DNA from: Arthrobacter alpinus
GTDB taxonomy: Bacteria; Actinomycetota; Actinomycetes; Actinomycetales; Micrococcaceae
Assembly: GCF_001294625.1 (NCBI RefSeq)
Contig: NZ_CP012677.1
Span: 3,844,001-3,908,000 of the forward strand
DNA: 64,000 nucleotides
Direction: 5' to 3'
The notes under the pieces were generated by a model that saw nothing but the letters and a program-made list of their open reading frames with translations, ran no database searches and was not told the origin of the DNA. Positions 1 to 64,000 of the stretch are shown here, piece after piece (position 1 is the first letter of the stretch; each line of letters begins with the position of its first letter). Position numbers and translations under genes: made by a program.

Positions 1-1
1 G

Positions 2-1264
2 GACAGTGCCATGGCCGTAACGGAGCGGGCCTGGGCGTTGGCCGCCCGTGATCAACGTCCTGTGATTGTGGCGATCCCCTATGACCTCGCCGCAGCTGAC
101 GCCGGGGCCCAGGTTCCTGCGGTTCCCGTGGTAGGGCTTGTTCGTCCCGCGTCCAACGACGCCGACACCCGGGACGTGCTCCGGGTCCTGGCCGGTGCCG
201 CCCGGCCCTTGATCGTTGCAGGCCGAGGTGCCGTGGTAGCGGGGGCGGGAGCTGCTTTGAGGGAACTCGGCGACGGGTTAGGGGCACTTTTTGCTACCTC
301 GGCTATGGCAAGGAACGTCTTTAAGTCACCCTGGGATCTGGGGATCGCCGGCGGGTTCGCCAGGATGGCGGCTGCGGAGCTCATGCGACAGGCGGATGTG
401 GTGCTTGTGGTGGGCGCCAGCCTGAATACCTTCCAAACCCGGTACGGGACCTTGTTCGACGCCGGTGCAACCGTGATCCAGGTGGATCTCGGCGAGACAG
501 CCACCAGCGCCTGCGTCTCCCGGTTTGTGCGCGCCGATGCGGCCGAGTACACGGCATCACTGCTGGCCGCCGCACCCACAGTGTCCGGTGGGGGGTGGCG
601 TAAGCAGCACCCGGAGGTTGCAGACGGCTCCTTAGCCATGGAGCTTGCCGAAGAAGAATTTGCCCTGGACGGCAGGCTGAACCCACGCGCGGTAGCCCAA
701 ATGCTCGATTCGGTACTCCCGGCCAACCGGACCATCGTCCAGGACGGCGGGCACTTCATTGGCTGGGCGCCCATGTACTGCAAAGTTCCTGATCCGCACG
801 CCCTGATGATGGTGGGCACCGCATTTCAGACCATCGGCCTGGGCCTGCCGTCGGCCGTGGGGGCCGCGGCCGCCCGGCCTGAGCGGCTCACCGTGCTGGT
901 ATCCGGCGACGGCGGGGCGCTCATGGGTTTGGCTGATCTGGACACGGTGGTGCGGACCGTGGCGAGCGGTGTCATGGTGGTGTTCAACGACGCCGCCTAC
1001 GGGGCGGAGCTGCACCAATACGCCGTGCGCGGCCTCGATGATACCGCCATGCAAATTGACGAGGTGGACTTTGCCGCCCTGGGCAAGGCGCTGGGCGCGT
1101 CAGGCACCAAGATGCGCTCACTGGCGGATCTTCAGGAACTGCGCGCCTGGCTGGACGACGGCGCCCGGGGACTCTTTGTCTTGGATGTGGCCGTTTCTCA
1201 GACGGTGGTGGCCGAATATATGCAAGAAAGCATGGCCCCCATCCTGGCGGCGCTGACGAACTAG
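2..1264 (+). CDS. Thiamine-diphosphate-dependent enzyme, acetolactate synthase-like (5' end outside window)
   Basis: The frame is open from base 2, so about 130 N-terminal residues of a roughly 550-residue family lie outside the window. What remains is the end of the PYR domain (VAIPYDL near the start), a central Rossmann-like domain, and the PP domain. The PP domain carries the diphosphate/Mg signature GDGG, about 300 codons after the ATG at 11, with the partner Asn (VVFNDAAYG) about 25 residues later. The family includes acetolactate synthases and 2-oxoacid decarboxylases that form or break C-C bonds next to a carbonyl. The substrate cannot be told from this portion. A transporter gene follows 192 bases downstream in the same direction. 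Family assignment is firm; the precise reaction is open. Confidence 0.85.
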   Translation, partial: DSAMAVTERAWALAARDQRPVIVAIPYDLAAADAGAQVPAVPVVGLVRPASNDADTRDVLRVLAGAARPLIVAGRGAVVAGAGAALRELGDGLGALFATSAMARNVFKSPWDLGIAGGFARMAAAELMRQADVVLVVGASLNTFQTRYGTLFDAGATVIQVDLGETATSACVSRFVRADAAEYTASLLAAAPTVSGGGWRKQHPEVADGSLAMELAEEEFALDGRLNPRAVAQMLDSVLPANRTIVQDGGHFIGWAPMYCKVPDPHALMMVGTAFQTIGLGLPSAVGAAAARPERLTVLVSGDGGALMGLADLDTVVRTVASGVMVVFNDAAYGAELHQYAVRGLDDTAMQIDEVDFAALGKALGASGTKMRSLADLQELRAWLDDGARGLFVLDVAVSQTVVAEYMQESMAPILAALTN

Positions 1265-1335
1265 TTCGGTGCGGGCAGGTGGCTCAGTGGGCCGTGCGGG
1301 GTGCCGCCTGCCCGTGGTGTGGGCGCCCGAAATTA

Positions 1336-1363
1336 ACGCACTGTGAGATGTCCCACAGTGCGT
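1336..1363. promoter_or_regulatory. Inverted repeat, candidate operator upstream of the MFS gene
   Basis: Two perfect 10-base arms, ACGCACTGTG and CACAGTGCGT, are separated by 8 bases. The element lies about 95 bases before the transporter start. Its size and symmetry fit a dimeric regulator site. No T-run follows, so a terminator for the upstream gene is less likely but not excluded. Confidence 0.5.
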
Positions 1364-1381
1364 GGTACGATGACCCGAAGC

Positions 1382-1409
1382 TATTTACCGTCCGACCGTT
1401 CGGTAAATA
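1382..1409. promoter_or_regulatory. TetR-type operator candidate upstream of the MFS gene
   Basis: Perfect 9-base arms TATTTACCG and CGGTAAATA flank a 10-base core that contains a further ACCG/CGGT arrangement. This matches the general look of actinobacterial TetR-family operators (ACCG...CGGT cores). It sits 48 bases before the ATG of the transporter, where a repressor would block transcription. The cognate regulator is probably outside the window; the TetR gene at 7326-7937 has a different palindrome at its own promoter. Confidence 0.55.
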
Positions 1410-1456
1410 TTTGACCGATACGCCACCGCGCCTACGCGCCGAACGATGGAGTTCGC

Positions 1457-2824
1457 ATGCCCCACTCATCAACAGTTACACCAACGAGCACCTCCGCGGC
1501 TCGCCGGGTCTTAGCCGGGACACTGGTCGGCACCACCATTGAATGGTACGACTTTTTCATCTTTGCCCAGCTCACGGCGACGCTGCTGACCCCGCTCTTC
1601 CTCAAACCGTTGAGTGAGAGCAACCCCGGGCTCGGCCAGATCCTGGCGTTCGCCATGATCGGCATCTCCTTCCTCTTCCGTCCGCTTGGCGCCATTGTTG
1701 CCGGGCATTTGGGAGACAAATACGGCCGCAAGCGGATACTGGTGTTCACCCTGATCCTCATGGGTGCGGCCACCGCCTTGATCGGTCTGCTTCCCACCTA
1801 TGATCAGATCGGCCTGTTGGCCCCGCTGCTGCTGGTGCTGCTACGCGTTATCCAGGGCTTCTCCGCCGGTGGCGAGTGGGGTGGGGCCGCGCTGATGGCC
1901 GTCGAACACGCCCCGGCCAACAGGCGCGGCTACTTTGGCGCCTACCCGCAGATCGGCGTGCCTCTGGGCATGATCCTGGCCACCGGCATGCTGTTCATCT
2001 TGCGTACCGCCATGACGCCGGCCCAGTTCATGGAGTGGGGATGGCGCATCCCGTTCCTGCTCTCGGTGGTGCTCGTTGTGGTCGGCTACGTGATCCGCAA
2101 GGCAGTGGAAGAGTCTCCTGTCTTCAAGCAGCTGGCACTTCGGAAGGCTTCCGAGCACACCCCGCTCAAGCAGCTGTTCCAGACCAATACCAAGCAGGTC
2201 GTCCAGGCGGCGCTGATCTTCGTCTCCAACAATGCCGCGGGTTACCTGGTTATCGCTTTCTTCATCGCGTACACCACCAAGGTGCTGAAAATGCCGGTAG
2301 CACCGGTTCTGCTGGCCACCACCATCGGCTCGGTCGGCTGGCTGATCTTCACCCTCGTTGGTGGCTGGCTCTCGGACAAGATCGGCCGCCGTGCCACATT
2401 CTTGGCCGGATATGCACTGGTGTTCATCTGGATGATTCCCATGTTTGCGCTAATCGACACCGGTAGCGTCTTCCTGTACGGTGTCGCCGTGTTCGTGCTG
2501 ACCATCGGGCTGGGGTTGTCCTACGGGCCGCAGTCGGCAATGTATGCCGAGATGTTCCCGGCGCACATCCGCTACTCGGGCATCTCCATCGGGTACGCCA
2601 TCGGCGCGATTCTCGGCGGTGCGTTCGCGGCCATGGTTGCGGAGATGTTGCTGCAGAAGACCGGCTGGTCCGGCTCCATCGCGTTGTACATCATGGCGTT
2701 GACGGTCGTCTCCATGGCCGCCGTGCTGTGGGTTGGTGAGACGCGCGGGCGCAACCTGCATGTCGAAGATGTCGACCCGGAGCTCGTGCGGCTGGCCGAC
2801 GAGCAAGTGGCTACGGGAAAGTAA
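1457..2824 (+). CDS. MFS transporter, metabolite:H+ symporter (MHS) family
   Basis: This 455-residue integral membrane protein should import a small organic anion or zwitterion with protons. Family features are TTIEWYDFF in helix 1, GDKYGRKR in the loop between helices 2 and 3, and a glycine-rich GGEWGGA motif in the fourth helix, all typical of the ShiA/ProP/KgtP branch. A second DKIGRR loop repeats the MFS motif in the C-terminal half. Length matches the family. The ATG at 1457 is preceded by GATGGAG at a good distance. Two dyads upstream suggest substrate-responsive repression. It may serve the pathway of the preceding thiamine-diphosphate enzyme. The substrate is unknown. Confidence 0.9.
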   Translation: MPHSSTVTPTSTSAARRVLAGTLVGTTIEWYDFFIFAQLTATLLTPLFLKPLSESNPGLGQILAFAMIGISFLFRPLGAIVAGHLGDKYGRKRILVFTLILMGAATALIGLLPTYDQIGLLAPLLLVLLRVIQGFSAGGEWGGAALMAVEHAPANRRGYFGAYPQIGVPLGMILATGMLFILRTAMTPAQFMEWGWRIPFLLSVVLVVVGYVIRKAVEESPVFKQLALRKASEHTPLKQLFQTNTKQVVQAALIFVSNNAAGYLVIAFFIAYTTKVLKMPVAPVLLATTIGSVGWLIFTLVGGWLSDKIGRRATFLAGYALVFIWMIPMFALIDTGSVFLYGVAVFVLTIGLGLSYGPQSAMYAEMFPAHIRYSGISIGYAIGAILGGAFAAMVAEMLLQKTGWSGSIALYIMALTVVSMAAVLWVGETRGRNLHVEDVDPELVRLADEQVATGK

Positions 2825-2845
2825 CGCCGCTTCTGTCACTGAAAC

Positions 2846-2883
2846 GCTAAGGGCGGCCCGGCATATGCCGGGCCGCCCTTAGC
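2846..2883. terminator. Bidirectional terminator hairpin
   Basis: A perfect inverted repeat with 19-base arms is centred on CATATG and is very GC-rich. It lies between the convergent MFS and APC permease genes, 22 bases after one stop and 17 before the other, so it can end both transcripts. Confidence 0.85.
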
Positions 2884-2899
2884 TTTGACCATGGAGCGC

Positions 2900-4402
2900 T
2901 CAGGCGGAAGTGTCGTCCGCCCCGCCAAAGCCGATGCCCTGGTAGATCTCCGGGCGGGTCTTCTTTAGCCGCAGCCCCCACAGCAGTCCGACGATGCCCG
3001 GCACAACGGCCAGGGCCGGCAGGATCCAGGACAAGGGGGAGAACCCTTCCGTGCCGATCAACACATTGAAGTTCACCACGATCAGCACAAAAACGGTACC
3101 CAGGCTGAGTGTGGCTAGGCCCGGCGCAATGACCCGCGTCCACACCGAATACCCCGAATCATGTTTACGGAAGTAACCGATGACGGCGATGGAGATCAGA
3201 ACCAGCAACAGCACCAGGCCAAAAGCGGCGGTGTTGGTCAGCCAGGTAAAGAAGGTCAGCACGGGGTACATTACTCCCAGCTCGGAATCTGTCCCGGCGA
3301 TGGCGAAGACCACCAGCATGACCAGGGCCACGGCGGACTGGGTCAGGGAACCGGCCACTGGTGCATGCCGGGCGTTAACTCGGGCAAATCCTCGCGGCAG
3401 CACGCTTTCACGGCCCAGCGAGAAGACGTACCGGGCCACCGCATTGTGGAACGCGATGAGGGCGGCCAGCAAGCTGGTGATGAACAAGACCTGTGCGATG
3501 TCCGAAATTAGCACTGCGCCGTGCTCGGAGAGGAAAACAAACAGCAGGTCGGGGCCGAATTCCTGCGCCTGGCCAACCACTTGGCTCGGTCCGGTGCCGA
3601 CGGTCATGGCCCAGCCGGAGAAGGCGTAGAAAAGGGCGATAATGCCGACAGCGATGTACGTGGCCCGGGCGATGGAGCGGGTGGGATCCTTTGCCTCTTC
3701 GCTGTAGATGGCCGCCGATTCAAAGCCCATGAACGCCGCCATGCTGAACGCCAGCGCCGCGCCGACTCCCGCTGTGAACAGGCTCGACGGCGCCAGGCCG
3801 GCACCGCTGAAGCCTTCCGGGCTGACCGCGAAGGCGACAACGTCAAAGACGATCACGGCGAGGAATTCCAGGCCGACGAGCACGCCGATGACCTTGGCCG
3901 AGAGGTCAACCTTGTTGATACCCAACCAGCCGACGATGACAAAGCCCACCAATGCGGCCACCCACCAGGGGATGTTCAGACCAAATTTCCCGTTGACGAA
4001 GGATGCCGACGCGAAGCCGAAGAGGCCGTAAATGCCGACCTGCATAGCGTTGTAGGAGATCAGCGCAACCCAGGCGGCGCCGACACCCGTGGCCCTGCCC
4101 AGGCCTTGGGCGATGTAGGCATAAAATGCGCCGGCGTTGCGGATGTGTGCACTCATGGCCGCATATCCTGCGGTGAAAAGCACCAGGCAGACGCCCAGGA
4201 CAATGAACGACAGCGGGATGCCGATATTTCCGGTGACGGCGAAGTTGCTCGGAATACCTCCGGCGACCACCGTCAAGGGTGCGGAGGCGGCGATGATCAT
4301 GAACACTAAGGATGGAACACCGAGGGTGCGTTTGCTCAGTCCCCGGCCGGATCCGCCGTCGGTGGTGGTGCTGGGGGGTGGGACGGTTTGTTCGCGTGAC
4401 AT
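2900..4402 (-). CDS. APC-superfamily amino acid/amine permease
   Basis: The 500-residue protein is a twelve-helix-type secondary transporter of the amino acid-polyamine-organocation superfamily. After a polar N-terminus comes the first helix region with GGIPSNF, followed by long hydrophobic segments and the loop with GFESAAIYSEEAKDP, which is characteristic of APC carriers. The ATG at 4402 has GGAGG a few bases upstream. It lies 183 bases downstream of an aldehyde dehydrogenase on the same strand and near a copper amine oxidase and a FeaR-like regulator, so uptake of a primary amine such as phenylethylamine or tyramine is a reasonable inference. An amino acid substrate is the alternative. Confidence 0.85.
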   Translation of the reverse strand: MSREQTVPPPSTTTDGGSGRGLSKRTLGVPSLVFMIIAASAPLTVVAGGIPSNFAVTGNIGIPLSFIVLGVCLVLFTAGYAAMSAHIRNAGAFYAYIAQGLGRATGVGAAWVALISYNAMQVGIYGLFGFASASFVNGKFGLNIPWWVAALVGFVIVGWLGINKVDLSAKVIGVLVGLEFLAVIVFDVVAFAVSPEGFSGAGLAPSSLFTAGVGAALAFSMAAFMGFESAAIYSEEAKDPTRSIARATYIAVGIIALFYAFSGWAMTVGTGPSQVVGQAQEFGPDLLFVFLSEHGAVLISDIAQVLFITSLLAALIAFHNAVARYVFSLGRESVLPRGFARVNARHAPVAGSLTQSAVALVMLVVFAIAGTDSELGVMYPVLTFFTWLTNTAAFGLVLLLVLISIAVIGYFRKHDSGYSVWTRVIAPGLATLSLGTVFVLIVVNFNVLIGTEGFSPLSWILPALAVVPGIVGLLWGLRLKKTRPEIYQGIGFGGADDTSA

Positions 4403-4585
4403 TAAAACCTCCAGTGGGAGAATAAAGACAGCTTAAGTGTGGCATTCATCACAATGAATCTCTTGTTGTTGACGGCATGGGCATTGACTGCCAGTGCAAG
4501 AACTCTGGGGTGTCCGCCGTCGGCGAGCAGACGCGGAAGGCCGCCACCACATGCGTGGCGACGACCTTCCCAAGCGCGTGCGCTG

Positions 4586-5995
4586 CTAGCCGTTGATGAC
4601 CTGAGGGACGCCGAGCGCCTTGAGGCCTTCGACGCCGAACTCGAGTCCGTAGCCGGACTGCTTCGCCCCGCCGAACGGAATGCGGGGGTCCACGGCGCCG
4701 TGCTTGTTGATCCAAACGGTGCCGGCCTGCAAGCGTGCCGCCACGCTGCGCGCCGCATCCAGATCGGCGGACCAGACGGATGCGCCAAGGCCCACATCGA
4801 GGGCGTTGGCCATGGCGACCGCCTCGTCAACAGTGCTGTAGCGGATGATGGGCAGGGCCGGGCCGAACTGTTCTTCCGTCACCAAGGGGTTGTTGTGCTC
4901 GATGTCGGCAATGAGCGTGGTCGGGTAGAAGTAACCGGGCTGCTCGGGGGTAGGATTCCCGCCCAGCAACACCCTGGCGCCGGAGTCCTTGGCCGCCTCC
5001 ACCAGCCGCGCCACGATGTTGTACTGCTGCTGGTTCTGCAGGGGACCCAGGACGTTGGTCTCGTCCAGGCCAACACCCATCGGCATGGCGGCGGCGACAG
5101 AGGTCAGCGCCGCACAGACGTCGTCGTAAATGTCATCGTGGACATACAGCCGCTTCAGCGCGGCGCAGGTCTGGCCGGTGTTGATGAAGGCGCCCCAGAA
5201 CAAGTCCTCGGCGATGGCCTTCGGATCCGCGTCGGGGAGCACGATCCCGGCGTCATTGCCGCCCAGCTCAAGGGTGAGCCGCTTGACGGTGTCCGCGGAG
5301 GACCTGATGATCGCCTTGCCGGTGGCCGTGGACCCGGTGAACATGATCTTGCCGATCGCCGGGTGCTCGGCAAGCCGGGCACCCACGTCCCTGCCGCCGC
5401 AGACCACCGAGAGCAGCCCTTCGGGAAGTTCCGTGTTCAACACCTGGATCAGGGCTAGGACGCTCAGCGGGGTGTACTCGGAAGGCTTGACCACCACGGC
5501 GTTGCCCATGCGCAGGGCCGGGGCCACTTGCCACACCGTGATCATCATGGGCCAGTTCCAGGGCCCGATGGCGCCGACTACGCCGATGGGACGGTAGTGA
5601 ATTTCGGCGTGCGTCTGGCCGTCGTCAACCACTGTTTCGGCGGTCAGCTCGGTTGCGGCGGCAGTGCGCAGCCATGCGGCACAGGCGCCAACCTCAAAGC
5701 GGGCGTTGGGGCCGTTCAACGGCTTGCCCTGCTCGCGGGAGAGAAGATGGGCGAGGCTTTCGGCGGAGCGTTCGACGGCGTCGGCCGCCCTGAGCAGGGC
5801 GGCGCTGCGAGCCTCATGGCCGAGGGCGGCCCAGGCGGGCTGGGCTGCCGTGGCTGCGGCGACGGCACGCTCCAAGTCCGCAACATCGTGAACCGGCGCC
5901 TCACCGACAGCGTCCCCCGTGGCCGGGTCCAGGATGGTTCGCATCTTGCCGGAAACCGGGGCGATTGCCGTGAGGAGGTCAGCGTACGTTTCCAT
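4586..5995 (-). CDS. NAD(P)-dependent aldehyde dehydrogenase of the amine block
   Basis: This 469-residue aldehyde dehydrogenase oxidises an aldehyde to the acid. Visible catalytic features are Asn147 (PWNWP), Lys170, Glu243 in LELGG and nucleophile Cys277 in GQTC, all at the usual spacing. The start at 5995 was chosen over one 20 codons upstream because GGAG precedes it and the upstream residues look non-coding. The neighbours are an amine permease downstream and a FeaR-like regulator upstream. The expected role is oxidation of the aldehyde released by the amine oxidase at 8084, for example phenylacetaldehyde to phenylacetate. Family is certain; substrate is inferred from context. Confidence 0.88.
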   Translation of the reverse strand: METYADLLTAIAPVSGKMRTILDPATGDAVGEAPVHDVADLERAVAAATAAQPAWAALGHEARSAALLRAADAVERSAESLAHLLSREQGKPLNGPNARFEVGACAAWLRTAAATELTAETVVDDGQTHAEIHYRPIGVVGAIGPWNWPMMITVWQVAPALRMGNAVVVKPSEYTPLSVLALIQVLNTELPEGLLSVVCGGRDVGARLAEHPAIGKIMFTGSTATGKAIIRSSADTVKRLTLELGGNDAGIVLPDADPKAIAEDLFWGAFINTGQTCAALKRLYVHDDIYDDVCAALTSVAAAMPMGVGLDETNVLGPLQNQQQYNIVARLVEAAKDSGARVLLGGNPTPEQPGYFYPTTLIADIEHNNPLVTEEQFGPALPIIRYSTVDEAVAMANALDVGLGASVWSADLDAARSVAARLQAGTVWINKHGAVDPRIPFGGAKQSGYGLEFGVEGLKALGVPQVING

Positions 5996-6162
5996 GAAAA
6001 CTCCACTTCGAGTCAGTTGGTGCAAGGCCGGGCGGCACTGCCCTTGTCTTCCCAAGTCTGCTTCGCCGCTGGCGCTTTGTTTTGTCGATCCGCGAAGGCC
6101 GGTTGTCCTTTCGTGAACAAACCCGCCCCGCCGTGCGTCGACGCGTGCTTAGCGTTTACCGC

Positions 6163-6197
6163 CATCCATGCGCCACTTTGAAAGGGGCGCATGGATG
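6163..6197 (-). terminator. Hairpin downstream of the AraC regulator gene
   Basis: Perfect 12-base arms CATCCATGCGCC and GGCGCATGGATG enclose an 11-base loop. It lies 46 bases past the regulator stop codon and before the aldehyde dehydrogenase start, so it probably ends the regulator transcript. There is no strong T-run. Confidence 0.6.
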
Positions 6198-6242
6198 CCA
6201 GTGAACGGTGCGCAGGAATCGAAGTGCAGCTGGGACACGCCA

Positions 6243-7211
6243 CTAGATATTGCCAGCCCGGCGGTAGGCGCTTGGCGGTTCGCCGAAGGCGGCCCGGAAG
6301 ATGCGGCTGAAATGGGCGGCATCCACAAACCCCCACCGTGCGGCGACGTTGCTGACCGGGCGGTGCGCCATCAGCGGATCGCGCAGCTCGCGCCGGCAGT
6401 TCTCCAGCCTTCTGGAACGGATCCAACTGGCCACGGTGGTGCCGGCCTCCTGGAACACATTGTGCAGATGTCGTGTCGAGATGAAATGGGCGCCGGCAAC
6501 GCTGGCCGGTGATAGGTCGGGATCTGCCAGGTTGGCTTCGATGTAGCGGCGAATGTTGGCGAAGAGCTCGTCGTGGGGCCTTTCGGAGCTGATGCCTTCC
6601 CGGTCCAGTTCGGCGGAAAGCAAGGTACTCAGCAGGTCCACGGTGTTGTGGGCGAGCCGGTGCCCGCTGGGTCCGGAGAGGATGTCGAGATTCTCTGCCA
6701 GCTGGGTCATGAAGGGGCTGATCATTCGCCCCAGGCCCCGGTCCGAGGGTAACCGCCTGGCCGTCAGCCGCCCGACCGACCCCACGGGCATCTCCAGTGC
6801 GTCATGGGGAAACATCAGTACCAGTGTGCGGAAGTCCGACGCAAAGGCCAGCGTGTAGGGCCGGTTCGTGTCGTAGATGGCCAGATCGCCGGGGAGCAAG
6901 AGCGCCTCGCGCTGATCCTGCACCAGGATGCCCGTTCCCGAAAGTTGTAGATTGAGCTTGAAATAGGGGCGGTCCGAGCTGTCAATGAGGGACGGGGTGC
7001 GGTGCACGCTGTGTCCTGTGGCGGTGACCTCGACGATGGAGAGCTCGTCCAGGAGGCGGGATCGCAGTCGTCCGTGGAAGTGCTCCGCGTCGGTGGAGCG
7101 CACGTGCAGCGGAACGAAGGATGCCGAGATCAGATCGTGCCATGCCGAGAAGGAATCGGCGACGGCGGTTTGGACGGCGCTGGCGGTTCCGTGTGCGGTG
7201 GTGGCGGACAT
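6243..7211 (-). CDS. AraC-family transcriptional activator, FeaR-like
   Basis: The protein is 322 residues from the ATG at 7211, which is preceded by AAAGGA; a start 38 codons upstream has no such site. The N-terminal two thirds resemble the AraC-binding-like (cupin_6) sensor domain of FeaR-type activators, including the stretch LNLQLSGTGILVQDQREALL. The C-terminal 100 residues carry two helix-turn-helix motifs, the second with WGFVDAAHFSRIFRAAFG. FeaR controls aromatic amine oxidase and phenylacetaldehyde dehydrogenase genes in E. coli, and the same gene types flank this one. Activation of the amine block is therefore the likely job. Confidence 0.85.
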   Translation of the reverse strand: MSATTAHGTASAVQTAVADSFSAWHDLISASFVPLHVRSTDAEHFHGRLRSRLLDELSIVEVTATGHSVHRTPSLIDSSDRPYFKLNLQLSGTGILVQDQREALLLPGDLAIYDTNRPYTLAFASDFRTLVLMFPHDALEMPVGSVGRLTARRLPSDRGLGRMISPFMTQLAENLDILSGPSGHRLAHNTVDLLSTLLSAELDREGISSERPHDELFANIRRYIEANLADPDLSPASVAGAHFISTRHLHNVFQEAGTTVASWIRSRRLENCRRELRDPLMAHRPVSNVAARWGFVDAAHFSRIFRAAFGEPPSAYRRAGNI

Positions 7212-7325
7212 GGCTGTTCCTTTGGTGATGCAGGGCCCATGGCGGGCGACATTTTTCACCACTCTAGTGGCAAGTGTGTCCGGTGTCACTTGTTTTTCGA
7301 CGATCGGCGAATAAAGGCCGTTCAC

Positions 7326-7937
7326 CTACCCGTGAGAATCGCTCGATACCGGGTGTAGCAGTAGGAGGTAGGCCTCCAGCTGTGCGCTCAGTTGGGCGGG
7401 CAAGTGATCGTGGGGTGACATGGCGGCGATGATCTGTGCCCCCAGTAGCATGCACATGAGTTGGTTGACGATGTCCTCATCGCGGGTGTCTGCCGTAACT
7501 TCCCCCCGCTCCCGCGCGTGGCGCAAATGCTGCTCCATGGCGGCACGCCACTGGTTCATCGACGTCTCGTGCAGCTCGGCCTTGGCGGCACTGGTCAGGG
7601 CCTTCTGCCAAAACGGAATGACGATGCGGGCCTCGTTGATGCGGTCCTCGTCAAGGGGGAGGACCTCCTGGCAGAACGCGCGCAGGGCCGCCAAGCCCAC
7701 CCGGCCGGCAGTCTGCGTGGTGATTCTCTTGTTGGTCCTGTTGAAAACGTGCTCGAAGGCGAGCGCGATCAGGTCATCTTTGGTGTGGAAGTACGGCTTG
7801 AGTGCCCCGTTGGCAAATCCGGCCTCGGAAGCAATCTCGCGCATGGTGGCCCCCTCGATCCCGTGCCGGGCAATGATGCGCCACGTGGCATCCACCAGCT
7901 CAAGGCGGCGCTGGTCGTGGTTGACGATCTTTGGCAC
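7326..7937 (-). CDS. TetR-family transcriptional regulator
   Basis: This 203-residue regulator has an N-terminal TetR DNA-binding domain (residues about 5-55) with the pattern ATMREIASEAGFANGALKPYF, followed by an all-helical ligand domain. It starts with GTG at 7937 after GAGAGGA. It is divergent from the copper amine oxidase gene, with 146 bases between them that contain a palindrome. It probably represses itself and the oxidase gene until an amine or aldehyde signal appears. The AraC regulator follows on the same strand after 114 bases. Confidence 0.88.
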   Translation of the reverse strand: MPKIVNHDQRRLELVDATWRIIARHGIEGATMREIASEAGFANGALKPYFHTKDDLIALAFEHVFNRTNKRITTQTAGRVGLAALRAFCQEVLPLDEDRINEARIVIPFWQKALTSAAKAELHETSMNQWRAAMEQHLRHARERGEVTADTRDEDIVNQLMCMLLGAQIIAAMSPHDHLPAQLSAQLEAYLLLLHPVSSDSHG

Positions 7938-7958
7938 TTAATTCCTCTCGATGGGCCC

Positions 7959-7973
7959 AAGTATTAAATACTT
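7959..7973. promoter_or_regulatory. Palindromic operator candidate between TetR and amine oxidase genes
   Basis: AAGTATT and AATACTT form a perfect palindrome around a single A, in an AT-rich patch of an otherwise GC-rich region. It lies 22 bases upstream of the TetR gene start and in the shared divergent promoter region, a standard place for autoregulation. Confidence 0.5.
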
Positions 7974-8083
7974 TTTGGACCAAACCCTTGTGATGCATCT
8001 TACGCGTGGGTATTCTCTACATTCATAGAATAAAAACTTTTCATGGCCGTGTCCTGGCCGCCACACAACAAGAGAGGGTAGCC

Positions 8084-10024
8084 ATGACTGCCTCCATCGA
8101 CGTCGACGTCGCTTCTTATTCACCCGTCACATCACAGGAAGTGACGGCCGTGCGGGACATCTTGCAGGCCGCCGGACTGCTGGGGGATGCCGTGCGGATT
8201 GCCTACTTGGGGCTGCTAGACCCGCAGCGTGGGCGGCCCTTCGATGCCCCGGTTGACCGCCGGTTCCGCGTCTTCCTGCATGACGTTTCCGGGGCCGCAC
8301 CCCGCGACGTGGTGGTGTCCGCGACGAACGGCGCGGTCGAGTCCGCCGTCGAGCTCGATACCGCCGAAACCGGGGAACTGCCCGTGCTGGAGGAGGAATT
8401 TGATGTGGTTGAGCGGATCCTTGCCACCGATCCGCAGTGGCTTGCGGCACTGGCGGCACGGAACTTGGATGTTGCCAAGGTGCGGGTGGCCCCTTTGTCC
8501 GCGGGTGTCTTTGAGTACCCTGAAGAGGTGGGCCGGCGCATCCTGCGAGGGCTCGCCTTTGTCCAGGACTTCCCGGAAGACAGTGCCTGGGCGCACCCAG
8601 TGGACGGGCTCGTGGCCTACGTCGACGTCGTTAGCAAGACAGTGGAGAAGGTGCTTGACTTCGGCGTGGTCCCGGTGCCCGCCGAACACGGCAACTACAC
8701 CGACCCGGAGCTGACGGGCCCGCTGCGGAAAACGCAGAAGCCGATCAACATCAGCCAGCCCGATGGCCCCAGCTTTGCCGTAACCGGTGGCAACCATGTC
8801 GAGTGGGAGAATTGGAGCTTGGACGTTGGCTTCGATGCCCGTGAAGGCATCGTCTTGCACAATCTGGCCTTCAACGACGCCGGTCGGAAACGGCCCATCA
8901 TCAACCGCGCCTCGATCGCGGAAATGGTGGTCCCCTACGGTGACCCGTCGCCCGTCCGGTCCTGGCAAAACTACTTCGACACCGGCGAGTACCAGGTGGG
9001 ACAGTACGCGAACTCACTGGAACTGGGCTGCGACTGCCTAGGCGAGATCACCTACCTGAGCCCCGTGATCAGCGATGCGTTTGGCAACCCCCGCCAGATC
9101 CACAACGGCATCTGCATGCACGAAGAGGACTGGTCCATCCTGGCCAAGCACTCCGACCTGTGGACGGGCATCGACTACACCCGCCGCAACCGCCGCCTGG
9201 TGATCTCCTTTTTCACCACCATCGGCAACTACGACTACGGCTTCTACTGGTACTTGTACCTGGACGGCACCATCGAGTTCGAAGCCAAGGCAACCGGCGT
9301 GGTCTTCACCAGCGCCTACCCCGGAAAGGGCTACCCCTACGCTTCGGAATTGGCCCCGGGACTTGGCGCCCCCTACCACCAGCACTTGTTCGGTGCACGC
9401 CTGGACATGGCCATCGATGGATGGGTGAACAGGGTTGAGGAGGAGAACGTGGTGCGGGTGCCGATGGGCGAGGGCAACGAACGCGGCAATGCATTCACCC
9501 GCCAACGCACCGTCCTGGCCACGGAATCCAGTGCCGTCCGTGAGGCGGACATGCGCAGCGGCCGGACCTGGGTGATTTCGAATCCGACCTCGCTGAACCG
9601 GCTCGGCGAGCCGGTGGCCTACAAGCTGCATCCCCAGGGCCAGCCCATGCTGCTTGCCGATCCGCAATCGTCGATTGCCAAGCGGGCAGCGTTTGCCACG
9701 AAGGACCTGTGGGTCACCCAGTTCGCGGAACAGGAGCGCTACCCCACGGGGGACTTCGTCAACCAGAACCGCGGCGGGGCCGGGCTGCCTGCCTATATCG
9801 CCGCCGACCGCAACATCGACGGCGCGGACCTTGTTGTGTGGCACACCTTCGGGTTGACCCACTTCCCTCGCGTGGAGGACTGGCCGATCATGCCCGTTGA
9901 CTCGGTGGGCTTCAAGCTGCGACCCGAGGGCTTCTTCGACCGCAGCCCCGTACTGGACGTCCCCGCCAGCATCAAGGGCGGCCATGAGAACGGAACTGAC
10001 GGTGGCGACAGCTGCCATTGCTGA
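8084..10024 (+). CDS. Copper/topaquinone primary amine oxidase, phenylethylamine oxidase type
   Basis: The 646-residue enzyme oxidises primary aromatic amines to aldehydes, releasing ammonia and hydrogen peroxide. The self-processed topaquinone tyrosine is Tyr383 in NYDY, the catalytic base is Asp299 in YFDTGEY, and the copper ligands are His432 and His434 in YHQH plus His593 in LTHF. Each is one residue beyond the positions I recall for the Arthrobacter globiformis enzyme (382, 298, 431, 433, 592), and much of the sequence resembles it. The ATG at 8084 follows AGAGAGGG. The C-terminus ends in Cys-His-Cys. A Met/His-rich membrane protein gene overlaps its last 41 bases. Phenylethylamine or tyramine is the likely substrate; histamine is possible. 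Confidence 0.96.
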
Positions 10025-10466
10025 CGCGCGCCGCCGCTCCCCGGCAAAGGTCCGGGGAGCGGCGCGGCTGTGTGCCGCCATTGCTTTTGGCTCGGTGGCA
10101 GCCCACCTGTGGATGGCATGGGCGCACAGGGCTATGCCGTGGGAGGCGGCGCTCATGCTGCTCATGGCTGCAGTGTGCCTGCCCTGCGCGGTGGCCGTGT
10201 GGGGTGGCGCCCACGAACGTGCGGTGCGGGCCCTCTTCGCCATGTCCCTGACCATGGTCGCGGTGCACGCGGCGTTGCTCATGGGCCAGGGTGCCATGGG
10301 AGGGCACCGGCACGGTGCCATGGGTGCCATGGATGAGATGGGTGCGGCCGCGACCACTGCGGACCCGCTCGCCGTCGCCATGTTGGCCATCATCGCCTTG
10401 GAACTCGGTGTTGCCATGCTGGCCGCGTCGGTGATGCGCCGGGCTCGGGCCTGCGCCACCGGCTGA
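9984..10466 (+). CDS. Small Met/His-rich membrane protein overlapping the amine oxidase gene
   Basis: The ORF gives 160 residues from the ATG at 9984, which has AAGGG six bases upstream and overlaps the amine oxidase by 41 bases in another frame, so translation may be coupled. After a basic cytosolic start there are four hydrophobic stretches (roughly residues 25-42, 47-65, 76-98 and 126-146). Between the last two lies a loop, about residues 100-120, with [17 protein letters not shown], dense in Met and His as in copper-handling proteins. I do not recognise a named family. Copper delivery to or homeostasis around the oxidase is an inference from motif and gene overlap only. Confidence 0.65.
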
Positions 10467-10495
10467 GGGGGCGTCTCCACCGTCGGTGGTCTCCG

Positions 10496-10515
10496 CCGTC
10501 GGGCTTCCCCGACGG
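10496..10515 (+). terminator. Short GC hairpin after the amine block
   Basis: CCGTCGGG and CCCGACGG pair around CTTC, 30 bases after the stop of the membrane protein gene. A smaller CCACCG/CGGTGG hairpin lies just before it. No T-run, so the call rests on position and stem strength. Confidence 0.45.
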
Positions 10516-10594
10516 TTACCGTCGCTGCAGGAGGCAACGGCGGGGCCAAGGCTGCAGTGCTACGCCCCAAGTAGCAAGCGGACAAGCTGATGAC

Positions 10595-10799
10595 ATGGAC
10601 GGGTTGAGGTTCACCGCGTCCTACTTGGTGTTGCACGGGGCCGTGAAAGTGGTGCTCGTGACGGCGCCGCTGATGGAGAAGCTGTGGGCCTATCCGTGGA
10701 TGATCGCCGGGCTTGGTGGCACTGGCGGTGTTCGATATTCTGGTGCTGGTGGTGACCGGGCACGAATACTGGCTGCATCGCCAGCGCAGAATAAGGGAT
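10595..10799 (+). pseudogene. Broken DUF2127-type membrane protein gene
   Basis: Two fragments in different frames resemble consecutive parts of DUF2127 membrane proteins. The first reads YLVLHGAVKVVLV and KLWAYPWMIA, typical of the middle of the family. The second, in another frame from about 10713, reads LVALAVFDILVLVVTGHEY, typical of its C-terminal helix. The residues that normally separate them (about 15-20) are missing, and no matching N-terminus is seen upstream. Deletion plus frameshift make this a relic. The second fragment runs open into the next gene, whose real start is the ATG at 10803. Confidence 0.65.
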
Positions 10800-10802
10800 G
10801 GT

Positions 10803-11720
10803 ATGAGAATTCTGATTGTGGGCGCCGGCGCAACGGGCGGCTACTTCGGGGCACGGCTGGCTCAGGCCGGGTGCGAGGTAACCTTCCTGGTCCGTCCCGG
10901 CCGGGCCCGGACGCTGCAAGAGCGCGGACTGCGCCTTGTGGGTCTGGGTCAAAATGAGCGGATCGATCCCGTGCATGTCACGGCAGGGCAGCTGCGTGAG
11001 CCGTTCGACGTCGTCCTTGTCACCGTGAAGGCTGCCGGGCTCACAGCCGCCATCGAGGATCTGGCCCCGGCCGTAGGCACGAACACCGTCATGATCCCGT
11101 TCCTGAACGGCATGGCCCACATGGACGCGCTGGGGGCAGCATTCGGGGAACGGAAGGTGCTGGGCAGTGCTGTCAAGGTGGTCACCACCGTCACCGACGA
11201 CGGCGACATCCTTCAGCTCAACCCGATCGCCACCTGGGACCTGGGCGAGCAATACGGGGAACCCAGCGAACGTGTCAAGCAGATCGTGGCCCGGTTGCAG
11301 GTCCCCGGATTCACCCTGCAGGCCATTCCGGACGCGCTCGCAGCCATGTGGCACAAGTGGGTTTTTATCACCACAGCTGGCTCCATTACGTGCCTGTTGC
11401 ACGGACCGGTGGGCGCCATTGCGGCCGTCCAGGGCGGCCCGACCTTTGTCCGCGACGTGCTCGATGAGGCCGCCGCTGTATCCGCTGCGGCAGGCTTTCG
11501 CGTCCCGGACGCCGAGTGTGCGGCCTCCCTGGCCTTTCTGACCGAGCCCGGATCCACGTTCACGTCCTCGCTCTACCGGGATGTCACGGCGGGCCTGCCT
11601 AACGAAGCCGAGCACCTGGTGGGCGACTTCTGCCGCCGCGCCCGGGAGCTGGGTGTCGCCACACCCCTGCTCGAGTTGGCCCTGATGCAGTTGCGCGTCC
11701 ACGAGGCTAGTCGGCGGTAG
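10803..11720 (+). CDS. Ketopantoate reductase family protein (PanE/ApbA-like)
   Basis: The 305-residue protein opens with the dinucleotide-binding motif GAGATGGYFGARL at residues 7-19 and has the two-domain length of the PanE/ApbA family, which reduces 2-dehydropantoate to pantoate with NADPH for coenzyme A synthesis. The KTVT-type stretch appears as LVTVKA, and an HKWVFI segment carries the conserved lysine before the C-terminal helical domain. The ATG at 10803 follows AAGGGATGG. Many actinobacteria carry several family members with other 2-oxoacid substrates, so the pantoate role is not certain. No biosynthetic partner lies next to it. Confidence 0.85.
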   Translation: MRILIVGAGATGGYFGARLAQAGCEVTFLVRPGRARTLQERGLRLVGLGQNERIDPVHVTAGQLREPFDVVLVTVKAAGLTAAIEDLAPAVGTNTVMIPFLNGMAHMDALGAAFGERKVLGSAVKVVTTVTDDGDILQLNPIATWDLGEQYGEPSERVKQIVARLQVPGFTLQAIPDALAAMWHKWVFITTAGSITCLLHGPVGAIAAVQGGPTFVRDVLDEAAAVSAAAGFRVPDAECAASLAFLTEPGSTFTSSLYRDVTAGLPNEAEHLVGDFCRRARELGVATPLLELALMQLRVHEASRR

Positions 11721-11732
11721 GCTCCGGGCGGA

Positions 11733-13016
11733 TCAGCCCCCGTGGAGCAACTCGTCCACGTTCAGGCCGGCGCCCGGGCCAGTAGAAACGATGTCGAAGT
11801 CTCCCCTGAGGATTTCGGCCAGGTCCAGCCGGAAGGCGGGCGGAACTTCTACGTGCTCGCCAACGGTGACGAGGCCTTCGGCGGCCCAGCTGGCCACGTT
11901 CTTGGCCAGGATGAACAGGTCCAGGCTTGCGGCGTCCGGCGATTCCAGGGCGGAGACAAGCACCTCCGGGGCGGGCGGGGTTTGGGAGGCGCACAAGACC
12001 ATGAAGGAGGCCATCTCGAAGTGCCAGTCCTCATAGAGTCCGGGCTCGGAACCTGTCAGTGTGGAGATGAAAATGAACTGGCCTAGCATGTCCCGAAACA
12101 CCTCGAACGGGGCTCCACCCTGCTCCAGGAAATCCCGGCCGCGGGGCGCAATAGACGCGCGGCCGGCCTTGAACTGGACCAGCCCGAGGCTACCCAGCAG
12201 GTGCCAATACAACTTCAGCCTGTCCATGGTTTCCGCCTCGAGATCGGAGTCGGTGGAGGATGAAAGGGAGGCCTCGCCGAGATTCCCTGCACCCGTGTGG
12301 CGCAGGGTGGCGGCGGCGTCCGCCCGGTCCTTCTTCCGCAGCTGACCCTTGAGGCTGGTGTCCTGGCCGTCGCCAACCCAGGCCAGCAGGGCCAGGGTGT
12401 TCTTCCAGAGCGGGGACGCCGCAGCGGTGGCCGTGAACAGTTCGGCGCTCAGCTCCGGAACGAAGATGCTGGCGAATTCAACGCCGGCCCCTTCGTTGGC
12501 GCCCTCGCCGTCAAAAGTTTCGCCAGCCGTCAGCGGCCCGTCTAGGCGCAGCTCCGCTTCCGGGGCCAGGCCCGGCCACGCGGGCTGCTTGAACAGGTCC
12601 GCCAGCTTCGCCAGGTCTCCGGGAGCCCCCGTCCAAAGCGCGGACTGGGCCAGGTAGTCAACATAGTCCTGTACCCCGGCGCGCAAGGCGAAACTCGCTT
12701 GCGGGTTGGCGTCGGCCGAGACCTCCATGACCTCTCGCACAGCGTCGGGCAACAGCGACATGGCATCCGTGACCGGTTCCAGGATCCGGTACATATCAAA
12801 GAAGTCGTCGAGGATCATCAAGCTGATGTCGACCGAGGCAACATCGCGGCCTTGGGATTCCAGCCACAGCGCAAACCCGGGAGCAATCGCCTCCATGGCC
12901 CGCTCGAGCCGGAGGTCGGCCAGGGGCACGGCGTTGGCCCGCGTAGCGGCGTCGGCGGCAGCCTTTGCCGGGTTGCCGAAACGGGACTTTTTAGTGCTGT
13001 GGGGCTTCTTGGCCAC
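11733..13016 (-). CDS. Conserved protein of unknown function
   Basis: From the GTG at 13016, which has AAAGGA nine bases upstream, the product is 427 residues; the reading frame continues 80 codons further upstream but that part looks non-coding. The N-terminus is basic (AKKPHSTKKSRFG), the rest acidic and helical, without signal peptide, membrane segment or recognisable catalytic motif. The central part mentions no known fold to my eye; leucine- and aspartate-rich helices such as ILDDFFDMYRILEP suggest an all-alpha protein. It ends 12 bases from the convergent PanE-like gene. I cannot assign a function. Confidence 0.75.
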   Translation of the reverse strand: MAKKPHSTKKSRFGNPAKAAADAATRANAVPLADLRLERAMEAIAPGFALWLESQGRDVASVDISLMILDDFFDMYRILEPVTDAMSLLPDAVREVMEVSADANPQASFALRAGVQDYVDYLAQSALWTGAPGDLAKLADLFKQPAWPGLAPEAELRLDGPLTAGETFDGEGANEGAGVEFASIFVPELSAELFTATAAASPLWKNTLALLAWVGDGQDTSLKGQLRKKDRADAAATLRHTGAGNLGEASLSSSTDSDLEAETMDRLKLYWHLLGSLGLVQFKAGRASIAPRGRDFLEQGGAPFEVFRDMLGQFIFISTLTGSEPGLYEDWHFEMASFMVLCASQTPPAPEVLVSALESPDAASLDLFILAKNVASWAAEGLVTVGEHVEVPPAFRLDLAEILRGDFDIVSTGPGAGLNVDELLHGG

Positions 13017-13163
13017 GGGGATCCTTTGCTGCGGCGGTAACGTATTCCTCAAGCCTAGCCGGACGACGCCGGATGGCCGCCTGCGCGCGAAGGGCCCCTC
13101 ACGCCGTCGTAAAGAAAGTGGAGGTGACCACATGGCGGATGGGCGTTGACCCCAGGCAATACA

Positions 13164-13768
13164 ATGGCTGGCGTGCCAGAACTCAAGCCCGTCACCGTGT
13201 CCATTGCCCGGACCGTACAGCCCGGATATCACCGCCAATTCGCCGCGTGGGCCCATGCCGGACAGGAACTGGCCCGCGAATGGCCAGGCTACCTGGGTCC
13301 GGCTGGGTGCGGACGGGCCCGGCCTCCGACGAGTGGCATGTCATGTACAGGTTCGCCGACGTTGACGCCCTGGAGGACTGGGACGATTCCGCGGAGCGGC
13401 GCTGGTGGATCGACAGCGCCGGAAGCCTGATCAAGGTCACCCGGGTGGAGCATCGGACCGGGATCGAGGGCTGGTTCGACCAGCCCGGCGACGTCTCCAT
13501 CACCGTCCCGGAGACGATGGTCCCGCCGCGTTGGAAGCAGGCCGTGGGCATCTTCGTGCCATTCTTCCCGCTGAGCCTGCTGGCAAACTTTGCGCTGCAC
13601 CCGTTCACCGGTTCGTGGCCGCTGGTGCTGTCGGTGCTGCTGAACGTGTGCCTGCTCACACCCGTCATGACATACCTGTTCCTGCCACTGAGCACACGCC
13701 TGCTTCGCCACTGGCTGCACGCACCCCGCAAGCCCCGGCAGGGGGCCGCGGGGCGCCGACCCAGCTAG
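13164..13768 (+). pseudogene. Frameshifted antibiotic-biosynthesis-monooxygenase (ABM)-like membrane protein
   Basis: The start of the gene is in one frame, from the ATG at 13164 (MAGVPELKPVTVSIARTV) to about EWPGYLG near 13300. The continuation, GWVRTGPASDEWHVMYRF, is in another frame and runs to 13768. Joining them with one extra base gives a normal ABM-type domain (about 95 residues) followed by a linker and two membrane helices around IFVPFFPLSLLANFAL and LVLSVLLNVCLLTPV. A single-base deletion near 13300-13306 is therefore the simplest explanation. Since only one lesion is seen, a sequencing error is a real alternative and the gene may be intact in the organism. Confidence 0.7.
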
Positions 13769-14506
13769 TCGGTGAACGGGGTGAGCACGTTCTTGCCGCT
13801 GCCGTGTCCGGACATGCCCGCGGCAAAGGCCGTTGCCAGCTCCTGCATCGGGTAGCTGGCGTCCACATCAACCAGCAGTTTCCCGGCGTCGACCAGGGCA
13901 CTGAGGCGCTCCAGTTCGCGGGCGTCGGGGCGCACCCAAATGTATTGACCACCGTGGTCCAGAACCGTCCAGTCGGCCACGGCGTCGACGCCGTCCGGGG
14001 CCAGCGCGTGCACGCATCCCACCAGGCCGTCGCCGTATTCAACAGGCTCGGTACCGAGTTCGCGCAGCCACGCGTGGTTCTTGGCCGACGCCGTGGCGAT
14101 CACGCGCAGGCCTGCCAGGGCCGCCAGCTGGATGGCCGTGGCAGGCCTGCGCTGCCGGTGCCGTTGTGAATCAGCAGGGTCTCACCGGTGTGTAGGCCTA
14201 GTGCGTCAAGGGTGCGCTGCGCCCTTAGGAGTACACCTCATCGCCCACCGTGAACTCGGGGGTGTCGACGCCAACGGCGGCCACCACGCCGGCCACATCT
14301 CAACCCGGAACCACCGGAAAATTGACATCCATGAACGGGGCAAGGCCACCGGACATGACCTTCCAGTCCACGGGGTTCACACCCGCAGCCAAGACTTTGA
14401 TGAGGACGGAGCCGGGGGCCACCTTGGACATGGGCCGCTCGCTCTTTTTCAACACTTCGGTGCCACCGAACTGTGCATACGTCATGGCCTGCATTGTTTC
14501 ACCCAT
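13765..14506 (-). pseudogene. Degraded zinc-type alcohol dehydrogenase/quinone oxidoreductase gene
   Basis: The relic starts near 14506 with MQAMTYAQFGG and VNPVDWKVMSGG, typical of NADP-dependent MDR oxidoreductases. In the phrase FPVVPGWD the Trp codon is now TGA. The frame continues with VAGVVAAVGVD and GDEVYS, then hits TAA where dozens of residues are missing. A piece with LDALGLHTGETLLIHNG follows in another frame, and the last 112 residues from 14103 (IATASAKNHAWLRELG) are in yet another. Nonsense, deletion and frameshifts together rule out sequencing error. Its 3' end touches the 3' end of the frameshifted ABM gene. Confidence 0.88.
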
Positions 14507-14684
14507 GGAAATCGTACTTTTCAAAACGTGTATCTTCACCGACCACCGGGACGGGCAGATGATTCCTTGTAGCTGTTCTGCGCCGGACCTCCAGCCAGTC
14601 CGGCGCATGGGCGCTTATGCGCCAGATTCACGCGGAATCTAGCGCATAGCGGAACAGTGCGCGGGGAAACGGTACGCTACGACC

Positions 14685-15443
14685 ATGAGCGATATCACGG
14701 TTCCCCAACGGTACAGCTACGGCCCGGATGCCTCTCAGTGGGCTGAGCTTTACCTGCCGCGGGGGCCGTTGGTGGGGGTGGCGGTTGTCATCCACGGCGG
14801 GTACTGGCGCAGCGCCTATTCCGCGGACCTAGGCGCCCCCCTGGCACGTGACCTGACAGCCCACGGCGTTGCGGCCTGGAACCTGGAGTACCGCCGGATG
14901 GGTAACGGGGGAGGCTGGCCTGCCACGTTCTTGGACATTGCCGCGGGTATTGATGCCCTGGCATTGGCTGCCGCCGAGCACGGCCTGAACCTGGACACAG
15001 TGGCGGCCCTAGGTCATTCCGCCGGAGGGCAGCTGGCCGTGTGGGCGGCGGGGCGGCCCCTGCTGCCAGCCGGGGCGGTGGGTGCGGATCCCGCGGTGGA
15101 GGTGACCGGCGTCGTGAGCCAATCCGGGCTCCTAAACCTGGGCCAGGCCCAAGCGCAGGGCCTGAGCAACCACGCCGTGGAGATGTTCCTGGGCCCCAAC
15201 GTGGTGCTGGGGGATCCCCTGGCCGCGGTGCCGTTGCCTGTTCCGGTGTTTGCCGTGCATGCCCTGAACGACGACGCCGTCCCCGCCTCCCAGAGCGAAA
15301 GTTACGTTGCCGCTGCGGTGGCGGCGGGTGGGACTGCGCGGCTGATTCGGGTGCCCGGCGACCATTTTGACCTGATCGATATCTCCAGCGACGCGTATGC
15401 CACGTGTCGGGAGCTGGTGTTGGGGGTTTTGCGGGCGGCGTAG
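14685..15443 (+). CDS. Alpha/beta hydrolase, probable kynurenine formamidase
   Basis: The 252-residue protein has the oxyanion-hole motif HGGYW at residues 37-41, the nucleophile Ser112 in GHSAGG, a later acidic residue in the NDDAVP loop and a His in PGDHFDL, the complete set for an alpha/beta hydrolase. HGGxW is the hallmark of the arylformamidase/kynurenine formamidase branch, which converts N-formylkynurenine to kynurenine and formate. Tryptophan 2,3-dioxygenase, the enzyme that makes N-formylkynurenine, starts 37 bases downstream. That pairing supports the call. A general carboxylesterase is the alternative. Confidence 0.8.
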   Translation: MSDITVPQRYSYGPDASQWAELYLPRGPLVGVAVVIHGGYWRSAYSADLGAPLARDLTAHGVAAWNLEYRRMGNGGGWPATFLDIAAGIDALALAAAEHGLNLDTVAALGHSAGGQLAVWAAGRPLLPAGAVGADPAVEVTGVVSQSGLLNLGQAQAQGLSNHAVEMFLGPNVVLGDPLAAVPLPVPVFAVHALNDDAVPASQSESYVAAAVAAGGTARLIRVPGDHFDLIDISSDAYATCRELVLGVLRAA

Positions 15444-15480
15444 GGTTGAGTGGGTGAGCGCATCGGGAAAAGGAAAAGGC

Positions 15481-16329
15481 ATGCCCAAGAACACCCGCAA
15501 GATTGAATCCGGTATTGAGACCGACTTCAGCGACAAGATGAGTTACGGCAGCTACCTGGCCCTTGACACCCTGCTGGCCTCCCAGCAGCCGGTCAGCAAA
15601 CCGGAGCACCACGACGAGATGCTTTTCATCATCCAGCACCAGACCTCTGAACTCTGGCTGAAACTGATGCTGCACGAACTGCGGGCGGTGCGCCGCCAAC
15701 TGGCGCAGGACAATCTGCGGGCGGCCATGAAGGGTGTGGCCCGAATCAAGCACATCCAGCGCTCGCTGACCGAGCAGTGGAGTGTGCTGGCCACCTTGAC
15801 CCCCTCCGAGTATGCCCAGTTCCGGGGTGACTTGGGATCGGCGTCCGGGTTTCAGTCCTATCAGTACCGGGCCGTGGAGTTCATGCTGGGGAACAAGAAC
15901 GCAGGCATGTTGAAGGTGTTTGAGGCCAACCCCGCGGCGCAGTCCATGCTCGCCGAAACCCTCGCCCAGAGCAGCATTTACGACGAGTTCCTGGCGTTAC
16001 TGGCCCGGCGCGGCTTCGCCGTACCTGCCGAACTCCTGGAGCGCGACGTGACGAAGGCGCACGTGTTCAACGCCGAGCTGGTCCAGCTGTTCCGGGTTGT
16101 GTACGAGGCCCCGGATGAGCATTGGGACCTGTACGAGGCCTGCGAGGAGCTCGTGGATCTGGAAGACAACTTCCAACTGTGGCGTTTCAGGCATGTCCAC
16201 ACCGTCAAGCGCATCATCGGGATGAAGACCGGCACCGGCGGCTCCTCCGGCGTCGGATTCCTGCAGCGGGCGCTGGAACTGACCTTCTTCCCCGAGCTGT
16301 TCGCCGTGCGGACCGAAATCGGGCAATAA
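15481..16329 (+). CDS. kynA: Tryptophan 2,3-dioxygenase
   Basis: This 282-residue heme enzyme opens the indole ring of tryptophan to give N-formylkynurenine, the first step of the kynurenine pathway. The substrate-side His43/His44 lies in EHHDEMLFIIQHQTSELW near the N-terminus, and the proximal heme ligand is in RHVHTVKRIIGMK near the C-terminus, followed by the GTGGSSGVGFL loop. Length fits bacterial family members (about 280-300). The ATG at 15481 follows AAAAGG; a GTG 28 bases upstream is an alternative start. The upstream formamidase-like gene completes conversion to kynurenine. No kynureninase is seen in the window. Confidence 0.95.
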   Translation: MPKNTRKIESGIETDFSDKMSYGSYLALDTLLASQQPVSKPEHHDEMLFIIQHQTSELWLKLMLHELRAVRRQLAQDNLRAAMKGVARIKHIQRSLTEQWSVLATLTPSEYAQFRGDLGSASGFQSYQYRAVEFMLGNKNAGMLKVFEANPAAQSMLAETLAQSSIYDEFLALLARRGFAVPAELLERDVTKAHVFNAELVQLFRVVYEAPDEHWDLYEACEELVDLEDNFQLWRFRHVHTVKRIIGMKTGTGGSSGVGFLQRALELTFFPELFAVRTEIGQ

Positions 16330-16451
16330 GACTTTGCTTATGCGCCTGGTTGGCGGCTAACGGTGCGCCCCTTCCAAAGTGGCGTACCGTTGGGGGGTAA
16401 ACCGTAAGCAGGTGCAAATCCCCACACCAGGTGCGGCACGGAGTAAGAGCG

Positions 16452-17600
16452 TTAGCTGCCGGTGCGCTCACCCCAGCGGTGCTCCGCTGCTGAATCTAAG
16501 GCCGCTTCCAACCAGCGGCCCATGCCAGCGTAGGCGCCGTCGCGGATGGCTCGCGGTGAGAGGAACACGTCATGAAACGCCCCGGCAATCCTGTGCATGG
16601 TGACATCCGGACCCAAATCCAAGGATCGGCGGGCCACCGAATCCACGTTCAGCACCACGTCGGAGGCCAGCACGTCCGCGGACCAGCGAGGCTGTAGGTA
16701 GCTCTTGTCCGAAAGCATCACTAGTACCGGGGAATCCAGGGCCAGGCCGCGTGCCACAAGGGCCTGCCCCTGGAATACTGCGTTGATGAAGGCCGGAGGT
16801 ACGGGGAAGCCGCGGTCCGGACGCCACGCCGGATCGTACTCCCACTCGCCGTCGTACCGCTTGGACACGGCGCGGGTATAAAAACCGGGATCGATGGGCG
16901 GCAAGGGGGCCAATGGCCTTAACCGTGTGCGGGCCTGGATAAACGGGGCCATCATGGCCCGGCCCATTTCGTTGGCCTGAAATTCCAGCCAGGGGCTGTT
17001 GAGTACGACGGCGGTCGCCGCGCCCGGGTGCCGCGCGGCCCACAGGCTCAGCGTCAGCCCACCGGTGGAATGCCCCAACAGCACCAGGGGGCGTTCGCGG
17101 GAAGCCCCGTGTGTGAGCTCGCCCTCGCGGCCTGCCAAGGCATCAAAGGCTGCGCTGAGGCGACGGCGGGCTTCCTCCAAGAACGCCACCTCAAAGGATT
17201 CCTGGTCCGGGGCATCCCCCACCTCGGGAAGGGCCATCACCGCTTCGGGAACCCCACTGCGCCCCATGGCCAACAGCGCGGCCGCAATGTCGCCGTCGTA
17301 CTCTGTGAGGGAGGAAACCTGGCCCGGGACCAGGCCCGGGCGCAGGCTGCGACCATAGTTGTGCAGGTCCAGCGCGTAAAACTGTGCCCCGGCCCGGTGG
17401 AAGAACTCGGCAAGTTCACGTTGGAAGAAGTAGTCGCTCCAGCCATGGACATACAAGATGTCGGCCCCGGCCATGGAGGATGGGTGCCATTCCTGGGCCT
17501 CACCTATGTAGCGGACCAGCGTTGCCGGGGAACTGGCGGGCAAGTCGAGGGTGAGCTGCTCAAAATCCGGGCCTAGGACATCGCGCTGCCAAAGGGTCAT
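16452..17600 (-). CDS. Alpha/beta hydrolase, lysophospholipase/S33-like
   Basis: The 382-residue cytosolic protein has the hydrolase core of the monoglyceride lipase/serine aminopeptidase S33 type: an early HGWSDYFFQ turn for the oxyanion hole, nucleophile Ser in LLGHSTGGL, and a likely catalytic His in RIAGAFHDV near the C-terminus. Its ATG at 17600 is 16 bases after the stop of the DUF3100 gene on the same strand, so it may be the last gene of the RpiR-M20-DUF3100 operon. Substrate unknown; an ester or amide linked to that operon is possible. It is convergent with the tryptophan dioxygenase gene across 122 bases. Confidence 0.85.
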   Translation of the reverse strand: MTLWQRDVLGPDFEQLTLDLPASSPATLVRYIGEAQEWHPSSMAGADILYVHGWSDYFFQRELAEFFHRAGAQFYALDLHNYGRSLRPGLVPGQVSSLTEYDGDIAAALLAMGRSGVPEAVMALPEVGDAPDQESFEVAFLEEARRRLSAAFDALAGREGELTHGASRERPLVLLGHSTGGLTLSLWAARHPGAATAVVLNSPWLEFQANEMGRAMMAPFIQARTRLRPLAPLPPIDPGFYTRAVSKRYDGEWEYDPAWRPDRGFPVPPAFINAVFQGQALVARGLALDSPVLVMLSDKSYLQPRWSADVLASDVVLNVDSVARRSLDLGPDVTMHRIAGAFHDVFLSPRAIRDGAYAGMGRWLEAALDSAAEHRWGERTGS

Positions 17601-17616
17601 AGCTTGATGCTAGCCG

Positions 17617-18981
17617 CTATGACCAGTAACCAAGTGCAAACTCCGCAATGACCACCGAGAGCAGGAACGACGCGGTGATGGCGACCAGGCCCACGGGCAC
17701 AATTTTCCAGCCAATGTTCTTCAGCAACGGCACATCTTTGCCCAGCGACAGGCCGGCCAAGGTCAGCATGACGGTGGCGATGGAGAGGAAGTCGACGGCG
17801 GAGACCAGCTTGGTAAGTGGCTCGGCGGCGAAGAACCAGGGGCTGGAGACGTAGGCGCCGATGGTGGTGATCCAGATGATTGCTGAGATCTTCCGGGACA
17901 CCTTGCCCAGGAACAGGCCCAGCAGAACCAGGCCCATCAGGACGGCGTAACCGCCAATGACGTTCCAGTGCAGACCCTTCGCGGCCACGGATGCCGTGCC
18001 AACACCCAGAATCGTCAAGACGCTCAGGGAGACCCAGAGCGGCAGTTTGACCTCGGCCGAGGACTGGGCAACCTTTTCGCGGAAGTCGCGGTTGGCGTCG
18101 TCCTCCGCCACGGCTGCGGCGTTCTGCTCGGCCGTGGGTGCCTGTGTAGCTGTGGCAGCAGCAGCGGCCTCGGCGCCCGCACTCTTGCGGGTCAGGAACT
18201 TGTAGAACTTCTCTGCCAATGGCAGAGAAACGTAGATGCCGACGTATACGCCAAGGATGGTGGTGATCAGGTTGGAGACGGCGGCCATGCCAAGGATGGC
18301 CTGCGCGTCACCGGGGTAGGCCTCGATGATACTGGCCGCGGAGGCGGCCATCATGGAGCCCGAGCCGACGCCGGAACCCATGGCCAGTGCCAACGGGTTG
18401 AAGATGCCCCAGTTGGCCACCAGCGAGGTCAGCAGCGTGATGTAGACGGCACCAAAGAGTGTCCCGAAAACGTACATGGCCAGGACACCGCGGTACTGGT
18501 CGGAGTCTGCGCCGTACTTTTCCGAGACCATGGCAAAGGACGGCTCGCGGTCCAGTGAGAACGTGGCCCCCACCGTTGCCTTGCCCATGCGCAGCAGCAC
18601 GGCCAGCGGCAGCGCCAGCATCACGGTGCCCAGGAGGTGGCCCACTTCCTGAAGCAGTAGGGCCGGGCCCGCCTTTATCAGCACGGGAAGGCTGGGGCCG
18701 ATGTTGAACGCCAGCCTGGCCACCAGCAACATCACGGCCACGCCCACCAGCGCGGAGGCAACCTTTTGCAGGTCAAGGCCCAGCGGCTTGAACTTCTGGA
18801 CCGAGATCAGCAGGCCCACGATCAGGCCCCACACCATGGGGAAGATGACGATTGAGCCAATGCCGACATTGATCTTGGCCGAGCCGATGTACTGCACGGC
18901 CAAGGCGATGATCAGCGCCAGGAGGGCAATGGGGAGTGTTTCCTTCAGTCCAGCCTTGGCCGGTGCGACGAGAGTGCTCAT
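17617..18981 (-). CDS. DUF3100 integral membrane protein, putative transporter
   Basis: The 454-residue protein is almost entirely membrane helices, with one polar alanine-rich segment in the middle (about residues 260-300) that probably lies in the cytosol. The segment GSGVGSGSMMAASAASIIE looks like a re-entrant or substrate-binding motif of a secondary transporter. I recognise it as DUF3100. Its ATG overlaps the stop of the M20 amidohydrolase gene by four bases (ATGA), which indicates coupled translation and a shared pathway. The reasonable reading is that it imports the amidohydrolase substrate or exports a product. No biochemical role is known to me. Confidence 0.82.
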   Translation of the reverse strand: MSTLVAPAKAGLKETLPIALLALIIALAVQYIGSAKINVGIGSIVIFPMVWGLIVGLLISVQKFKPLGLDLQKVASALVGVAVMLLVARLAFNIGPSLPVLIKAGPALLLQEVGHLLGTVMLALPLAVLLRMGKATVGATFSLDREPSFAMVSEKYGADSDQYRGVLAMYVFGTLFGAVYITLLTSLVANWGIFNPLALAMGSGVGSGSMMAASAASIIEAYPGDAQAILGMAAVSNLITTILGVYVGIYVSLPLAEKFYKFLTRKSAGAEAAAAATATQAPTAEQNAAAVAEDDANRDFREKVAQSSAEVKLPLWVSLSVLTILGVGTASVAAKGLHWNVIGGYAVLMGLVLLGLFLGKVSRKISAIIWITTIGAYVSSPWFFAAEPLTKLVSAVDFLSIATVMLTLAGLSLGKDVPLLKNIGWKIVPVGLVAITASFLLSVVIAEFALGYWS

Positions 18982-20201
18982 GCGAAGTGGTCCTTGGTTA
19001 CGGCCGGGCGGTATGCGCCGGCAATGAAACGGGTGCGTTGGGCGGGGTCGGTGGCGGCGTCTGCCGCGGTCCAGGCCAGGGCGACGGCGGCCTCAAACAT
19101 GACCTCGTATGCTGCGGGAGTGTCGGACAGGGCGGCAAAGGCGTGGGAATGGATGGGCACGTCGGCGCCCGGGATGCTCAGCCAGGGGTGGAGGCTGGGG
19201 ATGACTTGGGAGATGTTGCCCATGTCGGTGGAGCCGCCGCTCAGCCCGGCGGACGGGGAAATGTCCTTGCCGAAAACGTCCATGGCCGTGGTCCAGTTGG
19301 CAGCGAGGTCGCTATTTTGCAGGAGTGGTTCGTACAGCGGCTCGGTGGATTCGATGCTCAGCTCCGTGCCGGTGGCCAGGGCGGCGCCTTCGAAGCAGCG
19401 GCGGACCCGGACCAGCAAGGATTCGTATTCCGGCAAGGTGAACGCGCGGCACTCAAATTCGACCACGGCCCGTTCGGGGATGATGTTGGTGACGTGGCCG
19501 GCCTCGGCAACATACATGGCGATCCTGTGATCGCCCGGGATCTGCTGGCGCAACAGGCCCACGGCCACTTGGCTGAGCACGGCGGCGTCGGCGGCGTTGA
19601 CTCCCAGGTGTGGGGCGGCGGCGGCGTGCGCGGCCTTGCCCGTGAACGTGGCCCGGTAGCGGCCCACGGCCTGGGCGCTGGTGCCGGCCGGGTTGTAGGT
19701 GACCCCGTCCTGAACCGGGTGGACCATCAAGGACAGCCCGACGCCGTCGAACGCCCCGGCTTCCAGCATCAGGACTTTGCCTCCGCCGTGCTCCTCGGCA
19801 GGCGTGCCGATGGCCTTGAGCGTGATCCCCAGGCTGTCGGCGAGAGGTGCCAATGCTAGGGCGGCCGCCGCGGAGGCGCCGGCAATCAGGTTGTGCCCGC
19901 AGGCGTGGCCGATCTGGGGCAGGGCGTCGTATTCGATGCACAGGGCGACGGTGAGCTCGCCGCTGCCCACGGTGGCGGTGAACGCTGTCGAGAGTCCCGC
20001 GGTGCCCATCACAACGTCAAAGCCGCCCCCACGCAGCAGTGCCGCGATGGCTGAGGAGGCCTTGACTTCCTCAAAGGAAAGTTCGGGGTTGGCGTGGATG
20101 TCGCGGGCCAGGGTGTGGACCTGTTCCCGCCACTGCTCGACGCCGGCGGCCAGCTCGGCGTGGACGCCGGTTGCCGCTGCGGTGATCTCGTCTAAATTCA
20201 T
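18978..20201 (-). CDS. M20-family metal-dependent amidohydrolase
   Basis: The 407-residue enzyme belongs to the M20 amidohydrolases that cleave N-acyl or peptide-like amide bonds with two divalent metals. Visible elements are the early CIEYDALPQIGHACGHN block with metal-ligand His, the EEHGGGK motif with the catalytic and metal-binding Glu residues, and a later SGGSTDMGN motif. Two features place it near the aminobenzoyl-glutamate and indole-acyl-amino-acid hydrolases rather than peptidases: the central dimerisation lid and the length. It sits between an RpiR regulator and a DUF3100 membrane protein, and its stop overlaps the latter. The amide substrate is unknown. Confidence 0.9.
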   Translation of the reverse strand: MNLDEITAAATGVHAELAAGVEQWREQVHTLARDIHANPELSFEEVKASSAIAALLRGGGFDVVMGTAGLSTAFTATVGSGELTVALCIEYDALPQIGHACGHNLIAGASAAAALALAPLADSLGITLKAIGTPAEEHGGGKVLMLEAGAFDGVGLSLMVHPVQDGVTYNPAGTSAQAVGRYRATFTGKAAHAAAAPHLGVNAADAAVLSQVAVGLLRQQIPGDHRIAMYVAEAGHVTNIIPERAVVEFECRAFTLPEYESLLVRVRRCFEGAALATGTELSIESTEPLYEPLLQNSDLAANWTTAMDVFGKDISPSAGLSGGSTDMGNISQVIPSLHPWLSIPGADVPIHSHAFAALSDTPAAYEVMFEAAVALAWTAADAATDPAQRTRFIAGAYRPAVTKDHFA

Positions 20202-20242
20202 GATGCTGTGTCCTTAGATGGTTCGGGAGGGGCGGTTGGCGG

Positions 20243-21172
20243 CTAGTCCAGATGGACGCCGAGTTCTTTCCAGAGCTGTTGGGAGCGGCGGATCGTTTCC
20301 CTGCTGCGCTCGGGGTGGGCGGCCTGCATGCCAGCGAGTAATCCGTAGACCACCGAGGTTGTGGCGGTGACCGACTGGAAGAAGGCGATGCCTTCAGAGG
20401 GGACAACCAGCAGGTGTTTGGCGATGTCGGCCAACCGTCCGCGGCGCATGTCGCTGATGGCGACGATGGTGGCCCCCGCACGGTGGGCGGCCTCGGCGGC
20501 CACGATCATTTGCCCGATGGAACGCCAAATGTTGATGACCACCATGACGTCGCCCGGGCCCAGCGTGTTGGTGCTGGTCACTAGGTGCACCCCGGCGCGG
20601 GATTCCAGGGAAATCGGGTAGCCCATCGTGGAGCCCAGGTGGGCCATGACGCTGGCCGGGGCGGCATATGAACCGTGCCCCACCACCAGGATGGACTTGG
20701 CGACGGCCAGTGTGGCGATGGTGGCTTCCACGTCCTGTGCCGTGTTCGCGTCCAAGGTGAGCCGCAGGTTTTCAATGTCCCGGGTCAGGGCGGCTGTCAA
20801 CGGGTTGCTGTGCTCGCCGTGTTGGACGAGGGTGTCCTCGGTGGAAATCTTTGTCAGGTAACGCGAGCGCAGTTCCCGCTGCAGATCCGGCCAACCGAGA
20901 AAACCGAGGGTCTGGGCCGTGCGGACAACCGTTGAGTTGTTAACCTGGGCATGCGCGGCGATCTCTGCGATCTCGGCGTAGGAGGACAGCTGGGGGTTGC
21001 GGATGATGACGTCTGCCACCCGGTTTTGGGCCTTGGGAAGGTCGGTATCCGCCAAAATGTCATCCAACCAGTTCACGCCCGGCCCTGTCGGGTCCAGGCG
21101 TGGGTGGGCGGCCGGAGCCTCCTCGGAGGTGCCGGGGGTCACATGGGAAGGTTCGGATGTTAGGTGGGTCAC
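20243..21172 (-). CDS. RpiR/MurR-family transcriptional regulator
   Basis: The 309-residue protein has an N-terminal HTH_6 domain (about residues 35-110; AEIAEIAAHAQVNNSTVVRTAQTLGF) and a C-terminal SIS domain (about 140-280; ILVVGHGSYAAPASVMAHLG). SIS domains usually bind phosphorylated sugars or related effectors. The GTG start at 21172 lies directly beside a two-tier operator, with little room for a leader, so a leaderless transcript is possible. It heads a string of same-strand genes (M20 amidohydrolase, DUF3100, hydrolase) that it probably controls. An N-acylated sugar or amino sugar effector would fit a SIS domain next to an amidohydrolase, but that is inference. Confidence 0.9.
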   Translation of the reverse strand: MTHLTSEPSHVTPGTSEEAPAAHPRLDPTGPGVNWLDDILADTDLPKAQNRVADVIIRNPQLSSYAEIAEIAAHAQVNNSTVVRTAQTLGFLGWPDLQRELRSRYLTKISTEDTLVQHGEHSNPLTAALTRDIENLRLTLDANTAQDVEATIATLAVAKSILVVGHGSYAAPASVMAHLGSTMGYPISLESRAGVHLVTSTNTLGPGDVMVVINIWRSIGQMIVAAEAAHRAGATIVAISDMRRGRLADIAKHLLVVPSEGIAFFQSVTATTSVVYGLLAGMQAAHPERSRETIRRSQQLWKELGVHLD

Positions 21173-21173
21173 T

Positions 21174-21219
21174 CTGCAATTATGGTTGCAATTTTCAGAT
21201 ATTGCAATTTCGTTTGCAG
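21174..21219. promoter_or_regulatory. Two-tier dyad operator of the RpiR operon
   Basis: An inner perfect pair TTGCAAT/ATTGCAA (21186-21192 and 21201-21207, 8-base spacer) and an outer perfect pair CTGCAA/TTGCAG (21174-21179 and 21214-21219) share exactly the same axis. This gives four TTGCA-type half-sites. It lies in the divergent region between the RpiR gene and the gene at 21351, next to the RpiR start. Confidence 0.7.
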
Positions 21220-21350
21220 TTTATTGGTGGTGCGCCCGGGCCGGGGCCGCTGTGCCTATGCTGGAAGTGCCGAGACCCGCCGACCGTTCTCAGGAGCGCT
21301 CGTTTCGACATTTTGCTCAGGCATGTTTGCACGATCGAAGGATGATGACT

Positions 21351-21923
21351 ATGACGCATTGGCAGGAAGCCCTTGAGATATGGGCCCCGGCGTGGGCTGC
21401 GATCCGCGATCTGAAGGACGCCGCCTCGGAGCAGATCTTGGCGTGGCCGGTCGAGGGTGGCGCGTTTTCTGGTGCCGTGCTGCACCTGGTCACCGAAGAC
21501 CCGGTGGCGGCGCGCGAATTTGCCGCCGGCCTGGCGCTGGCCGAAACGGGCACCGCCGTCTTGCTCTCAGCCCTCACCGACGACCTTGACCTGGTCCCGA
21601 AGCTGCCGCCGGACACGAACCTTGCCGAGGTGCCACTGGAAAATTACGACGCCGTCGAGGTTGCCTTGTTTGACCGGCCGGTCGCTGGCGGGCGGGTCAA
21701 GGTCGGCGATGAACTGGCTGTCCTGGGCGGGCTGCATGTGGATGTGCCGGATCCGGACATGGTGGTTGCGCTGGAAGCGGTCATGATTGCCTCGCTTGGC
21801 GAAGAGGCCTTCACCCACGGTGCGGACAGGCTCTTCCTGGTGGCCGACGCTGCCCAGGCCGCACGCCTAGCGCCCCTAGGCTGGAGCCAGGCTGCGCAGA
21901 TCCTCAGTTTTACGAGGCAATGA
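21351..21923 (+). CDS. Hypothetical protein, weak GNAT-like features
   Basis: The product is 190 residues from the ATG at 21351, eight bases after GAAGGA; nearby ATGs at 21342 and 21345 are too close to that site. It is acidic and soluble, with no signal peptide. The C-terminal part (HGADRLFLVADAAQAARL then LGW) resembles the end of GNAT acetyltransferases, but the acetyl-CoA loop is not clear and a degenerate or very divergent member is possible. It is divergent from the RpiR operon and shares its operator region. I would treat the function as unknown. Confidence 0.7.
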   Translation: MTHWQEALEIWAPAWAAIRDLKDAASEQILAWPVEGGAFSGAVLHLVTEDPVAAREFAAGLALAETGTAVLLSALTDDLDLVPKLPPDTNLAEVPLENYDAVEVALFDRPVAGGRVKVGDELAVLGGLHVDVPDPDMVVALEAVMIASLGEEAFTHGADRLFLVADAAQAARLAPLGWSQAAQILSFTRQ

Positions 21924-21940
21924 GCCGGATCTGGACGCGC

Positions 21941-21974
21941 ACGACGGCGGCACCCGGCCAGGTGCCGCCGTCGT
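21941..21974 (+). terminator. Hairpin terminator after the gene at 21351-21923
   Basis: Perfect 14-base arms ACGACGGCGGCACC and GGTGCCGCCGTCGT enclose CGGCCA, 17 bases after the stop codon. A direct repeat of TACCTTCG follows. Confidence 0.8.
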
Positions 21975-21999
21975 ACCTTCGTACCTTCGAGCTTTCAGG

Positions 22000-22684
22000 C
22001 CGGTGGTGCGGATAGGGCTGGGGCTCCAGCATGAGCCGCTTGTTCTCGGCAAATCCTCCGCGGTACATTCGTCAAAGGCGGTGCAATGGCGTCCCGCCAG
22101 GTGTTCCACGGCGTCCTCGATGCGCGGTGTTTCGGCCGGTTGGCCGGGCTGGATCTGGCCCGTTGGCCCCACCACGATGTAGCCGAACTCGTAGAGGGCT
22201 TCGCAGCCCAGGGCGCAGGTCAGCGTGGCGTTGGTCTGGCAGTCCATGCGCTCCTCCTCGTAGCTTTCGGGGAGGGGCTTGGTGTGGGTGGCGATGAGCA
22301 GGCGGGCAGGATAGTTCTCCCCGCAAATGGCGCAGGCGGCAGTCGTGCTGCCGGGCAGCCCGCGCAGACTGGTCGCCGAGGACTGCGGGGCCGGGACGGC
22401 GGCTTCCGCCAGCAACTCCTGACCCGCTTTGGCCGTAAGTGCTGAAATGTGGCGTTATTGCGGCTTGCCGGCAGCGTTGAAGGGACCTGGTTCGCGCGCG
22501 GTCCCGCCATTTTCCGTCACCACGCTGACGGCCCTCACATACGGGCCGAAGTAGTTGAACACGACGTCGCCCTTGTTCATGTCCTTGATGAGTTCCCTGT
22601 TCCCGTCGGGGTCCACCACCGGGTCCCGTCGTTGATGGCCTGCTCAAAGTTGCGGCCGTGGTTGACCCACCAGTATTTCCTCAA
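22000..22684 (-). pseudogene. Degraded EVE-like/HNH restriction endonuclease gene
   Basis: From a TTG at 22684, preceded by GGAG, the frame reads KYWWVNHGRNFEQAIN, typical of the N-terminal EVE-like reader domain of HNH restriction nucleases. After a frameshift it continues with GNRELIKDMNKGDVVFNYFG and RAVSVVTENGG, then stops. A further frame carries the HNH part: CAICGENYPARLLIATHTKP, then LTCALGCEALYEFGYIVVG. The region linking the domains is missing. These pieces match the order seen in modification-dependent nucleases of the ScoMcrA kind. Two frame breaks and a deletion mark it as dead. No methylase or other defence gene is adjacent. Confidence 0.75.
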
Positions 22685-22744
22685 AGTAACTCCTTGGCTT
22701 CACTTGTGTTGGCATTCGGCGTCGCTTTCAGCCTAGATCTCTGA

Positions 22745-22809
22745 GTGCCCGTATGGGCACAAAGTTCAGGACATGGCAGAATAGGAGATGGCCCGGGTGC
22801 AGACGGGCC
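22745..22809 (+). promoter_or_regulatory. Structured leader upstream of the queuosine-precursor transporter gene
   Basis: Two hairpins lie 80-145 bases before the transporter start: GTGCCC/GGGCAC with a 4-base loop (22745-22760), and GGCCCG/CGGGCC with an 8-base loop (22790-22809). I do not recognise a preQ1 riboswitch consensus, but leader control is common for this gene type. Confidence 0.3.
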
Positions 22810-22889
22810 CAGTGATAATACAGCCGGCCAGCCCCCACGGGGTGTGGCATGAGCGAACCACTTAAACAAGAGAAATTTGAGACTTCACT

Positions 22890-23618
22890 ATGTCCCCGCT
22901 GCAAAGTAATGCCTCGGCAACCCCTTTTAGAACCAGCACAACCCCCACCTTTGCCGCCGTCGGAAGCCCCTATTTTGGGATTCTGCTGGCGTGCATGGCT
23001 GTCATCGTGATCCTGTCCAACATCGGCGCGTCCAAGGGCGTGCAATTTGGCCCCATCGTGACGGACGGCGGATTTTTCCTGTTCCCCTTCGCCTACATCC
23101 TCGGCGATGTGATCAGCGAGATTTACGGCTTCAAGGTCAACCGCAAGGCAATTCTCACCACGTTTGCACTGTCAGTCTTCGCCTCACTTTGCTATTGGGT
23201 GATCATTGCGCTGCCCGGATTCACCGACGACTACGGTGTTGCCAAACAGCACGCCCTGACGGAGGCGTTGGGTCCGGTGCCGCAGATCGTGCTGGCCAGC
23301 CTCCTGGCGTTCCTGGCCGGACAGACCGTCAACTCCTGGATCATGGTCCGGCTGAAAGCACACCACGGCGAACGGAAACTCTGGGTGCGGCTCATGGGTT
23401 CCAGCGGTGCCGGCGAATTCCTGGACACCTTGATCTTCTGCGCCATTGCGGCCCCCGTGATTGGGATCGTGGGCTTTGGCATGTTCGCCAACTATGTCCT
23501 GGTGGGCTTTGTGTACAAGGTGGGCGTGCAGTACGCGCTCATCCCGGTGACCAGCGTGGCGATCCGCTGGTTTAAGCGCCGCGAACCGTCCTATGTGGAA
23601 GCTCAGGCAAGCATTTAG
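22890..23618 (+). CDS. yhhQ: Queuosine precursor transporter (YhhQ/VUT family)
   Basis: This 242-residue protein has six predicted membrane helices and belongs to the VUT/COG1738 family, which imports preQ0, preQ1 or, in some bacteria, queuine for tRNA modification. Family-typical segments are VILSNIGASKGVQF in the first helix, FPFAYILGDVISEIYG in the second and the C-terminal YKVGVQYALIP. The ATG at 22890 has only a weak ribosome site. The next gene, convergent across a strong hairpin, is tRNA-guanine transglycosylase, the enzyme that inserts the base. No queC/D/E/F genes are present in the window, consistent with salvage rather than synthesis. Confidence 0.92.
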   Translation: MSPLQSNASATPFRTSTTPTFAAVGSPYFGILLACMAVIVILSNIGASKGVQFGPIVTDGGFFLFPFAYILGDVISEIYGFKVNRKAILTTFALSVFASLCYWVIIALPGFTDDYGVAKQHALTEALGPVPQIVLASLLAFLAGQTVNSWIMVRLKAHHGERKLWVRLMGSSGAGEFLDTLIFCAIAAPVIGIVGFGMFANYVLVGFVYKVGVQYALIPVTSVAIRWFKRREPSYVEAQASI

Positions 23619-23619
23619 C

Positions 23620-23690
23620 GCTGCGGGGGCCGTTGTGGTGATTCGCCCATGGCCGGCCAGAGGCGAATCACCACAACGGCCCCCCACAGC
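23620..23690. terminator. Very strong bidirectional terminator between yhhQ and tgt
   Basis: A perfect 23-base-pair stem (23625-23647 with 23662-23684) closes a 14-base loop that holds the palindrome GGCCGGCC. A further GCTG/CAGC pair extends it on the outside. It is centred between the two convergent stop codons. Confidence 0.9.
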
Positions 23691-23697
23691 ATCAGGA

Positions 23698-25840
<2,143 letters not shown>

Positions 25841-25914
25841 GAACCGTAATCTACGCCGGATAGCCGAATCGGGCTAGGGCGCCTGCCTGATTGCTGCGCT
25901 AGGGTCGGGCGGGG

Positions 25915-26454
25915 TTAGCGGCCCAAACCGGCAAAGGAGATGGCCTGGCGCACCAGGGCGCCGCGGCCGCCCACGAACTCGGCCTGCACGCCGGGGCTGA
26001 GCACCTCCTCGGGCGTCATCCAGGTCAGTTCAAGGGCGTCCTGGCGTGGCTCGCATTCACCCGTCACGGGGATCACGTAGACCAGGGCCACGGCGTGCTG
26101 GCGTTCGTCGGTGAACCCGGTTTCGGACGGCGAGGGCAGGTACTCGGCCACCGTGAAGGGCACGGGGCTAACGGGCAGTTGCGGGAAGGCCAGCGGGCCC
26201 AGGTCCTTCTCCACATGCCTGACAAGCGCGGCCCGGATGGTCTCCCGGTACAGCACCCGCCCGGAAACCAGCGTGCGGACCATGGAGCCCTCGTCGTCGG
26301 CCTGCAGCAGCAAACCCACCTCATTGACATAGCCCAGCGGGTCAAGACGGACCGGGACCACCTCCACATAGACCATGGGAAGACGGCTTCTGGCCTCGTA
26401 CAAGTCCTCGTTGGACAGCCAGCCGGGGTAGGGATCAGGGGTGCGCACGCTCAT
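25915..26454 (-). CDS. NUDIX-fold protein, DUF4916 type
   Basis: The 179-residue protein resembles the actinobacterial DUF4916 family, which has a NUDIX hydrolase fold. It begins with PYPGWLSNEDLYEARSRLP and contains LVSGRVLYRETIRAALVRHV, where the NUDIX helix would lie, but the full GX5EX7REUXEEXGU signature is not conserved, so hydrolase activity is doubtful. The C-terminal half has ERQHAVALVYVIPVTGECE. It is cytosolic. It sits between an SRPBCC gene and a VOC gene on the same strand; no shared pathway is obvious. Confidence 0.75.
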   Translation of the reverse strand: MSVRTPDPYPGWLSNEDLYEARSRLPMVYVEVVPVRLDPLGYVNEVGLLLQADDEGSMVRTLVSGRVLYRETIRAALVRHVEKDLGPLAFPQLPVSPVPFTVAEYLPSPSETGFTDERQHAVALVYVIPVTGECEPRQDALELTWMTPEEVLSPGVQAEFVGGRGALVRQAISFAGLGR

Positions 26455-26501
26455 ACCTCAGTTCTACCCCATCCCCGCCCCAAGCACTGCCTTTTGGATC
26501 C

Positions 26502-27083
26502 TCAAAGCGGTCTGGATTCGCCCCCACCACCCAGAGGGAGGTGCTCGCCGTCGCGCATGATGCCAAGTTCGACGCCGGAGGACCAGCCCGCCGCCGTGGC
26601 CACAAAACCGCCGTTCTTGGCCCTGAAAAGCGCCCCGCCGTCTGCCCGATCCTGGACGAACTTGGCGCCAATATCCGCCAGTACCTTGTTGGCTGCGGTG
26701 GGGTTGGGTGTGCGCCAGGTGACCACCACGGCCAGCGGCGCCCCGGGGTCAGGGAGGCGCAGATCGTTAGAGGAGGCCAGCTCAAAGCTGAAACCATCGG
26801 GTGCGTTGACGCGGGCCCCGGGCCCGGCGGAGGTCTCTGCCAGCTCCGCATGAGTACCGTCGGCCAGGGTTCGCTGGACAAAAATGACCGGATCCCGCAG
26901 CTCAAAGGCGAGCAGGGTGCCACGATGGTCCGGGGCCTGGCGGCACACACCCACCTTGCCATTGCCGGTGTCAAGGACCGCCCGGTCGCCGTCGTTCTCC
27001 GCGCAGGCCAGTCCCAGCTGCCGCAACTGCTCCACGGTGTTCTCAAAGGACGCGGTGAAAAGGATCGGGCGTACGCGCAGCAT
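26502..27083 (-). CDS. VOC-superfamily (glyoxalase-like) protein
   Basis: The 193-residue protein looks like two tandem beta-alpha-beta-beta-beta modules of the vicinal oxygen chelate superfamily. The first starts with RPILFTASFENTVEQLRQLGL, the second with LAVVVTWRTPNPTAANKVL, and the end reads ALFRAKNGGFVATAAG. Metal ligands are not evident (few His), so a binding or resistance function is as likely as an enzyme. A glyoxalase I or dioxygenase role is not supported. Starting ATG at 27083 follows GGAGAGAC. Confidence 0.72.
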   Translation of the reverse strand: MLRVRPILFTASFENTVEQLRQLGLACAENDGDRAVLDTGNGKVGVCRQAPDHRGTLLAFELRDPVIFVQRTLADGTHAELAETSAGPGARVNAPDGFSFELASSNDLRLPDPGAPLAVVVTWRTPNPTAANKVLADIGAKFVQDRADGGALFRAKNGGFVATAAGWSSGVELGIMRDGEHLPLGGGGESRPL

Positions 27084-27165
27084 GGTCTCTCCAGGGGTGG
27101 GGTGCTTCTACGGTAGCAACACTGGTAGCCTGACGGGCAGAAACTGGCGGACGAGGTGGGTGCAC

Positions 27166-27193
27166 GGCTCCACATGCTGGGCTCCACATGCTG
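27166..27193. repeat. Tandem 14-base duplication
   Basis: GGCTCCACATGCTG occurs twice in direct tandem, just downstream of the GntR stop codon. It looks like a simple slippage duplication in a non-coding gap. Confidence 0.8.
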
Positions 27194-27198
27194 GCGAA

Positions 27199-27951
27199 CT
27201 AATCCAGAAGTGCCTCCAGCCCGGCGGCGGCAGCCTCCGGTAACAGTGGGACGTAGCGGTCGTAGATTGCCTGACGGGCCCGCCGCCCCGCCTCCACACC
27301 CTGGCGGGAGGCGATGGCCTGGAAAATCTCGCGGTCTAGCGCGGCCGAGGCTGCCTCGGTGCGTTCGGTGGCCTCGGAATTCGTAAGCTGCTCGGTGATG
27401 AGCCCCACGATGGCCTCGGCGACTGCCCGGCCGCACATGGTCAGTAGCGCATTTCCACTAGCCTCCCAAACAGCAAGGTGGAAGTCGACGTCGGCCCGGG
27501 CGAAGGCTTCGGCGTCCTTGCCCACTGCCTGTTCCATACGTTCAATGGCCGACTCCATGCCAGCCAATTGCTCGTCGTTGTGCAGAGTCGCGGCCAATCG
27601 GCAGGCCGAAGATTCCAGAACGAGGCGGAACTGGACCAGCTCCGCCATGGACAATGAGTCCAAGCGAGCCATCGTGGTGAAGGATCGGGTCAGTGACTGG
27701 GGGGAAGGCTCAAGCACCTTTGGCCCGCCGCGCCCGCCCGGCTTGGATTCGATCAGCCCCATGGACTGGAGTACACGTAGCGCTTCGCGAACGGTGGGCC
27801 GGCTGACCGAGAATTGCACCATCAGTTCGCGCTCGGACGGCAGATGCTCTCCGGCGAGGATGGCCCCGGAGGTGATGGCCGTTTCAATCTGCTCCACGAT
27901 CCGCTCGTAAGTGAGCGTTGCAACAGCGGGCGTAAAGCTGACGATATTCAT
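27199..27951 (-). CDS. GntR-family regulator, FadR/FCD subfamily
   Basis: The 250-residue protein has an N-terminal winged helix (about 15-80; GEHLPSERELMVQFSVSRPT and LRVLQSMGLIESKPG) and a C-terminal all-helical FCD ligand domain (about 95-230) with the metal-binding-type pattern FARADVDFHLAVWEASGN. FCD regulators usually sense organic acids. It is divergent from an ABC importer and stands at the head of an island with an amidase and three dehydrogenases, which it likely represses until substrate appears. An 8-base palindrome TGACGTCA lies nine bases before its start. Confidence 0.92.
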   Translation of the reverse strand: MNIVSFTPAVATLTYERIVEQIETAITSGAILAGEHLPSERELMVQFSVSRPTVREALRVLQSMGLIESKPGGRGGPKVLEPSPQSLTRSFTTMARLDSLSMAELVQFRLVLESSACRLAATLHNDEQLAGMESAIERMEQAVGKDAEAFARADVDFHLAVWEASGNALLTMCGRAVAEAIVGLITEQLTNSEATERTEAASAALDREIFQAIASRQGVEAGRRARQAIYDRYVPLLPEAAAAGLEALLD

Positions 27952-28487
27952 CTGATGCCTGACGTCAAGGGATTACCTTCTTCTGCGAGCCACTGTACCT
28001 GGGGCCACTACCATTGCCAGCCTGTTGAGAACTGGTTCGACCAGCCAACCAATTAGTAATATACAACCAATGACCTCACACTGCCGATGCACCGGTGCCG
28101 CCCCCTTTTTGAGAGTCGGGCGGCCCCGCCACCGGTCAGGCATGCCATCAACCACTGTGTATCGAGAGCGGCGGAGCGCCTTTGGAGTGATGGCAGTTCC
28201 AGAATGAGCCTAGTCACACTGGGCCCCGGCCCGTCATCTTTGGCAATGCTGCGGATGGGAGACCATCAGGGGCGAGGCTCGGAAATCGTCGTTGTTCCGC
28301 GGGAATGAAGACCACAGCAGCGACGATGCACAGCCATGCACGCTGGCCGGCACTTCCTCGAGACGCGTCGTCAACATAATATAACTGGCCAGACCATTGT
28401 TATAGGTTGATATATGCATTCGAATGCTGTTGGATAAGTCACATTGCAGGATCGTCCGAACAACCGATTCCAACCGATGGAGTGCCC
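27952..28487. promoter_or_regulatory. Divergent control region between the GntR regulator and the ABC importer
   Basis: No credible gene is seen in these 536 bases. It is less GC-rich than its surroundings at both ends. It holds TGACGTCA (27960-27967) beside the GntR start, an AT-rich AGTAATATA (28055-28063) that recurs before the dehydrogenase gene at 37581, and an AT-rich stretch with AATATAAC near 28380 that could hold importer promoter elements. Short ORFs inside have no recognisable product. Confidence 0.45.
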
Positions 28488-30008
28488 ATGCTTCGCTCAA
28501 AGAGAACCAGCCTGTCAGTTGCCCTATTGCTGGCGTCTTCACTATCGCTTGGCGCATGTTCGGCCGGCTCCGCTCCTGGTGGCCAAGATGGCGGGGCCGA
28601 GAACTCTGCCATTACCGTCGCCCTCAGCGGGCCGCCGGTGAATCTTGACTTCACCACGACGGCGGGCTCGGCTATTCCGCAGGCGCTCATGGACAACGTC
28701 TACCAGGGCCTGCTTCGCATTGACCAAGAAGGAAAGATCCAGCCGCTGCTTGCCGATTCCTGGGAACTTAGCCCGGATCGAATGACCTACACCTTCAAGC
28801 TCCATCCAGGAGTCACCTTCTCCAACGGCGAGGCCTTCACAGCAGAGGACGTCAAGTTCAGTATCGACCGGGTGAAGTCCGACGCATGGAAATCCAGCGT
28901 GAAAGCGAAGATGAACGTCGTCCAGGAAGTCGTGGCCGTCAGTGACACCGAGGTCAAGGTGGTGCTCAAGCAGCCCAGCAATGCCTGGCTCTTTGACATG
29001 GGATCGCGCATCGGGGCCATGTTCGACCCGAAGGGAGTTGACGATCTGGCCAACACGCCCGTCGGCACCGGCCCATACACTGTCTCCTCATGGAAGCCGG
29101 GCGAATCCATGGAGATGAGTGCCCGCACCGACTACTGGGGCCAGGCCCCCAAGATCAAGAATGCGACCCTGCGATACTTTGCTGACGCCACGGCAACGAC
29201 CAACGCCCTGCAGTCCGGCGATGTTGACGTTGTCTACAACATGCAGGCGCCCGAACTGCTCTCCAGCTTCGAGGGCAAGCCCGAATACCAGGTCATCAAG
29301 GGCACCTCGACCGGCGAAATTATACTGTCCATGAACAATAGAGCCGCCCCTTTCAACGACGTCAGGGTGCGCCAGGCCGTCATGTATGCCATAGACCGCA
29401 AGGCCGTCATGGACACTGCCTGGAATGGCTTGGGCACACTCATTGGGGGTCCGGTCCCTCCAACCGACGCCTATTACGAGGATCTAAATGGCGTCTTTCC
29501 ATTCAACCCCGGCAAGGCCAAGGCGCTTTTGAAAGAGGCCGGGGTCGAGAACCTAGACATCACCTTCTCCGTGCCCACCAGGCCATATGCGACCGCCGTA
29601 TCTGAAATTGTTGTTTCCCAGCTCAAAGACGTGGGTATCAACGCCAAGATCGCCTCCACCGAATTCCCGGCCGTCTGGTTGGACAAAGTCTTCACAAAAC
29701 ACGACTACCAGATGTCAGTCATCCTGGCGGTCGAGTCGAGGGACGTACTAACCATCTTCAACGATCCGAACTATTACATCGGCTTCGACAACTCCACGAT
29801 CAAGGCAGAAGCCGCCGCGGCCGACATGGCTGATGAGTCCGGCTATGTTGCAGGGATGAAAAAAGTGGTTCGCAGCATCGTTGATGAGGCCGGCGCCAAC
29901 ACCCTCTTCTTGTTCCCCAACATCGTTGTGGCAAAAACTGGTGTCGCCGGCATCCCCGCCAACGCAGTGTCCGAGGGTCTTAATTTGAGCGCCATGAGCT
30001 GGAAGTAG
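28488..30008 (+). CDS. ABC transporter substrate-binding lipoprotein, oligopeptide/SBP_bac_5 family
   Basis: The 506-residue lipoprotein captures a ligand outside the membrane and hands it to the permeases encoded next. The signal peptide ends in the lipobox LGAC with Cys24 as lipidation site. The mature part has family landmarks: LMDNVYQGLLRID, a YTFKLHPGVTFSNGEAF block and TGPYTVSSW. SBP_bac_5 members bind peptides, nickel, glycosides, opines or other compounds. With an amidase downstream, an amide or short peptide derivative is plausible. The ATG at 28488 follows GATGGAG; an upstream extension of 27 codons is not coding-like. Confidence 0.93.
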   Translation: MLRSKRTSLSVALLLASSLSLGACSAGSAPGGQDGGAENSAITVALSGPPVNLDFTTTAGSAIPQALMDNVYQGLLRIDQEGKIQPLLADSWELSPDRMTYTFKLHPGVTFSNGEAFTAEDVKFSIDRVKSDAWKSSVKAKMNVVQEVVAVSDTEVKVVLKQPSNAWLFDMGSRIGAMFDPKGVDDLANTPVGTGPYTVSSWKPGESMEMSARTDYWGQAPKIKNATLRYFADATATTNALQSGDVDVVYNMQAPELLSSFEGKPEYQVIKGTSTGEIILSMNNRAAPFNDVRVRQAVMYAIDRKAVMDTAWNGLGTLIGGPVPPTDAYYEDLNGVFPFNPGKAKALLKEAGVENLDITFSVPTRPYATAVSEIVVSQLKDVGINAKIASTEFPAVWLDKVFTKHDYQMSVILAVESRDVLTIFNDPNYYIGFDNSTIKAEAAAADMADESGYVAGMKKVVRSIVDEAGANTLFLFPNIVVAKTGVAGIPANAVSEGLNLSAMSWK

Positions 30009-30103
30009 GGGCCTGCGGATCATCCAGAGACGGGCTGCGGGCCAACTTGCCAGGCATGGGCGGGAAGGGCTGGGAGAATGAACCGACCGTTAGGAGGTCA
30101 AAG

Positions 30104-31051
30104 ATGGTGATGCGAATATTGACCAACCTAGCCAGGTTCGCGGCCAGCTTCATGGCTGCCACCGTGCTGGTGTTCTTGTTCATGCGAGCGATCCCCGGGG
30201 ACCCGGCACAGATTGCCCTTGGTGTGAACGCGACCCCCGAGCTCATCGCCAAGACCCGTGCCGAATTCGGTACGGATCAGCCCCTTCTCACCCAGTACTT
30301 GGACTGGGTGCGCGGGCTACCCTTCGGCGACTTCGGCACCTCCTACGTCACGCACCGCGACATCAGCCCCCTGGTGGCCGACCGGGTGCAGGTCTCGCTG
30401 ATCCTGGTGGTACTGGCAATGCTGGCGGCCTTGATCATTGCCATCCCGCTCGGCACGCTGGCTGCGGTCCGCCACCGCAAGGCCTCCGGCGCCATCATTA
30501 GCGCCGTAAGCCAGCTGGGCATCGCCATCCCGGGGTTCCTGGCCGGAATCCTCCTCGTTCTGGTCTTCGCGCTCGGGCTGGGATGGTTCCCGGCCAACGG
30601 CTGGACCCCGCCGGGGCAGGACTTTGGCCAGTTCCTGTCAAGGGTGACTCTGCCGGTGCTTGCCCTTGCCGCCGTCCAAGGTGCCATCCTTACCCGGTAC
30701 GTTCGGTCAGCCGTGCTGGAAGTGATGAGTGAGGACTATTTGCGCACCGCGCGTGCCAAGGGGTTGTCCCCGCTCGCGGCCCTACTTAAACATGGACTGC
30801 GCAACGCCGCGATCCCGGTCCTGACCGTCACCTCCGTTCAGCTGGCGGCATTGATCATCGGGGCGGTCGTGATCGAACGGGTCTTCGTCATTCCCGGGCT
30901 CGGATCGATGTTGCTGGATGCTGTCGGGAACCGCGACATGCTCACCGTCCAGTCAGTGGTGATGGTGCTGGTCGGCATCACCTTGGTCATCAACTTGTTC
31001 GTGGACGTGTTCTACTCCGTCCTGGATCCGCGCATTCGGAAATCGGCTTAG
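30104..31051 (+). CDS. ABC transporter permease, DppB/OppB type
   Basis: The 315-residue membrane protein is the first of two permeases. It has an N-terminal helix, the AIPGDPAQIALG loop that follows it, and the cytosolic EAA motif (MSEDYLRTARAKGLSPLAALLKHGLRNA, shortened here to its start and key RAKG) that contacts the ATPase. The start at 30104 follows AGGAGG; an in-frame extension to 30047 is rejected. It is 95 bases after the binding protein gene and 10 before the second permease. Confidence 0.93.
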   Translation: MVMRILTNLARFAASFMAATVLVFLFMRAIPGDPAQIALGVNATPELIAKTRAEFGTDQPLLTQYLDWVRGLPFGDFGTSYVTHRDISPLVADRVQVSLILVVLAMLAALIIAIPLGTLAAVRHRKASGAIISAVSQLGIAIPGFLAGILLVLVFALGLGWFPANGWTPPGQDFGQFLSRVTLPVLALAAVQGAILTRYVRSAVLEVMSEDYLRTARAKGLSPLAALLKHGLRNAAIPVLTVTSVQLAALIIGAVVIERVFVIPGLGSMLLDAVGNRDMLTVQSVVMVLVGITLVINLFVDVFYSVLDPRIRKSA

Positions 31052-31061
31052 GGGAACGTCC

Positions 31062-31922
31062 ATGGCAACCAAGATTTTGGCAGGCAAAGCAGCCAGGACC
31101 AGGCGCCCCTGGCGCGGGTCCATGCGCGTCGGGGCAGTGCTGGTGGGCGTTGTGGTCCTCGCCGCCCTAGTGTCCTACTTCTGGACCCCGTTCGATCCTA
31201 CCCAGGCCTACCCAGTCGATCGCCTGCAGGGCCCGAGCCTCACCCACCTCATGGGCACCGACCGCTACGGCCGCGACGTGTTTTCCGGCATCCTCTACGG
31301 TGCCCGGATCACGCTTCTGGTCGGCGTGGTCGCCGTCGGCATTGCGCTGCTGGTGGGCACGCCGCTGGGCATTCTGGCCGGGATGAAACGCGGGGCAACC
31401 GAGGAAGTTAGCATGCGGTTCGCCGACATCCTGCTGGCCTTCCCTGCCCTGTTGCTGGCCATCATGTTCTCGGCGGTCTTCGGCGCCAGCACGGTGACCG
31501 CGATGATCGCCATCGGCATAGGATCAATCCCCGGGTTCGCCCGCGTCGCCCGTTCGGGCACGCTGCAAGTGATGAGCACCGAATACGTGCAGGCAGCCAA
31601 GGCGTCAAGCCAGCCGGCAATCCGGATCGCCCGGCGACACGTGCTCCCAAACATTGTGGGCATGGTGGTGGTCCAATGCTCGGTGACCTTTGCCCTGGCT
31701 GTGCTGGCCGAGGCCGCCCTGTCCTTCCTTGGTCTAGGTACCCCGCCGCCGATCCCAAGTTGGGGCCGGATGCTGCAGGAAGCCCAGCAGTATTTGGGTA
31801 CATTCCCGCTGCTGGCCATCTGGCCGGGCATAGCGATTGCCATCGCCGTCATGGGCTTCAACATGCTCGGTGACGGCCTTCGTGACCGCTTTGACCCCAA
31901 ACTAAACGGAGACCGCCCATGA
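31062..31922 (+). CDS. ABC transporter permease, DppC/OppC type
   Basis: This 286-residue partner permease has a first transmembrane helix after a basic start, the family phrase GTDRYGRDVFSGILYGARI following it, and the EAA-like loop around YVQAAKASSQPAIRIARRH. Its last codons overlap the ATPase start by four bases (ATGA), indicating coupled translation and fixed stoichiometry of the complex. Substrate specificity resides mainly in the binding protein. Confidence 0.93.
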   Translation: MATKILAGKAARTRRPWRGSMRVGAVLVGVVVLAALVSYFWTPFDPTQAYPVDRLQGPSLTHLMGTDRYGRDVFSGILYGARITLLVGVVAVGIALLVGTPLGILAGMKRGATEEVSMRFADILLAFPALLLAIMFSAVFGASTVTAMIAIGIGSIPGFARVARSGTLQVMSTEYVQAAKASSQPAIRIARRHVLPNIVGMVVVQCSVTFALAVLAEAALSFLGLGTPPPIPSWGRMLQEAQQYLGTFPLLAIWPGIAIAIAVMGFNMLGDGLRDRFDPKLNGDRP

Positions 31923-33697
31923 GCGAGCTGACTGCCAACTTGCTCACCGTCCGGGATCTGAACGTAAAATTCGGCGCGTTCACGTTGGTGCATAATGTTT
32001 CGTTTGCAATGGCCCGCGGCGAGCGGATCGGACTGATCGGTGAATCAGGCTCCGGCAAATCACTGACAACCACCGCCCTGATGGGCCTGCTGCCGGAGGG
32101 GCTGTCTGCCTCCGGTTCCGTGCATCTTGACGGCCATCGCGAGAACTTCATTGGAGCCCCCGACGCCGCCATGCGCAAGATCCGCGGACGGGACATGACC
32201 ATGGTGTTCCAAGAACCGCTCACGGCGCTTAACCCGCTCATGCGGGTGGGTGCCCAGGTGGCAGAAATCATGAGCGTGCACAAGACCGCGGCGTCCCGTC
32301 GTGAAGCGGGCGCCAAGGCGATCGCCATGCTCGCCTCGGTGAAGTTGCCGGATCCGGCCGAGGCCGCACGCGCCTATCCGCACCAGCTCTCCGGAGGCCA
32401 GCGACAACGCGTCATGCTGGCTATGGCACTGGCCAACGACCCAGCGCTGCTGCTGTGTGATGAGCCGACAACGGCCCTGGATGTGACGGTGCAGCGACAG
32501 GTGTTGGACCTTGTGCTCGAATCCGTGACGGAACGCGGCACCGGTCTGCTGTTCATCACCCACGATCTGGCGGTTGTCGCCAACATGTGCACCCGGGTCC
32601 TGGTCATGAACAATGGCACAGTTGTGGAAGAAGGACGCACCGAGGACATCTTCTCCCGTCCCCAGCACGCCTACACCCGCGGGCTGCTGGCCGCCAGCGA
32701 CATGGAGGCCACGGACAATGACGGCCGCCTGTTCACGGTGACCTCCGCGGTGGGCTATGAGCCGTTGACGCCGGCGGCACTTGCCGCCCGCGCCGTCGCC
32801 AAGGAGAGTGCGGCTGCCCGGGCAGGCGCGCGGCTGCCCGTCGCGGACGCAGGGACGGAGCTCCAAGCCCCGGTCATTGCCGTGACGGGTCTGACCCGCA
32901 CCTACCTTCGAGACCGGGCCACACTCTTCGCCAAGGCGCCCGAGGTCCATGCGCTCAAGGATGTCACCTTTGTGGTGCGCCCGGGAGAACGCCTTGGGGT
33001 GGTTGGCGAATCGGGTTCCGGTAAATCCACGTTGCTGCGCATACTGGCCGGTCTGGACCGGCCGTCGTCAGGTTCGGCCGTTGTCGCCGGCAACGAGGTC
33101 GCCGGCGCCACCGAACGCAGCCTGGTACAGCTGCGCCAGCAACTGCAGATTGTCTTTCAGGACCCGATGGGGTCCCTCAACCCGCGCATGCGGGTGCTGG
33201 AGATCATCACCGAACCCTTGCTGGTGCCCGGGCGCACCGAGACCGCCACGCAGCGCCGTGCCATGGCCGTGGCGATGCTGGACGCCGTGGGGTTGGGCCC
33301 GGAAACCCTGGACCGCTACCCGCACCAGTTCTCCGGGGGCCAGCGACAACGCATCTCGATCGCCCGGGCTCTTATCTGCCGGCCCCGTGTTCTGGTTGCC
33401 GACGAGCCGGTCTCCGCCCTGGATGTTTCGGTCCGGGCCCAGGTCCTGAACCTACTGGCGGACCTGGTGGATGAGTACCAGCTGACACTGGTGTTCGTCT
33501 CCCACGACTTGGCTGTGGTGCGTCACCTTTGCGACAAGGTGGTGGTCATGCGTGACGGGGAAATCGTCGAGGCAGGCGACACCGAGAGTATCTACCAGAA
33601 TCCGCAACACCCTTATACCCAGAAGCTCGTGGCCAGTTCCATGAACTTGCGCGCCGAAGTGCTGGGCAAGGAACTTCTCGCTTCCCAGAGTGAATAA
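31919..33697 (+). CDS. ABC transporter ATP-binding protein with two fused nucleotide-binding domains
   Basis: One 592-residue chain carries both ATPase domains of the importer, equivalent to DppD plus DppF. Domain 1 has Walker A GESGSGKSLTT, signature LSGGQRQRVML and Walker B LLLCDEPTTALD. Domain 2 has Walker A GESGSGKSTLL, signature FSGGQRQRISI and VLVADEPVSALD. Both are followed by the oligopeptide-ABC C-terminal tails (QHAYTRGLL and QHPYTQKLV). All motifs look functional. GsiA-like fused proteins are common in actinobacteria. It completes a full importer with the three preceding genes. Confidence 0.95.
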   Translation: MSELTANLLTVRDLNVKFGAFTLVHNVSFAMARGERIGLIGESGSGKSLTTTALMGLLPEGLSASGSVHLDGHRENFIGAPDAAMRKIRGRDMTMVFQEPLTALNPLMRVGAQVAEIMSVHKTAASRREAGAKAIAMLASVKLPDPAEAARAYPHQLSGGQRQRVMLAMALANDPALLLCDEPTTALDVTVQRQVLDLVLESVTERGTGLLFITHDLAVVANMCTRVLVMNNGTVVEEGRTEDIFSRPQHAYTRGLLAASDMEATDNDGRLFTVTSAVGYEPLTPAALAARAVAKESAAARAGARLPVADAGTELQAPVIAVTGLTRTYLRDRATLFAKAPEVHALKDVTFVVRPGERLGVVGESGSGKSTLLRILAGLDRPSSGSAVVAGNEVAGATERSLVQLRQQLQIVFQDPMGSLNPRMRVLEIITEPLLVPGRTETATQRRAMAVAMLDAVGLGPETLDRYPHQFSGGQRQRISIARALICRPRVLVADEPVSALDVSVRAQVLNLLADLVDEYQLTLVFVSHDLAVVRHLCDKVVVMRDGEIVEAGDTESIYQNPQHPYTQKLVASSMNLRAEVLGKELLASQSE

Positions 33698-33730
33698 GAT
33701 GCGCCCCGCGGCGCAAGATGAGGACCGTCC

Positions 33731-35122
33731 ATGAGCCAGGACCTGTACGAACTTTCCGCCACAGAATTGTCTGCCTCGTACGCCGCCGGGCTGGACCCGC
33801 GCGAGGTTGCCGAGTCTGTGCTGGCCCGTATCGCGGACCGCGAGCCGGTACTGAACGCCTTTTATGTCCATGAGCCGGAGCAGGTTCGCCGTGATGCCGA
33901 GGCCTCGGCAAAGCGTTGGGCATCTGGAACGCAGCTTTCGGCGTTCGACGGAGTCCCTGCCACTGTGAAGGAAAACATCCCCCGCTCCGGAATTCCTGTC
34001 CCCTCCGGCACCGCGCTGGCGAACCCGCCGGTGTCAGCCGAGAACGCGCCGGTCACTGACCGGCTGCTGGAGGCTGGGCTCGTCCTGCTTGGATCCACCA
34101 CCATGCCCGACTGGGGCATGCTTTCCTCGGGGGTGTCTTCCCGGCACGGGATCACCCGCAACGCCTTGGACCCGTCTCTGACCACGGGAGGCTCCAGCGC
34201 TGGTGCAGGCGCAGCGGCTGCCGCCGGATATGGCCCCCTCCATGTTGGCACCGACATTGGCGGCTCTATACGGCTCCCTGGCACGTGGGCCGGGCTGGTC
34301 ACGTTGAAGCCTAGCGCCGGGCTGGTGCCCTTGCATGCACCCTATATGGGCCGGGCCGCCGGGCCGCTGACTCGCACGGCCGCTGACGCTGCCGCCCTCA
34401 TGAGCGTGATTGCCCGCCCTGATATCCGCGACTATTCCACCCGCCCTTACCCGAGCATGGACTGGTTCAAGGGTCCAGCCAACCCGGCGGGGCTGCGCGT
34501 TGGATTGCAACTCGACGCCGGATCGGGCGCCGAGGTCGACCCCCAGATTGCGGCTGCGGTGCAGCGGGCAGCGGATCTCTTCGCGGCGGCTGGCGCTCAC
34601 ATCGTCGAACTGCGGCCGTTCATGAGCCAAGCTCAACTGGCCGGGATTGACGCTTTTTGGCGTACCCGATCCTGGGCGGATTACAGTGCGTTGGAGCCGG
34701 AACAGCGCGAGAACGTGCTGCCCTATATTGCCCGCTGGTGCGCCGGCGGCAAGGACTACGACGGCGTCGCCACCATGGTGCACTATAACCGGTTCGCGCA
34801 GGTGCAGCAGGAGACCATAGCGGCCACCCGGGACTATGACCTGGTGCTTTCACCGGTGGCGCCCATGGCGGCGTTTCCGGCCGAACAGCCCATGCCCGTG
34901 GACGATCCGGACTTGCCCATGGCACACATATCCTTCACCATGCCGTACAACATGTCGGGCCAGCCCGCGGCGACAGTCAACTGCGGCTTCATGCTGGACG
35001 GGCGGACCATCGGGCTGCAACTGGCCGGCCCCGTTGGCGCCGATGACAAGGTCCTGGCTGCGGCGGTTTGGTTTGAATCGGTGCGCGGGGACGCGGCCCT
35101 TGATTGGGCCCGCGTCCTCTAA
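33731..35122 (+). CDS. Amidase signature enzyme
   Basis: The 463-residue amidase hydrolyses a carboxamide to the acid and an amine or ammonia. The Ser-cisSer-Lys triad is complete: Lys80 in ATVKEN, cis-Ser155 in TTGGSSAG and nucleophile Ser179 in DIGGSI. The end of the protein has the family-typical NMSGQPAATVNCG turn. It follows the ATPase gene by 33 bases and is probably in the importer operon, which suggests that the imported compound is its substrate. GatA is unlikely because no gatB or gatC is nearby. The specific amide is unknown. Confidence 0.92.
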   Translation: MSQDLYELSATELSASYAAGLDPREVAESVLARIADREPVLNAFYVHEPEQVRRDAEASAKRWASGTQLSAFDGVPATVKENIPRSGIPVPSGTALANPPVSAENAPVTDRLLEAGLVLLGSTTMPDWGMLSSGVSSRHGITRNALDPSLTTGGSSAGAGAAAAAGYGPLHVGTDIGGSIRLPGTWAGLVTLKPSAGLVPLHAPYMGRAAGPLTRTAADAAALMSVIARPDIRDYSTRPYPSMDWFKGPANPAGLRVGLQLDAGSGAEVDPQIAAAVQRAADLFAAAGAHIVELRPFMSQAQLAGIDAFWRTRSWADYSALEPEQRENVLPYIARWCAGGKDYDGVATMVHYNRFAQVQQETIAATRDYDLVLSPVAPMAAFPAEQPMPVDDPDLPMAHISFTMPYNMSGQPAATVNCGFMLDGRTIGLQLAGPVGADDKVLAAAVWFESVRGDAALDWARVL

Positions 35123-35137
35123 ACAGGGGCCGGAGGG

Positions 35138-35920
35138 TCAGGCCGGCGGCGTGAATCTACCGTCGATGGCGGTCCAACCGCCGTCGACGGTCAGCACCGA
35201 TCCGGTCACGAAACTGGCGGCATCCGATGCCAGGAAGACGACGGCGCCTGCCAGTTCTTGAGGTCGCGACCAACGGCCGAGCGCGCTCTTGTTCGCATAG
35301 GCGTCGTACCATTGCGGATTTGCCTTAATTTGGGATGTCAGAGGTGTCTCCACCACGCCTGGGGCGATGGCATTCACCCGCACCCCTTGCGGGCCGAACT
35401 CGGCGGCCGCGGTGCGGATCAGCTGCACCAGCCCGGCCTTTGTGGCCGCGTATGCGCCTTGGCCGGGCTCCACCACGGTGGCCCGGATCGATGCGAAGCC
35501 GGTTATCGTTCCACCGCCGCGGGCCGCCATCTGGGGTCCGAAGGCGCGGATCAACCCAAATGATGCCCTCAGGTTCAGGTTCACGACCCGGTCGAATTCC
35601 TCCATGGTGTAATCGGCGATCCGCTTGCGAACATTGGTGGCGGCAGTGAAAACCAGTGAATCCAGATCGGGATGGGTGCCTGCCACGGCGTCCACGGCGT
35701 CGATGTCGGTGACGTCAAGTTCAAGGGCGGTGGCGGTGCCCCCGGCCAGAGCCGCAGTTTCTTGCGCGGCCTGGAGGTTGCGGTCGGCGCAGATGACATC
35801 GGCGCCTTGGGCTGCCAGGGCCAGGACGGATTCGCGGCCAATTCCGCTGCCGGCCCCGATCACCATGGCACGGCGTCCGTCCAGTCGGAAAAGCTGGGTG
35901 TAGTCGATGGGTGAATTCAT
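35138..35920 (-). CDS. SDR-family oxidoreductase
   Basis: This 260-residue classical short-chain dehydrogenase has the cofactor motif GAGSGIGRES, Asp at the end of beta-2 (ICADRN) suggesting NAD preference, catalytic Ser in GFASIRA, and the YAATK pair. The C-terminus ends with FVTGSVLTVDGGW, normal for the family. It lies 37 bases after the aldehyde dehydrogenase gene on the same strand and is convergent with the amidase. A likely role is oxidation of an alcohol made from the amide to an aldehyde or ketone. Confidence 0.92.
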   Translation of the reverse strand: MNSPIDYTQLFRLDGRRAMVIGAGSGIGRESVLALAAQGADVICADRNLQAAQETAALAGGTATALELDVTDIDAVDAVAGTHPDLDSLVFTAATNVRKRIADYTMEEFDRVVNLNLRASFGLIRAFGPQMAARGGGTITGFASIRATVVEPGQGAYAATKAGLVQLIRTAAAEFGPQGVRVNAIAPGVVETPLTSQIKANPQWYDAYANKSALGRWSRPQELAGAVVFLASDAASFVTGSVLTVDGGWTAIDGRFTPPA

Positions 35921-35957
35921 GGTTGTTTCCTTGCGTCGATGCGGAGGGGTCGGGGCC

Positions 35958-37451
35958 TTAGGCCGGGCGGATCATGGCCATGCGGGTGGTGGTGAATTCT
36001 TCGATGGCCCAGCGCGGTCCCTCGCGGCCTATGCCTGAGTCCTTGACTCCGCCGTATGGCATGATGTCCGAGCGGAACCCGGGGATTTCGTTGACCACCA
36101 CGCCTCCGACGTCGAGCCCGTTGATTGCTGCAAAGGCTGACGCGAGGGACCGCGTGTACACCGATGCCTGGAGGCCGTACCGGGAATCGTTGACCACCTC
36201 GATCGCCGCCCCTAGGGTCTCCACAGTCTCCAAGCAGACCACCGGACCGAAGATCTCCTGGCACCAGAGAGGCGAGGTGTGAGGAACGTTGGCGAGCACG
36301 GTCGGGTACACGAGGGTTGCAGGGTCCCCTGCGGGTGACCCCTGTGCAGTGCCAGCGGGGGCATTGGAGGCGACGATGCGGGCGCCCTGGGTGACGGCGT
36401 CGTCAATCCAGGAGGCGATTCGGGCGGCCGAGGCGGCGTTAATGACCGGGGCCACCCGGGTAGAGAGTTCACGGGGGTCGCCCACGATGACCTCCGGCAG
36501 CCGTGCCGCCAGTTTTCGGGTGAAGTCTGCGGCGACGGTCGGGAGCAGGAGCACACGTTGGACCGAGATACAGGCCTGCCCATTGGCATAGAAGCCTCCG
36601 CGGATGACAGCGTCCACGGCGGCGTCGACGTCCGCGTCATCATCGACGATAAGCCCCGTGTTGGAGCCCAGCTCCAGCACCACCTTCCGGGGTGCCGCGT
36701 CGCGGGCGATACGGTGGCCGACGGCGGCCGAGCCGGTGAAGGAGACGACTGCGGCACGGTGGTCCCTGACCAGGGTCTCGCCCACGTCGACGCCGCCGTT
36801 GACCAGCTGCACGGCGGCGCGGGGCAGGCCGTGAGCTGCTAGTACATCCCGGATCAGCTCGACCATCAGCAAGGTGGCCAGCGGAGTGTCCGGCGACGGC
36901 TTGATGATGATGGGGCAGCCAGCCGCCAGAGCCGGGGCGACCTTGTGGCTGGCCAGCAGCAACGGATAGTTGAAGCCGGCGATCCCGACCACCACACCGG
37001 CGGGGCGGCGGGTGTAGTAGCCGAGCATGCCCGCCCCGAGCGGCTGCAGGTCCAACGGCACGGTCTCCCCGGTCATCCGGGAGACCTCCTCGGCCGCGGC
37101 CGTCCAGGTGGCCAGTGTACGAGCTATTTCCACGGCACAGTCGATCACGGGTTTGCCTGTTTCCAACACCAGCAGACGCTGCAGTTCCGTGCAATTCGCG
37201 GCCAAGGCGTCGTGGATGTCTCCCAGCAGTGCCCGACGGGCGCCCGTGGTGGCCGCGGCCATTGCCGGCAGGACTGCGGCGGCCTCGTCCATGGCTCGTG
37301 CGGCACTGGAGGCGTCCCCGACAGGAGCCGTGCCTATGACCGATCCGTCGTAGGGGAAGAACACGTCGGCCTGGGCGACGGCTGGCACGCCATCGGTGCC
37401 GATGGGCTGATCGTGGCTCAGGAGTGCGGGGGAGACGGTGGAGGTGCTCAT
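35958..37451 (-). CDS. Aldehyde dehydrogenase of the amidase island
   Basis: The 497-residue enzyme has the full aldehyde dehydrogenase set: Asn161 (GFNYP), Lys184, Glu260 in VLELGSNTG and nucleophile Cys294 in ANGQAC. The start at 37451 follows AAAGGA and replaces an ORF start 19 codons upstream. It resembles the subgroup around benzaldehyde, glyceraldehyde and lactaldehyde dehydrogenases more than betaine aldehyde enzymes, but the substrate is unassigned. It likely works on the product of the SDR gene that follows it. It is divergent from the decarboxylating dehydrogenase gene, with 129 bases between. Confidence 0.92.
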   Translation of the reverse strand: MSTSTVSPALLSHDQPIGTDGVPAVAQADVFFPYDGSVIGTAPVGDASSAARAMDEAAAVLPAMAAATTGARRALLGDIHDALAANCTELQRLLVLETGKPVIDCAVEIARTLATWTAAAEEVSRMTGETVPLDLQPLGAGMLGYYTRRPAGVVVGIAGFNYPLLLASHKVAPALAAGCPIIIKPSPDTPLATLLMVELIRDVLAAHGLPRAAVQLVNGGVDVGETLVRDHRAAVVSFTGSAAVGHRIARDAAPRKVVLELGSNTGLIVDDDADVDAAVDAVIRGGFYANGQACISVQRVLLLPTVAADFTRKLAARLPEVIVGDPRELSTRVAPVINAASAARIASWIDDAVTQGARIVASNAPAGTAQGSPAGDPATLVYPTVLANVPHTSPLWCQEIFGPVVCLETVETLGAAIEVVNDSRYGLQASVYTRSLASAFAAINGLDVGGVVVNEIPGFRSDIMPYGGVKDSGIGREGPRWAIEEFTTTRMAMIRPA

Positions 37452-37580
37452 GGCAGTTCCTTTCCGGCGCCGCGGTGGTGCCGTGTGGGATGGGGCGGGT
37501 TGAGACACACCCTAGCCATGGAGTGGCCTTACCAGTAATATAAGCAGACTACTAGCGAAACATACGTGGAGGCAATGGAT

Positions 37581-38741
37581 ATGACGTCCGGAATGAATTT
37601 GACGACGCAACCGCGGCACTATCGGCTGGCCGTCGTGCCCGGGGACGGGATCGGCCCGGAGGTCACTGATTGCGCGCTGGCTGTGCTGGACGCCGCTGAG
37701 GGGTTGTTTGGATTCACGACCGGACGCGAACACGTGGCTGCGGGGGCAAAACACTATCTGGCCACCGGCGAATTGTTCAGCCCGGGGATTGCTACAAGGC
37801 TGCGGGGCAACGACGCAATTTTGTTTGGTTCCATGGGGGACCCCTCGGTGGCTCCTGGCATTCTGGAACGTGGCTTCATCCTGGCCATGCGTCAGGCGTT
37901 CCAGCAGGCCGTGAACCTGCGTCCGGTACGTTTGTATCCGGGTGTGAAGACGCCCATAGCCGGGCTAACCCCGGACCGCTGCGACCTGGTAATAGTGCGG
38001 GAGAACACCGAGGGCGCCTATGTGGGCCGCGGCTCGACCGTGCATGCCGGCACGCCCCATGCCGTGGCGATCCAGGAGTCGGTGAACACCCGTGTGGGCG
38101 TGGAACGCGTAGTGGACTATGCCTTCCGGCTGGCTGCCTCGCGCCGGGGGAAACTGACGCTTTGTCACAAGACCAACATCCTTGTGGAGGCCGGCAAAAT
38201 GTGGCAGGACACGGTCAACGAATTGTCAGCGCGTTATCCCGACGTCGAGACTGACTACGTCCACGTGGACGCCATGTGTTTCCACCTGCCGACCGCCCCT
38301 GAACGCTTCGACGTCGTTGTTACCGACAACCTGTTCGGCGACATCATCACGGACCTTGGTGCGGTGATCCAGGGTGGCCTCGGAGTTGCTGCCAGCGCCA
38401 ACATCAACCTCGACGGCAGCGCCCCCAGCATGTTTGAGGCGATCCACGGTTCGGCCCCGGACATCGCAGGCAAGGGCTACGCCAATCCGGCCGGCGCCAT
38501 CTTGTCCCTGGCCATGTGCCTTGCCCACTTGGGCGAGGCCGAGGCCGCCCGGTCGATCGAATCCGCCGTGGTTGTGGTGCTGGGCACCATGGGCGGCCTC
38601 AGCGGACCTGCCATGGGTGGGAGCACGGCGCAGATTGGTGCACATGTGGCTGCCGCCCTGGCCGATGTGGCCGCCGGGCGATCCGCCCAGCTGGAGGGCA
38701 TGTCGGTGATGGCGGGTATGCAGGCCGCCTCGGTGGCCTAG
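37581..38741 (+). CDS. Beta-decarboxylating dehydrogenase (isopropylmalate/tartrate dehydrogenase type)
   Basis: The 386-residue protein belongs to the NAD(P)-dependent family that oxidises and decarboxylates (R)-2-hydroxy acids such as isopropylmalate, isocitrate, D-malate or tartrate. Motifs are PGDGIGPEV near the N-terminus, VRENTEGAYVG at the substrate loop, the conserved KTNIL lysine and DNLFGDIITD with the metal-binding Asp residues. The start at 37581 has GGAGG at good spacing. No leu genes are near, and it is grouped with an amidase, SDR and aldehyde dehydrogenase, so a catabolic 2-hydroxy diacid is more likely than leucine synthesis. Confidence 0.9.
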   Translation: MTSGMNLTTQPRHYRLAVVPGDGIGPEVTDCALAVLDAAEGLFGFTTGREHVAAGAKHYLATGELFSPGIATRLRGNDAILFGSMGDPSVAPGILERGFILAMRQAFQQAVNLRPVRLYPGVKTPIAGLTPDRCDLVIVRENTEGAYVGRGSTVHAGTPHAVAIQESVNTRVGVERVVDYAFRLAASRRGKLTLCHKTNILVEAGKMWQDTVNELSARYPDVETDYVHVDAMCFHLPTAPERFDVVVTDNLFGDIITDLGAVIQGGLGVAASANINLDGSAPSMFEAIHGSAPDIAGKGYANPAGAILSLAMCLAHLGEAEAARSIESAVVVVLGTMGGLSGPAMGGSTAQIGAHVAAALADVAAGRSAQLEGMSVMAGMQAASVA

Positions 38742-38744
38742 AAC

Positions 38745-39206
38745 CCGCCGGCCCATCAGTACGGGAGGGGACTGGCGGGCCTGGCTGGAAGTGAACCATG
38801 CTACGAGCCCCGGTGTGCGGCTGGTGTTGCATAAAAAAGGCGGCGCCGTGACGGCCCTGAGCTACGCCGCGGCCCTGTGTTTCGGCTGGATTGACGGTGT
38901 GGCGGCCACGCGCGACGCCGGTCCTTCATACGCAGGTTCACGGCGCGCACCAAGGCCGACGGCCGGTGGGAAACCGCCTATCCTGGCCAGGGCGCCGCGG
39001 AAACCCCGCAAGACCTGGCGGACGCGATCGCCGGCAACGCGCAGGCGCAGGCCATGTCTGAGGTGCTCACCGCTGTCAACCGATACGCCCTGATTTAACG
39101 CACCACCACCGTCAGGACCCCGTCGGTGCGGGCCGCGAAAATCGAGGCGTTTGTCGCGATGCTGGCCGCTGGCCGGACCCCGTACCCGCAAAAGCGCCGC
39201 CCCTAA
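38745..39206 (+). pseudogene. Degraded YdeI/OmpD-associated-type protein gene
   Basis: Three fragments of one protein lie in order but in different frames. The first reads WLEVNHATSPGV, LVLHKKGGAVTALSY and ALCFGWIDGVAATRDA. The second, after a break near 38925, reads KADGRWETAYPGQGAAETPQ and ALSEVLTAVNRYALI-like text (AMSEVLTAVNRYALI), then a stop. The third resumes with AAKIEAFVAMLAAGRTPYPQ and ends at 39206. A four-residue gap is also seen before ALCFGWIDG. This is the order found in YdeI-family proteins. Several lesions make it a relic. Confidence 0.8.
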
Positions 39207-39290
39207 ACCCGGCGTGTGAAATACCGCGCTACCAGCAAGCGGCGGGTGAACACTCGGGAAACGCTCGGGTAGCTCCGGGACAATGATCCG

Positions 39291-40016
39291 GTGCACGAAT
39301 CCCTGAGCAACTTCATGAGCGTTCCCCCGCAACGCAGGTCCTACCTGCGCGCCGCCCTTCTGGTGCTCGGCGGTGGCGCGCTTTTTGCGTTGATCCTGCT
39401 GGCCGTCACCACGAAGACCGGCATTGCCGGCTGGGACCAGCCCGTCCACGATTGGTTCCTGGCCCAACGGTCGGGGTCCGTGACATGGCTGTGGGCGTCG
39501 GTCACCACGCTGTCCTCGCCCACCTACCTGAGTATCATCGGTGTGGTTTTTGCCGCGCTGTGGGCAGTGGTGCGTCGTGAAATCTGGCGCCCGGGCCTAC
39601 TCATGGCGGCCATGGGGTTCACCGTTGCGTTCTCCTCCGTGATCAAGCACGCCGTGGCCCGTCCACGCCCGTCCACCGCTAACTTCATGCTGGGTCCCGA
39701 CGACGCCTTTTCCTTCCCTTCAGGGCACACCCTGGGCACTGCCGTCTTCATCTTGTCTCTGGGCTACCTGCTGCTCTCGCGCCACAGCACCAAGGTCCGC
39801 CGGTCAGCTGTGGCGGCCGCCGCCGTCGTACTGATCCCGGCTGTGGCGATCAGCCGGCTTTACCTGGGCTATCACTGGCTCAGCGACGTCTGCGCCTCGG
39901 TAGCCTTGGCCATTGTTGTGCTGGGACTTCTTATGGCCGCTGACACGTGGCAGCCGCTGCAAAAATGGTCCAACGCTGCACAGCGGCGGAAAGTTGCGCA
40001 GGCGCCGGCCCCGTAA
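39291..40016 (+). CDS. PAP2-superfamily membrane phosphatase
   Basis: The 241-residue protein has about six membrane helices and the three phosphatase motifs: KHAVARPRPS, FSFPSGHTLG and SRLYLGYHWLSDV, with the catalytic His residues in the last two. Family members dephosphorylate lipid phosphates such as phosphatidate, undecaprenyl diphosphate or phosphatidylglycerol phosphate at the outer face. The GTG at 39291 has a poor ribosome site; the ATG at 39315 is an alternative. Its last 86 bases overlap the 3' end of the opposite-strand GH76-like gene. Confidence 0.9.
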   Translation: MHESLSNFMSVPPQRRSYLRAALLVLGGGALFALILLAVTTKTGIAGWDQPVHDWFLAQRSGSVTWLWASVTTLSSPTYLSIIGVVFAALWAVVRREIWRPGLLMAAMGFTVAFSSVIKHAVARPRPSTANFMLGPDDAFSFPSGHTLGTAVFILSLGYLLLSRHSTKVRRSAVAAAAVVLIPAVAISRLYLGYHWLSDVCASVALAIVVLGLLMAADTWQPLQKWSNAAQRRKVAQAPAP

Positions 40017-40983
40017 GGGCGGACGCGGTCTCCAGGACCAGAAGCGACGCCGTGGCCCGCGAATCCGCTGGAAGCCTGCCATCGTTCGCCACCAGCGCCA
40101 GGTACCGGCACAAGATCCCCGTGAACAGACTCCCGTCTGCGCCCTGCTCCAAGCGAATTCCTTGGCCGGGGACCGTGAGGTGGAGGACGACGGCGTCAAT
40201 CAAGTCGGCCGCCTGTCTTACGTACCGTGGGTGGTCTAGTTGTAGCAGGGCCGCCAGAATGGGGCCCTGGTTGTAGGTGTAGATGGTGGTTTCCACCTCC
40301 CGGCCAGTGGCTGAGGGGTGGCTGCCATCCAGGTAGATGCCCTGTTCCGGGTCGAACAGTTCGGCGCGCAGCCAATCGATGAGGCCCTGCGCCCGGCCCA
40401 TCTCGCCAATCCGGGCAAAGTGCAGTGCTGCGGACCCGTTGGCCGGGGTGTTCTTGAAGTCCCGTTTCCGCGACCAGTAGATACCCCCGCCCAGGACATC
40501 GTTCTGGGCGGCACGGAGTTGGCGCGTCAGCGATCCGACGGCGAAATCTGCCCAACGGCTAGGCTTGCCGGTGACGTCCCGGCAGAAGGCGCTGAGTCTG
40601 TCGCAGGCCAGGGCAAGCCACGCCATATCGTCGTAAAAGTAGTTGGGGAAACGGCCAAAGTTGCGCAGCAGGAGCCCACGCAGCAGTGCAGTAGCGCGGC
40701 GCAGCTCCGTCAGGGCGCCCCGGCCGTCGCCGTCGCGGAACGCGGCGATTCCGGCATCCACCACGGCGTCCAGGTAGTGCGCCTGCCACCAGTAGTGCCA
40801 GGGTGAGAACGGGGTGGTGATTCCCGTAGTGGGCGCCGCAACGGCGGCGATCCAGGTCCCCGGCAGGCCTAAGAGGCGGTGGCCAAAACGGACGTTCACC
40901 TCAGCTGCGGCACCTTGTGCAAGCGTGGCCCAGCGGTCCGTCGCCGGATAAGGCGTCGGGGCGTCCGCGCTTTCACTGTCCAT
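39931..40983 (-). CDS. Glycoside hydrolase family 76-like protein
   Basis: The 350-residue protein resembles the GH76 (alpha-1,6-mannanase) barrel: YWWQAHYLDAVVDAG early, the double aspartate in YFYDDMAWLALA that provides the catalytic pair in GH76, GGGIYWSRKRDFKNTPANG, and YTYNQGPILAALL. No signal peptide is visible, so the enzyme would act inside the cell, which is unusual for a polysaccharide hydrolase. The ATG at 40983 was chosen over a start 15 codons upstream. Its C-terminal 28 codons overlap the PAP2 gene in antisense. The substrate may be a mannan-like or lipoglycan fragment, by family only. Confidence 0.82.
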   Translation of the reverse strand: MDSESADAPTPYPATDRWATLAQGAAAEVNVRFGHRLLGLPGTWIAAVAAPTTGITTPFSPWHYWWQAHYLDAVVDAGIAAFRDGDGRGALTELRRATALLRGLLLRNFGRFPNYFYDDMAWLALACDRLSAFCRDVTGKPSRWADFAVGSLTRQLRAAQNDVLGGGIYWSRKRDFKNTPANGSAALHFARIGEMGRAQGLIDWLRAELFDPEQGIYLDGSHPSATGREVETTIYTYNQGPILAALLQLDHPRYVRQAADLIDAVVLHLTVPGQGIRLEQGADGSLFTGILCRYLALVANDGRLPADSRATASLLVLETASALTGPAPAQLSAAVQRWTIFAAAATCQRP

Positions 40984-41106
40984 GGCAACAAGCCTACTGT
41001 TCCCCCTGTACTTTGAGCGCCACATCACATTTTCAGTTAGTATTCGTTAACGCAAGTTTTCTGCTGGCCGGACCATTGTCCCGGCGGCCCTCAACGAGGA
41101 GGCACC

Positions 41107-41886
41107 ATGGAAATTTCACACAACGGCACCGTCGCGCTCATCACCGGAGGCGCCTCCGGCCTGGGTGCCGCCACGGCGAGGAGGCTGCATGCGGCAGGGG
41201 CCGCCGTCGTGCTGGTGGACCTGCCCCAATCCAGCGGCGCGGAACTGGCCGCCGAGCTGGGGGAGCGGGCGGTCTTTGCTCCCGCGGACGTCACGAACGA
41301 GGAGCAGGTGCGGGCTGCAGTCGCCGCCGCGGCGGGGCTGGGCACCTTGCGCATCGTGGTCAACTGTGCGGGCATCGCCACACCGGGCAAGGTGCTGGGC
41401 CGCGAGGGCGTACTGCCCCTTGAACAGTTCAACCGGGTCATCCAAATCAACCTGATCGGCACCTTCAACGTTTTGCGCCTGTGCGCCGAGGCCATGGCGG
41501 CAGCGGAGCCGCTGGCTGGCGAGTACGGGGCAGAGCGCGGTGTCATTGTCAACACCGCATCCGTGGCGGCCTTCGACGGGCAGATCGGCCAACCAGCGTA
41601 CGCCGCCTCCAAGGGTGCCGTGGCTGCCATGACCCTGCCGGTGGCACGGGAGTTGGCGCGCTCGCTGATCCGGGTCATGACCATTGCGCCGGGCATTTTT
41701 GAGACACCCATGCTGGCGGGGCTGCCGCAGGCCGCGCAGGATTCGCTGGGCCAACAGGTGCCGCACCCGTCCCGGCTGGGCAAGGCCACCGAGTACGCCG
41801 CCCTTGTGGAGCACATCGTGGCCAACGCCATGCTCAACGGCGAGACTATCCGCCTGGACGGCGCCATCCGGATGGCGCCAAAATGA
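41107..41886 (+). CDS. SDR oxidoreductase, 3-hydroxyacyl-CoA dehydrogenase type II-like
   Basis: The 259-residue SDR has [13 protein letters not shown] for cofactor binding, a VDLP Asp that favours NAD, catalytic Ser in [10 protein letters not shown] and [11 protein letters not shown]. The combination with [16 protein letters not shown] is typical of the HSD17B10/FabG-like 3-hydroxyacyl-CoA dehydrogenases. GAGGAGG precedes the ATG. Its stop overlaps the acyl-CoA dehydrogenase start by four bases, so the two probably act in one acyl-CoA oxidation pathway, for instance branched-chain or short-chain acids. Confidence 0.9.
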
Positions 41887-43073
41887 GTGGCATGCCAGAC
41901 CTGCCGGAAGCGGACTTTTATGACTACGAATCCCTGCTGACGCCCGTTGAGGCGGCCAAACTGGCCCAGCTGCGCGAATTTCTGGCCACCGAGGTTGCCC
42001 CGTACGCCACGGGCTGGTGGAACGAGGCGGAATTTCCCGCGCACATCCTGCCCAAGATCGCCGCCCTGAAACTGGCGGCCCCGGACCGCCGACAGTACAG
42101 CCACCTGTTCACCGGCTTGGTGGTTGCGGAGATGACCCGAACGGACACCTCGCTGGCCACGTTTTTCTTGGTGCACCACGACCTCTTTGTCCAGGCACTC
42201 ACCGACTTCGGCTCCGAGGAACAACAAGCGCGTCTGCTCCCTGACGCGCTGGCCCTGCGCACCACCGGCGCCTTCGCCCTGACCGAACCGGAGCACGGCA
42301 GCGACGTGGCAGGCGGAATGCTCACCACCGCCTTGAAGGTCCAGGACGACGCCGGCACCCACTGGGTGCTCAACGGCGCCAAACGCTGGATTGGCAATGG
42401 GACGTTTTGCGAGAATATGTTGCTCTGGGCCAAGGACGTGAACAGCGGTGAGGTGCGCGGGTTCATTCTTGACGCCTCCTTGCCCGGGGTGACCCGCAGC
42501 AAGATCGAGCACAAGATCGCACTTCGGACGGTGCAAAACGCACACATCGTCCTGGCGAACGTGAAGGTTGCAGAAGCGGACCGGTTTGCCGGGATCGGCT
42601 CCTTCAGCGACACTAACAAGCTTCTGCGCAGCTCACGGATCTCAGTGGCTTGGCAGGCGGTGGGGCAGCAGCTGGCGGCCTTCGACGTGGCCCGGGCCTA
42701 CGCCGTCGAACGCCTGCAATTCGGAAAACCTCTGGCGTCCTTCCAGCTCATCCAGGCCCAGTTGGTGAAAATTCTCGGCAACGCCACCGCCTCCATGGCC
42801 ATGATGGTGCGCATTGCCGCCCTCCAGGACCGGGGGCGCGACGGCGATGCCACCATGGCGCAGGTGGCCCTGGCCAAGGCGCACACCACCGCGGCCATGC
42901 GAGAGAGCGTGTCGCTGGGCCGATCCATCCTGGGCGGCAACGGGATCGTGACCGATTACCGGATGGCGAAGATCTTTGCCGACGCTGAGGCGATCTACAC
43001 CTACGAGGGCTCGCATGAGATCAACACGCTCATCACCGGGCGTGCCATCACAGGCATCTCCGCGATCGTGTAG
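41883..43073 (+). CDS. Acyl-CoA dehydrogenase, glutaryl-CoA dehydrogenase-like
   Basis: The 396-residue flavoenzyme introduces a double bond into an acyl-CoA. Family features are [15 protein letters not shown] in the substrate and FAD region, the WIGNGTF segment, [14 protein letters not shown], and the catalytic Glu in [20 protein letters not shown], the last being the form found in glutaryl-CoA and isovaleryl-like members. The N-terminus [13 protein letters not shown] also matches glutaryl-CoA dehydrogenases. It is coupled to the preceding SDR gene. Glutaryl-CoA or a short branched acyl-CoA is the likely substrate; the exact one is open. Confidence 0.92.
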
Positions 43074-43085
43074 GCGCAGGCTGCG

Positions 43086-43895
43086 CTACGACCTGCGCGG
43101 GTCGCGCTCGCCCGCCTCCATGGGCAGGTCCAGCCGGTTGGCCGGGACCGGGGCGGGGCAGGTGCCGAAGTCGGTGAAGGCGCTGGGGTAGTTGATGGCC
43201 CGGTTGAAGTCCACCACCACCGAGTTGTCCGGGCGGGGCTTGGTCAACTCCAGCTTGCGCCAGTGCGAGCTGGTGACGTTGTTGGTCTCGTCGAAGAACG
43301 TGAGGATGAGCGAGTCAAGGGGGCCTTCTTCTGCGGACAGGCGGTAGGTGGTGCCGAGGTGCTCAAACACCACGTCACCCACAAGCCGGGCGACGCCGGG
43401 AACCTCCGGGTTGGCCGTGGCGATGTCCACGCTGCGCGGCTCCGGGTAGCGTTCAAACACGCCGTCGAACACCACCTCGGGATTGTAGTCAAAGAACGGG
43501 ACCCCCTGGAAATTGGTCAGCGTGGGTGAGGCCGAATCCCGGGTGCGGATCATGTAGCGGTTGGCACGCATCCCGAGCTCGACCACCACGGTGCCGCTGC
43601 GCACCCACATCAGCGAGTCCTCATTGGTCAGTGTGGCGGTGAGGGTGCCCAACACCGGCTCTCCACTGGAGACCAGCGCCAGGTTCTCCTCAGGTGCTGC
43701 GGTCAGTGACGCCGTCGTACTGGTGGCGCTCCAGAGTCCCGGAACTCCCTCCACGGGCGACGGCGTGGCGGGCAGCCAGTGGAACGAGGTCAAGGTGAGC
43801 CAGCCGTGATCGGCGGCGAGGGCGGCGGTGCGGCCGCTTCGGAAGCGGTCCCAGCGTTCGGTGAGGCGGGTGATTTCGGGGGTTTGCGTCGTCAT
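43086..43895 (-). CDS. DUF1684 protein
   Basis: The 269-residue soluble protein starts at the ATG at 43895 after AAGGAG; the frame extends 85 codons upstream but without coding character. It matches DUF1684: RSGRTAALAADHGWLTL at the start, NRYMIRTRDSASPTL and the C-terminal NRAINYPSAFTDFGTCPAP block with its conserved Asn, Pro and Cys. Family members have no settled function that I know of. It is convergent with the acyl-CoA dehydrogenase gene, 12 bases away. Confidence 0.88.
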   Translation of the reverse strand: MTTQTPEITRLTERWDRFRSGRTAALAADHGWLTLTSFHWLPATPSPVEGVPGLWSATSTTASLTAAPEENLALVSSGEPVLGTLTATLTNEDSLMWVRSGTVVVELGMRANRYMIRTRDSASPTLTNFQGVPFFDYNPEVVFDGVFERYPEPRSVDIATANPEVPGVARLVGDVVFEHLGTTYRLSAEEGPLDSLILTFFDETNNVTSSHWRKLELTKPRPDNSVVVDFNRAINYPSAFTDFGTCPAPVPANRLDLPMEAGERDPRRS

Positions 43896-43993
43896 GGTGC
43901 TCCTTGCGGCCGGGGTGTCCTTTTCCACTCTAGGCACAACGGGCGGGGACGGGCCCCTATTCCGCAGGCACGGCCGGATGGGAGGATAAGAGT

Positions 43994-44551
43994 ATGGCAA
44001 CAAACAACCACCTGAAAAAGGACATGGCACGTTTTGCGTTGGGGACCGTGACCCAGCTCGATCCTGAGCACACACAGCTGACCCTGACACGGGATTACGC
44101 GGCTCCCCCGGAACAAGTCTGGGCCATGCTGACCGAACCGGCGCAGACACAAAAGTGGTGGTGCAAGGTCCGCGGAACGGCCAGGACCGGATCCTCGTTT
44201 GACCTGAAATGGCTCAACGTCAAGGACGAAGGCCACGGCATTGAAACCGACTGGTGGAATGGGCGGGTCGTGGAAGCGCGCGAGCCGCATATCCTGGAGC
44301 TCAGCAACTCCATGCACGGCACCATCAAAGCGGAGTTATCCGCGCTGGGCACGGGCACGCGATTGGCTTTCACCAACACCATCAACGTGCCCGAAGAAGT
44401 CATCTTGATGTCGCTGGCCGGCTGGCACGTCCATTTGGACCACCTGCAGGAGGCGTTGGAAGGCAAAAGCGTTGACTGGCAGCACTGGTGGGACGACTTT
44501 TTCCCCTGCTGGGAGCAAGTCCACGGCGCCTATGTTGCGGCCCGGAGCTGA
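43994..44551 (+). CDS. SRPBCC/AHSA1 domain protein
   Basis: The 185-residue protein is a single START-like domain: LTLTRDYAAPPEQVWAMLTE at the beginning, a WW pair in QKWWCKVRG, a strand-rich centre and the long C-terminal helix LAGWHVHLDHLQEAL. This is the AHSA1-type arrangement found in ligand-binding proteins and Hsp90-type co-chaperones; no catalytic residues can be named. The gene stands alone between a divergent DUF1684 gene and ppc, with GGAGG 10 bases before its ATG. Confidence 0.85.
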   Translation: MATNNHLKKDMARFALGTVTQLDPEHTQLTLTRDYAAPPEQVWAMLTEPAQTQKWWCKVRGTARTGSSFDLKWLNVKDEGHGIETDWWNGRVVEAREPHILELSNSMHGTIKAELSALGTGTRLAFTNTINVPEEVILMSLAGWHVHLDHLQEALEGKSVDWQHWWDDFFPCWEQVHGAYVAARS

Positions 44552-44682
44552 CATTATTTGAGACCGATTCGCCCGCGTGTGCGCCTGCGACGTAGTATCC
44601 CTTTTGGCCCTAGTAGTGGCCCCACCGTATTCAGCGCCGCATACGAGCACCCCAGATTCACAGACCGTAAGGACGCTGACTC

Positions 44683-47505
44683 ATGAGCTCAGAACTGCCC
44701 GCTACACCACAGCACACCGCTGTCTCAGACCCCGCCGAGGACAGTGACCTGCGCCGCGACGTCCGCCGCGTCAGCACGCTGCTAGGGGAATCCTTGGTCC
44801 GCCAGCACGGCCCCGAGCTGCTGGCCATGGTGGAGCAGGTCCGGTTGCTGACCAAGGAGTCCAAGGAGGCGGCGCGGGGGGAGAGCGGTACCGGCCCGTG
44901 GAGTGCCAACGACGTCGCCGAGCAGGTCCGCGAGGTCCTCGCCTCCCTGCCGCTGGAGCAGGCAACGGACCTGGTTCGCGCCTTTGCGTTTTACTTCCAC
45001 CTGGCCAACGCCGCCGAGCAGGTGCACCGCGTGCGCAGCCTGCGCTCCCGCCCCGAGAAGGATGGCTGGCTGGCCAAGGCTGTCACCGAGATTGCCGAGA
45101 AAGCCGGCCCCGAGGCTCTGCAGCACGTCGTCAACGACCTGGACGTGCGCCCCATCTTCACCGCCCACCCCACGGAAGCCTCGCGGCGGTCGGTGCTGGA
45201 TAAGATCCGCAAGCTCTCCGACATCCTGGCCACCCCGTCCGCTGAAGGCTCTAGCGCCCGCAGCCGCCAGGACCGCAAACTGGCCGAGATCATCGACCAG
45301 ATGTGGCAGACGGATGAGCTGCGCAAGGTTCGCCCCACCCCCATGGATGAGGCCCGCAACGCCATTTACTATCTGCGAAACATCCTCACCGACGCCATGC
45401 CGGAGGTGCTCACCGAGCTCAGCGAGCTGCTGGGTGAGCATGGGGTCAGGCTGCCCGACGACGCCGCACCGCTACGCTTCGGCTCCTGGATTGGCGGGGA
45501 CCGTGACGGCAACCCCAATGTCACCCCGGAAGTCACCCGCGAGGTTTTGGTGTTGCAAAATGCCAACGCCGTGAAGATCAGCATTGTGCTGCTCGACGAG
45601 CTCCTGACCATCCTCTCCAACTCCAGTTCCTTGTACGGGGCGGACCAAGAGCTGATGGATTCCATTGCCACCGACCTGGCCAACCTCCCCGGGATCGATC
45701 CGCGCATCCTGGAACTGAACGCCGATGAACCCTACCGCCTGAAGCTGACCTGCATCAAAGCCAAGCTGCTGAACACCCGCAAGCGCGTTGCCGCCGACGG
45801 CTACCATGAGCCCGGCCGCGACTACGCTTCCACGGCCGAGCTGGTGGCCGAACTTCAGCTGCTGGAAACCTCGCTGCGCAACAATTCGGCAGCCCTGGTG
45901 GCCGACGGCGCCCTGGCCTCCGTGCGCCGGGCCATCTCCTCCTTCGGCCTGCACCTGGCCACCCTGGACATCCGTGAGCATGCCGATTACCATCATGACG
46001 CCGTCGGGCAGCTCATGGACCGGGTGGGCGAATCAGCCATCCCGTACGGGGAGCTGGACCGTGCCGAGCGCCTGCTAGTGCTGAGCACCGAGCTGGCCAG
46101 CCACCGTCCGCTGTCCGGGCACCCCATCAAACTCGACGGCGCGGCGAACGGCACCTATGACGTCTTCCGTGTAGTGCGCCGCGCCTTGCGCACCTATGGC
46201 CCGGACGTCATCGAAACGTACATCATCTCCATGACCCGCGGGGCCGACGACGTCCTGGCGGCTGCCGTGCTGGCCCGCGAGGCCGGCCTGGTGCAGCTCA
46301 CGGGTGAAAGCCGGTACGCGAAGATCGGGTTTGCCCCGCTGCTGGAAACCGTTGACGAGCTGCGCGCCTCCGCCCAGATCGTGGACCAGCTGCTCTCGGA
46401 CCCGTCCTACCGCGAGCTGGTGCGCCTGCGCGGGAACGTGCAGGAGATCATGCTCGGCTACTCCGATTCCAACAAGGAATCCGGTGTCATGACCAGCCAG
46501 TGGGAGATCCACAAGACCCAGCGCAAGCTGCGTGACGTAGCCCTCAAACACGGTGTGAACGTGCGTATGTTCCACGGCCGCGGCGGCTCCGTGGGCCGTG
46601 GCGGCGGACCCACATATGACGCCATCATGGCCCAGCCCAACGGCGTCCTAGAAGGTGCCATCAAGTTCACCGAGCAGGGCGAGGTCATCTCCGACAAGTA
46701 CTCCCTGCCGGAGCTGGCCCGGGAGAACCTGGAGTTGTCGCTGGCCGCCGTCATGCAGGGTTCGGCCCTGCATCAGGCCCCCCGCCACTCCGACGAGGAC
46801 CTGAAACGCTATGGTGCGGTCATGGAGATTGTCTCCGACGCCGCTTTTGGCACGTACCGGACGCTGATCGACGACCAGGACCTGCCCGCCTACTTCTTGG
46901 CTTCCACCCCGGTGGAACAACTGGGCAGCCTGAACATCGGTTCACGCCCGTCCAAGCGCCCCGACTCCGGCTCAGGCCTGGGCGGGCTGCGCGCCATCCC
47001 GTGGGTGTTTGGCTGGACCCAGTCACGGCAGATCGTGCCCGGCTGGTTCGGTGTGGGCTCGGGGCTGAAGGCGGCCCGCGAGGCCGGCCGTGGTGAGGAA
47101 CTCAAGGAGATGCTGGCCAACTGGCACTTCTTCTCCTCCACCATCTCGAACGTGGAGATGACGCTGGCCAAGACCGACATGGACATCGCGGCCCACTATG
47201 TGCGCACCCTGGTCCCGGCGGAGTTGACGCACCTGTTCGCCACGATCCGCGCCGAGTACATGCTCACCGTGGCAGAGATCCAAAACCTCACGGGGGAAGC
47301 TGGATTGTTGGATAACCAGCCGCTGCTCAAGCGTTCACTGAACGTGCGCGACCAGTACCTGGACCCGATCTCCTATCTGCAGGTGGAGCTGCTGCGCCGC
47401 GTCCGCGAGGCCGACATCACCAAGGCGGATGTGGATGAGCGCCTGCAACGCGCCATGCTCATCACCATCAACGGTGTGGCCGCCGGCCTGCGCAACACCG
47501 GGTAG
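44683..47505 (+). CDS. ppc: Phosphoenolpyruvate carboxylase
   Basis: The 940-residue enzyme fixes bicarbonate onto phosphoenolpyruvate to form oxaloacetate and replenish the citric acid cycle. All landmarks are present: [13 protein letters not shown] with the catalytic His around residue 161, [20 protein letters not shown], the mobile loop [14 protein letters not shown], and the terminal RNTG. Length fits bacterial PEPC. The start at 44683 follows the run AAGGACG; the first 20 residues are polar and variable. No partner gene is adjacent and control by effectors (acetyl-CoA, aspartate) is expected from the family rather than visible here. Confidence 0.97.
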
Positions 47506-47513
47506 TAACTCTC

Positions 47514-47618
47514 CTGACGGAAGGACTGGTTTGCTCGTAGGCTGCGTCAGGGAGACCGGAGGCCGCACGCGGCCGAGGATCAGAAAAGCAGCCGAGAGCA
47601 TGCCGGTCCCTCCGTCAG
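47514..47618. ncRNA. Candidate structured RNA between ppc and the gene at 47660
   Basis: Three nested helices can form: an outer one of 17 pairs with one mismatch and two G-U wobbles (47514-47530 with 47602-47618), a middle GCTGC/GCAGC (47541-47545 with 47588-47592), and an inner GGCCG/CGGCC hairpin (47561-47574). The order is consistent with one folded RNA of about 105 bases. It could be a ppc 3' element, a leader of the next gene or an independent small RNA. No known family is recognised. Confidence 0.35.
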
Positions 47619-47659
47619 CGCGTCGATAGTATGCCTGTCGATTCGTTTAGGCTGGAAGC

Positions 47660-47965
47660 ATGCCTTCCTTCCGTGCCACCATCCAGATCACCGGCCTGCG
47701 CCCCGGCCACGCCCCTGCAGAAGTCATGGACATGGCGGTGGCGGCGGTGGCTGCCGCGCACGTGGTGGAGGCCAACCAGCTGGACATTGTTGCCGGGGTT
47801 CCGCGCATCACGGTGCGGTTCATGGTGGAGGCTTCCGAGTTCGACGCCGAGAACCTCCTTGCGCGCAAGGCGGCCGCTGCCATGGAGCACGGGGTCAACA
47901 CCGTGGCTACCACCGGCGCAGTGCGCACCGCCCGCCGTTCGGCGGGAAAGTGGCTCCCGCTCTAA
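47660..47965 (+). CDS. Small conserved protein of unknown function
   Basis: The 101-residue protein starts at the ATG at 47660 with GGAAGC just upstream. It is compact, Ala/Val-rich and without signal or membrane segments. The pattern is beta-alpha-beta-beta-alpha-like: TIQITGLRPGHAPAEVM, then helix, then RITVRFMVEAS, then helix to the basic end. I cannot place it in a named family. It lies between the foldable post-ppc segment and the Asp23 cluster and appears to be its own transcription unit. Confidence 0.75.
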   Translation: MPSFRATIQITGLRPGHAPAEVMDMAVAAVAAAHVVEANQLDIVAGVPRITVRFMVEASEFDAENLLARKAAAAMEHGVNTVATTGAVRTARRSAGKWLPL

Positions 47966-47975
47966 ACCCTTTTTT
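47942..47975 (+). terminator. Hairpin plus T-run at the end of the 47660 gene
   Basis: GCGGGA/TCCCGC pair around seven bases inside the last codons, and a run of six T follows nine bases later. The gap between stem and T-run lowers certainty. Confidence 0.45.
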
Positions 47976-48102
47976 GATTTGACGCAATTCACATTAATTT
48001 CACCGTGACGATAGTGGTCCTCGACACGCCTTACTTATGTAGGCGCCAAACGGCACCGAGCTTGAAGAAATATCCATACCAAGAATTTCGGGAGTGATTA
48101 TT

Positions 48103-48642
48103 TTGACTACTCAGCCTCAGGGAAAGACCCCGGCATCGATTCAGCAGGGCGGGGCAACTCGCCAGAATGATACAAACACCATCACTACCAGCCGGGGCGC
48201 CACCACGGTGGCCGACGGCGTGGTTGCCAAAGTCGCCGGCATCGCCGCGCAGGACATTGCCGGTGTATACGCCTTGGGCGGCGGGGCTGCACGGGCGCTG
48301 GGCAGCCTCCGCGAGGCAGTGGGACAGAAGGACCTCACCCAGGGCGTCAGCGTTGAGGTCGGCCAGACACAGGTGGCCGTGGACGTGACGATCGTGGTGG
48401 AATACCCGCACCCCCTGCAAAAGGTTGCCAACGATGTTCGTGACGCAATCTACGCGGCGGTTGAAGACGTGGTCGGCATGGAAGTCACCGAGGTCAACGT
48501 CGCCATCACCGACATTCACATTTCCGGTGACGATTCAGATGACAAGCACTCCGATGCCAGGCAAGCTGACAACGGTCGCGTCGACAACAAGAACTACGAC
48601 GACTCCGGGGAGCCCCGCACACGGGAAGTCCGAGTTTCATGA
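48103..48642 (+). CDS. Asp23/Gls24 family envelope stress protein
   Basis: The 179-residue protein begins the Asp23 cluster. A polar N-terminus precedes the Asp23 domain (about residues 30-140): TTVADGVVAKVAGIAAQDIAGVYALG, EVGQTQVAVDVTIVVEY and a final TEVNVAITDIHI strand. The last 35 residues are acidic and disordered. In Staphylococcus, Asp23 is a membrane-associated protein held by AmaP whose loss triggers a cell-wall stress response. The start is a TTG at 48103, eight bases after CGGGAG; a GTG at 48094 is the alternative. The next gene overlaps its stop by four bases. Confidence 0.92.
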   Translation: MTTQPQGKTPASIQQGGATRQNDTNTITTSRGATTVADGVVAKVAGIAAQDIAGVYALGGGAARALGSLREAVGQKDLTQGVSVEVGQTQVAVDVTIVVEYPHPLQKVANDVRDAIYAAVEDVVGMEVTEVNVAITDIHISGDDSDDKHSDARQADNGRVDNKNYDDSGEPRTREVRVS

Positions 48643-48830
48643 GCTCGACAACCACCGGAGTCGCCGTAGGGGCGATCCTGGCGATTTCAGCCCTCGCGTT
48701 CGGCTTCTGGGCGATGCTTCTGGTGGCGCTGTTCATGGCCGTCGGAGCGGTCGTGGGGCGAAGCCTGGCGGGTCGGCTGGACGTGCGCGGAGCCTTTGAC
48801 GCGTTGCGCGGTAAACGGACTTCATCATGA
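48639..48830 (+). CDS. DUF2273 small membrane protein
   Basis: The 63-residue protein is two hydrophobic segments (about residues 8-25 and 26-43, nearly continuous) followed by a short basic tail. It matches DUF2273, which is regularly encoded beside Asp23-like genes. It overlaps both neighbours by four bases. A likely role is to help recruit Asp23-type proteins to the membrane, by analogy with AmaP. Confidence 0.88.
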   Translation: MSSTTTGVAVGAILAISALAFGFWAMLLVALFMAVGAVVGRSLAGRLDVRGAFDALRGKRTSS

Positions 48831-49192
48831 GTGCCGGCACGCTGGAAAACAGGCGTGCCGGGCACACCACAATCTCCACCGGGACCATGCAGCGGCTGGT
48901 CGCAGCCATTGCGGCCGACGCGTTCAAGGTGCCGTTGCAGGAGGTACACGCCCGGGTTCGGGACGGGCACGGACAACTCAGCGTCTCACTGGCCCTTGCC
49001 CTTGCCATCGTACCGTTGGCGGAAATTGTCCAAAATGCGCAGGCAGCTGAAGGCGACACCGTCTTTTACCGGGCAGCCGCGGCTAGGGAGACCATCGCCA
49101 AGCGCATCCAAGCACTCGCCGGAACATCGGTGGGACGGGTGGACATCCGCTTCACGGGTGCACATCTGGATAGCAGGGAGAGGGTCAAATGA
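48827..49192 (+). CDS. Second Asp23-like protein
   Basis: The 121-residue soluble protein has the short Asp23-like pattern: HTTISTGTMQRLVAAIAADAF, a strand pair DGHGQLSVSLALAL, then FYRAAAARETIAKRIQAL and the final VGRVDIRFTG strand. It lacks the acidic tail of the first copy. Both ends overlap the neighbouring genes by four bases. It may form mixed assemblies with the first Asp23 protein. Confidence 0.8.
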   Translation: MSAGTLENRRAGHTTISTGTMQRLVAAIAADAFKVPLQEVHARVRDGHGQLSVSLALALAIVPLAEIVQNAQAAEGDTVFYRAAAARETIAKRIQALAGTSVGRVDIRFTGAHLDSRERVK

Positions 49193-49770
49193 GCCAGGCA
49201 ACAATTATTCGACGCATGGGCCGTCGGGAAACACATTCCTCCCGTGCCGTGCTGTCCATTGTGACGGCAGCCGTGCTCCTTGCGGCCGTCCTGTGGCTGG
49301 CCTTGGAGCTGATGCTTTCTGTGACGGGCCATAGAGCATTGTTGATCTCCCCGGTGGAGCTCATGGAACGCACTGCGTCTCTGGGTACAGCAACGCTGCC
49401 ATCGGTTCTTGTGGCAGTGGGAGTGGTGCTCGCCGTGGTGGGGGTGGCGTACGTTCTTGCCGCAATCCTGCCCGGCACTAAACCGCGCCATCTGATCGAG
49501 AACAGCCGCTCCGCCGTCGTGGTTGACCGCGAGGTCCTTGCCTCGGCAATCGCCAGGACGGCACGCACCACATCCCGCCTGGCACCGGAACAAGTCACTG
49601 CCAGTGTTGGACACAGAAGCGTTGAGGTGAGAGTTCACCCGAGCTCGGGCGTGGCTGTGGGAGAATCCGCCGTCCGCGAAGCCGTGGACCGGGAAATCGC
49701 CAGCTACTGCCTGGCAAGGAAGTTGAAGGTCAACGTTGCTGTTGCCTCCCGGGGGGCGGTGGGCATATGA
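49189..49770 (+). CDS. DUF6286 membrane protein with Asp23-like soluble part
   Basis: The 193-residue protein has two membrane helices (about residues 21-43 and 68-90), then a soluble C-terminal half whose ASVGHRSVEVRVHPSSG and REAVDREIASYCLARKLKVNVAV strands and helix resemble Asp23 domains. This fits DUF6286. A cytosolic Asp23-like domain tethered by two helices would make it an anchor for the soluble Asp23 proteins. It overlaps both neighbours by four bases, so it is co-translated with them. Confidence 0.82.
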   Translation: MSQATIIRRMGRRETHSSRAVLSIVTAAVLLAAVLWLALELMLSVTGHRALLISPVELMERTASLGTATLPSVLVAVGVVLAVVGVAYVLAAILPGTKPRHLIENSRSAVVVDREVLASAIARTARTTSRLAPEQVTASVGHRSVEVRVHPSSGVAVGESAVREAVDREIASYCLARKLKVNVAVASRGAVGI

Positions 49771-50369
49771 ACGGCACCCGCCGCGGACTGAACCGTGCAC
49801 TGTTGGCGTTGGTGGGGCTGCTCCTGATCGCAGCAGGACCCCTCGCCGTGCTTGCCGGCAGCAGCCAGGAATTTGCGCAGGCTTGGACCCGCACGGGCAC
49901 CGACTTTTGGGCCCGCGTCCAGGAACAGCTGGCCGCAGCCAAAATTCCGGGGCAAGAGACCAGCTGGTGGACCGTCGCCGTCATGGGTGTACTCGTGGTG
50001 TCCGCGATCCTGCTGGTCTGCTGGATCGTCTCCCAGGGCGGCGGGCGCACCAACCAGCTGGCCAGGGACGACGGCGACGCCGGCACCACAACGGTGGAAA
50101 CCGCCGTCGCGAGCCAAGCCATCAAAGCGGCGCTGGCTGGAAACAAGCAGGTGCTCTCCGCCTCTGTCCAGTCATGGCAGGTCAAAGGAGGCAGCGGGCT
50201 AAAGATCAGCCTGCAAGCCCGCAAGGGTGCCTCGCCCCGGGAGTTGGCTGAGGTCCTTGATGAGCTTGTCAATGGCCTCGATGCCCTCTTGGGCAAAGAA
50301 ATTCCGGTACTCATCCGCATCAAGGCCGGCACCCGGTCGCGGTTTGCCCGCACCGAACGTGTGGCATAG
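49767..50369 (+). CDS. AmaP-like membrane anchor of the Asp23 cluster
   Basis: The 200-residue protein has an N-terminal helix (LLALVGLLLIAAGPLAVLAG), a 55-residue loop, a second helix (VAVMGVLVVSAILLVCWIV) and a cytosolic C-terminal domain with an Asp23-type helix (PRELAEVLDELVNGLDALLG) and strand (IPVLIRIKAG). AmaP of firmicutes has the same two-helix hairpin plus cytosolic part and anchors Asp23. The last gene before the intergenic terminator, it follows DUF6286 with a four-base overlap. Confidence 0.85.
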   Translation: MNGTRRGLNRALLALVGLLLIAAGPLAVLAGSSQEFAQAWTRTGTDFWARVQEQLAAAKIPGQETSWWTVAVMGVLVVSAILLVCWIVSQGGGRTNQLARDDGDAGTTTVETAVASQAIKAALAGNKQVLSASVQSWQVKGGSGLKISLQARKGASPRELAEVLDELVNGLDALLGKEIPVLIRIKAGTRSRFARTERVA

Positions 50370-50416
50370 ATACGCAACGTCAATGAAAACACAACACCTA
50401 TAGCAACGAGAACATT

Positions 50417-50491
50417 TTGGGTGTCGTCGGAGCAACGGTTGGTGGCGTGGTTGTTGCCGCAGTTTACGGCGCAATCAAGGGCCGCAAGTAA
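50417..50491 (+). CDS. Possible glycine-rich micro-protein
   Basis: A TTG at 50417 opens a 24-codon frame, MGVVGATVGGVVVAAVYGAI then KGRK. The small-residue spacing (GxxxG-like) and basic tail would suit one membrane helix with a cytosolic anchor. There is no convincing ribosome site. It sits between the AmaP-like gene and a strong terminator, where a real small gene would fit. Confidence 0.3.
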   Translation: MGVVGATVGGVVVAAVYGAIKGRK

Positions 50492-50500
50492 CGCCACACC

Positions 50501-50542
50501 ACCGCGGGTCGGCAGACACCTTCGCCGCTGCCGACCCGCGGT
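50501..50542 (+). terminator. Strong hairpin between the Asp23 cluster and the sigma factor gene
   Basis: Perfect 15-base arms ACCGCGGGTCGGCAG and CTGCCGACCCGCGGT enclose 12 bases. It separates the first Asp23 operon from the sigma factor operon 79 bases further on. Confidence 0.85.
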
Positions 50543-50620
50543 GCGCATAAGCTCAGAATTACTTCACCTGGCCAACTGCACGGGACGCAGAAATCCAAAC
50601 CTTGGAAGGGACACAAGACG

Positions 50621-51190
50621 ATGAAGCGCATCAACCCGCCAGCCAGCAGGCTCGCCGATGCCCCTGACGCTGTGCTTGTCGAGCGTGCCAGCGACGGTGA
50701 TGTAGCCGCTTTTGAAACGCTGGCCCGCCGCCATGGCCCCTTGATGCGCGCCTACTCACGGCGCCTCATGAGTTCCCCGGCAGAAGCCGACGACGTCGTG
50801 CAGGAATCGCTGATCACGGCGTGGAAAGAGATCGGCAACCTTCGGGATGGCACCGCCGTCAAAGCCTGGCTCATGCGGATCGTGGGGCATCGGGCGGTAG
50901 ATGCCGGCCGGCGTCGGAAGTTACACAGCAACATCGCAGACCAGCTCGAGCTCATCGACAAGGCGCCCAGCCCCGAACAATCCGCGGTCGCCGGGTCTGC
51001 CCGGCAGGCGCTCAGCCGGGCCTTGGACAAGCTGCCAGAGAAACAAAGACGATGTTGGATTTTGAGGGAGTATGGCGGTCAGTCATATGAGGAGATCGCC
51101 CAGACCTTGGGCATCAGCTCCACCAGCGTGCGCGGCCGGTTGGCACGGGCACGGACCACGCTTATTTCGGAAATGGAGGATTGGCGATGA
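50621..51190 (+). CDS. ECF-type RNA polymerase sigma factor
   Basis: The 189-residue protein has region 2 (FETLARRHGPLMRAYSRRLM, then DDVVQESLITAWKEIGN) and region 4 (LDKLPEKQRRCWILREYGG, then SYEEIAQTLGISSTSVRGRL), joined by a short linker, the ECF arrangement. It should direct polymerase to a stress regulon. The ATG at 50621 lies 13 bases after GGAAGGGAC. The next gene, whose ATG overlaps this stop, carries an anti-sigma-type zinc motif, so regulation by its own partner is likely. Its promoter targets probably include the adjacent Asp23 genes, which is inference. Confidence 0.94.
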   Translation: MKRINPPASRLADAPDAVLVERASDGDVAAFETLARRHGPLMRAYSRRLMSSPAEADDVVQESLITAWKEIGNLRDGTAVKAWLMRIVGHRAVDAGRRRKLHSNIADQLELIDKAPSPEQSAVAGSARQALSRALDKLPEKQRRCWILREYGGQSYEEIAQTLGISSTSVRGRLARARTTLISEMEDWR

Positions 51191-51777
51191 ACCCCACCCG
51201 TGATTGCGGCCGGCGCATCGAGGACCTCAGTGACTACCTAGACACCGGAAGATCAGCCGATGCCGAGCACATTGAGCACTGCCCGCAGTGCCAGGCACGC
51301 CTTGCCGGGCTGCGCAGTTTACAGGCCGCGGCGCGTGACTTACTGGATGACGACGTGGCCTCGGCAGCTGCCGAACCATCCGGCTGGCTTGAGGGCATGT
51401 TGGCAAACCTGCGCCTGGAAACCCGGGCCGGGCGTTCGATTCCGCTTGCCGGGGCCCCCTCCGAGCAGCTGAGCGAGAGCGAGGGTGCCGTGATTGCCCT
51501 GGTGCGCACCGTCGGTGACTCCTTGGGCGGGGTGCTGATTGGTAGGTGCCGCATGGACGGTGATGTCACGGTTTCCGGCGCCCCTGTGGAGGTGAACGTC
51601 AATGTTTCCGCCCGGTACGGCTTCCCCCTGCCATCCTTGGCTGCGGAACTGCGCGCGGCCGTTATGGCTGAGCTTTTGGTTCAGACTGAACTAAATGTTG
51701 CCGCGATAAACGTGGCATTTACTGACATGCGGGCACCGATTGCCGAACCCGGGCACGGAGATGGAGGAGAGCTGTGA
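51187..51777 (+). CDS. Fusion of an anti-sigma-type zinc motif and an Asp23-like domain
   Basis: The 196-residue protein overlaps the sigma factor stop by four bases. Its N-terminus has the zinc-binding anti-sigma signature His28-x3-Cys32-x2-Cys35 (EHIEHCPQCQ) in a short helical domain like those that hold ECF sigma factors inactive. No membrane helix follows. After a linker (about 50-95) comes an Asp23-like domain: GDVTVSGAPVEVNVNVSARY, a helix LAAELRAAVMAELLV and the closing strand LNVAAINVAFTDM. I know ZAS anti-sigma factors and Asp23 proteins separately; the combination suggests sigma release governed by Asp23-type assembly at the membrane. Domain identities are by eye. Confidence 0.8.
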   Translation: MNPTRDCGRRIEDLSDYLDTGRSADAEHIEHCPQCQARLAGLRSLQAAARDLLDDDVASAAAEPSGWLEGMLANLRLETRAGRSIPLAGAPSEQLSESEGAVIALVRTVGDSLGGVLIGRCRMDGDVTVSGAPVEVNVNVSARYGFPLPSLAAELRAAVMAELLVQTELNVAAINVAFTDMRAPIAEPGHGDGGEL

Positions 51778-52112
51778 GTATGGAAGAGGAGATCCGCGAG
51801 CTGGTGCTGGGCGTGGACGGCGTGGCAATCGTCTATTCCGCCGATCCGCTGTGGCTGACGGTTCTCAAACAGGTGGGGGCGGCCCTGTCGCCGGTGGATG
51901 ACCCGGCACAGCTGCCCTTTGTGGTGTGCCTCCGCGATGACGACGGCGGGCGGCAGATCATGCGCGTGCAGGTCCGGATCGGCACCAATGGGGCGGTGCC
52001 CGCCCCGGCGCTGGCTCGCAATGTTGCCGCCGCGATTCGCGTGTTCGTTTCTGCGCGGCAGCCGGAGGTGGGCGTCGTGGCAGCAGTGGAGGTTGCCGCG
52101 ATCGGGGTCTGA
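51774..52112 (+). CDS. Third small Asp23-like protein
   Basis: The 112-residue soluble protein starts with GTG at 51774, overlapping the previous stop by four bases. The pattern ELVLGVDGVAIVYSADPLW, strand MRVQVRIGTNG, helix ALARNVAAAIRVFV and closing strand VVAAVEVAAIG is close to a compact Asp23 fold. The cluster ends here. It may pair with the fusion protein upstream. The family call is by pattern and needs profile comparison. Confidence 0.72.
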   Translation: MSMEEEIRELVLGVDGVAIVYSADPLWLTVLKQVGAALSPVDDPAQLPFVVCLRDDDGGRQIMRVQVRIGTNGAVPAPALARNVAAAIRVFVSARQPEVGVVAAVEVAAIGV

Positions 52113-52149
52113 CCACCGGTGGTCGAGCGTGTCCGGGCCCACGCGGGTC

Positions 52150-53073
52150 TTAGTTGGGGAAGGCGGAGAGCGTCAGCTGGGAAAAGTAGCTGACCTCTTT
52201 ACGCGTTAACGGGTCGGTGAAGGCAATGCTGTGTGCAAGCAACTGCAACGGCTTGGTGTAGTCGTCGGGGGCCTGGTCGAAGAGCACAGGGTAGAAGGAG
52301 TCGTTGAGGATGCCGATGCCCGCAGAGGCCAGGTGCACGCGCAGCTGGTGCGTCTTGCCGGTGTGCGGTTCCAGGTTGTACAGGCCCAGCGTTTCCCCGG
52401 TGGAGGGGTCAACACGGGTGTCCATCAACTCAATCCTGGTCTCCGCATTCGGCTCGCCGTCGACCTCTTGCGCCAGCAGGTACGTCCGCGACTTGATCAT
52501 GCGGCTGCGCACCACCAGGGGGAGTTCCAGGTCCGTGCGCACGGGGGCCACCGCCCGGTAGGTTTTTTGGATGTGGCGCTTTTCAAAGAGCAGCTGGTAT
52601 TTGCCGCGCGTTTGAGGGTTGGCCGAGAACAGCAGCACCCCGGCCGTCATGCGGTCCAGGCGGTGGATCGGCACCAGATCGGGCAGGTCCAAAAGCACGC
52701 GCAACCGAACCAACGCCGACTCCTGCACGTACATGCCGCCCGGTGTGGTAGGTAGGAAATGCGGCTTGTCCACCACCACCAGGTCCTGATCCTGATGCAG
52801 TATGCCCAGCTCCACCGGCAGCCGGGTTTCCTCCGGCAGTTCCCGGTAATACCAAATGAACTCGTGCTCGTTCAAGGCAGTTGTGGGCGTGAGGATTTCC
52901 CCGCCCAGAGCCTTGACGTCGCCGCGCTCAAAGCGGTCCACAATTCCCGCCGGGTCAACGTGGCCAAACTTGGCCAGGACGTACTCCATGGCCGTGGCCC
53001 AGGGACCCTCTTCGGGGATTCGCACACGGGTCGCGTTGACGCCGTCGCGCACGGGAAGAGGAGATTTCATCAT
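52150..53073 (-). CDS. RluA-family RNA pseudouridine synthase
   Basis: The 307-residue enzyme isomerises uridine in rRNA or tRNA. The catalytic Asp is in IHRLDRMTAG, preceded by the typical VVVDKPHFLPTTP loop and followed by KTYRAV and HTGKTHQLRVHLASAGIGI. An N-terminal extension of about 85 residues without a clear S4 domain precedes the catalytic part, as in several actinobacterial paralogues. The start is either of two adjacent ATGs at 53073/53070. The target site is unknown. It is convergent with the Asp23 cluster across 37 bases. Confidence 0.92.
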   Translation of the reverse strand: MMKSPLPVRDGVNATRVRIPEEGPWATAMEYVLAKFGHVDPAGIVDRFERGDVKALGGEILTPTTALNEHEFIWYYRELPEETRLPVELGILHQDQDLVVVDKPHFLPTTPGGMYVQESALVRLRVLLDLPDLVPIHRLDRMTAGVLLFSANPQTRGKYQLLFEKRHIQKTYRAVAPVRTDLELPLVVRSRMIKSRTYLLAQEVDGEPNAETRIELMDTRVDPSTGETLGLYNLEPHTGKTHQLRVHLASAGIGILNDSFYPVLFDQAPDDYTKPLQLLAHSIAFTDPLTRKEVSYFSQLTLSAFPN

Positions 53074-53239
53074 CTTTCAAGGGTACCGAGGGTTCCTGCA
53101 GGTGCCGACCACCGGCCTTGTGCGGGTGGGAGTCGATCATTGGGGGACAGGCTGCAGCCAAGCAATCACAAGTACGGCGGCGGCCGTGAACCTTTTTCGG
53201 CCCACTGTGCAATACAGGGTGTGAGGACAGACAGCGGGA

Positions 53240-53524
53240 GGATGCGCGGGCGAGGATTTTTGGCATTGCCACGAACCTGCTGCCGTGGCAGCGTCGGCCC
53301 TGGCCGGTGCGCTGCGGAAGCTGTCGGCCGCCGACAGGGAATGCATCCTGCTCTGCGCCTGGGCCGAGCTGAGCTACGAAGGCATAGCAGCGGCCACAAA
53401 AGTCCCCATTGGCACTGTGAGGTCACGACTCAACCGGGCCCGGCGCATCCTCAAAGAGGCTGCCCGAGCGCACCTGAACAACATTGAGGAGACAGATCAT
53501 GGACGAGCTCAAGCTATTGCGTGA
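53240..53524 (+). pseudogene. Truncated sigma factor gene
   Basis: An intact-looking region 4 (LRKLSAADRECILLCAWAEL, then SYEGIAAATKVPIGTVRSRL) runs from about 53285 to 53524. Just upstream, in another frame, is ARIFGIATNLL, the end of a region 2. The bulk of region 2 is gone. Frameshift plus deletion mean the protein cannot bind core polymerase normally. It overlaps the start of a broken CU044_5270-type gene, which is the usual gene order for this sigma type. Confidence 0.82.
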
Positions 53525-54190
53525 GACGGGCAAGGACGTTCCGGTTGCCAGTGATTCAATGCTCGACGGCGGCCCTCACCAACTGCTGCGACGCATCAGT
53601 GTGGGGGAGACCATGCAGCCGAAAAAGCGCGGAAAGAAGACGTTGCGGATTGCCATCATGCCCGTGGCCACGCTGGGACTTGCAACGGTGCTGCTGGCCG
53701 GGAACGTCGTCGGACTTGCCGGGTGGAGAGCAGGGGCCACTGCCGAGGCCGCGGAGGTCCTCAGCACCAATCTCTGGCTGAGTATGACAAGTGCGCACAA
53801 TCCTCCCGATGAGGAATGGGTGTGGGAACGATCAGGACGCATCCCCACCATCTTCTTTAGCGAAGGGGGGGAAGAAAGTAGCCCTGGCACGGGTGCAGGA
53901 TGCGGGCCACACATCCGAGGTGGTACGGGGCAACGGTGGTTCGTTCTACAACTCACCCAGCTCGTTCCCGAGTGAGAAGGAACTGGCCAGTTATCCCAAA
54001 GAGCCACGCAAACTGCTCAACTGCATTTACGTGAAGACCAGTGGTCAGGATCAATCTATGGACGGGCAGACCGGGATTGCCATCGGCAGAGTGGAAGACC
54101 TCTCGCATATGCGCCAGGACAGCAGCTGGCTGGACCACCATTCGCACCTCGGTGGTTGCTTCGGCGCCCTAGCCAGCATCGACGCTGTGT
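53499..54190 (+). pseudogene. Broken CU044_5270-family membrane protein gene
   Basis: The ATG at 53499 starts LKLLRETGKDVPV, a membrane helix (IMPVATLGLATVLLAGNVVG) and GWRAGATAEAAEVL, then EWVWERSGRIPTIFF; these are hallmarks of CU044_5270 proteins, which follow ECF sigma genes in actinobacteria. From about 53870 the continuation is in another frame: SFYNSPSSFPSEKELASYP, LLNCIYVKTSG and GQTGIAIGRVED. Large internal parts are missing and the end is cut. With the broken sigma gene before it, the whole switch has decayed. Confidence 0.82.
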
Positions 54191-54329
54191 GAATGGCAGC
54201 GCGTGCGAAGAACAAGTATCTTTCTGGCGCGGTTGGCTCAACGAACGGGGGCAACCGCGCCAGCTGCTTGCGCTAAAGCGTTCTCCCATAGGATTGGAGC
54301 ATCGCAGACGGCATGGAGGCAACAATCAC

Positions 54330-54980
54330 ATGACAAAGAATGGCGAAACGGACTTGTGGGCACTGGCTCATGCCGAGCGCGCCGCGCTCGCGCAGGACCT
54401 GTCCGGACTCACAACCGAGCAATGGCAGCATGCCACCCTCTGCAGGGAGTGGAACGTTGAGCAGGTGGTAGCGCACCTGACCGCGGCGGCCAGCATCGGC
54501 CAGTTACGTTGGATCCGCAGCATGCTTGGCGCCCGGTTTCGCCCCGATGTGCACAATCTCCGGCGCCTGGGCGAGCATCTCGGGGTCAACCCGGCGGAGA
54601 CCCTGAACAACTTTCGAGCCATCATTGCCAGCACCACCGCACCGACAGCCGATACTGCGGCCTACCTAGGGGAAGTTGTGGTGCATGCCCAGGACATCCG
54701 ACGTCCGCTGGGCCTAGTTGGCACGCCCAGCATTGATGCGCTTACACAGGTCGCGAAATTCTTCGCAAGCCGCAACTTCGCCGTTCCCAGCAAGTCGAAC
54801 GCCACACGACTCCGGCTCCAGGCAGACGACGGGCCGTTCGCATCCGGCGAGGGTGCGCTTGTCACTGGGCCGACACTGGCATTGGTCATGGCACTGGCCG
54901 GACGCGCCGCCTACCTCGACGACCTACACGGGCCAGGTGGGCAGGTCCTCCGCTCTCGGCTCGATAAAACCGGAAACTAG
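54330..54980 (+). CDS. Maleylpyruvate isomerase/DinB-fold family protein
   Basis: The 216-residue protein resembles the mycothiol-dependent maleylpyruvate isomerase family, a four-helix DinB fold. It starts with LWALAHAERAALAQDLSGL, continues with WNVEQVVAHLTAAASIG where the metal-site His lies, and has GEVVVHAQDIRRPLG carrying a second His. The ATG at 54330 is 10 bases after GGAGG; a longer frame to 54156 is rejected because it runs through the CU044_5270 relic. Members use mycothiol or act on unknown substrates; no aromatic catabolism genes are next to it. Confidence 0.82.
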   Translation: MTKNGETDLWALAHAERAALAQDLSGLTTEQWQHATLCREWNVEQVVAHLTAAASIGQLRWIRSMLGARFRPDVHNLRRLGEHLGVNPAETLNNFRAIIASTTAPTADTAAYLGEVVVHAQDIRRPLGLVGTPSIDALTQVAKFFASRNFAVPSKSNATRLRLQADDGPFASGEGALVTGPTLALVMALAGRAAYLDDLHGPGGQVLRSRLDKTGN

Positions 54981-54986
54981 CAGCGT

Positions 54987-55799
54987 TCACGGCCCAACTT
55001 GGCACCGCGGACACCAGTAAATGTCCCGTGCCGCCCAGGAGGGGAATGCAGGGTCCGCCATTGTTGCGTGCCGGATCAGCGCCCCGCACCTCTTGCACGG
55101 TTTCCCGGCAAGCCCATAAACCCACGATGCCGCCTCGCCCCGCGCCGGCCCTCCCGTCGTTGAGCGCTGGGAGCGGTTCTTGTTAACCTCGAGCAGCCGT
55201 TTCGCTAGTTCCACCATCCGAGGCAGATCTTGCACCTCCGCTACCGTCGCAGCAGGATGAACACGGCTCAGGAAACACAGCTCGTTCCGGTAAATGTTAC
55301 CGATCCCTGCAAGATTGCGCTGATCCAAAAGAGCTAACCCAATCGCCCGCTCGGGTTCCGCGAGCAGTCGCCGCAGCGCCTGGTCCGCGTCCCAGCCCGG
55401 CCCCAGCAGATCGGGTCCCAGATGCCCGACGGCGTTGCTCAGCCCGGTTTCGGGCAGGACTTCCAGGAGGCCAAGGGAAAACCCCACCGCCTCAACATCC
55501 CCTGTTCGTAGCACGGCCCGAGCAGTGTGAGCCGGGCGGCGCCAGTGCGGCGGTGACCCGGAGGCGGGCGCCGGGTAGAGGTCCCAGCGGCCCTCCATGG
55601 ACAGGTGTGAATGGATCACATGGCCGTCCACAAACATCAACAGGTGTTTGCCGCAAGATTGTACCGACTGCACCACACTGCCGGTGAAGTCCACCGTGGC
55701 AAATGCGGGCACACGGAGATCGCAGGCAAGCAGGCGCTGCCCGGCCAGGGCGGTGCGCAGGTCCTTGGCTGCCCGCCATACGGTGTCGCCCTCAGGCAC
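54987..55799 (-). CDS. Fpg/Nei-family DNA glycosylase (Nei2 type)
   Basis: The 270-residue base-excision enzyme removes oxidised bases and nicks the strand. After the initiator comes Pro-Glu (PEGDTVWRAAKDL), the catalytic N-terminus of this family, so the GTG at 55799 must be the start; the long frame upstream is a shadow of lhr. The H2TH region is represented by LAGIGNIYRNELCF, and the zinc finger by two CxxC pairs (CKRC and CPRC) at the C-terminus. It overlaps the 3' end of lhr by eight bases and is probably transcribed with it. Confidence 0.93.
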   Translation of the reverse strand: MPEGDTVWRAAKDLRTALAGQRLLACDLRVPAFATVDFTGSVVQSVQSCGKHLLMFVDGHVIHSHLSMEGRWDLYPAPASGSPPHWRRPAHTARAVLRTGDVEAVGFSLGLLEVLPETGLSNAVGHLGPDLLGPGWDADQALRRLLAEPERAIGLALLDQRNLAGIGNIYRNELCFLSRVHPAATVAEVQDLPRMVELAKRLLEVNKNRSQRSTTGGPARGEAASWVYGLAGKPCKRCGALIRHATMADPAFPSWAARDIYWCPRCQVGP

Positions 55800-58700
55800 G
55801 GACTCGCACTCCGCTGGGTGAGCCGTAGGCGCCGGCGGCAAGTAAGGCCGTGGCCAGCGGGGTGTCCAGGATGCTGGCGCCATTGACCTTTTCCATGGCC
55901 AGCTTGCCCACGGCGCCGTGCCTGACCACCTGGACCAGGGCCGCCGCGGCGAGGGCCACAGCGGGTGCGTCGTCGCTGAAGCACAGCAGCGTCCGTCCGC
56001 CGCGCTCCACATAGAGCACCAAGGCGCCGTCGACCATCACCACCAGGGCACCTGCCTTGCGACCGGGCCGGTGCCCGGAATCCAGTGGCGGCCAGGGAAG
56101 TGCAGCGCCGTAGGGGTTAGCAGGATCAGTGGCGGCCAGGGCCAGTGCCTTGGGCGGGCGCGGATTCGTGGCCGCATCCTCGGCAAAGGTGCGCAGCCGG
56201 TCTACTGTGGCGGGCACGGCGAACTGCGCCGCACCCAGGTGCTCGATGAAGTATCCGCGCCGGCATTTGCCCGTCTCCTCAAGTCGTGCCAGCACCTTAT
56301 ACATGAGCCCGAAGCCCCCCGGAACCCCCAGATTCATGACCGATCCGCGCGTCACCACACCGTACCTATCAAGCAGCAGCTCAGCGAATGCGTGGCTGCG
56401 CAGTGTGTTTTGCGCGGTTGAAACCGTGTCCGTTTCGGGCAGTGGCAGGGCGCTCCACCGCCCGGCACCCAGCGGCGGGGCCCCTCGCTGCCCGGCGACG
56501 GCCCGCCCCGGCAGCCTGGCGTACCGCCCGGACCGGGCCGGGCGCAGGCGTGAAGGGGCAGGCTTTTGCTTGTGTGCCGTGTGACCGCCGGAAAGCAGCG
56601 CGCGCACGGGTGCGAACGTGTCGTTGCTGATCCGGCCCGCCCAAAAAAGCTCCCACAGGGCCGCGCTGAGATCCTCATCCCCGGGGACAATATCCGGGCC
56701 GTCGGCGGTCAACTCGCGCAGTTGGTGGAAGAAGTATGCGCCGCCGCCGGACAGTGCATCCAACAGTCGCTGCTGGAATGCAGTGGGCGCAAAGTCGGGT
56801 GCCGGGGCCAGCGTGAGATCGGCCGACTCCGCCACATGCAAACTCAGCCAGCCGTCCGAACCTCCCAGGGCGCCCGCACCGGACACAATGACTTCACCGG
56901 TGGCCATGAGCTCCTCGAGCATGGCCGGGGAGTAGTCAACTATGCGCTGCGCTAGCACCAGCGGTTCCCACGCAGATGCCGGAATGGGCGCGCCCGCCAG
57001 CTGGTCAATAACCGTCAGCAGGCCATCCAGTCCGCGCAAGGCAGGCGCCCCGGAGGCCGCCCCCACATGCTGCCAGGCGGGCAGGAACCGACCAAAGGCG
57101 GCCGCGTCGACGGGCTCCACCTCCGCCCGCAGGGCCGCCAACGACCTCCTGCGCAGCCGCCGCAGCACCTCAACATCGCACCACTCGGAGCCGCCGTTCT
57201 CCGCACGCTGCGGTAAGAACTCGCCCTCCGTAACCCGCCTGTCCGCTGCCAGCCGCGCCAGGCCCGGGAGTACGACGGCGACCCCCAGTCCCAGCCGTAC
57301 CGCAGCGTCCGACGCGGTGAAGGGTCCGTGGGTGCGGGCGTAGCGGCCCAAAAGGTCACCGAGGGGATCGGCCACCGGTTCGATGAAAGCCAGCGGCACG
57401 CCCATGGGCGTGGGGATCCCGAGGGCGTCACGCAGCCGGGCGGCGTCCTCGATGGCGGCGAACCGTTCCTCACCGCCCATCTGCACGCGGAGGGCACGGT
57501 TTGCCGAGACCAGCCCGGCAAGGTCGGCGGCAGTCTGGGTCTGGTGCCCGGCGTCGTCCGTTTCTAAAGTGGGGACCAGCCGAGCGGAAACCTCGGCAAC
57601 GGTCAAGGGACCCAGCAGGCGCAACAGGTCCGCAACCCCTTCAATCCCGCGGGCACGCCGGTCCGGGGCCAGGCGTTGGAGCTCTGCCTCGGTGTCGGCA
57701 ATGACTTGCGGGTCGAGAAGTTCGCGCAGCTCGGCACGGCCCAGCAACTCATCCAACAGGGCCGGGTCCAGGGAGAGTGCGGCGGCACGGCGCTCAGCCA
57801 GCGGGGAGTCGCCCTCGTAGAGGAAGCTGGCCACGTAGCCAAACAGCAGCGACCTGGCGAACGGCGACGGCTCGTTCGTGGTGGTTTCCACAATTCGCAG
57901 CTCGCGGCGTTCGATGGCGGCGGCAATGCCCTTCAGCGCGGGAAGGTCATAGACGTCCTGCAGGCATTCGCGCACCGTCTCCAAAACGATGGGGAACTGC
58001 GGGTACTTCCTGGCCACGTCCAGCAGCTGGGCCGAGCGCTGGCGCTGCTGCCACAGCGGCGATCGCTTGCCGGGATTCTGGCGGGGGAGCAGCAGCGCCC
58101 GGGCCGCACATTCGCGGAAGCGGCTTGCAAACAGGGCCGAACCGCCCACCTCGGCCGTGACTATGGAATCGAGCTCGTCCGGGTCAAAGAGGAACAACTC
58201 GGCGCCGGGCGGTTCGTCATCCATCATCGGAACACGCAGCACGATGCCGTCGTCGGAGGCCATGGCGGAGCCGTCCAGACCGTACCGCTCGTGCAGCCGC
58301 GCGGCCACGGCCAGCGCCCAAGGTGCATGGACCGGCATGCCGAAGGGGCTGTGCAGCACCACCCGCCAGTCGCCGAGCTCGTCGTGGAAGCGCTCCACCA
58401 TGAGCGTTTTGTCGTCGGGGACCTGGGACGTTGCGGCCTTTTGATCGGCCAGATAGCCGAGGAGGTTGTTGGCTGCCCAGCTATCTAGTCCCGTGGCCGT
58501 GCAGCGGGCCAGGGCCTGATTGTGCGGGGCAGCGCTGAGCTCGCGGATGAAGGCGCCCAGTGCCCGGCCCAGTTCCACCGGCCGTCCGAGGGAATCGCCC
58601 TTCCAGAACGGCAGCTTCCCGGGCTGCCCAAACGCGGGGGTGACAAGGACCCGGTCAAAGGTGATGTCCTCGATCTTCCAGCTGGTGGCGCCCAGGGCAA

Positions 58701-60612
58701 AGACGTCACCTACGCGGGATTCGTAGACCATCTCCTCGTCGAGCTCGCCCACCCGCCGTCCGCCCTTGTTCGAGCGTGCCGGGCCGGCGGCTGCGTCACC
58801 TGGGCCACTGGCGCCCGGCGCGCCGGAATCGCCCACGATGAAAACGCCGAACAGCCCGCGGTCCGGAATGGTGCCGCCGGAGGTGACGGCCAGGCGTTGG
58901 GCGCCGGGACGCCCGGTGATGGTGCCGCCCACCCGGTCCCAGATGATGCGCGGGCGCAGCTCGGCAAACTCGTCGCTGGGGTAGCGCCCCGCCAGAAGGT
59001 CAAGGGTGGCGTCGAACGCTGAGCGGGGAAGTGCGGTGAAGGGGGCGCTGCGCCTGACCGTGGCGAACCAGTCCTCCACATCGATGGCTCCGAGGGCGGA
59101 CGCCGCCACGGTTTGCTGGGCCAAGATGTCCAACGGGTTGGCGGGGATGGACAGCGGCTCGATGGCCCCGGCCAGCATCCGCTCGACGGTCACCGCCGAG
59201 TGCAGCAAGTCCGCCCGGTGCTTGGGGAACAACATCCCCTGAGAGATCTCGCCCACCTGGTGCCCTGCCCGGCCCACCCGCTGGAGCCCACTGGCCACCG
59301 ACGGCGGGGACTCCACCTGGATAACCAGGTCCACGGCGCCCATGTCGATACCCAGCTCCAGACTGGAGGTGGCCACCACGCAGCGCAGCCGCCCCGACTT
59401 CAAATCGTCTTCGATCAAGGCCCGCTGCTCCTTGGACACCGAGCCGTGGTGGGCTTTCGCCAGAACATTCGGTGCTCCGGCCACGGATCCTGCCTGGGCC
59501 ATCATTTCCGCGGGAAGCCGGGTCGGGGCCTTGGCCGGCGCAGGATTCCCGACGGCGGAGGCCGCCCCCGCCGGCGACAGGGCCCGTGCCTGGGCAGGCT
59601 CAGATGCCGGGGACGCCGCGGTCAGCCAGGGGTCCGCGGGGGAGGGGGCGGTGTCGTCCGCTTCATTGGCGGCAAGGGCGAGCCGCTCGAGGTAGATCTC
59701 GTTGAGCCGGCCGGTCAATCGCTCGGCCAGGCGGCGGGAGTTGGCGAAGACGATGGTGGACTTGTTCGCCAGCACCGCGTCGACGATTTTCTCCTCCACA
59801 TGCGGCCAGATGGAGGCATTGGGTGCGAGCCCGGTGGCGGGACCGGCATCCCGGGCCGAGGCCAGCGCGGGTAGCTCGGTCATGTCCGCCACGGGGACTG
59901 TGACAGTCAGGTTCCAGTTCTTGGTGCTGGCGGGCGCAACGATTTTCACGGGCATGGCACCGCCTAGGAACCGGGCCACGGTGGAACGCGGCTCCACGGT
60001 CGCGGACAGCCCAATGCGCTGTGCAGGGGCGTCTAGGAGCGCGTCCAGCCGTTCCAGGGACAGCGCCAGGTGGGCGCCGCGCTTGGTGCCGGCCACGGCA
60101 TGAACCTCGTCGATGATGACGGTATGCACGTCTGTGAGGGTTTCGCGGGCCTTGGAGGTGAGCATCAGGAACAAGGATTCCGGTGTGGTGATCAGGATGT
60201 CCGGTGGGTGGCTGAGAAGGCGGCGGCGTTCGTTGGCGGGGGTGTCACCGGAGCGGACGCCCACGCTGATGGCGGGCACGTCCAGACCCAGACGCTTGGC
60301 AGTTTGGGTAATTCCGATCAGCGGGGCGCGGAGGTTCCGTTCCACATCCACGCCCAGGGCCTTCAACGGCGAGATGTACAGCACCCGGGTGCCGGGCCTA
60401 GACGGTTTTGCCGGGGTGCCGGGGGCCGGTTCACTGGCCAGTCCGTTCAGTGCCCACAAGAAGGCGGCAAGGGTTTTGCCGGAGCCGGTGGGTGCTACCA
60501 CAAGGGCGTGTGCACCGTCGGCGATGGCTTCCCACGCACCCGATTGGGCGGGGGTGGGGGAGTTGAACGCGCCCAGGAACCATTCGCGGGTGGGGGCCGT
60601 GAATTGGTCCAT
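55792..60612 (-). CDS. lhr: Lhr-type superfamily 2 DNA helicase
   Basis: The protein has about 1606 residues from the ATG at 60612. Upstream starts at 60639 (GTG, with GGAG close by) or 60699 are possible. It has Walker A APTGSGKT near residue 43, DEVH as motif II, a SLELGIDMGAVDLVIQ and QRVGRAGHQ region of the second RecA domain, and a long C-terminal part with winged-helix and beta-barrel units of Lhr-extended proteins. Lhr moves 3'-5' on DNA and takes part in repair; in mycobacteria it is linked to mitomycin resistance. An Ala/Pro-rich insert of about 70 residues lies between the RecA domains. The Nei2 gene follows with an 8-base overlap. Confidence 0.93.
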   Translation of the reverse strand: MDQFTAPTREWFLGAFNSPTPAQSGAWEAIADGAHALVVAPTGSGKTLAAFLWALNGLASEPAPGTPAKPSRPGTRVLYISPLKALGVDVERNLRAPLIGITQTAKRLGLDVPAISVGVRSGDTPANERRRLLSHPPDILITTPESLFLMLTSKARETLTDVHTVIIDEVHAVAGTKRGAHLALSLERLDALLDAPAQRIGLSATVEPRSTVARFLGGAMPVKIVAPASTKNWNLTVTVPVADMTELPALASARDAGPATGLAPNASIWPHVEEKIVDAVLANKSTIVFANSRRLAERLTGRLNEIYLERLALAANEADDTAPSPADPWLTAASPASEPAQARALSPAGAASAVGNPAPAKAPTRLPAEMMAQAGSVAGAPNVLAKAHHGSVSKEQRALIEDDLKSGRLRCVVATSSLELGIDMGAVDLVIQVESPPSVASGLQRVGRAGHQVGEISQGMLFPKHRADLLHSAVTVERMLAGAIEPLSIPANPLDILAQQTVAASALGAIDVEDWFATVRRSAPFTALPRSAFDATLDLLAGRYPSDEFAELRPRIIWDRVGGTITGRPGAQRLAVTSGGTIPDRGLFGVFIVGDSGAPGASGPGDAAAGPARSNKGGRRVGELDEEMVYESRVGDVFALGATSWKIEDITFDRVLVTPAFGQPGKLPFWKGDSLGRPVELGRALGAFIRELSAAPHNQALARCTATGLDSWAANNLLGYLADQKAATSQVPDDKTLMVERFHDELGDWRVVLHSPFGMPVHAPWALAVAARLHERYGLDGSAMASDDGIVLRVPMMDDEPPGAELFLFDPDELDSIVTAEVGGSALFASRFRECAARALLLPRQNPGKRSPLWQQRQRSAQLLDVARKYPQFPIVLETVRECLQDVYDLPALKGIAAAIERRELRIVETTTNEPSPFARSLLFGYVASFLYEGDSPLAERRAAALSLDPALLDELLGRAELRELLDPQVIADTEAELQRLAPDRRARGIEGVADLLRLLGPLTVAEVSARLVPTLETDDAGHQTQTAADLAGLVSANRALRVQMGGEERFAAIEDAARLRDALGIPTPMGVPLAFIEPVADPLGDLLGRYARTHGPFTASDAAVRLGLGVAVVLPGLARLAADRRVTEGEFLPQRAENGGSEWCDVEVLRRLRRRSLAALRAEVEPVDAAAFGRFLPAWQHVGAASGAPALRGLDGLLTVIDQLAGAPIPASAWEPLVLAQRIVDYSPAMLEELMATGEVIVSGAGALGGSDGWLSLHVAESADLTLAPAPDFAPTAFQQRLLDALSGGGAYFFHQLRELTADGPDIVPGDEDLSAALWELFWAGRISNDTFAPVRALLSGGHTAHKQKPAPSRLRPARSGRYARLPGRAVAGQRGAPPLGAGRWSALPLPETDTVSTAQNTLRSHAFAELLLDRYGVVTRGSVMNLGVPGGFGLMYKVLARLEETGKCRRGYFIEHLGAAQFAVPATVDRLRTFAEDAATNPRPPKALALAATDPANPYGAALPWPPLDSGHRPGRKAGALVVMVDGALVLYVERGGRTLLCFSDDAPAVALAAAALVQVVRHGAVGKLAMEKVNGASILDTPLATALLAAGAYGSPSGVRVRA

Positions 60613-60843
60613 GGCGGTGGCGGTCGGTTTCAAGTGCACGGCTCCATCATGCCGCACCTGAGGCGACATTGGTGCGCCACAAGGACAATTGCCCGCCATG
60701 GCAGCTTTGAGCGCCGAAGGGGCACACGGTAGCGGTAATCTAAGAGGAGGGGTGGCAATGGTTGCCGTTGCTGTTCCGCGCTTTTTCTTCGCGTCCGGGT
60801 AGCAGATCCTGAGATTTTGAATTTGCTAGGAAGGGCGGACGCG

Positions 60844-61413
60844 GTGCAAACACGGCATGTGGGTAACAACTGGGTCCCACTTTTGTGTTTGTCGGTGCTG
60901 TTCTTGTTCAGCGGTGCCATCAGCATGGTGACCGATCGCGGCAACGGATCCGTGCCGGGCGTCTTCGTGTTTGGCACCTTGGTCACCGGCGGTGTCAGCG
61001 CCCTATGGTGGCGTAGGAACCCGTCCTGGTGGGTGTCTGCGCGTAACCACTACTACTATTTGGCTGGTGGGGCGCTCGCGGGCGTGATCCTCAGTGCCAT
61101 GGTGCCTTTCCTGAACGGCGCCGGCCCCTGGTTCGTGCTGGGCGCGGCGATAGCCACCTACGGCTATTTTGAACGCCTACGGTTGCTGGTGACAGTGGGA
61201 GGGGCGGTTGCCTTCACGGGGTTCCTGGCCATGGTCATCCGCGCCGACGTGTGGGGTGGGGCATTGCACCTGATCTCGGCTGGCATCTTGGCCTTTGCCG
61301 CCAATAAGCTCTATGTCCTCCGCAATGGCCGACGCCGTGAAGTCCAAGACAGCGACCCGTCGTTCATTGGCTCCTTTCAGGAGTACGACGAGGACGAACG
61401 CGTCGGCTTCTAA
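60844..61413 (+). CDS. Integral membrane protein of unknown function
   Basis: The 189-residue protein starts at GTG 60844, nine bases after AGGAAGGG. A start at 60817 lacks such a site. Five or so hydrophobic segments fill residues 10-160 (for example WVPLLCLSVLFLFSGAISMV and LAGGALAGVILSAMVPFL). The C-terminal 30 residues are polar and acidic with the phrase IGSFQEYDEDERV. I do not recognise the family. It is divergent from lhr. Confidence 0.78.
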   Translation: MQTRHVGNNWVPLLCLSVLFLFSGAISMVTDRGNGSVPGVFVFGTLVTGGVSALWWRRNPSWWVSARNHYYYLAGGALAGVILSAMVPFLNGAGPWFVLGAAIATYGYFERLRLLVTVGGAVAFTGFLAMVIRADVWGGALHLISAGILAFAANKLYVLRNGRRREVQDSDPSFIGSFQEYDEDERVGF

Positions 61414-61439
61414 CCGGTCCCCACGCCACGCTTCAGCAC

Positions 61440-62108
61440 CTACGGGGCGAAGGCGCCGATGTGCAACAGCGCAATATCGGCATTGCTGCAGGCCGTCAGG
61501 GGTTGCACGATCGTGAGGGAGTCGGTGGCGCTGGGCGGGTAGACCAATACCGCATCGGCTGGGACCTGCGTGCAGTCCTGGTAGTTCCCGGCCTGCGTGT
61601 ATTGCAGGACCGCCGCGGCGCTTTGGCCCGGGGCCAGCGAGATGGGGCCAGCGGAGGGTGCCTGCGGATTGCGCACAGCGGGCGCGCCAATCGGGGTGGT
61701 GGTGCCGGATTTAACCAGCGACACGCCAGGGTAGCCGTCCAGGATGCACAGGGTCCCGGACGTGTTCTTCACGATCAGCTTCATGTAGACGCTCCCGGCC
61801 GCACCGCCGCCGGAAGCGTCCAGTGAACCCTCAAGTGAGGCGGCCATGCACAGTGCCGGCTCGGCAGGGGTGATCGGTGGCGTACTGCTGGGTGCGGTGC
61901 TTTGAGGGGACGACGGCGTAGTCTCCGCAGTGCGGGAAGCGGCGGCACTGCTGGTGGTTGGTGCGGAAGAGGCCGGGGTTGAGGAAGCCTGGCCGCAGCC
62001 CGTCAGTGCAACACCAAGGCCCACCACGGCTGACATGGCTAAGAGAGCAGGAGCGCTGCGCTTCTTGAGGAAGTGGCGCGCTGGCGTGGCGTTCTGCAAA
62101 GAGGTCAT
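61440..62108 (-). CDS. DUF4232 secreted lipoprotein
   Basis: The 222-residue precursor has a basic start, a hydrophobic core and the lipobox ALTGC with Cys38. A Ser/Thr/Pro/Ala-rich linker of about 50 residues follows, then a DUF4232 domain with LCMAASLEGSLDASGGGAAG, VKNTSGTLCILDGYPGVSLV and a final Cys (TACSNAD). Four conserved-type Cys suggest disulfides. Such proteins sit on the outer membrane face; function is unknown. A 30-bp perfect hairpin lies 49 bases upstream of its start. A TTG seven codons upstream is an alternative start. Confidence 0.88.
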   Translation of the reverse strand: MTSLQNATPARHFLKKRSAPALLAMSAVVGLGVALTGCGQASSTPASSAPTTSSAAASRTAETTPSSPQSTAPSSTPPITPAEPALCMAASLEGSLDASGGGAAGSVYMKLIVKNTSGTLCILDGYPGVSLVKSGTTTPIGAPAVRNPQAPSAGPISLAPGQSAAAVLQYTQAGNYQDCTQVPADAVLVYPPSATDSLTIVQPLTACSNADIALLHIGAFAP

Positions 62109-62157
62109 GGGTCCACTTTTGCGTTTCAACCAGCTTGAGTCAACTGGCCCCGCCGTC

Positions 62158-62223
62158 GAGGTAGCAGGTCCTCGCCCAGACTCGCCCGTAGGTGGGCGAG
62201 TCTGGGCGAGGACCTGCTACCTC
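62158..62223. repeat. Perfect 30-bp inverted repeat with 6-base loop
   Basis: Both arms (62158-62187 and 62194-62223) match at all 30 positions. It lies between the stop of the YcnI gene (62266) and the start of the DUF4232 gene, both transcribed leftward, so it can end the YcnI transcript. The arm length and perfection exceed what a terminator needs and suggest a palindromic element. Only one copy is present in this window. Confidence 0.85.
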
Positions 62224-62265
62224 AGCGGTAGTGGCAACGCTAGTGGCTGGTGTCCGGGCTGGCGA

Positions 62266-62982
62266 CTACGCCTTGCGACTGCGGCCGGCACGCATGAACG
62301 CCAAACCGCCCAGGATCAGCCCTGCCAAGCCCGCACCCAGGCCAAGCCAGGCAGCCCAGGAGGTGCCGCCGTCGGACGCCGCCGCGCCATCATGGTCCGC
62401 CGCAGCCTGTTCGGTGGCCGTCGGCGCGCCGTGGGAGTCGGCGACGGCTGCTGTGACGCTTACCGACGGTGCCGGCGCCTTGACCGAGTCATGGTCGGCA
62501 CCGGCGGCCGGGATTTCCTTCCAGTCCGTCTGGCCAATTTCACACTGCTGCAATGTGGGGAAATACAGGGTCTTCCCGGCGGTGTCCGGGAGCTGGAGGG
62601 ACAGCGTGAACGTGTCGCGCTGGTGGTCGGCCAACGGCGTCTTGGCGGTGTACGTGATGGAGGCGGTGCGCTCACTGATCTGGCTGCCATTGGCCAGGGT
62701 GCGCGGGGTGTCAAGTTTTTGCGCGGTCTTGCTGATGGTCCAGTTTGGGTTCACCGTGGGCGTGGCGTCATTGAGCTCCTGCGGCAAGGTGATGGTGATG
62801 CCGGTGGTGGGTGAGCCGCTGCAGCCGTGGGCTACCGAAAACGTCATCAACGAGTAGGCGCCGGCCGCGGTTTCGGTGGGCGTGGCTTCCACGTGGGCTG
62901 ATGCTGCGCCGAGGCCCAGGGCCATCAGGGCGGCTGTGGTTCCGAGGGCCAGCGTGGATGTGACTTTGCGTGAGAATCGCAT
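62266..62982 (-). CDS. YcnI-type copper-binding membrane protein (DUF1775)
   Basis: The 238-residue protein has a signal peptide ending ASA before His30 (SAHVEATP), a DUF1775 beta-sandwich to about residue 155, a polar linker and a C-terminal anchor helix (AWLGLGAGLAGLILGGLAFM) with a basic tail. In Bacillus subtilis YcnI the mature N-terminal His and a Trp bind Cu(II). The corresponding residues here appear to be His30 and Trp154 in TDWKEI, with Cys54 and Cys147 available for a disulfide. The ATG at 62982 follows AAAGG; a long upstream frame is a shadow. The next gene upstream encodes a Met/His-containing membrane protein. Confidence 0.92.
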   Translation of the reverse strand: MRFSRKVTSTLALGTTAALMALGLGAASAHVEATPTETAAGAYSLMTFSVAHGCSGSPTTGITITLPQELNDATPTVNPNWTISKTAQKLDTPRTLANGSQISERTASITYTAKTPLADHQRDTFTLSLQLPDTAGKTLYFPTLQQCEIGQTDWKEIPAAGADHDSVKAPAPSVSVTAAVADSHGAPTATEQAAADHDGAAASDGGTSWAAWLGLGAGLAGLILGGLAFMRAGRSRKA

Positions 62983-63059
62983 GGGAAAACCTTTCGAGTG
63001 CGCAATGGTGCGCATAACAACAATGGGCGGGCGCGCCCCACGAAAGGATCGAAGGGCGT

Positions 63060-63740
63060 TTAGGCGAAGACAGCAGTCACCGGCGGCGGTCCGCGGCGGG
63101 TATCCGGGCGTATATTGCGCCATGGCAGGCGCGGCAGGGGAAGTGGTGGCACGGCGGCCCGGGCCTGCCGCGCCGGCAAAAGAAGAACCGCGGCTGAGGT
63201 CCTGCAGAGCGGCCGTAGCCAGTCGGCCAGGGCCCACAACGCATTTTCGCCTTGTGCCAGCAGCACAGCGGTGACGACCGTGGCTACAACGTGGGCGGAC
63301 ATCATCCACCCGGACATCAACGACCCTGCCAGTACGGAACCGGAGAAGTCCATGCTGTGGTTCATCAGGTCCATGCCGCCCGCGGAACCGGCGGGTGCCA
63401 GCGCAACTGACTGCAACACCGCCACTGCCTGCGCCGACTGCGAGTGGTCGTGCATGCCAGAGGGCATGGCAACCATGGGGACGGCCACCGAAAGTGTGGC
63501 AAACCCCTGGTGCAGTACCAACTGGCTTGTAGCCAGCAGGGCAAACATGGCGGGGAACCCCAGCCGGACTTTGGTGGCCACAGTGGAACACAGTACGTGC
63601 AGGGCCATGAGGGCGGCCATGATGAAAGGTGCCGGCAACACGCCTCCGGCACTGACGTGGGCTCCTGCTGCCAGACCAAGAATTGTGGCAGCTACAAGGG
63701 TGGTTCGCAGCAGCCGGAAGGGCGCAGGCGCGTAGCGCAT
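63060..63740 (-). CDS. Membrane protein with Met/His-rich loops upstream of the YcnI gene
   Basis: The 226-residue protein has about four hydrophobic segments (around residues 10-30, 35-52, 65-90 and 135-165). Between them are loops rich in Met and His: MVAMPSGMHDHSQS (about residues 90-103) and GMDLMNHSMDFSG (about 121-133). The tail is Arg/Pro-rich. Such residues often serve copper. Transcribed toward the YcnI gene with 77 bases between, it may belong to the same copper-related unit. I do not recognise a named family. The ATG at 63740 follows GGAGGGAGC. Confidence 0.72.
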   Translation of the reverse strand: MRYAPAPFRLLRTTLVAATILGLAAGAHVSAGGVLPAPFIMAALMALHVLCSTVATKVRLGFPAMFALLATSQLVLHQGFATLSVAVPMVAMPSGMHDHSQSAQAVAVLQSVALAPAGSAGGMDLMNHSMDFSGSVLAGSLMSGWMMSAHVVATVVTAVLLAQGENALWALADWLRPLCRTSAAVLLLPARQARAAVPPLPLPRLPWRNIRPDTRRGPPPVTAVFA

Positions 63741-63768
63741 GGTGCTCCCTCCGGTTAGGCCAACCCCG

Positions 63769-63999
63769 CTAGCTTATCGAGGAAATCGCCTGCCCTGGAA
63801 CCCGGCCTGGCGTGGTGGTGGAGTGGTGCGGTGCACGGGAAGATGCAGCCAGGGTGCTTTTCGGTGGTAACCGCAGCGTAAACGTGGTCTCCCCGGGCTT
63901 GCTGGTGACGCTGACACTGCCCTGGTGCGCTGCCATGATGGACTGGACGATGCTCAGGCCCAACCCCGTGCTGCCCTGGGTACCGGTGCGGGCTTTATC
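63769..63999 (-). CDS. Sensor histidine kinase, C-terminal end (rest outside window)
   Basis: The frame enters from the right edge and ends at 63769, giving about 76 residues. It contains the end of the ATPase domain: STGLGLSIVQSIMAAHQGSV with the G2 box GLGLSIV, then TTFTLRLP, followed by a polar tail. The rest of the kinase and any partner regulator lie beyond the window. The gene is transcribed toward the Met/His-rich membrane protein, whose start is 28 bases further on, so read-through is possible. Confidence 0.88.
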   Translation of the reverse strand, partial: DKARTGTQGSTGLGLSIVQSIMAAHQGSVSVTSKPGETTFTLRLPPKSTLAASSRAPHHSTTTPGRVPGQAISSIS

Positions 64000-64000
64000 T

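Follow-up and report, generated by a model that had tools for sequence, protein, structure and literature searches.

A 196-amino acid protein that joins a class I-type anti-sigma domain to an Asp23-like domain is predicted in Arthrobacter alpinus, directly downstream of an ECF sigma factor gene and in line with an asp23-DUF2273-AmaP-like cluster (Table 1). The fusion is real and conserved and probably works as a soluble anti-sigma factor; proteins of this type have already been predicted. The best explanation, favoured as a whole with moderate confidence, is that it would be the cognate anti-sigma factor of the sigma encoded upstream, and that it would couple sigma activity to the demand for an Asp23 layer at the membrane.

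Table 1. Features of the asp23-sigma-fusion locus. Positions are those of the window, the whole stretch of 64,000 nucleotides that was analysed.
Feature	Position	Strand	Basis or remark
ECF-type promoter-like element GTGAC-N17-CGCCTTA	48005..48033	+	upstream of asp23; aligned in Arthrobacter relatives
Asp23 family protein	48094..48642	+	PF03780 88.9 bits; start GTG 48094, alternative TTG 48103
DUF2273 small membrane protein	48639..48830	+	PF10031 41.2 bits
121-aa Asp23-like protein	48827..49192	+	no Pfam family; family profile hhalign 95.6% to Asp23
AmaP-like membrane protein 1	49189..49770	+	NF033218 32.8 bits (below cut-off 55); hydropathy 2.86
AmaP-like membrane protein 2	49767..50369	+	NF033218 30.4 bits (below cut-off 55); hydropathy 2.93
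ECF sigma factor, 189 aa	50621..51190	+	PF04542 57 bits; PF08281 61.5 bits; TIGR02937 104.7 bits
Fusion protein, 196 aa, with predicted class I-type anti-sigma and Asp23-like domains	51187..51777	+	ORF, profiles, AF2
Predicted anti-sigma domain, residues 1-80, ligands C7, H28, C32, C35	51187..51426	+	AF2 models; profile match 3HUG_B
Asp23-like domain, residues 96-183	51472..51735	+	PF03780 at residues 110-181; hhalign; AF2
Third module gene, 112 aa	51774..52112	+	overlaps fusion stop; family hhalign to Asp23 only 55%

The fusion gene starts with ATG, just 3' of a GGAGG ribosome-binding site. Its start codon overlaps the stop codon of the sigma gene as ATGA, in different frames, and its stop codon overlaps the start of the third gene of the module. 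The asp23, DUF2273, 121-aa and two AmaP-like genes all lie upstream of the sigma-fusion pair on the same strand. The preliminary description had read an H28-x3-C32-x2-C35 zinc motif in the fusion, which is correct and is completed by a further cysteine, giving C7-x20-H28-x3-C32-x2-C35. Of 81 close homologues found, three were dropped for being shorter than 175 amino acids; among the remaining 78, 77 conserve all four ligands. Thus, the zinc motif is not a chance occurrence. The protein has no membrane helix by 19-residue hydropathy, as had been claimed: its maximal mean is 1.56, compared with 2.45 for the DUF2273 protein and 2.86 and 2.93 for the AmaP-like proteins beside it.

By family profile, residues 1-88 are similar to class I anti-sigma domains (ASDs), and AF2 models predict helices of the fusion at residues 11-20, 26-31, 33-62 and 66-79. 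With an ASD-only family profile, the top PDB match is 3HUG_B (E 7.7e-4), which we take to be RslA of Mycobacterium tuberculosis; DdvA (0.14) and RsiW (0.56) appear amid unrelated matches of similar score. In whole genomes the same profile reaches two proteins above the NCBIfam RsrA cut-off, one carrying RskA_C and the other zf-HC2. PF13490 (zf-HC2) itself matches just 3 of 94 family members at E<=1. The matches to 3HUG_B and to RsrA proteins bear out the anti-sigma-type domain that was proposed at the outset. Sequence relatedness, an HxxxCxxC motif with an upstream ligand, and an adjoining ECF sigma gene together point to membership in the zinc-type class I anti-sigma group; the fusion would most likely act on the sigma encoded directly upstream. 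The HxxxCxxC anti-sigma domain is shared with RslA. However, the PDB entry of the latter names a probable conserved membrane protein, and the fusion has an Asp23-like domain in place of the membrane part.

An Asp23-like C-terminal domain had also been claimed, and the profiles agree. PF03780 matches residues 110-181 with 27.9 bits in the protein scan, where the cut-off is 28, and with 29 bits when the genome was scanned. Of the 94 family members in the alignment, it recognises 84 at E<=1. In a profile-profile comparison by hhalign, the Asp23 half aligns with Asp23 at 97.9% (E 4.2e-13, 93 columns), using an Asp23 set purged of ASD-bearing ORFs, as their inclusion would have made the comparison circular. 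By profile the domain thus belongs to the Asp23 family, and AF2 predicts it in the order helix-strand-strand-helix-strand.

The module of sigma, fusion and small protein is found in several actinomycete families, usually beside asp23-DUF2273-AmaP-like genes. Sigma lies ahead of the fusion in all 58 named loci from GTDB genomes, and an asp23 match, in line or divergent, falls within the stretch in 42 of these 58. Linkage to the asp23/DUF2273/AmaP-like cluster is thus frequent. As both gene orders recur, the association of sigma and fusion with asp23 is not merely one inherited operon. The third gene was seen 3' of the fusion in 9 of the 58 named loci by tblastn and, by HMM, in the 11 further named loci that were listed; its product is perhaps Asp23-like, although this is doubtful. 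A sample spanning the class gave matches to the fusion family in 125 of 394 genomes, mostly through the Asp23 half alone, and among the matches listed both halves are matched in at least 26 genomes, that of the window included. Sigma is at most 150 bases away in 82 of 85 full-length fusion rows, a set that contains the window's copy and some repeats. In a wider set, in which some loci occur more than once, 134 of 135 full-length fusions have it within 500 bases on their upstream side, with L130 as the sole exception; the distinct sigma-fusion pairs number 101. The neighbouring ECF sigma gene of the preliminary description is thus a fixed partner. Nineteen wide stretches from 17 other genomes (L090-L108), picked for holding the module, all carry sigma and fusion, and 15 of them carry asp23 and DUF2273.

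The zinc site is less constant than the pairing with sigma. Among the 101 distinct members, H/C/C is present in 46, CxCC with another residue for His in 5, the last cysteine only in 41, and none of these in 9; the sigma pairing persists in members without zinc ligands. Micrococcaceae and more distant families retain the ligands, and one or more are lost in the Microbacteriaceae members examined and in two neighbours (L033 and L047). On a tree made by a quick method without the ASD columns, and with many open forks, the zinc state requires two changes. Thus, the zinc anti-sigma signature first described stands for the window protein and its close homologues, but not as a need of the whole family. 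The constancy of the Asp23 half partly reflects selection, as only members with both halves passed the filter; the strong ASD-only matches inspected (L122-L134) are likewise fusions. As the ligands have been lost in the Microbacteriaceae members examined, the Asp23 half is more likely than the zinc site to be the common sensor or input.

This distribution bears on two alternatives. In an RsrA-like redox switch, C7, H28, C32 and C35 would do the sensing, thiol oxidation would expel zinc and free sigma, and the Asp23 domain would merely place the protein at the membrane. The near-complete conservation of the ligands in close homologues, the reach of the family profile to RsrA proteins, and a ligand spacing that is presumably that of RsrA are all consistent with such a switch. 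However, sigma pairing persists although fewer than half of the distinct members have H/C/C, and so does the Asp23 half, even if the filter demanded both halves. A zinc switch is therefore fairly unlikely as the general mechanism, but could hold within the zinc-bearing clades, as merely two changes of state are seen on the tree. Alternatively, the fusion may be an adaptor or activator bringing sigma to the membrane, as the absence of zinc ligands from many members might suggest. This is highly improbable, since the profile recognises the domain as anti-sigma type, and missing zinc is no objection to inhibition: class I anti-sigma domains, such as that of RseA, need none.

A candidate target of the sigma was found upstream of asp23. 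A motif-free search of these upstream regions returned GTGAC-N17-CGTC in 31 of 76 non-redundant regions, where the commonest such pair in five shuffled sets reached 7 at most. When the window is aligned with nine Arthrobacter-type loci, CGTGA[CG]G..ACG[CA]CTTA is present in the window and in eight of the nine, with L008 deviating in the -35. Among 62 linked clusters, 36 carry the pattern GTGA[CG]-N16..18-CG[TC]C[TC][TA] (0.26 on average in shuffled sets, largest 2), 44 carry a looser pattern (1.0 on average in shuffled sets, largest 6) and 15 have neither; in a distant set, the promoter pattern was found once in 16. The motif was absent from all nine asp23 clusters that have no module in the fetched stretch, including the second cluster of the same genome. 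Four genomes with two asp23 clusters (G000, G281, G456 and G545) carry it solely at the linked one, and G532 has it at one of two unlinked clusters, some 155 kb away from the module. This distribution over linked and module-less clusters, together with G532, suggests that the module sigma acts on the promoter of the asp23 operon, also in trans. Two genomes count against this reading: G519 has the motif at neither its linked nor its unlinked cluster, and one of two linked clusters in G195 is without it.

These features can be joined into a regulatory loop. The N-terminal domain would clamp sigma, as expected from its family, and free sigma would transcribe the asp23-DUF2273-AmaP-sigma-antisigma operon from GTGA[CG]-N16..18-CG[TC]C, as the motif distribution suggests. 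The Asp23-like domain would be the input, docking on an Asp23/AmaP layer at the inner membrane face that is itself a product of the operon. Most likely, the loop would sense demand: with a sufficient and intact layer, the docked anti-sigma factor would keep sigma off, and a short or disturbed layer would lead to undocking, a looser clamp and induction of the operon. We infer this sign of the loop. The opposite sign, in which free Asp23 titrates the anti-sigma factor away, is nearly as likely. One form of it, in which free Asp23 or AmaP is the titrant and every newly made Asp23 subunit draws the fusion away from sigma, would give positive feedback and an all-or-none response; its anatomy and promoter would be identical to those of the demand loop, and in this form it is judged unlikely. 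According to passages of PMC6954212, AmaP attaches the filament-forming Asp23 of Staphylococcus aureus to the membrane, and strains deleted for asp23 or amaP show induction, not silencing, of the cell-wall stress response. This argues against titration, although that response need not run through a like regulator. The same passages tie Asp23 proteins to envelope homeostasis, with a molecular function that is unclear. The S. aureus system has in common with the window an asp23 accompanied by a membrane-anchor gene. However, the AmaP-like proteins of the window score below the AmaP cut-off, and its cluster has its own ECF sigma and anti-sigma factor.

A more direct version of the docking idea is put forward tentatively. 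The anti-sigma factor may be a subunit of the Asp23 polymer, with its Asp23 half co-assembling with Asp23/AmaP filaments, so that the state of assembly would gate sigma without a membrane-spanning sensor or proteolysis. Zinc-keeping lineages would then add a thiol switch, and Microbacteriaceae would use the lattice input alone. If the loop proposed here is true, the state of the Asp23 layer may tell the cell when to produce more of it. With an Asp23 domain on an anti-sigma factor of the same operon, the activity of sigma would serve as a read-out of whatever the Asp23/AmaP layer senses, and the conserved promoter motif and the genome with an unlinked module make the loop testable.

ChrR, a zinc-type anti-sigma factor, also carries a C-terminal sensory domain. 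According to the review PMC8999054, RsrA and ChrR are soluble and have a zinc-type anti-sigma domain, as the fusion does; they differ in that the fusion ends in an Asp23-like domain and part of its family lacks the zinc site. Such a protein was at first thought to be undescribed. This does not hold, as one sentence of the same 2022 review mentions Asp23-family soluble anti-sigma factors predicted for ECF286 and ECF292, citing the classification of Casas-Pastor 2021. To the extent that this sentence allows comparison, the ECF286/ECF292 partners are likewise soluble Asp23-family proteins beside an ECF sigma gene and predicted to be anti-sigma factors. Apart from an unrelated insect paper, no other publication naming the two groups was found. 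Among the titles and abstract openings listed for Asp23 and alkaline shock protein papers, no experimental study of an Asp23-type anti-sigma/sigma pair was found, nor is such a pair described where PMC9769785, PMC12029717 and PMC8144471 deal with Asp23.

Several further observations were made at this locus and its relatives. A palindrome of the TGTGA-N6-TCACA type with one mismatch, presumably a CRP/GlxR-type site, lies at 47978-47993, its end 11 bases upstream of the -35-like element of the asp23 promoter; it is perfect in some Arthrobacter relatives. At 50387-50491, a short piece without a Pfam match of its own resembles the end of GlsB, and is apparently all that is left of a gene of the GlsB/YeaQ type (Transgly_assoc). 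In several relatives, the interval from the second AmaP-like gene to sigma holds a CsbD gene together with a complete GlsB-type gene, and no CsbD gene was seen there in the window. A lone sigma-70 region 4 fragment of 79 amino acids at 53285-53524 (PF08281, 49 bits), in an ORF with no region 2 match, may be what remains of a second ECF sigma gene after decay; a 163-aa ORF overlaps and follows it.

The second asp23-DUF2273-AmaP-like cluster of the genome (3668345-3668668, L089) lies directly downstream of tRNA-Glu, tRNA-Asp and tRNA-Phe genes, and the 14-kb stretch that holds it has neither a sigma nor a fusion gene. One locus titled Sporosarcina beigongshangi (L007, NZ_JADHDY010000003.1) falls within Arthrobacter with identical gene order, and its assembly is probably contaminated or misnamed. 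Seven Curtobacterium loci (L049, L051, L052, L054-L056 and L058) have a sigma-fusion pair without a nearby asp23 match, and have lost the four zinc ligands. All seven carry the GTGAC-CGTC motif on the minus strand between sigma and its upstream neighbour, and in L049 and L052 an additional copy points toward sigma.
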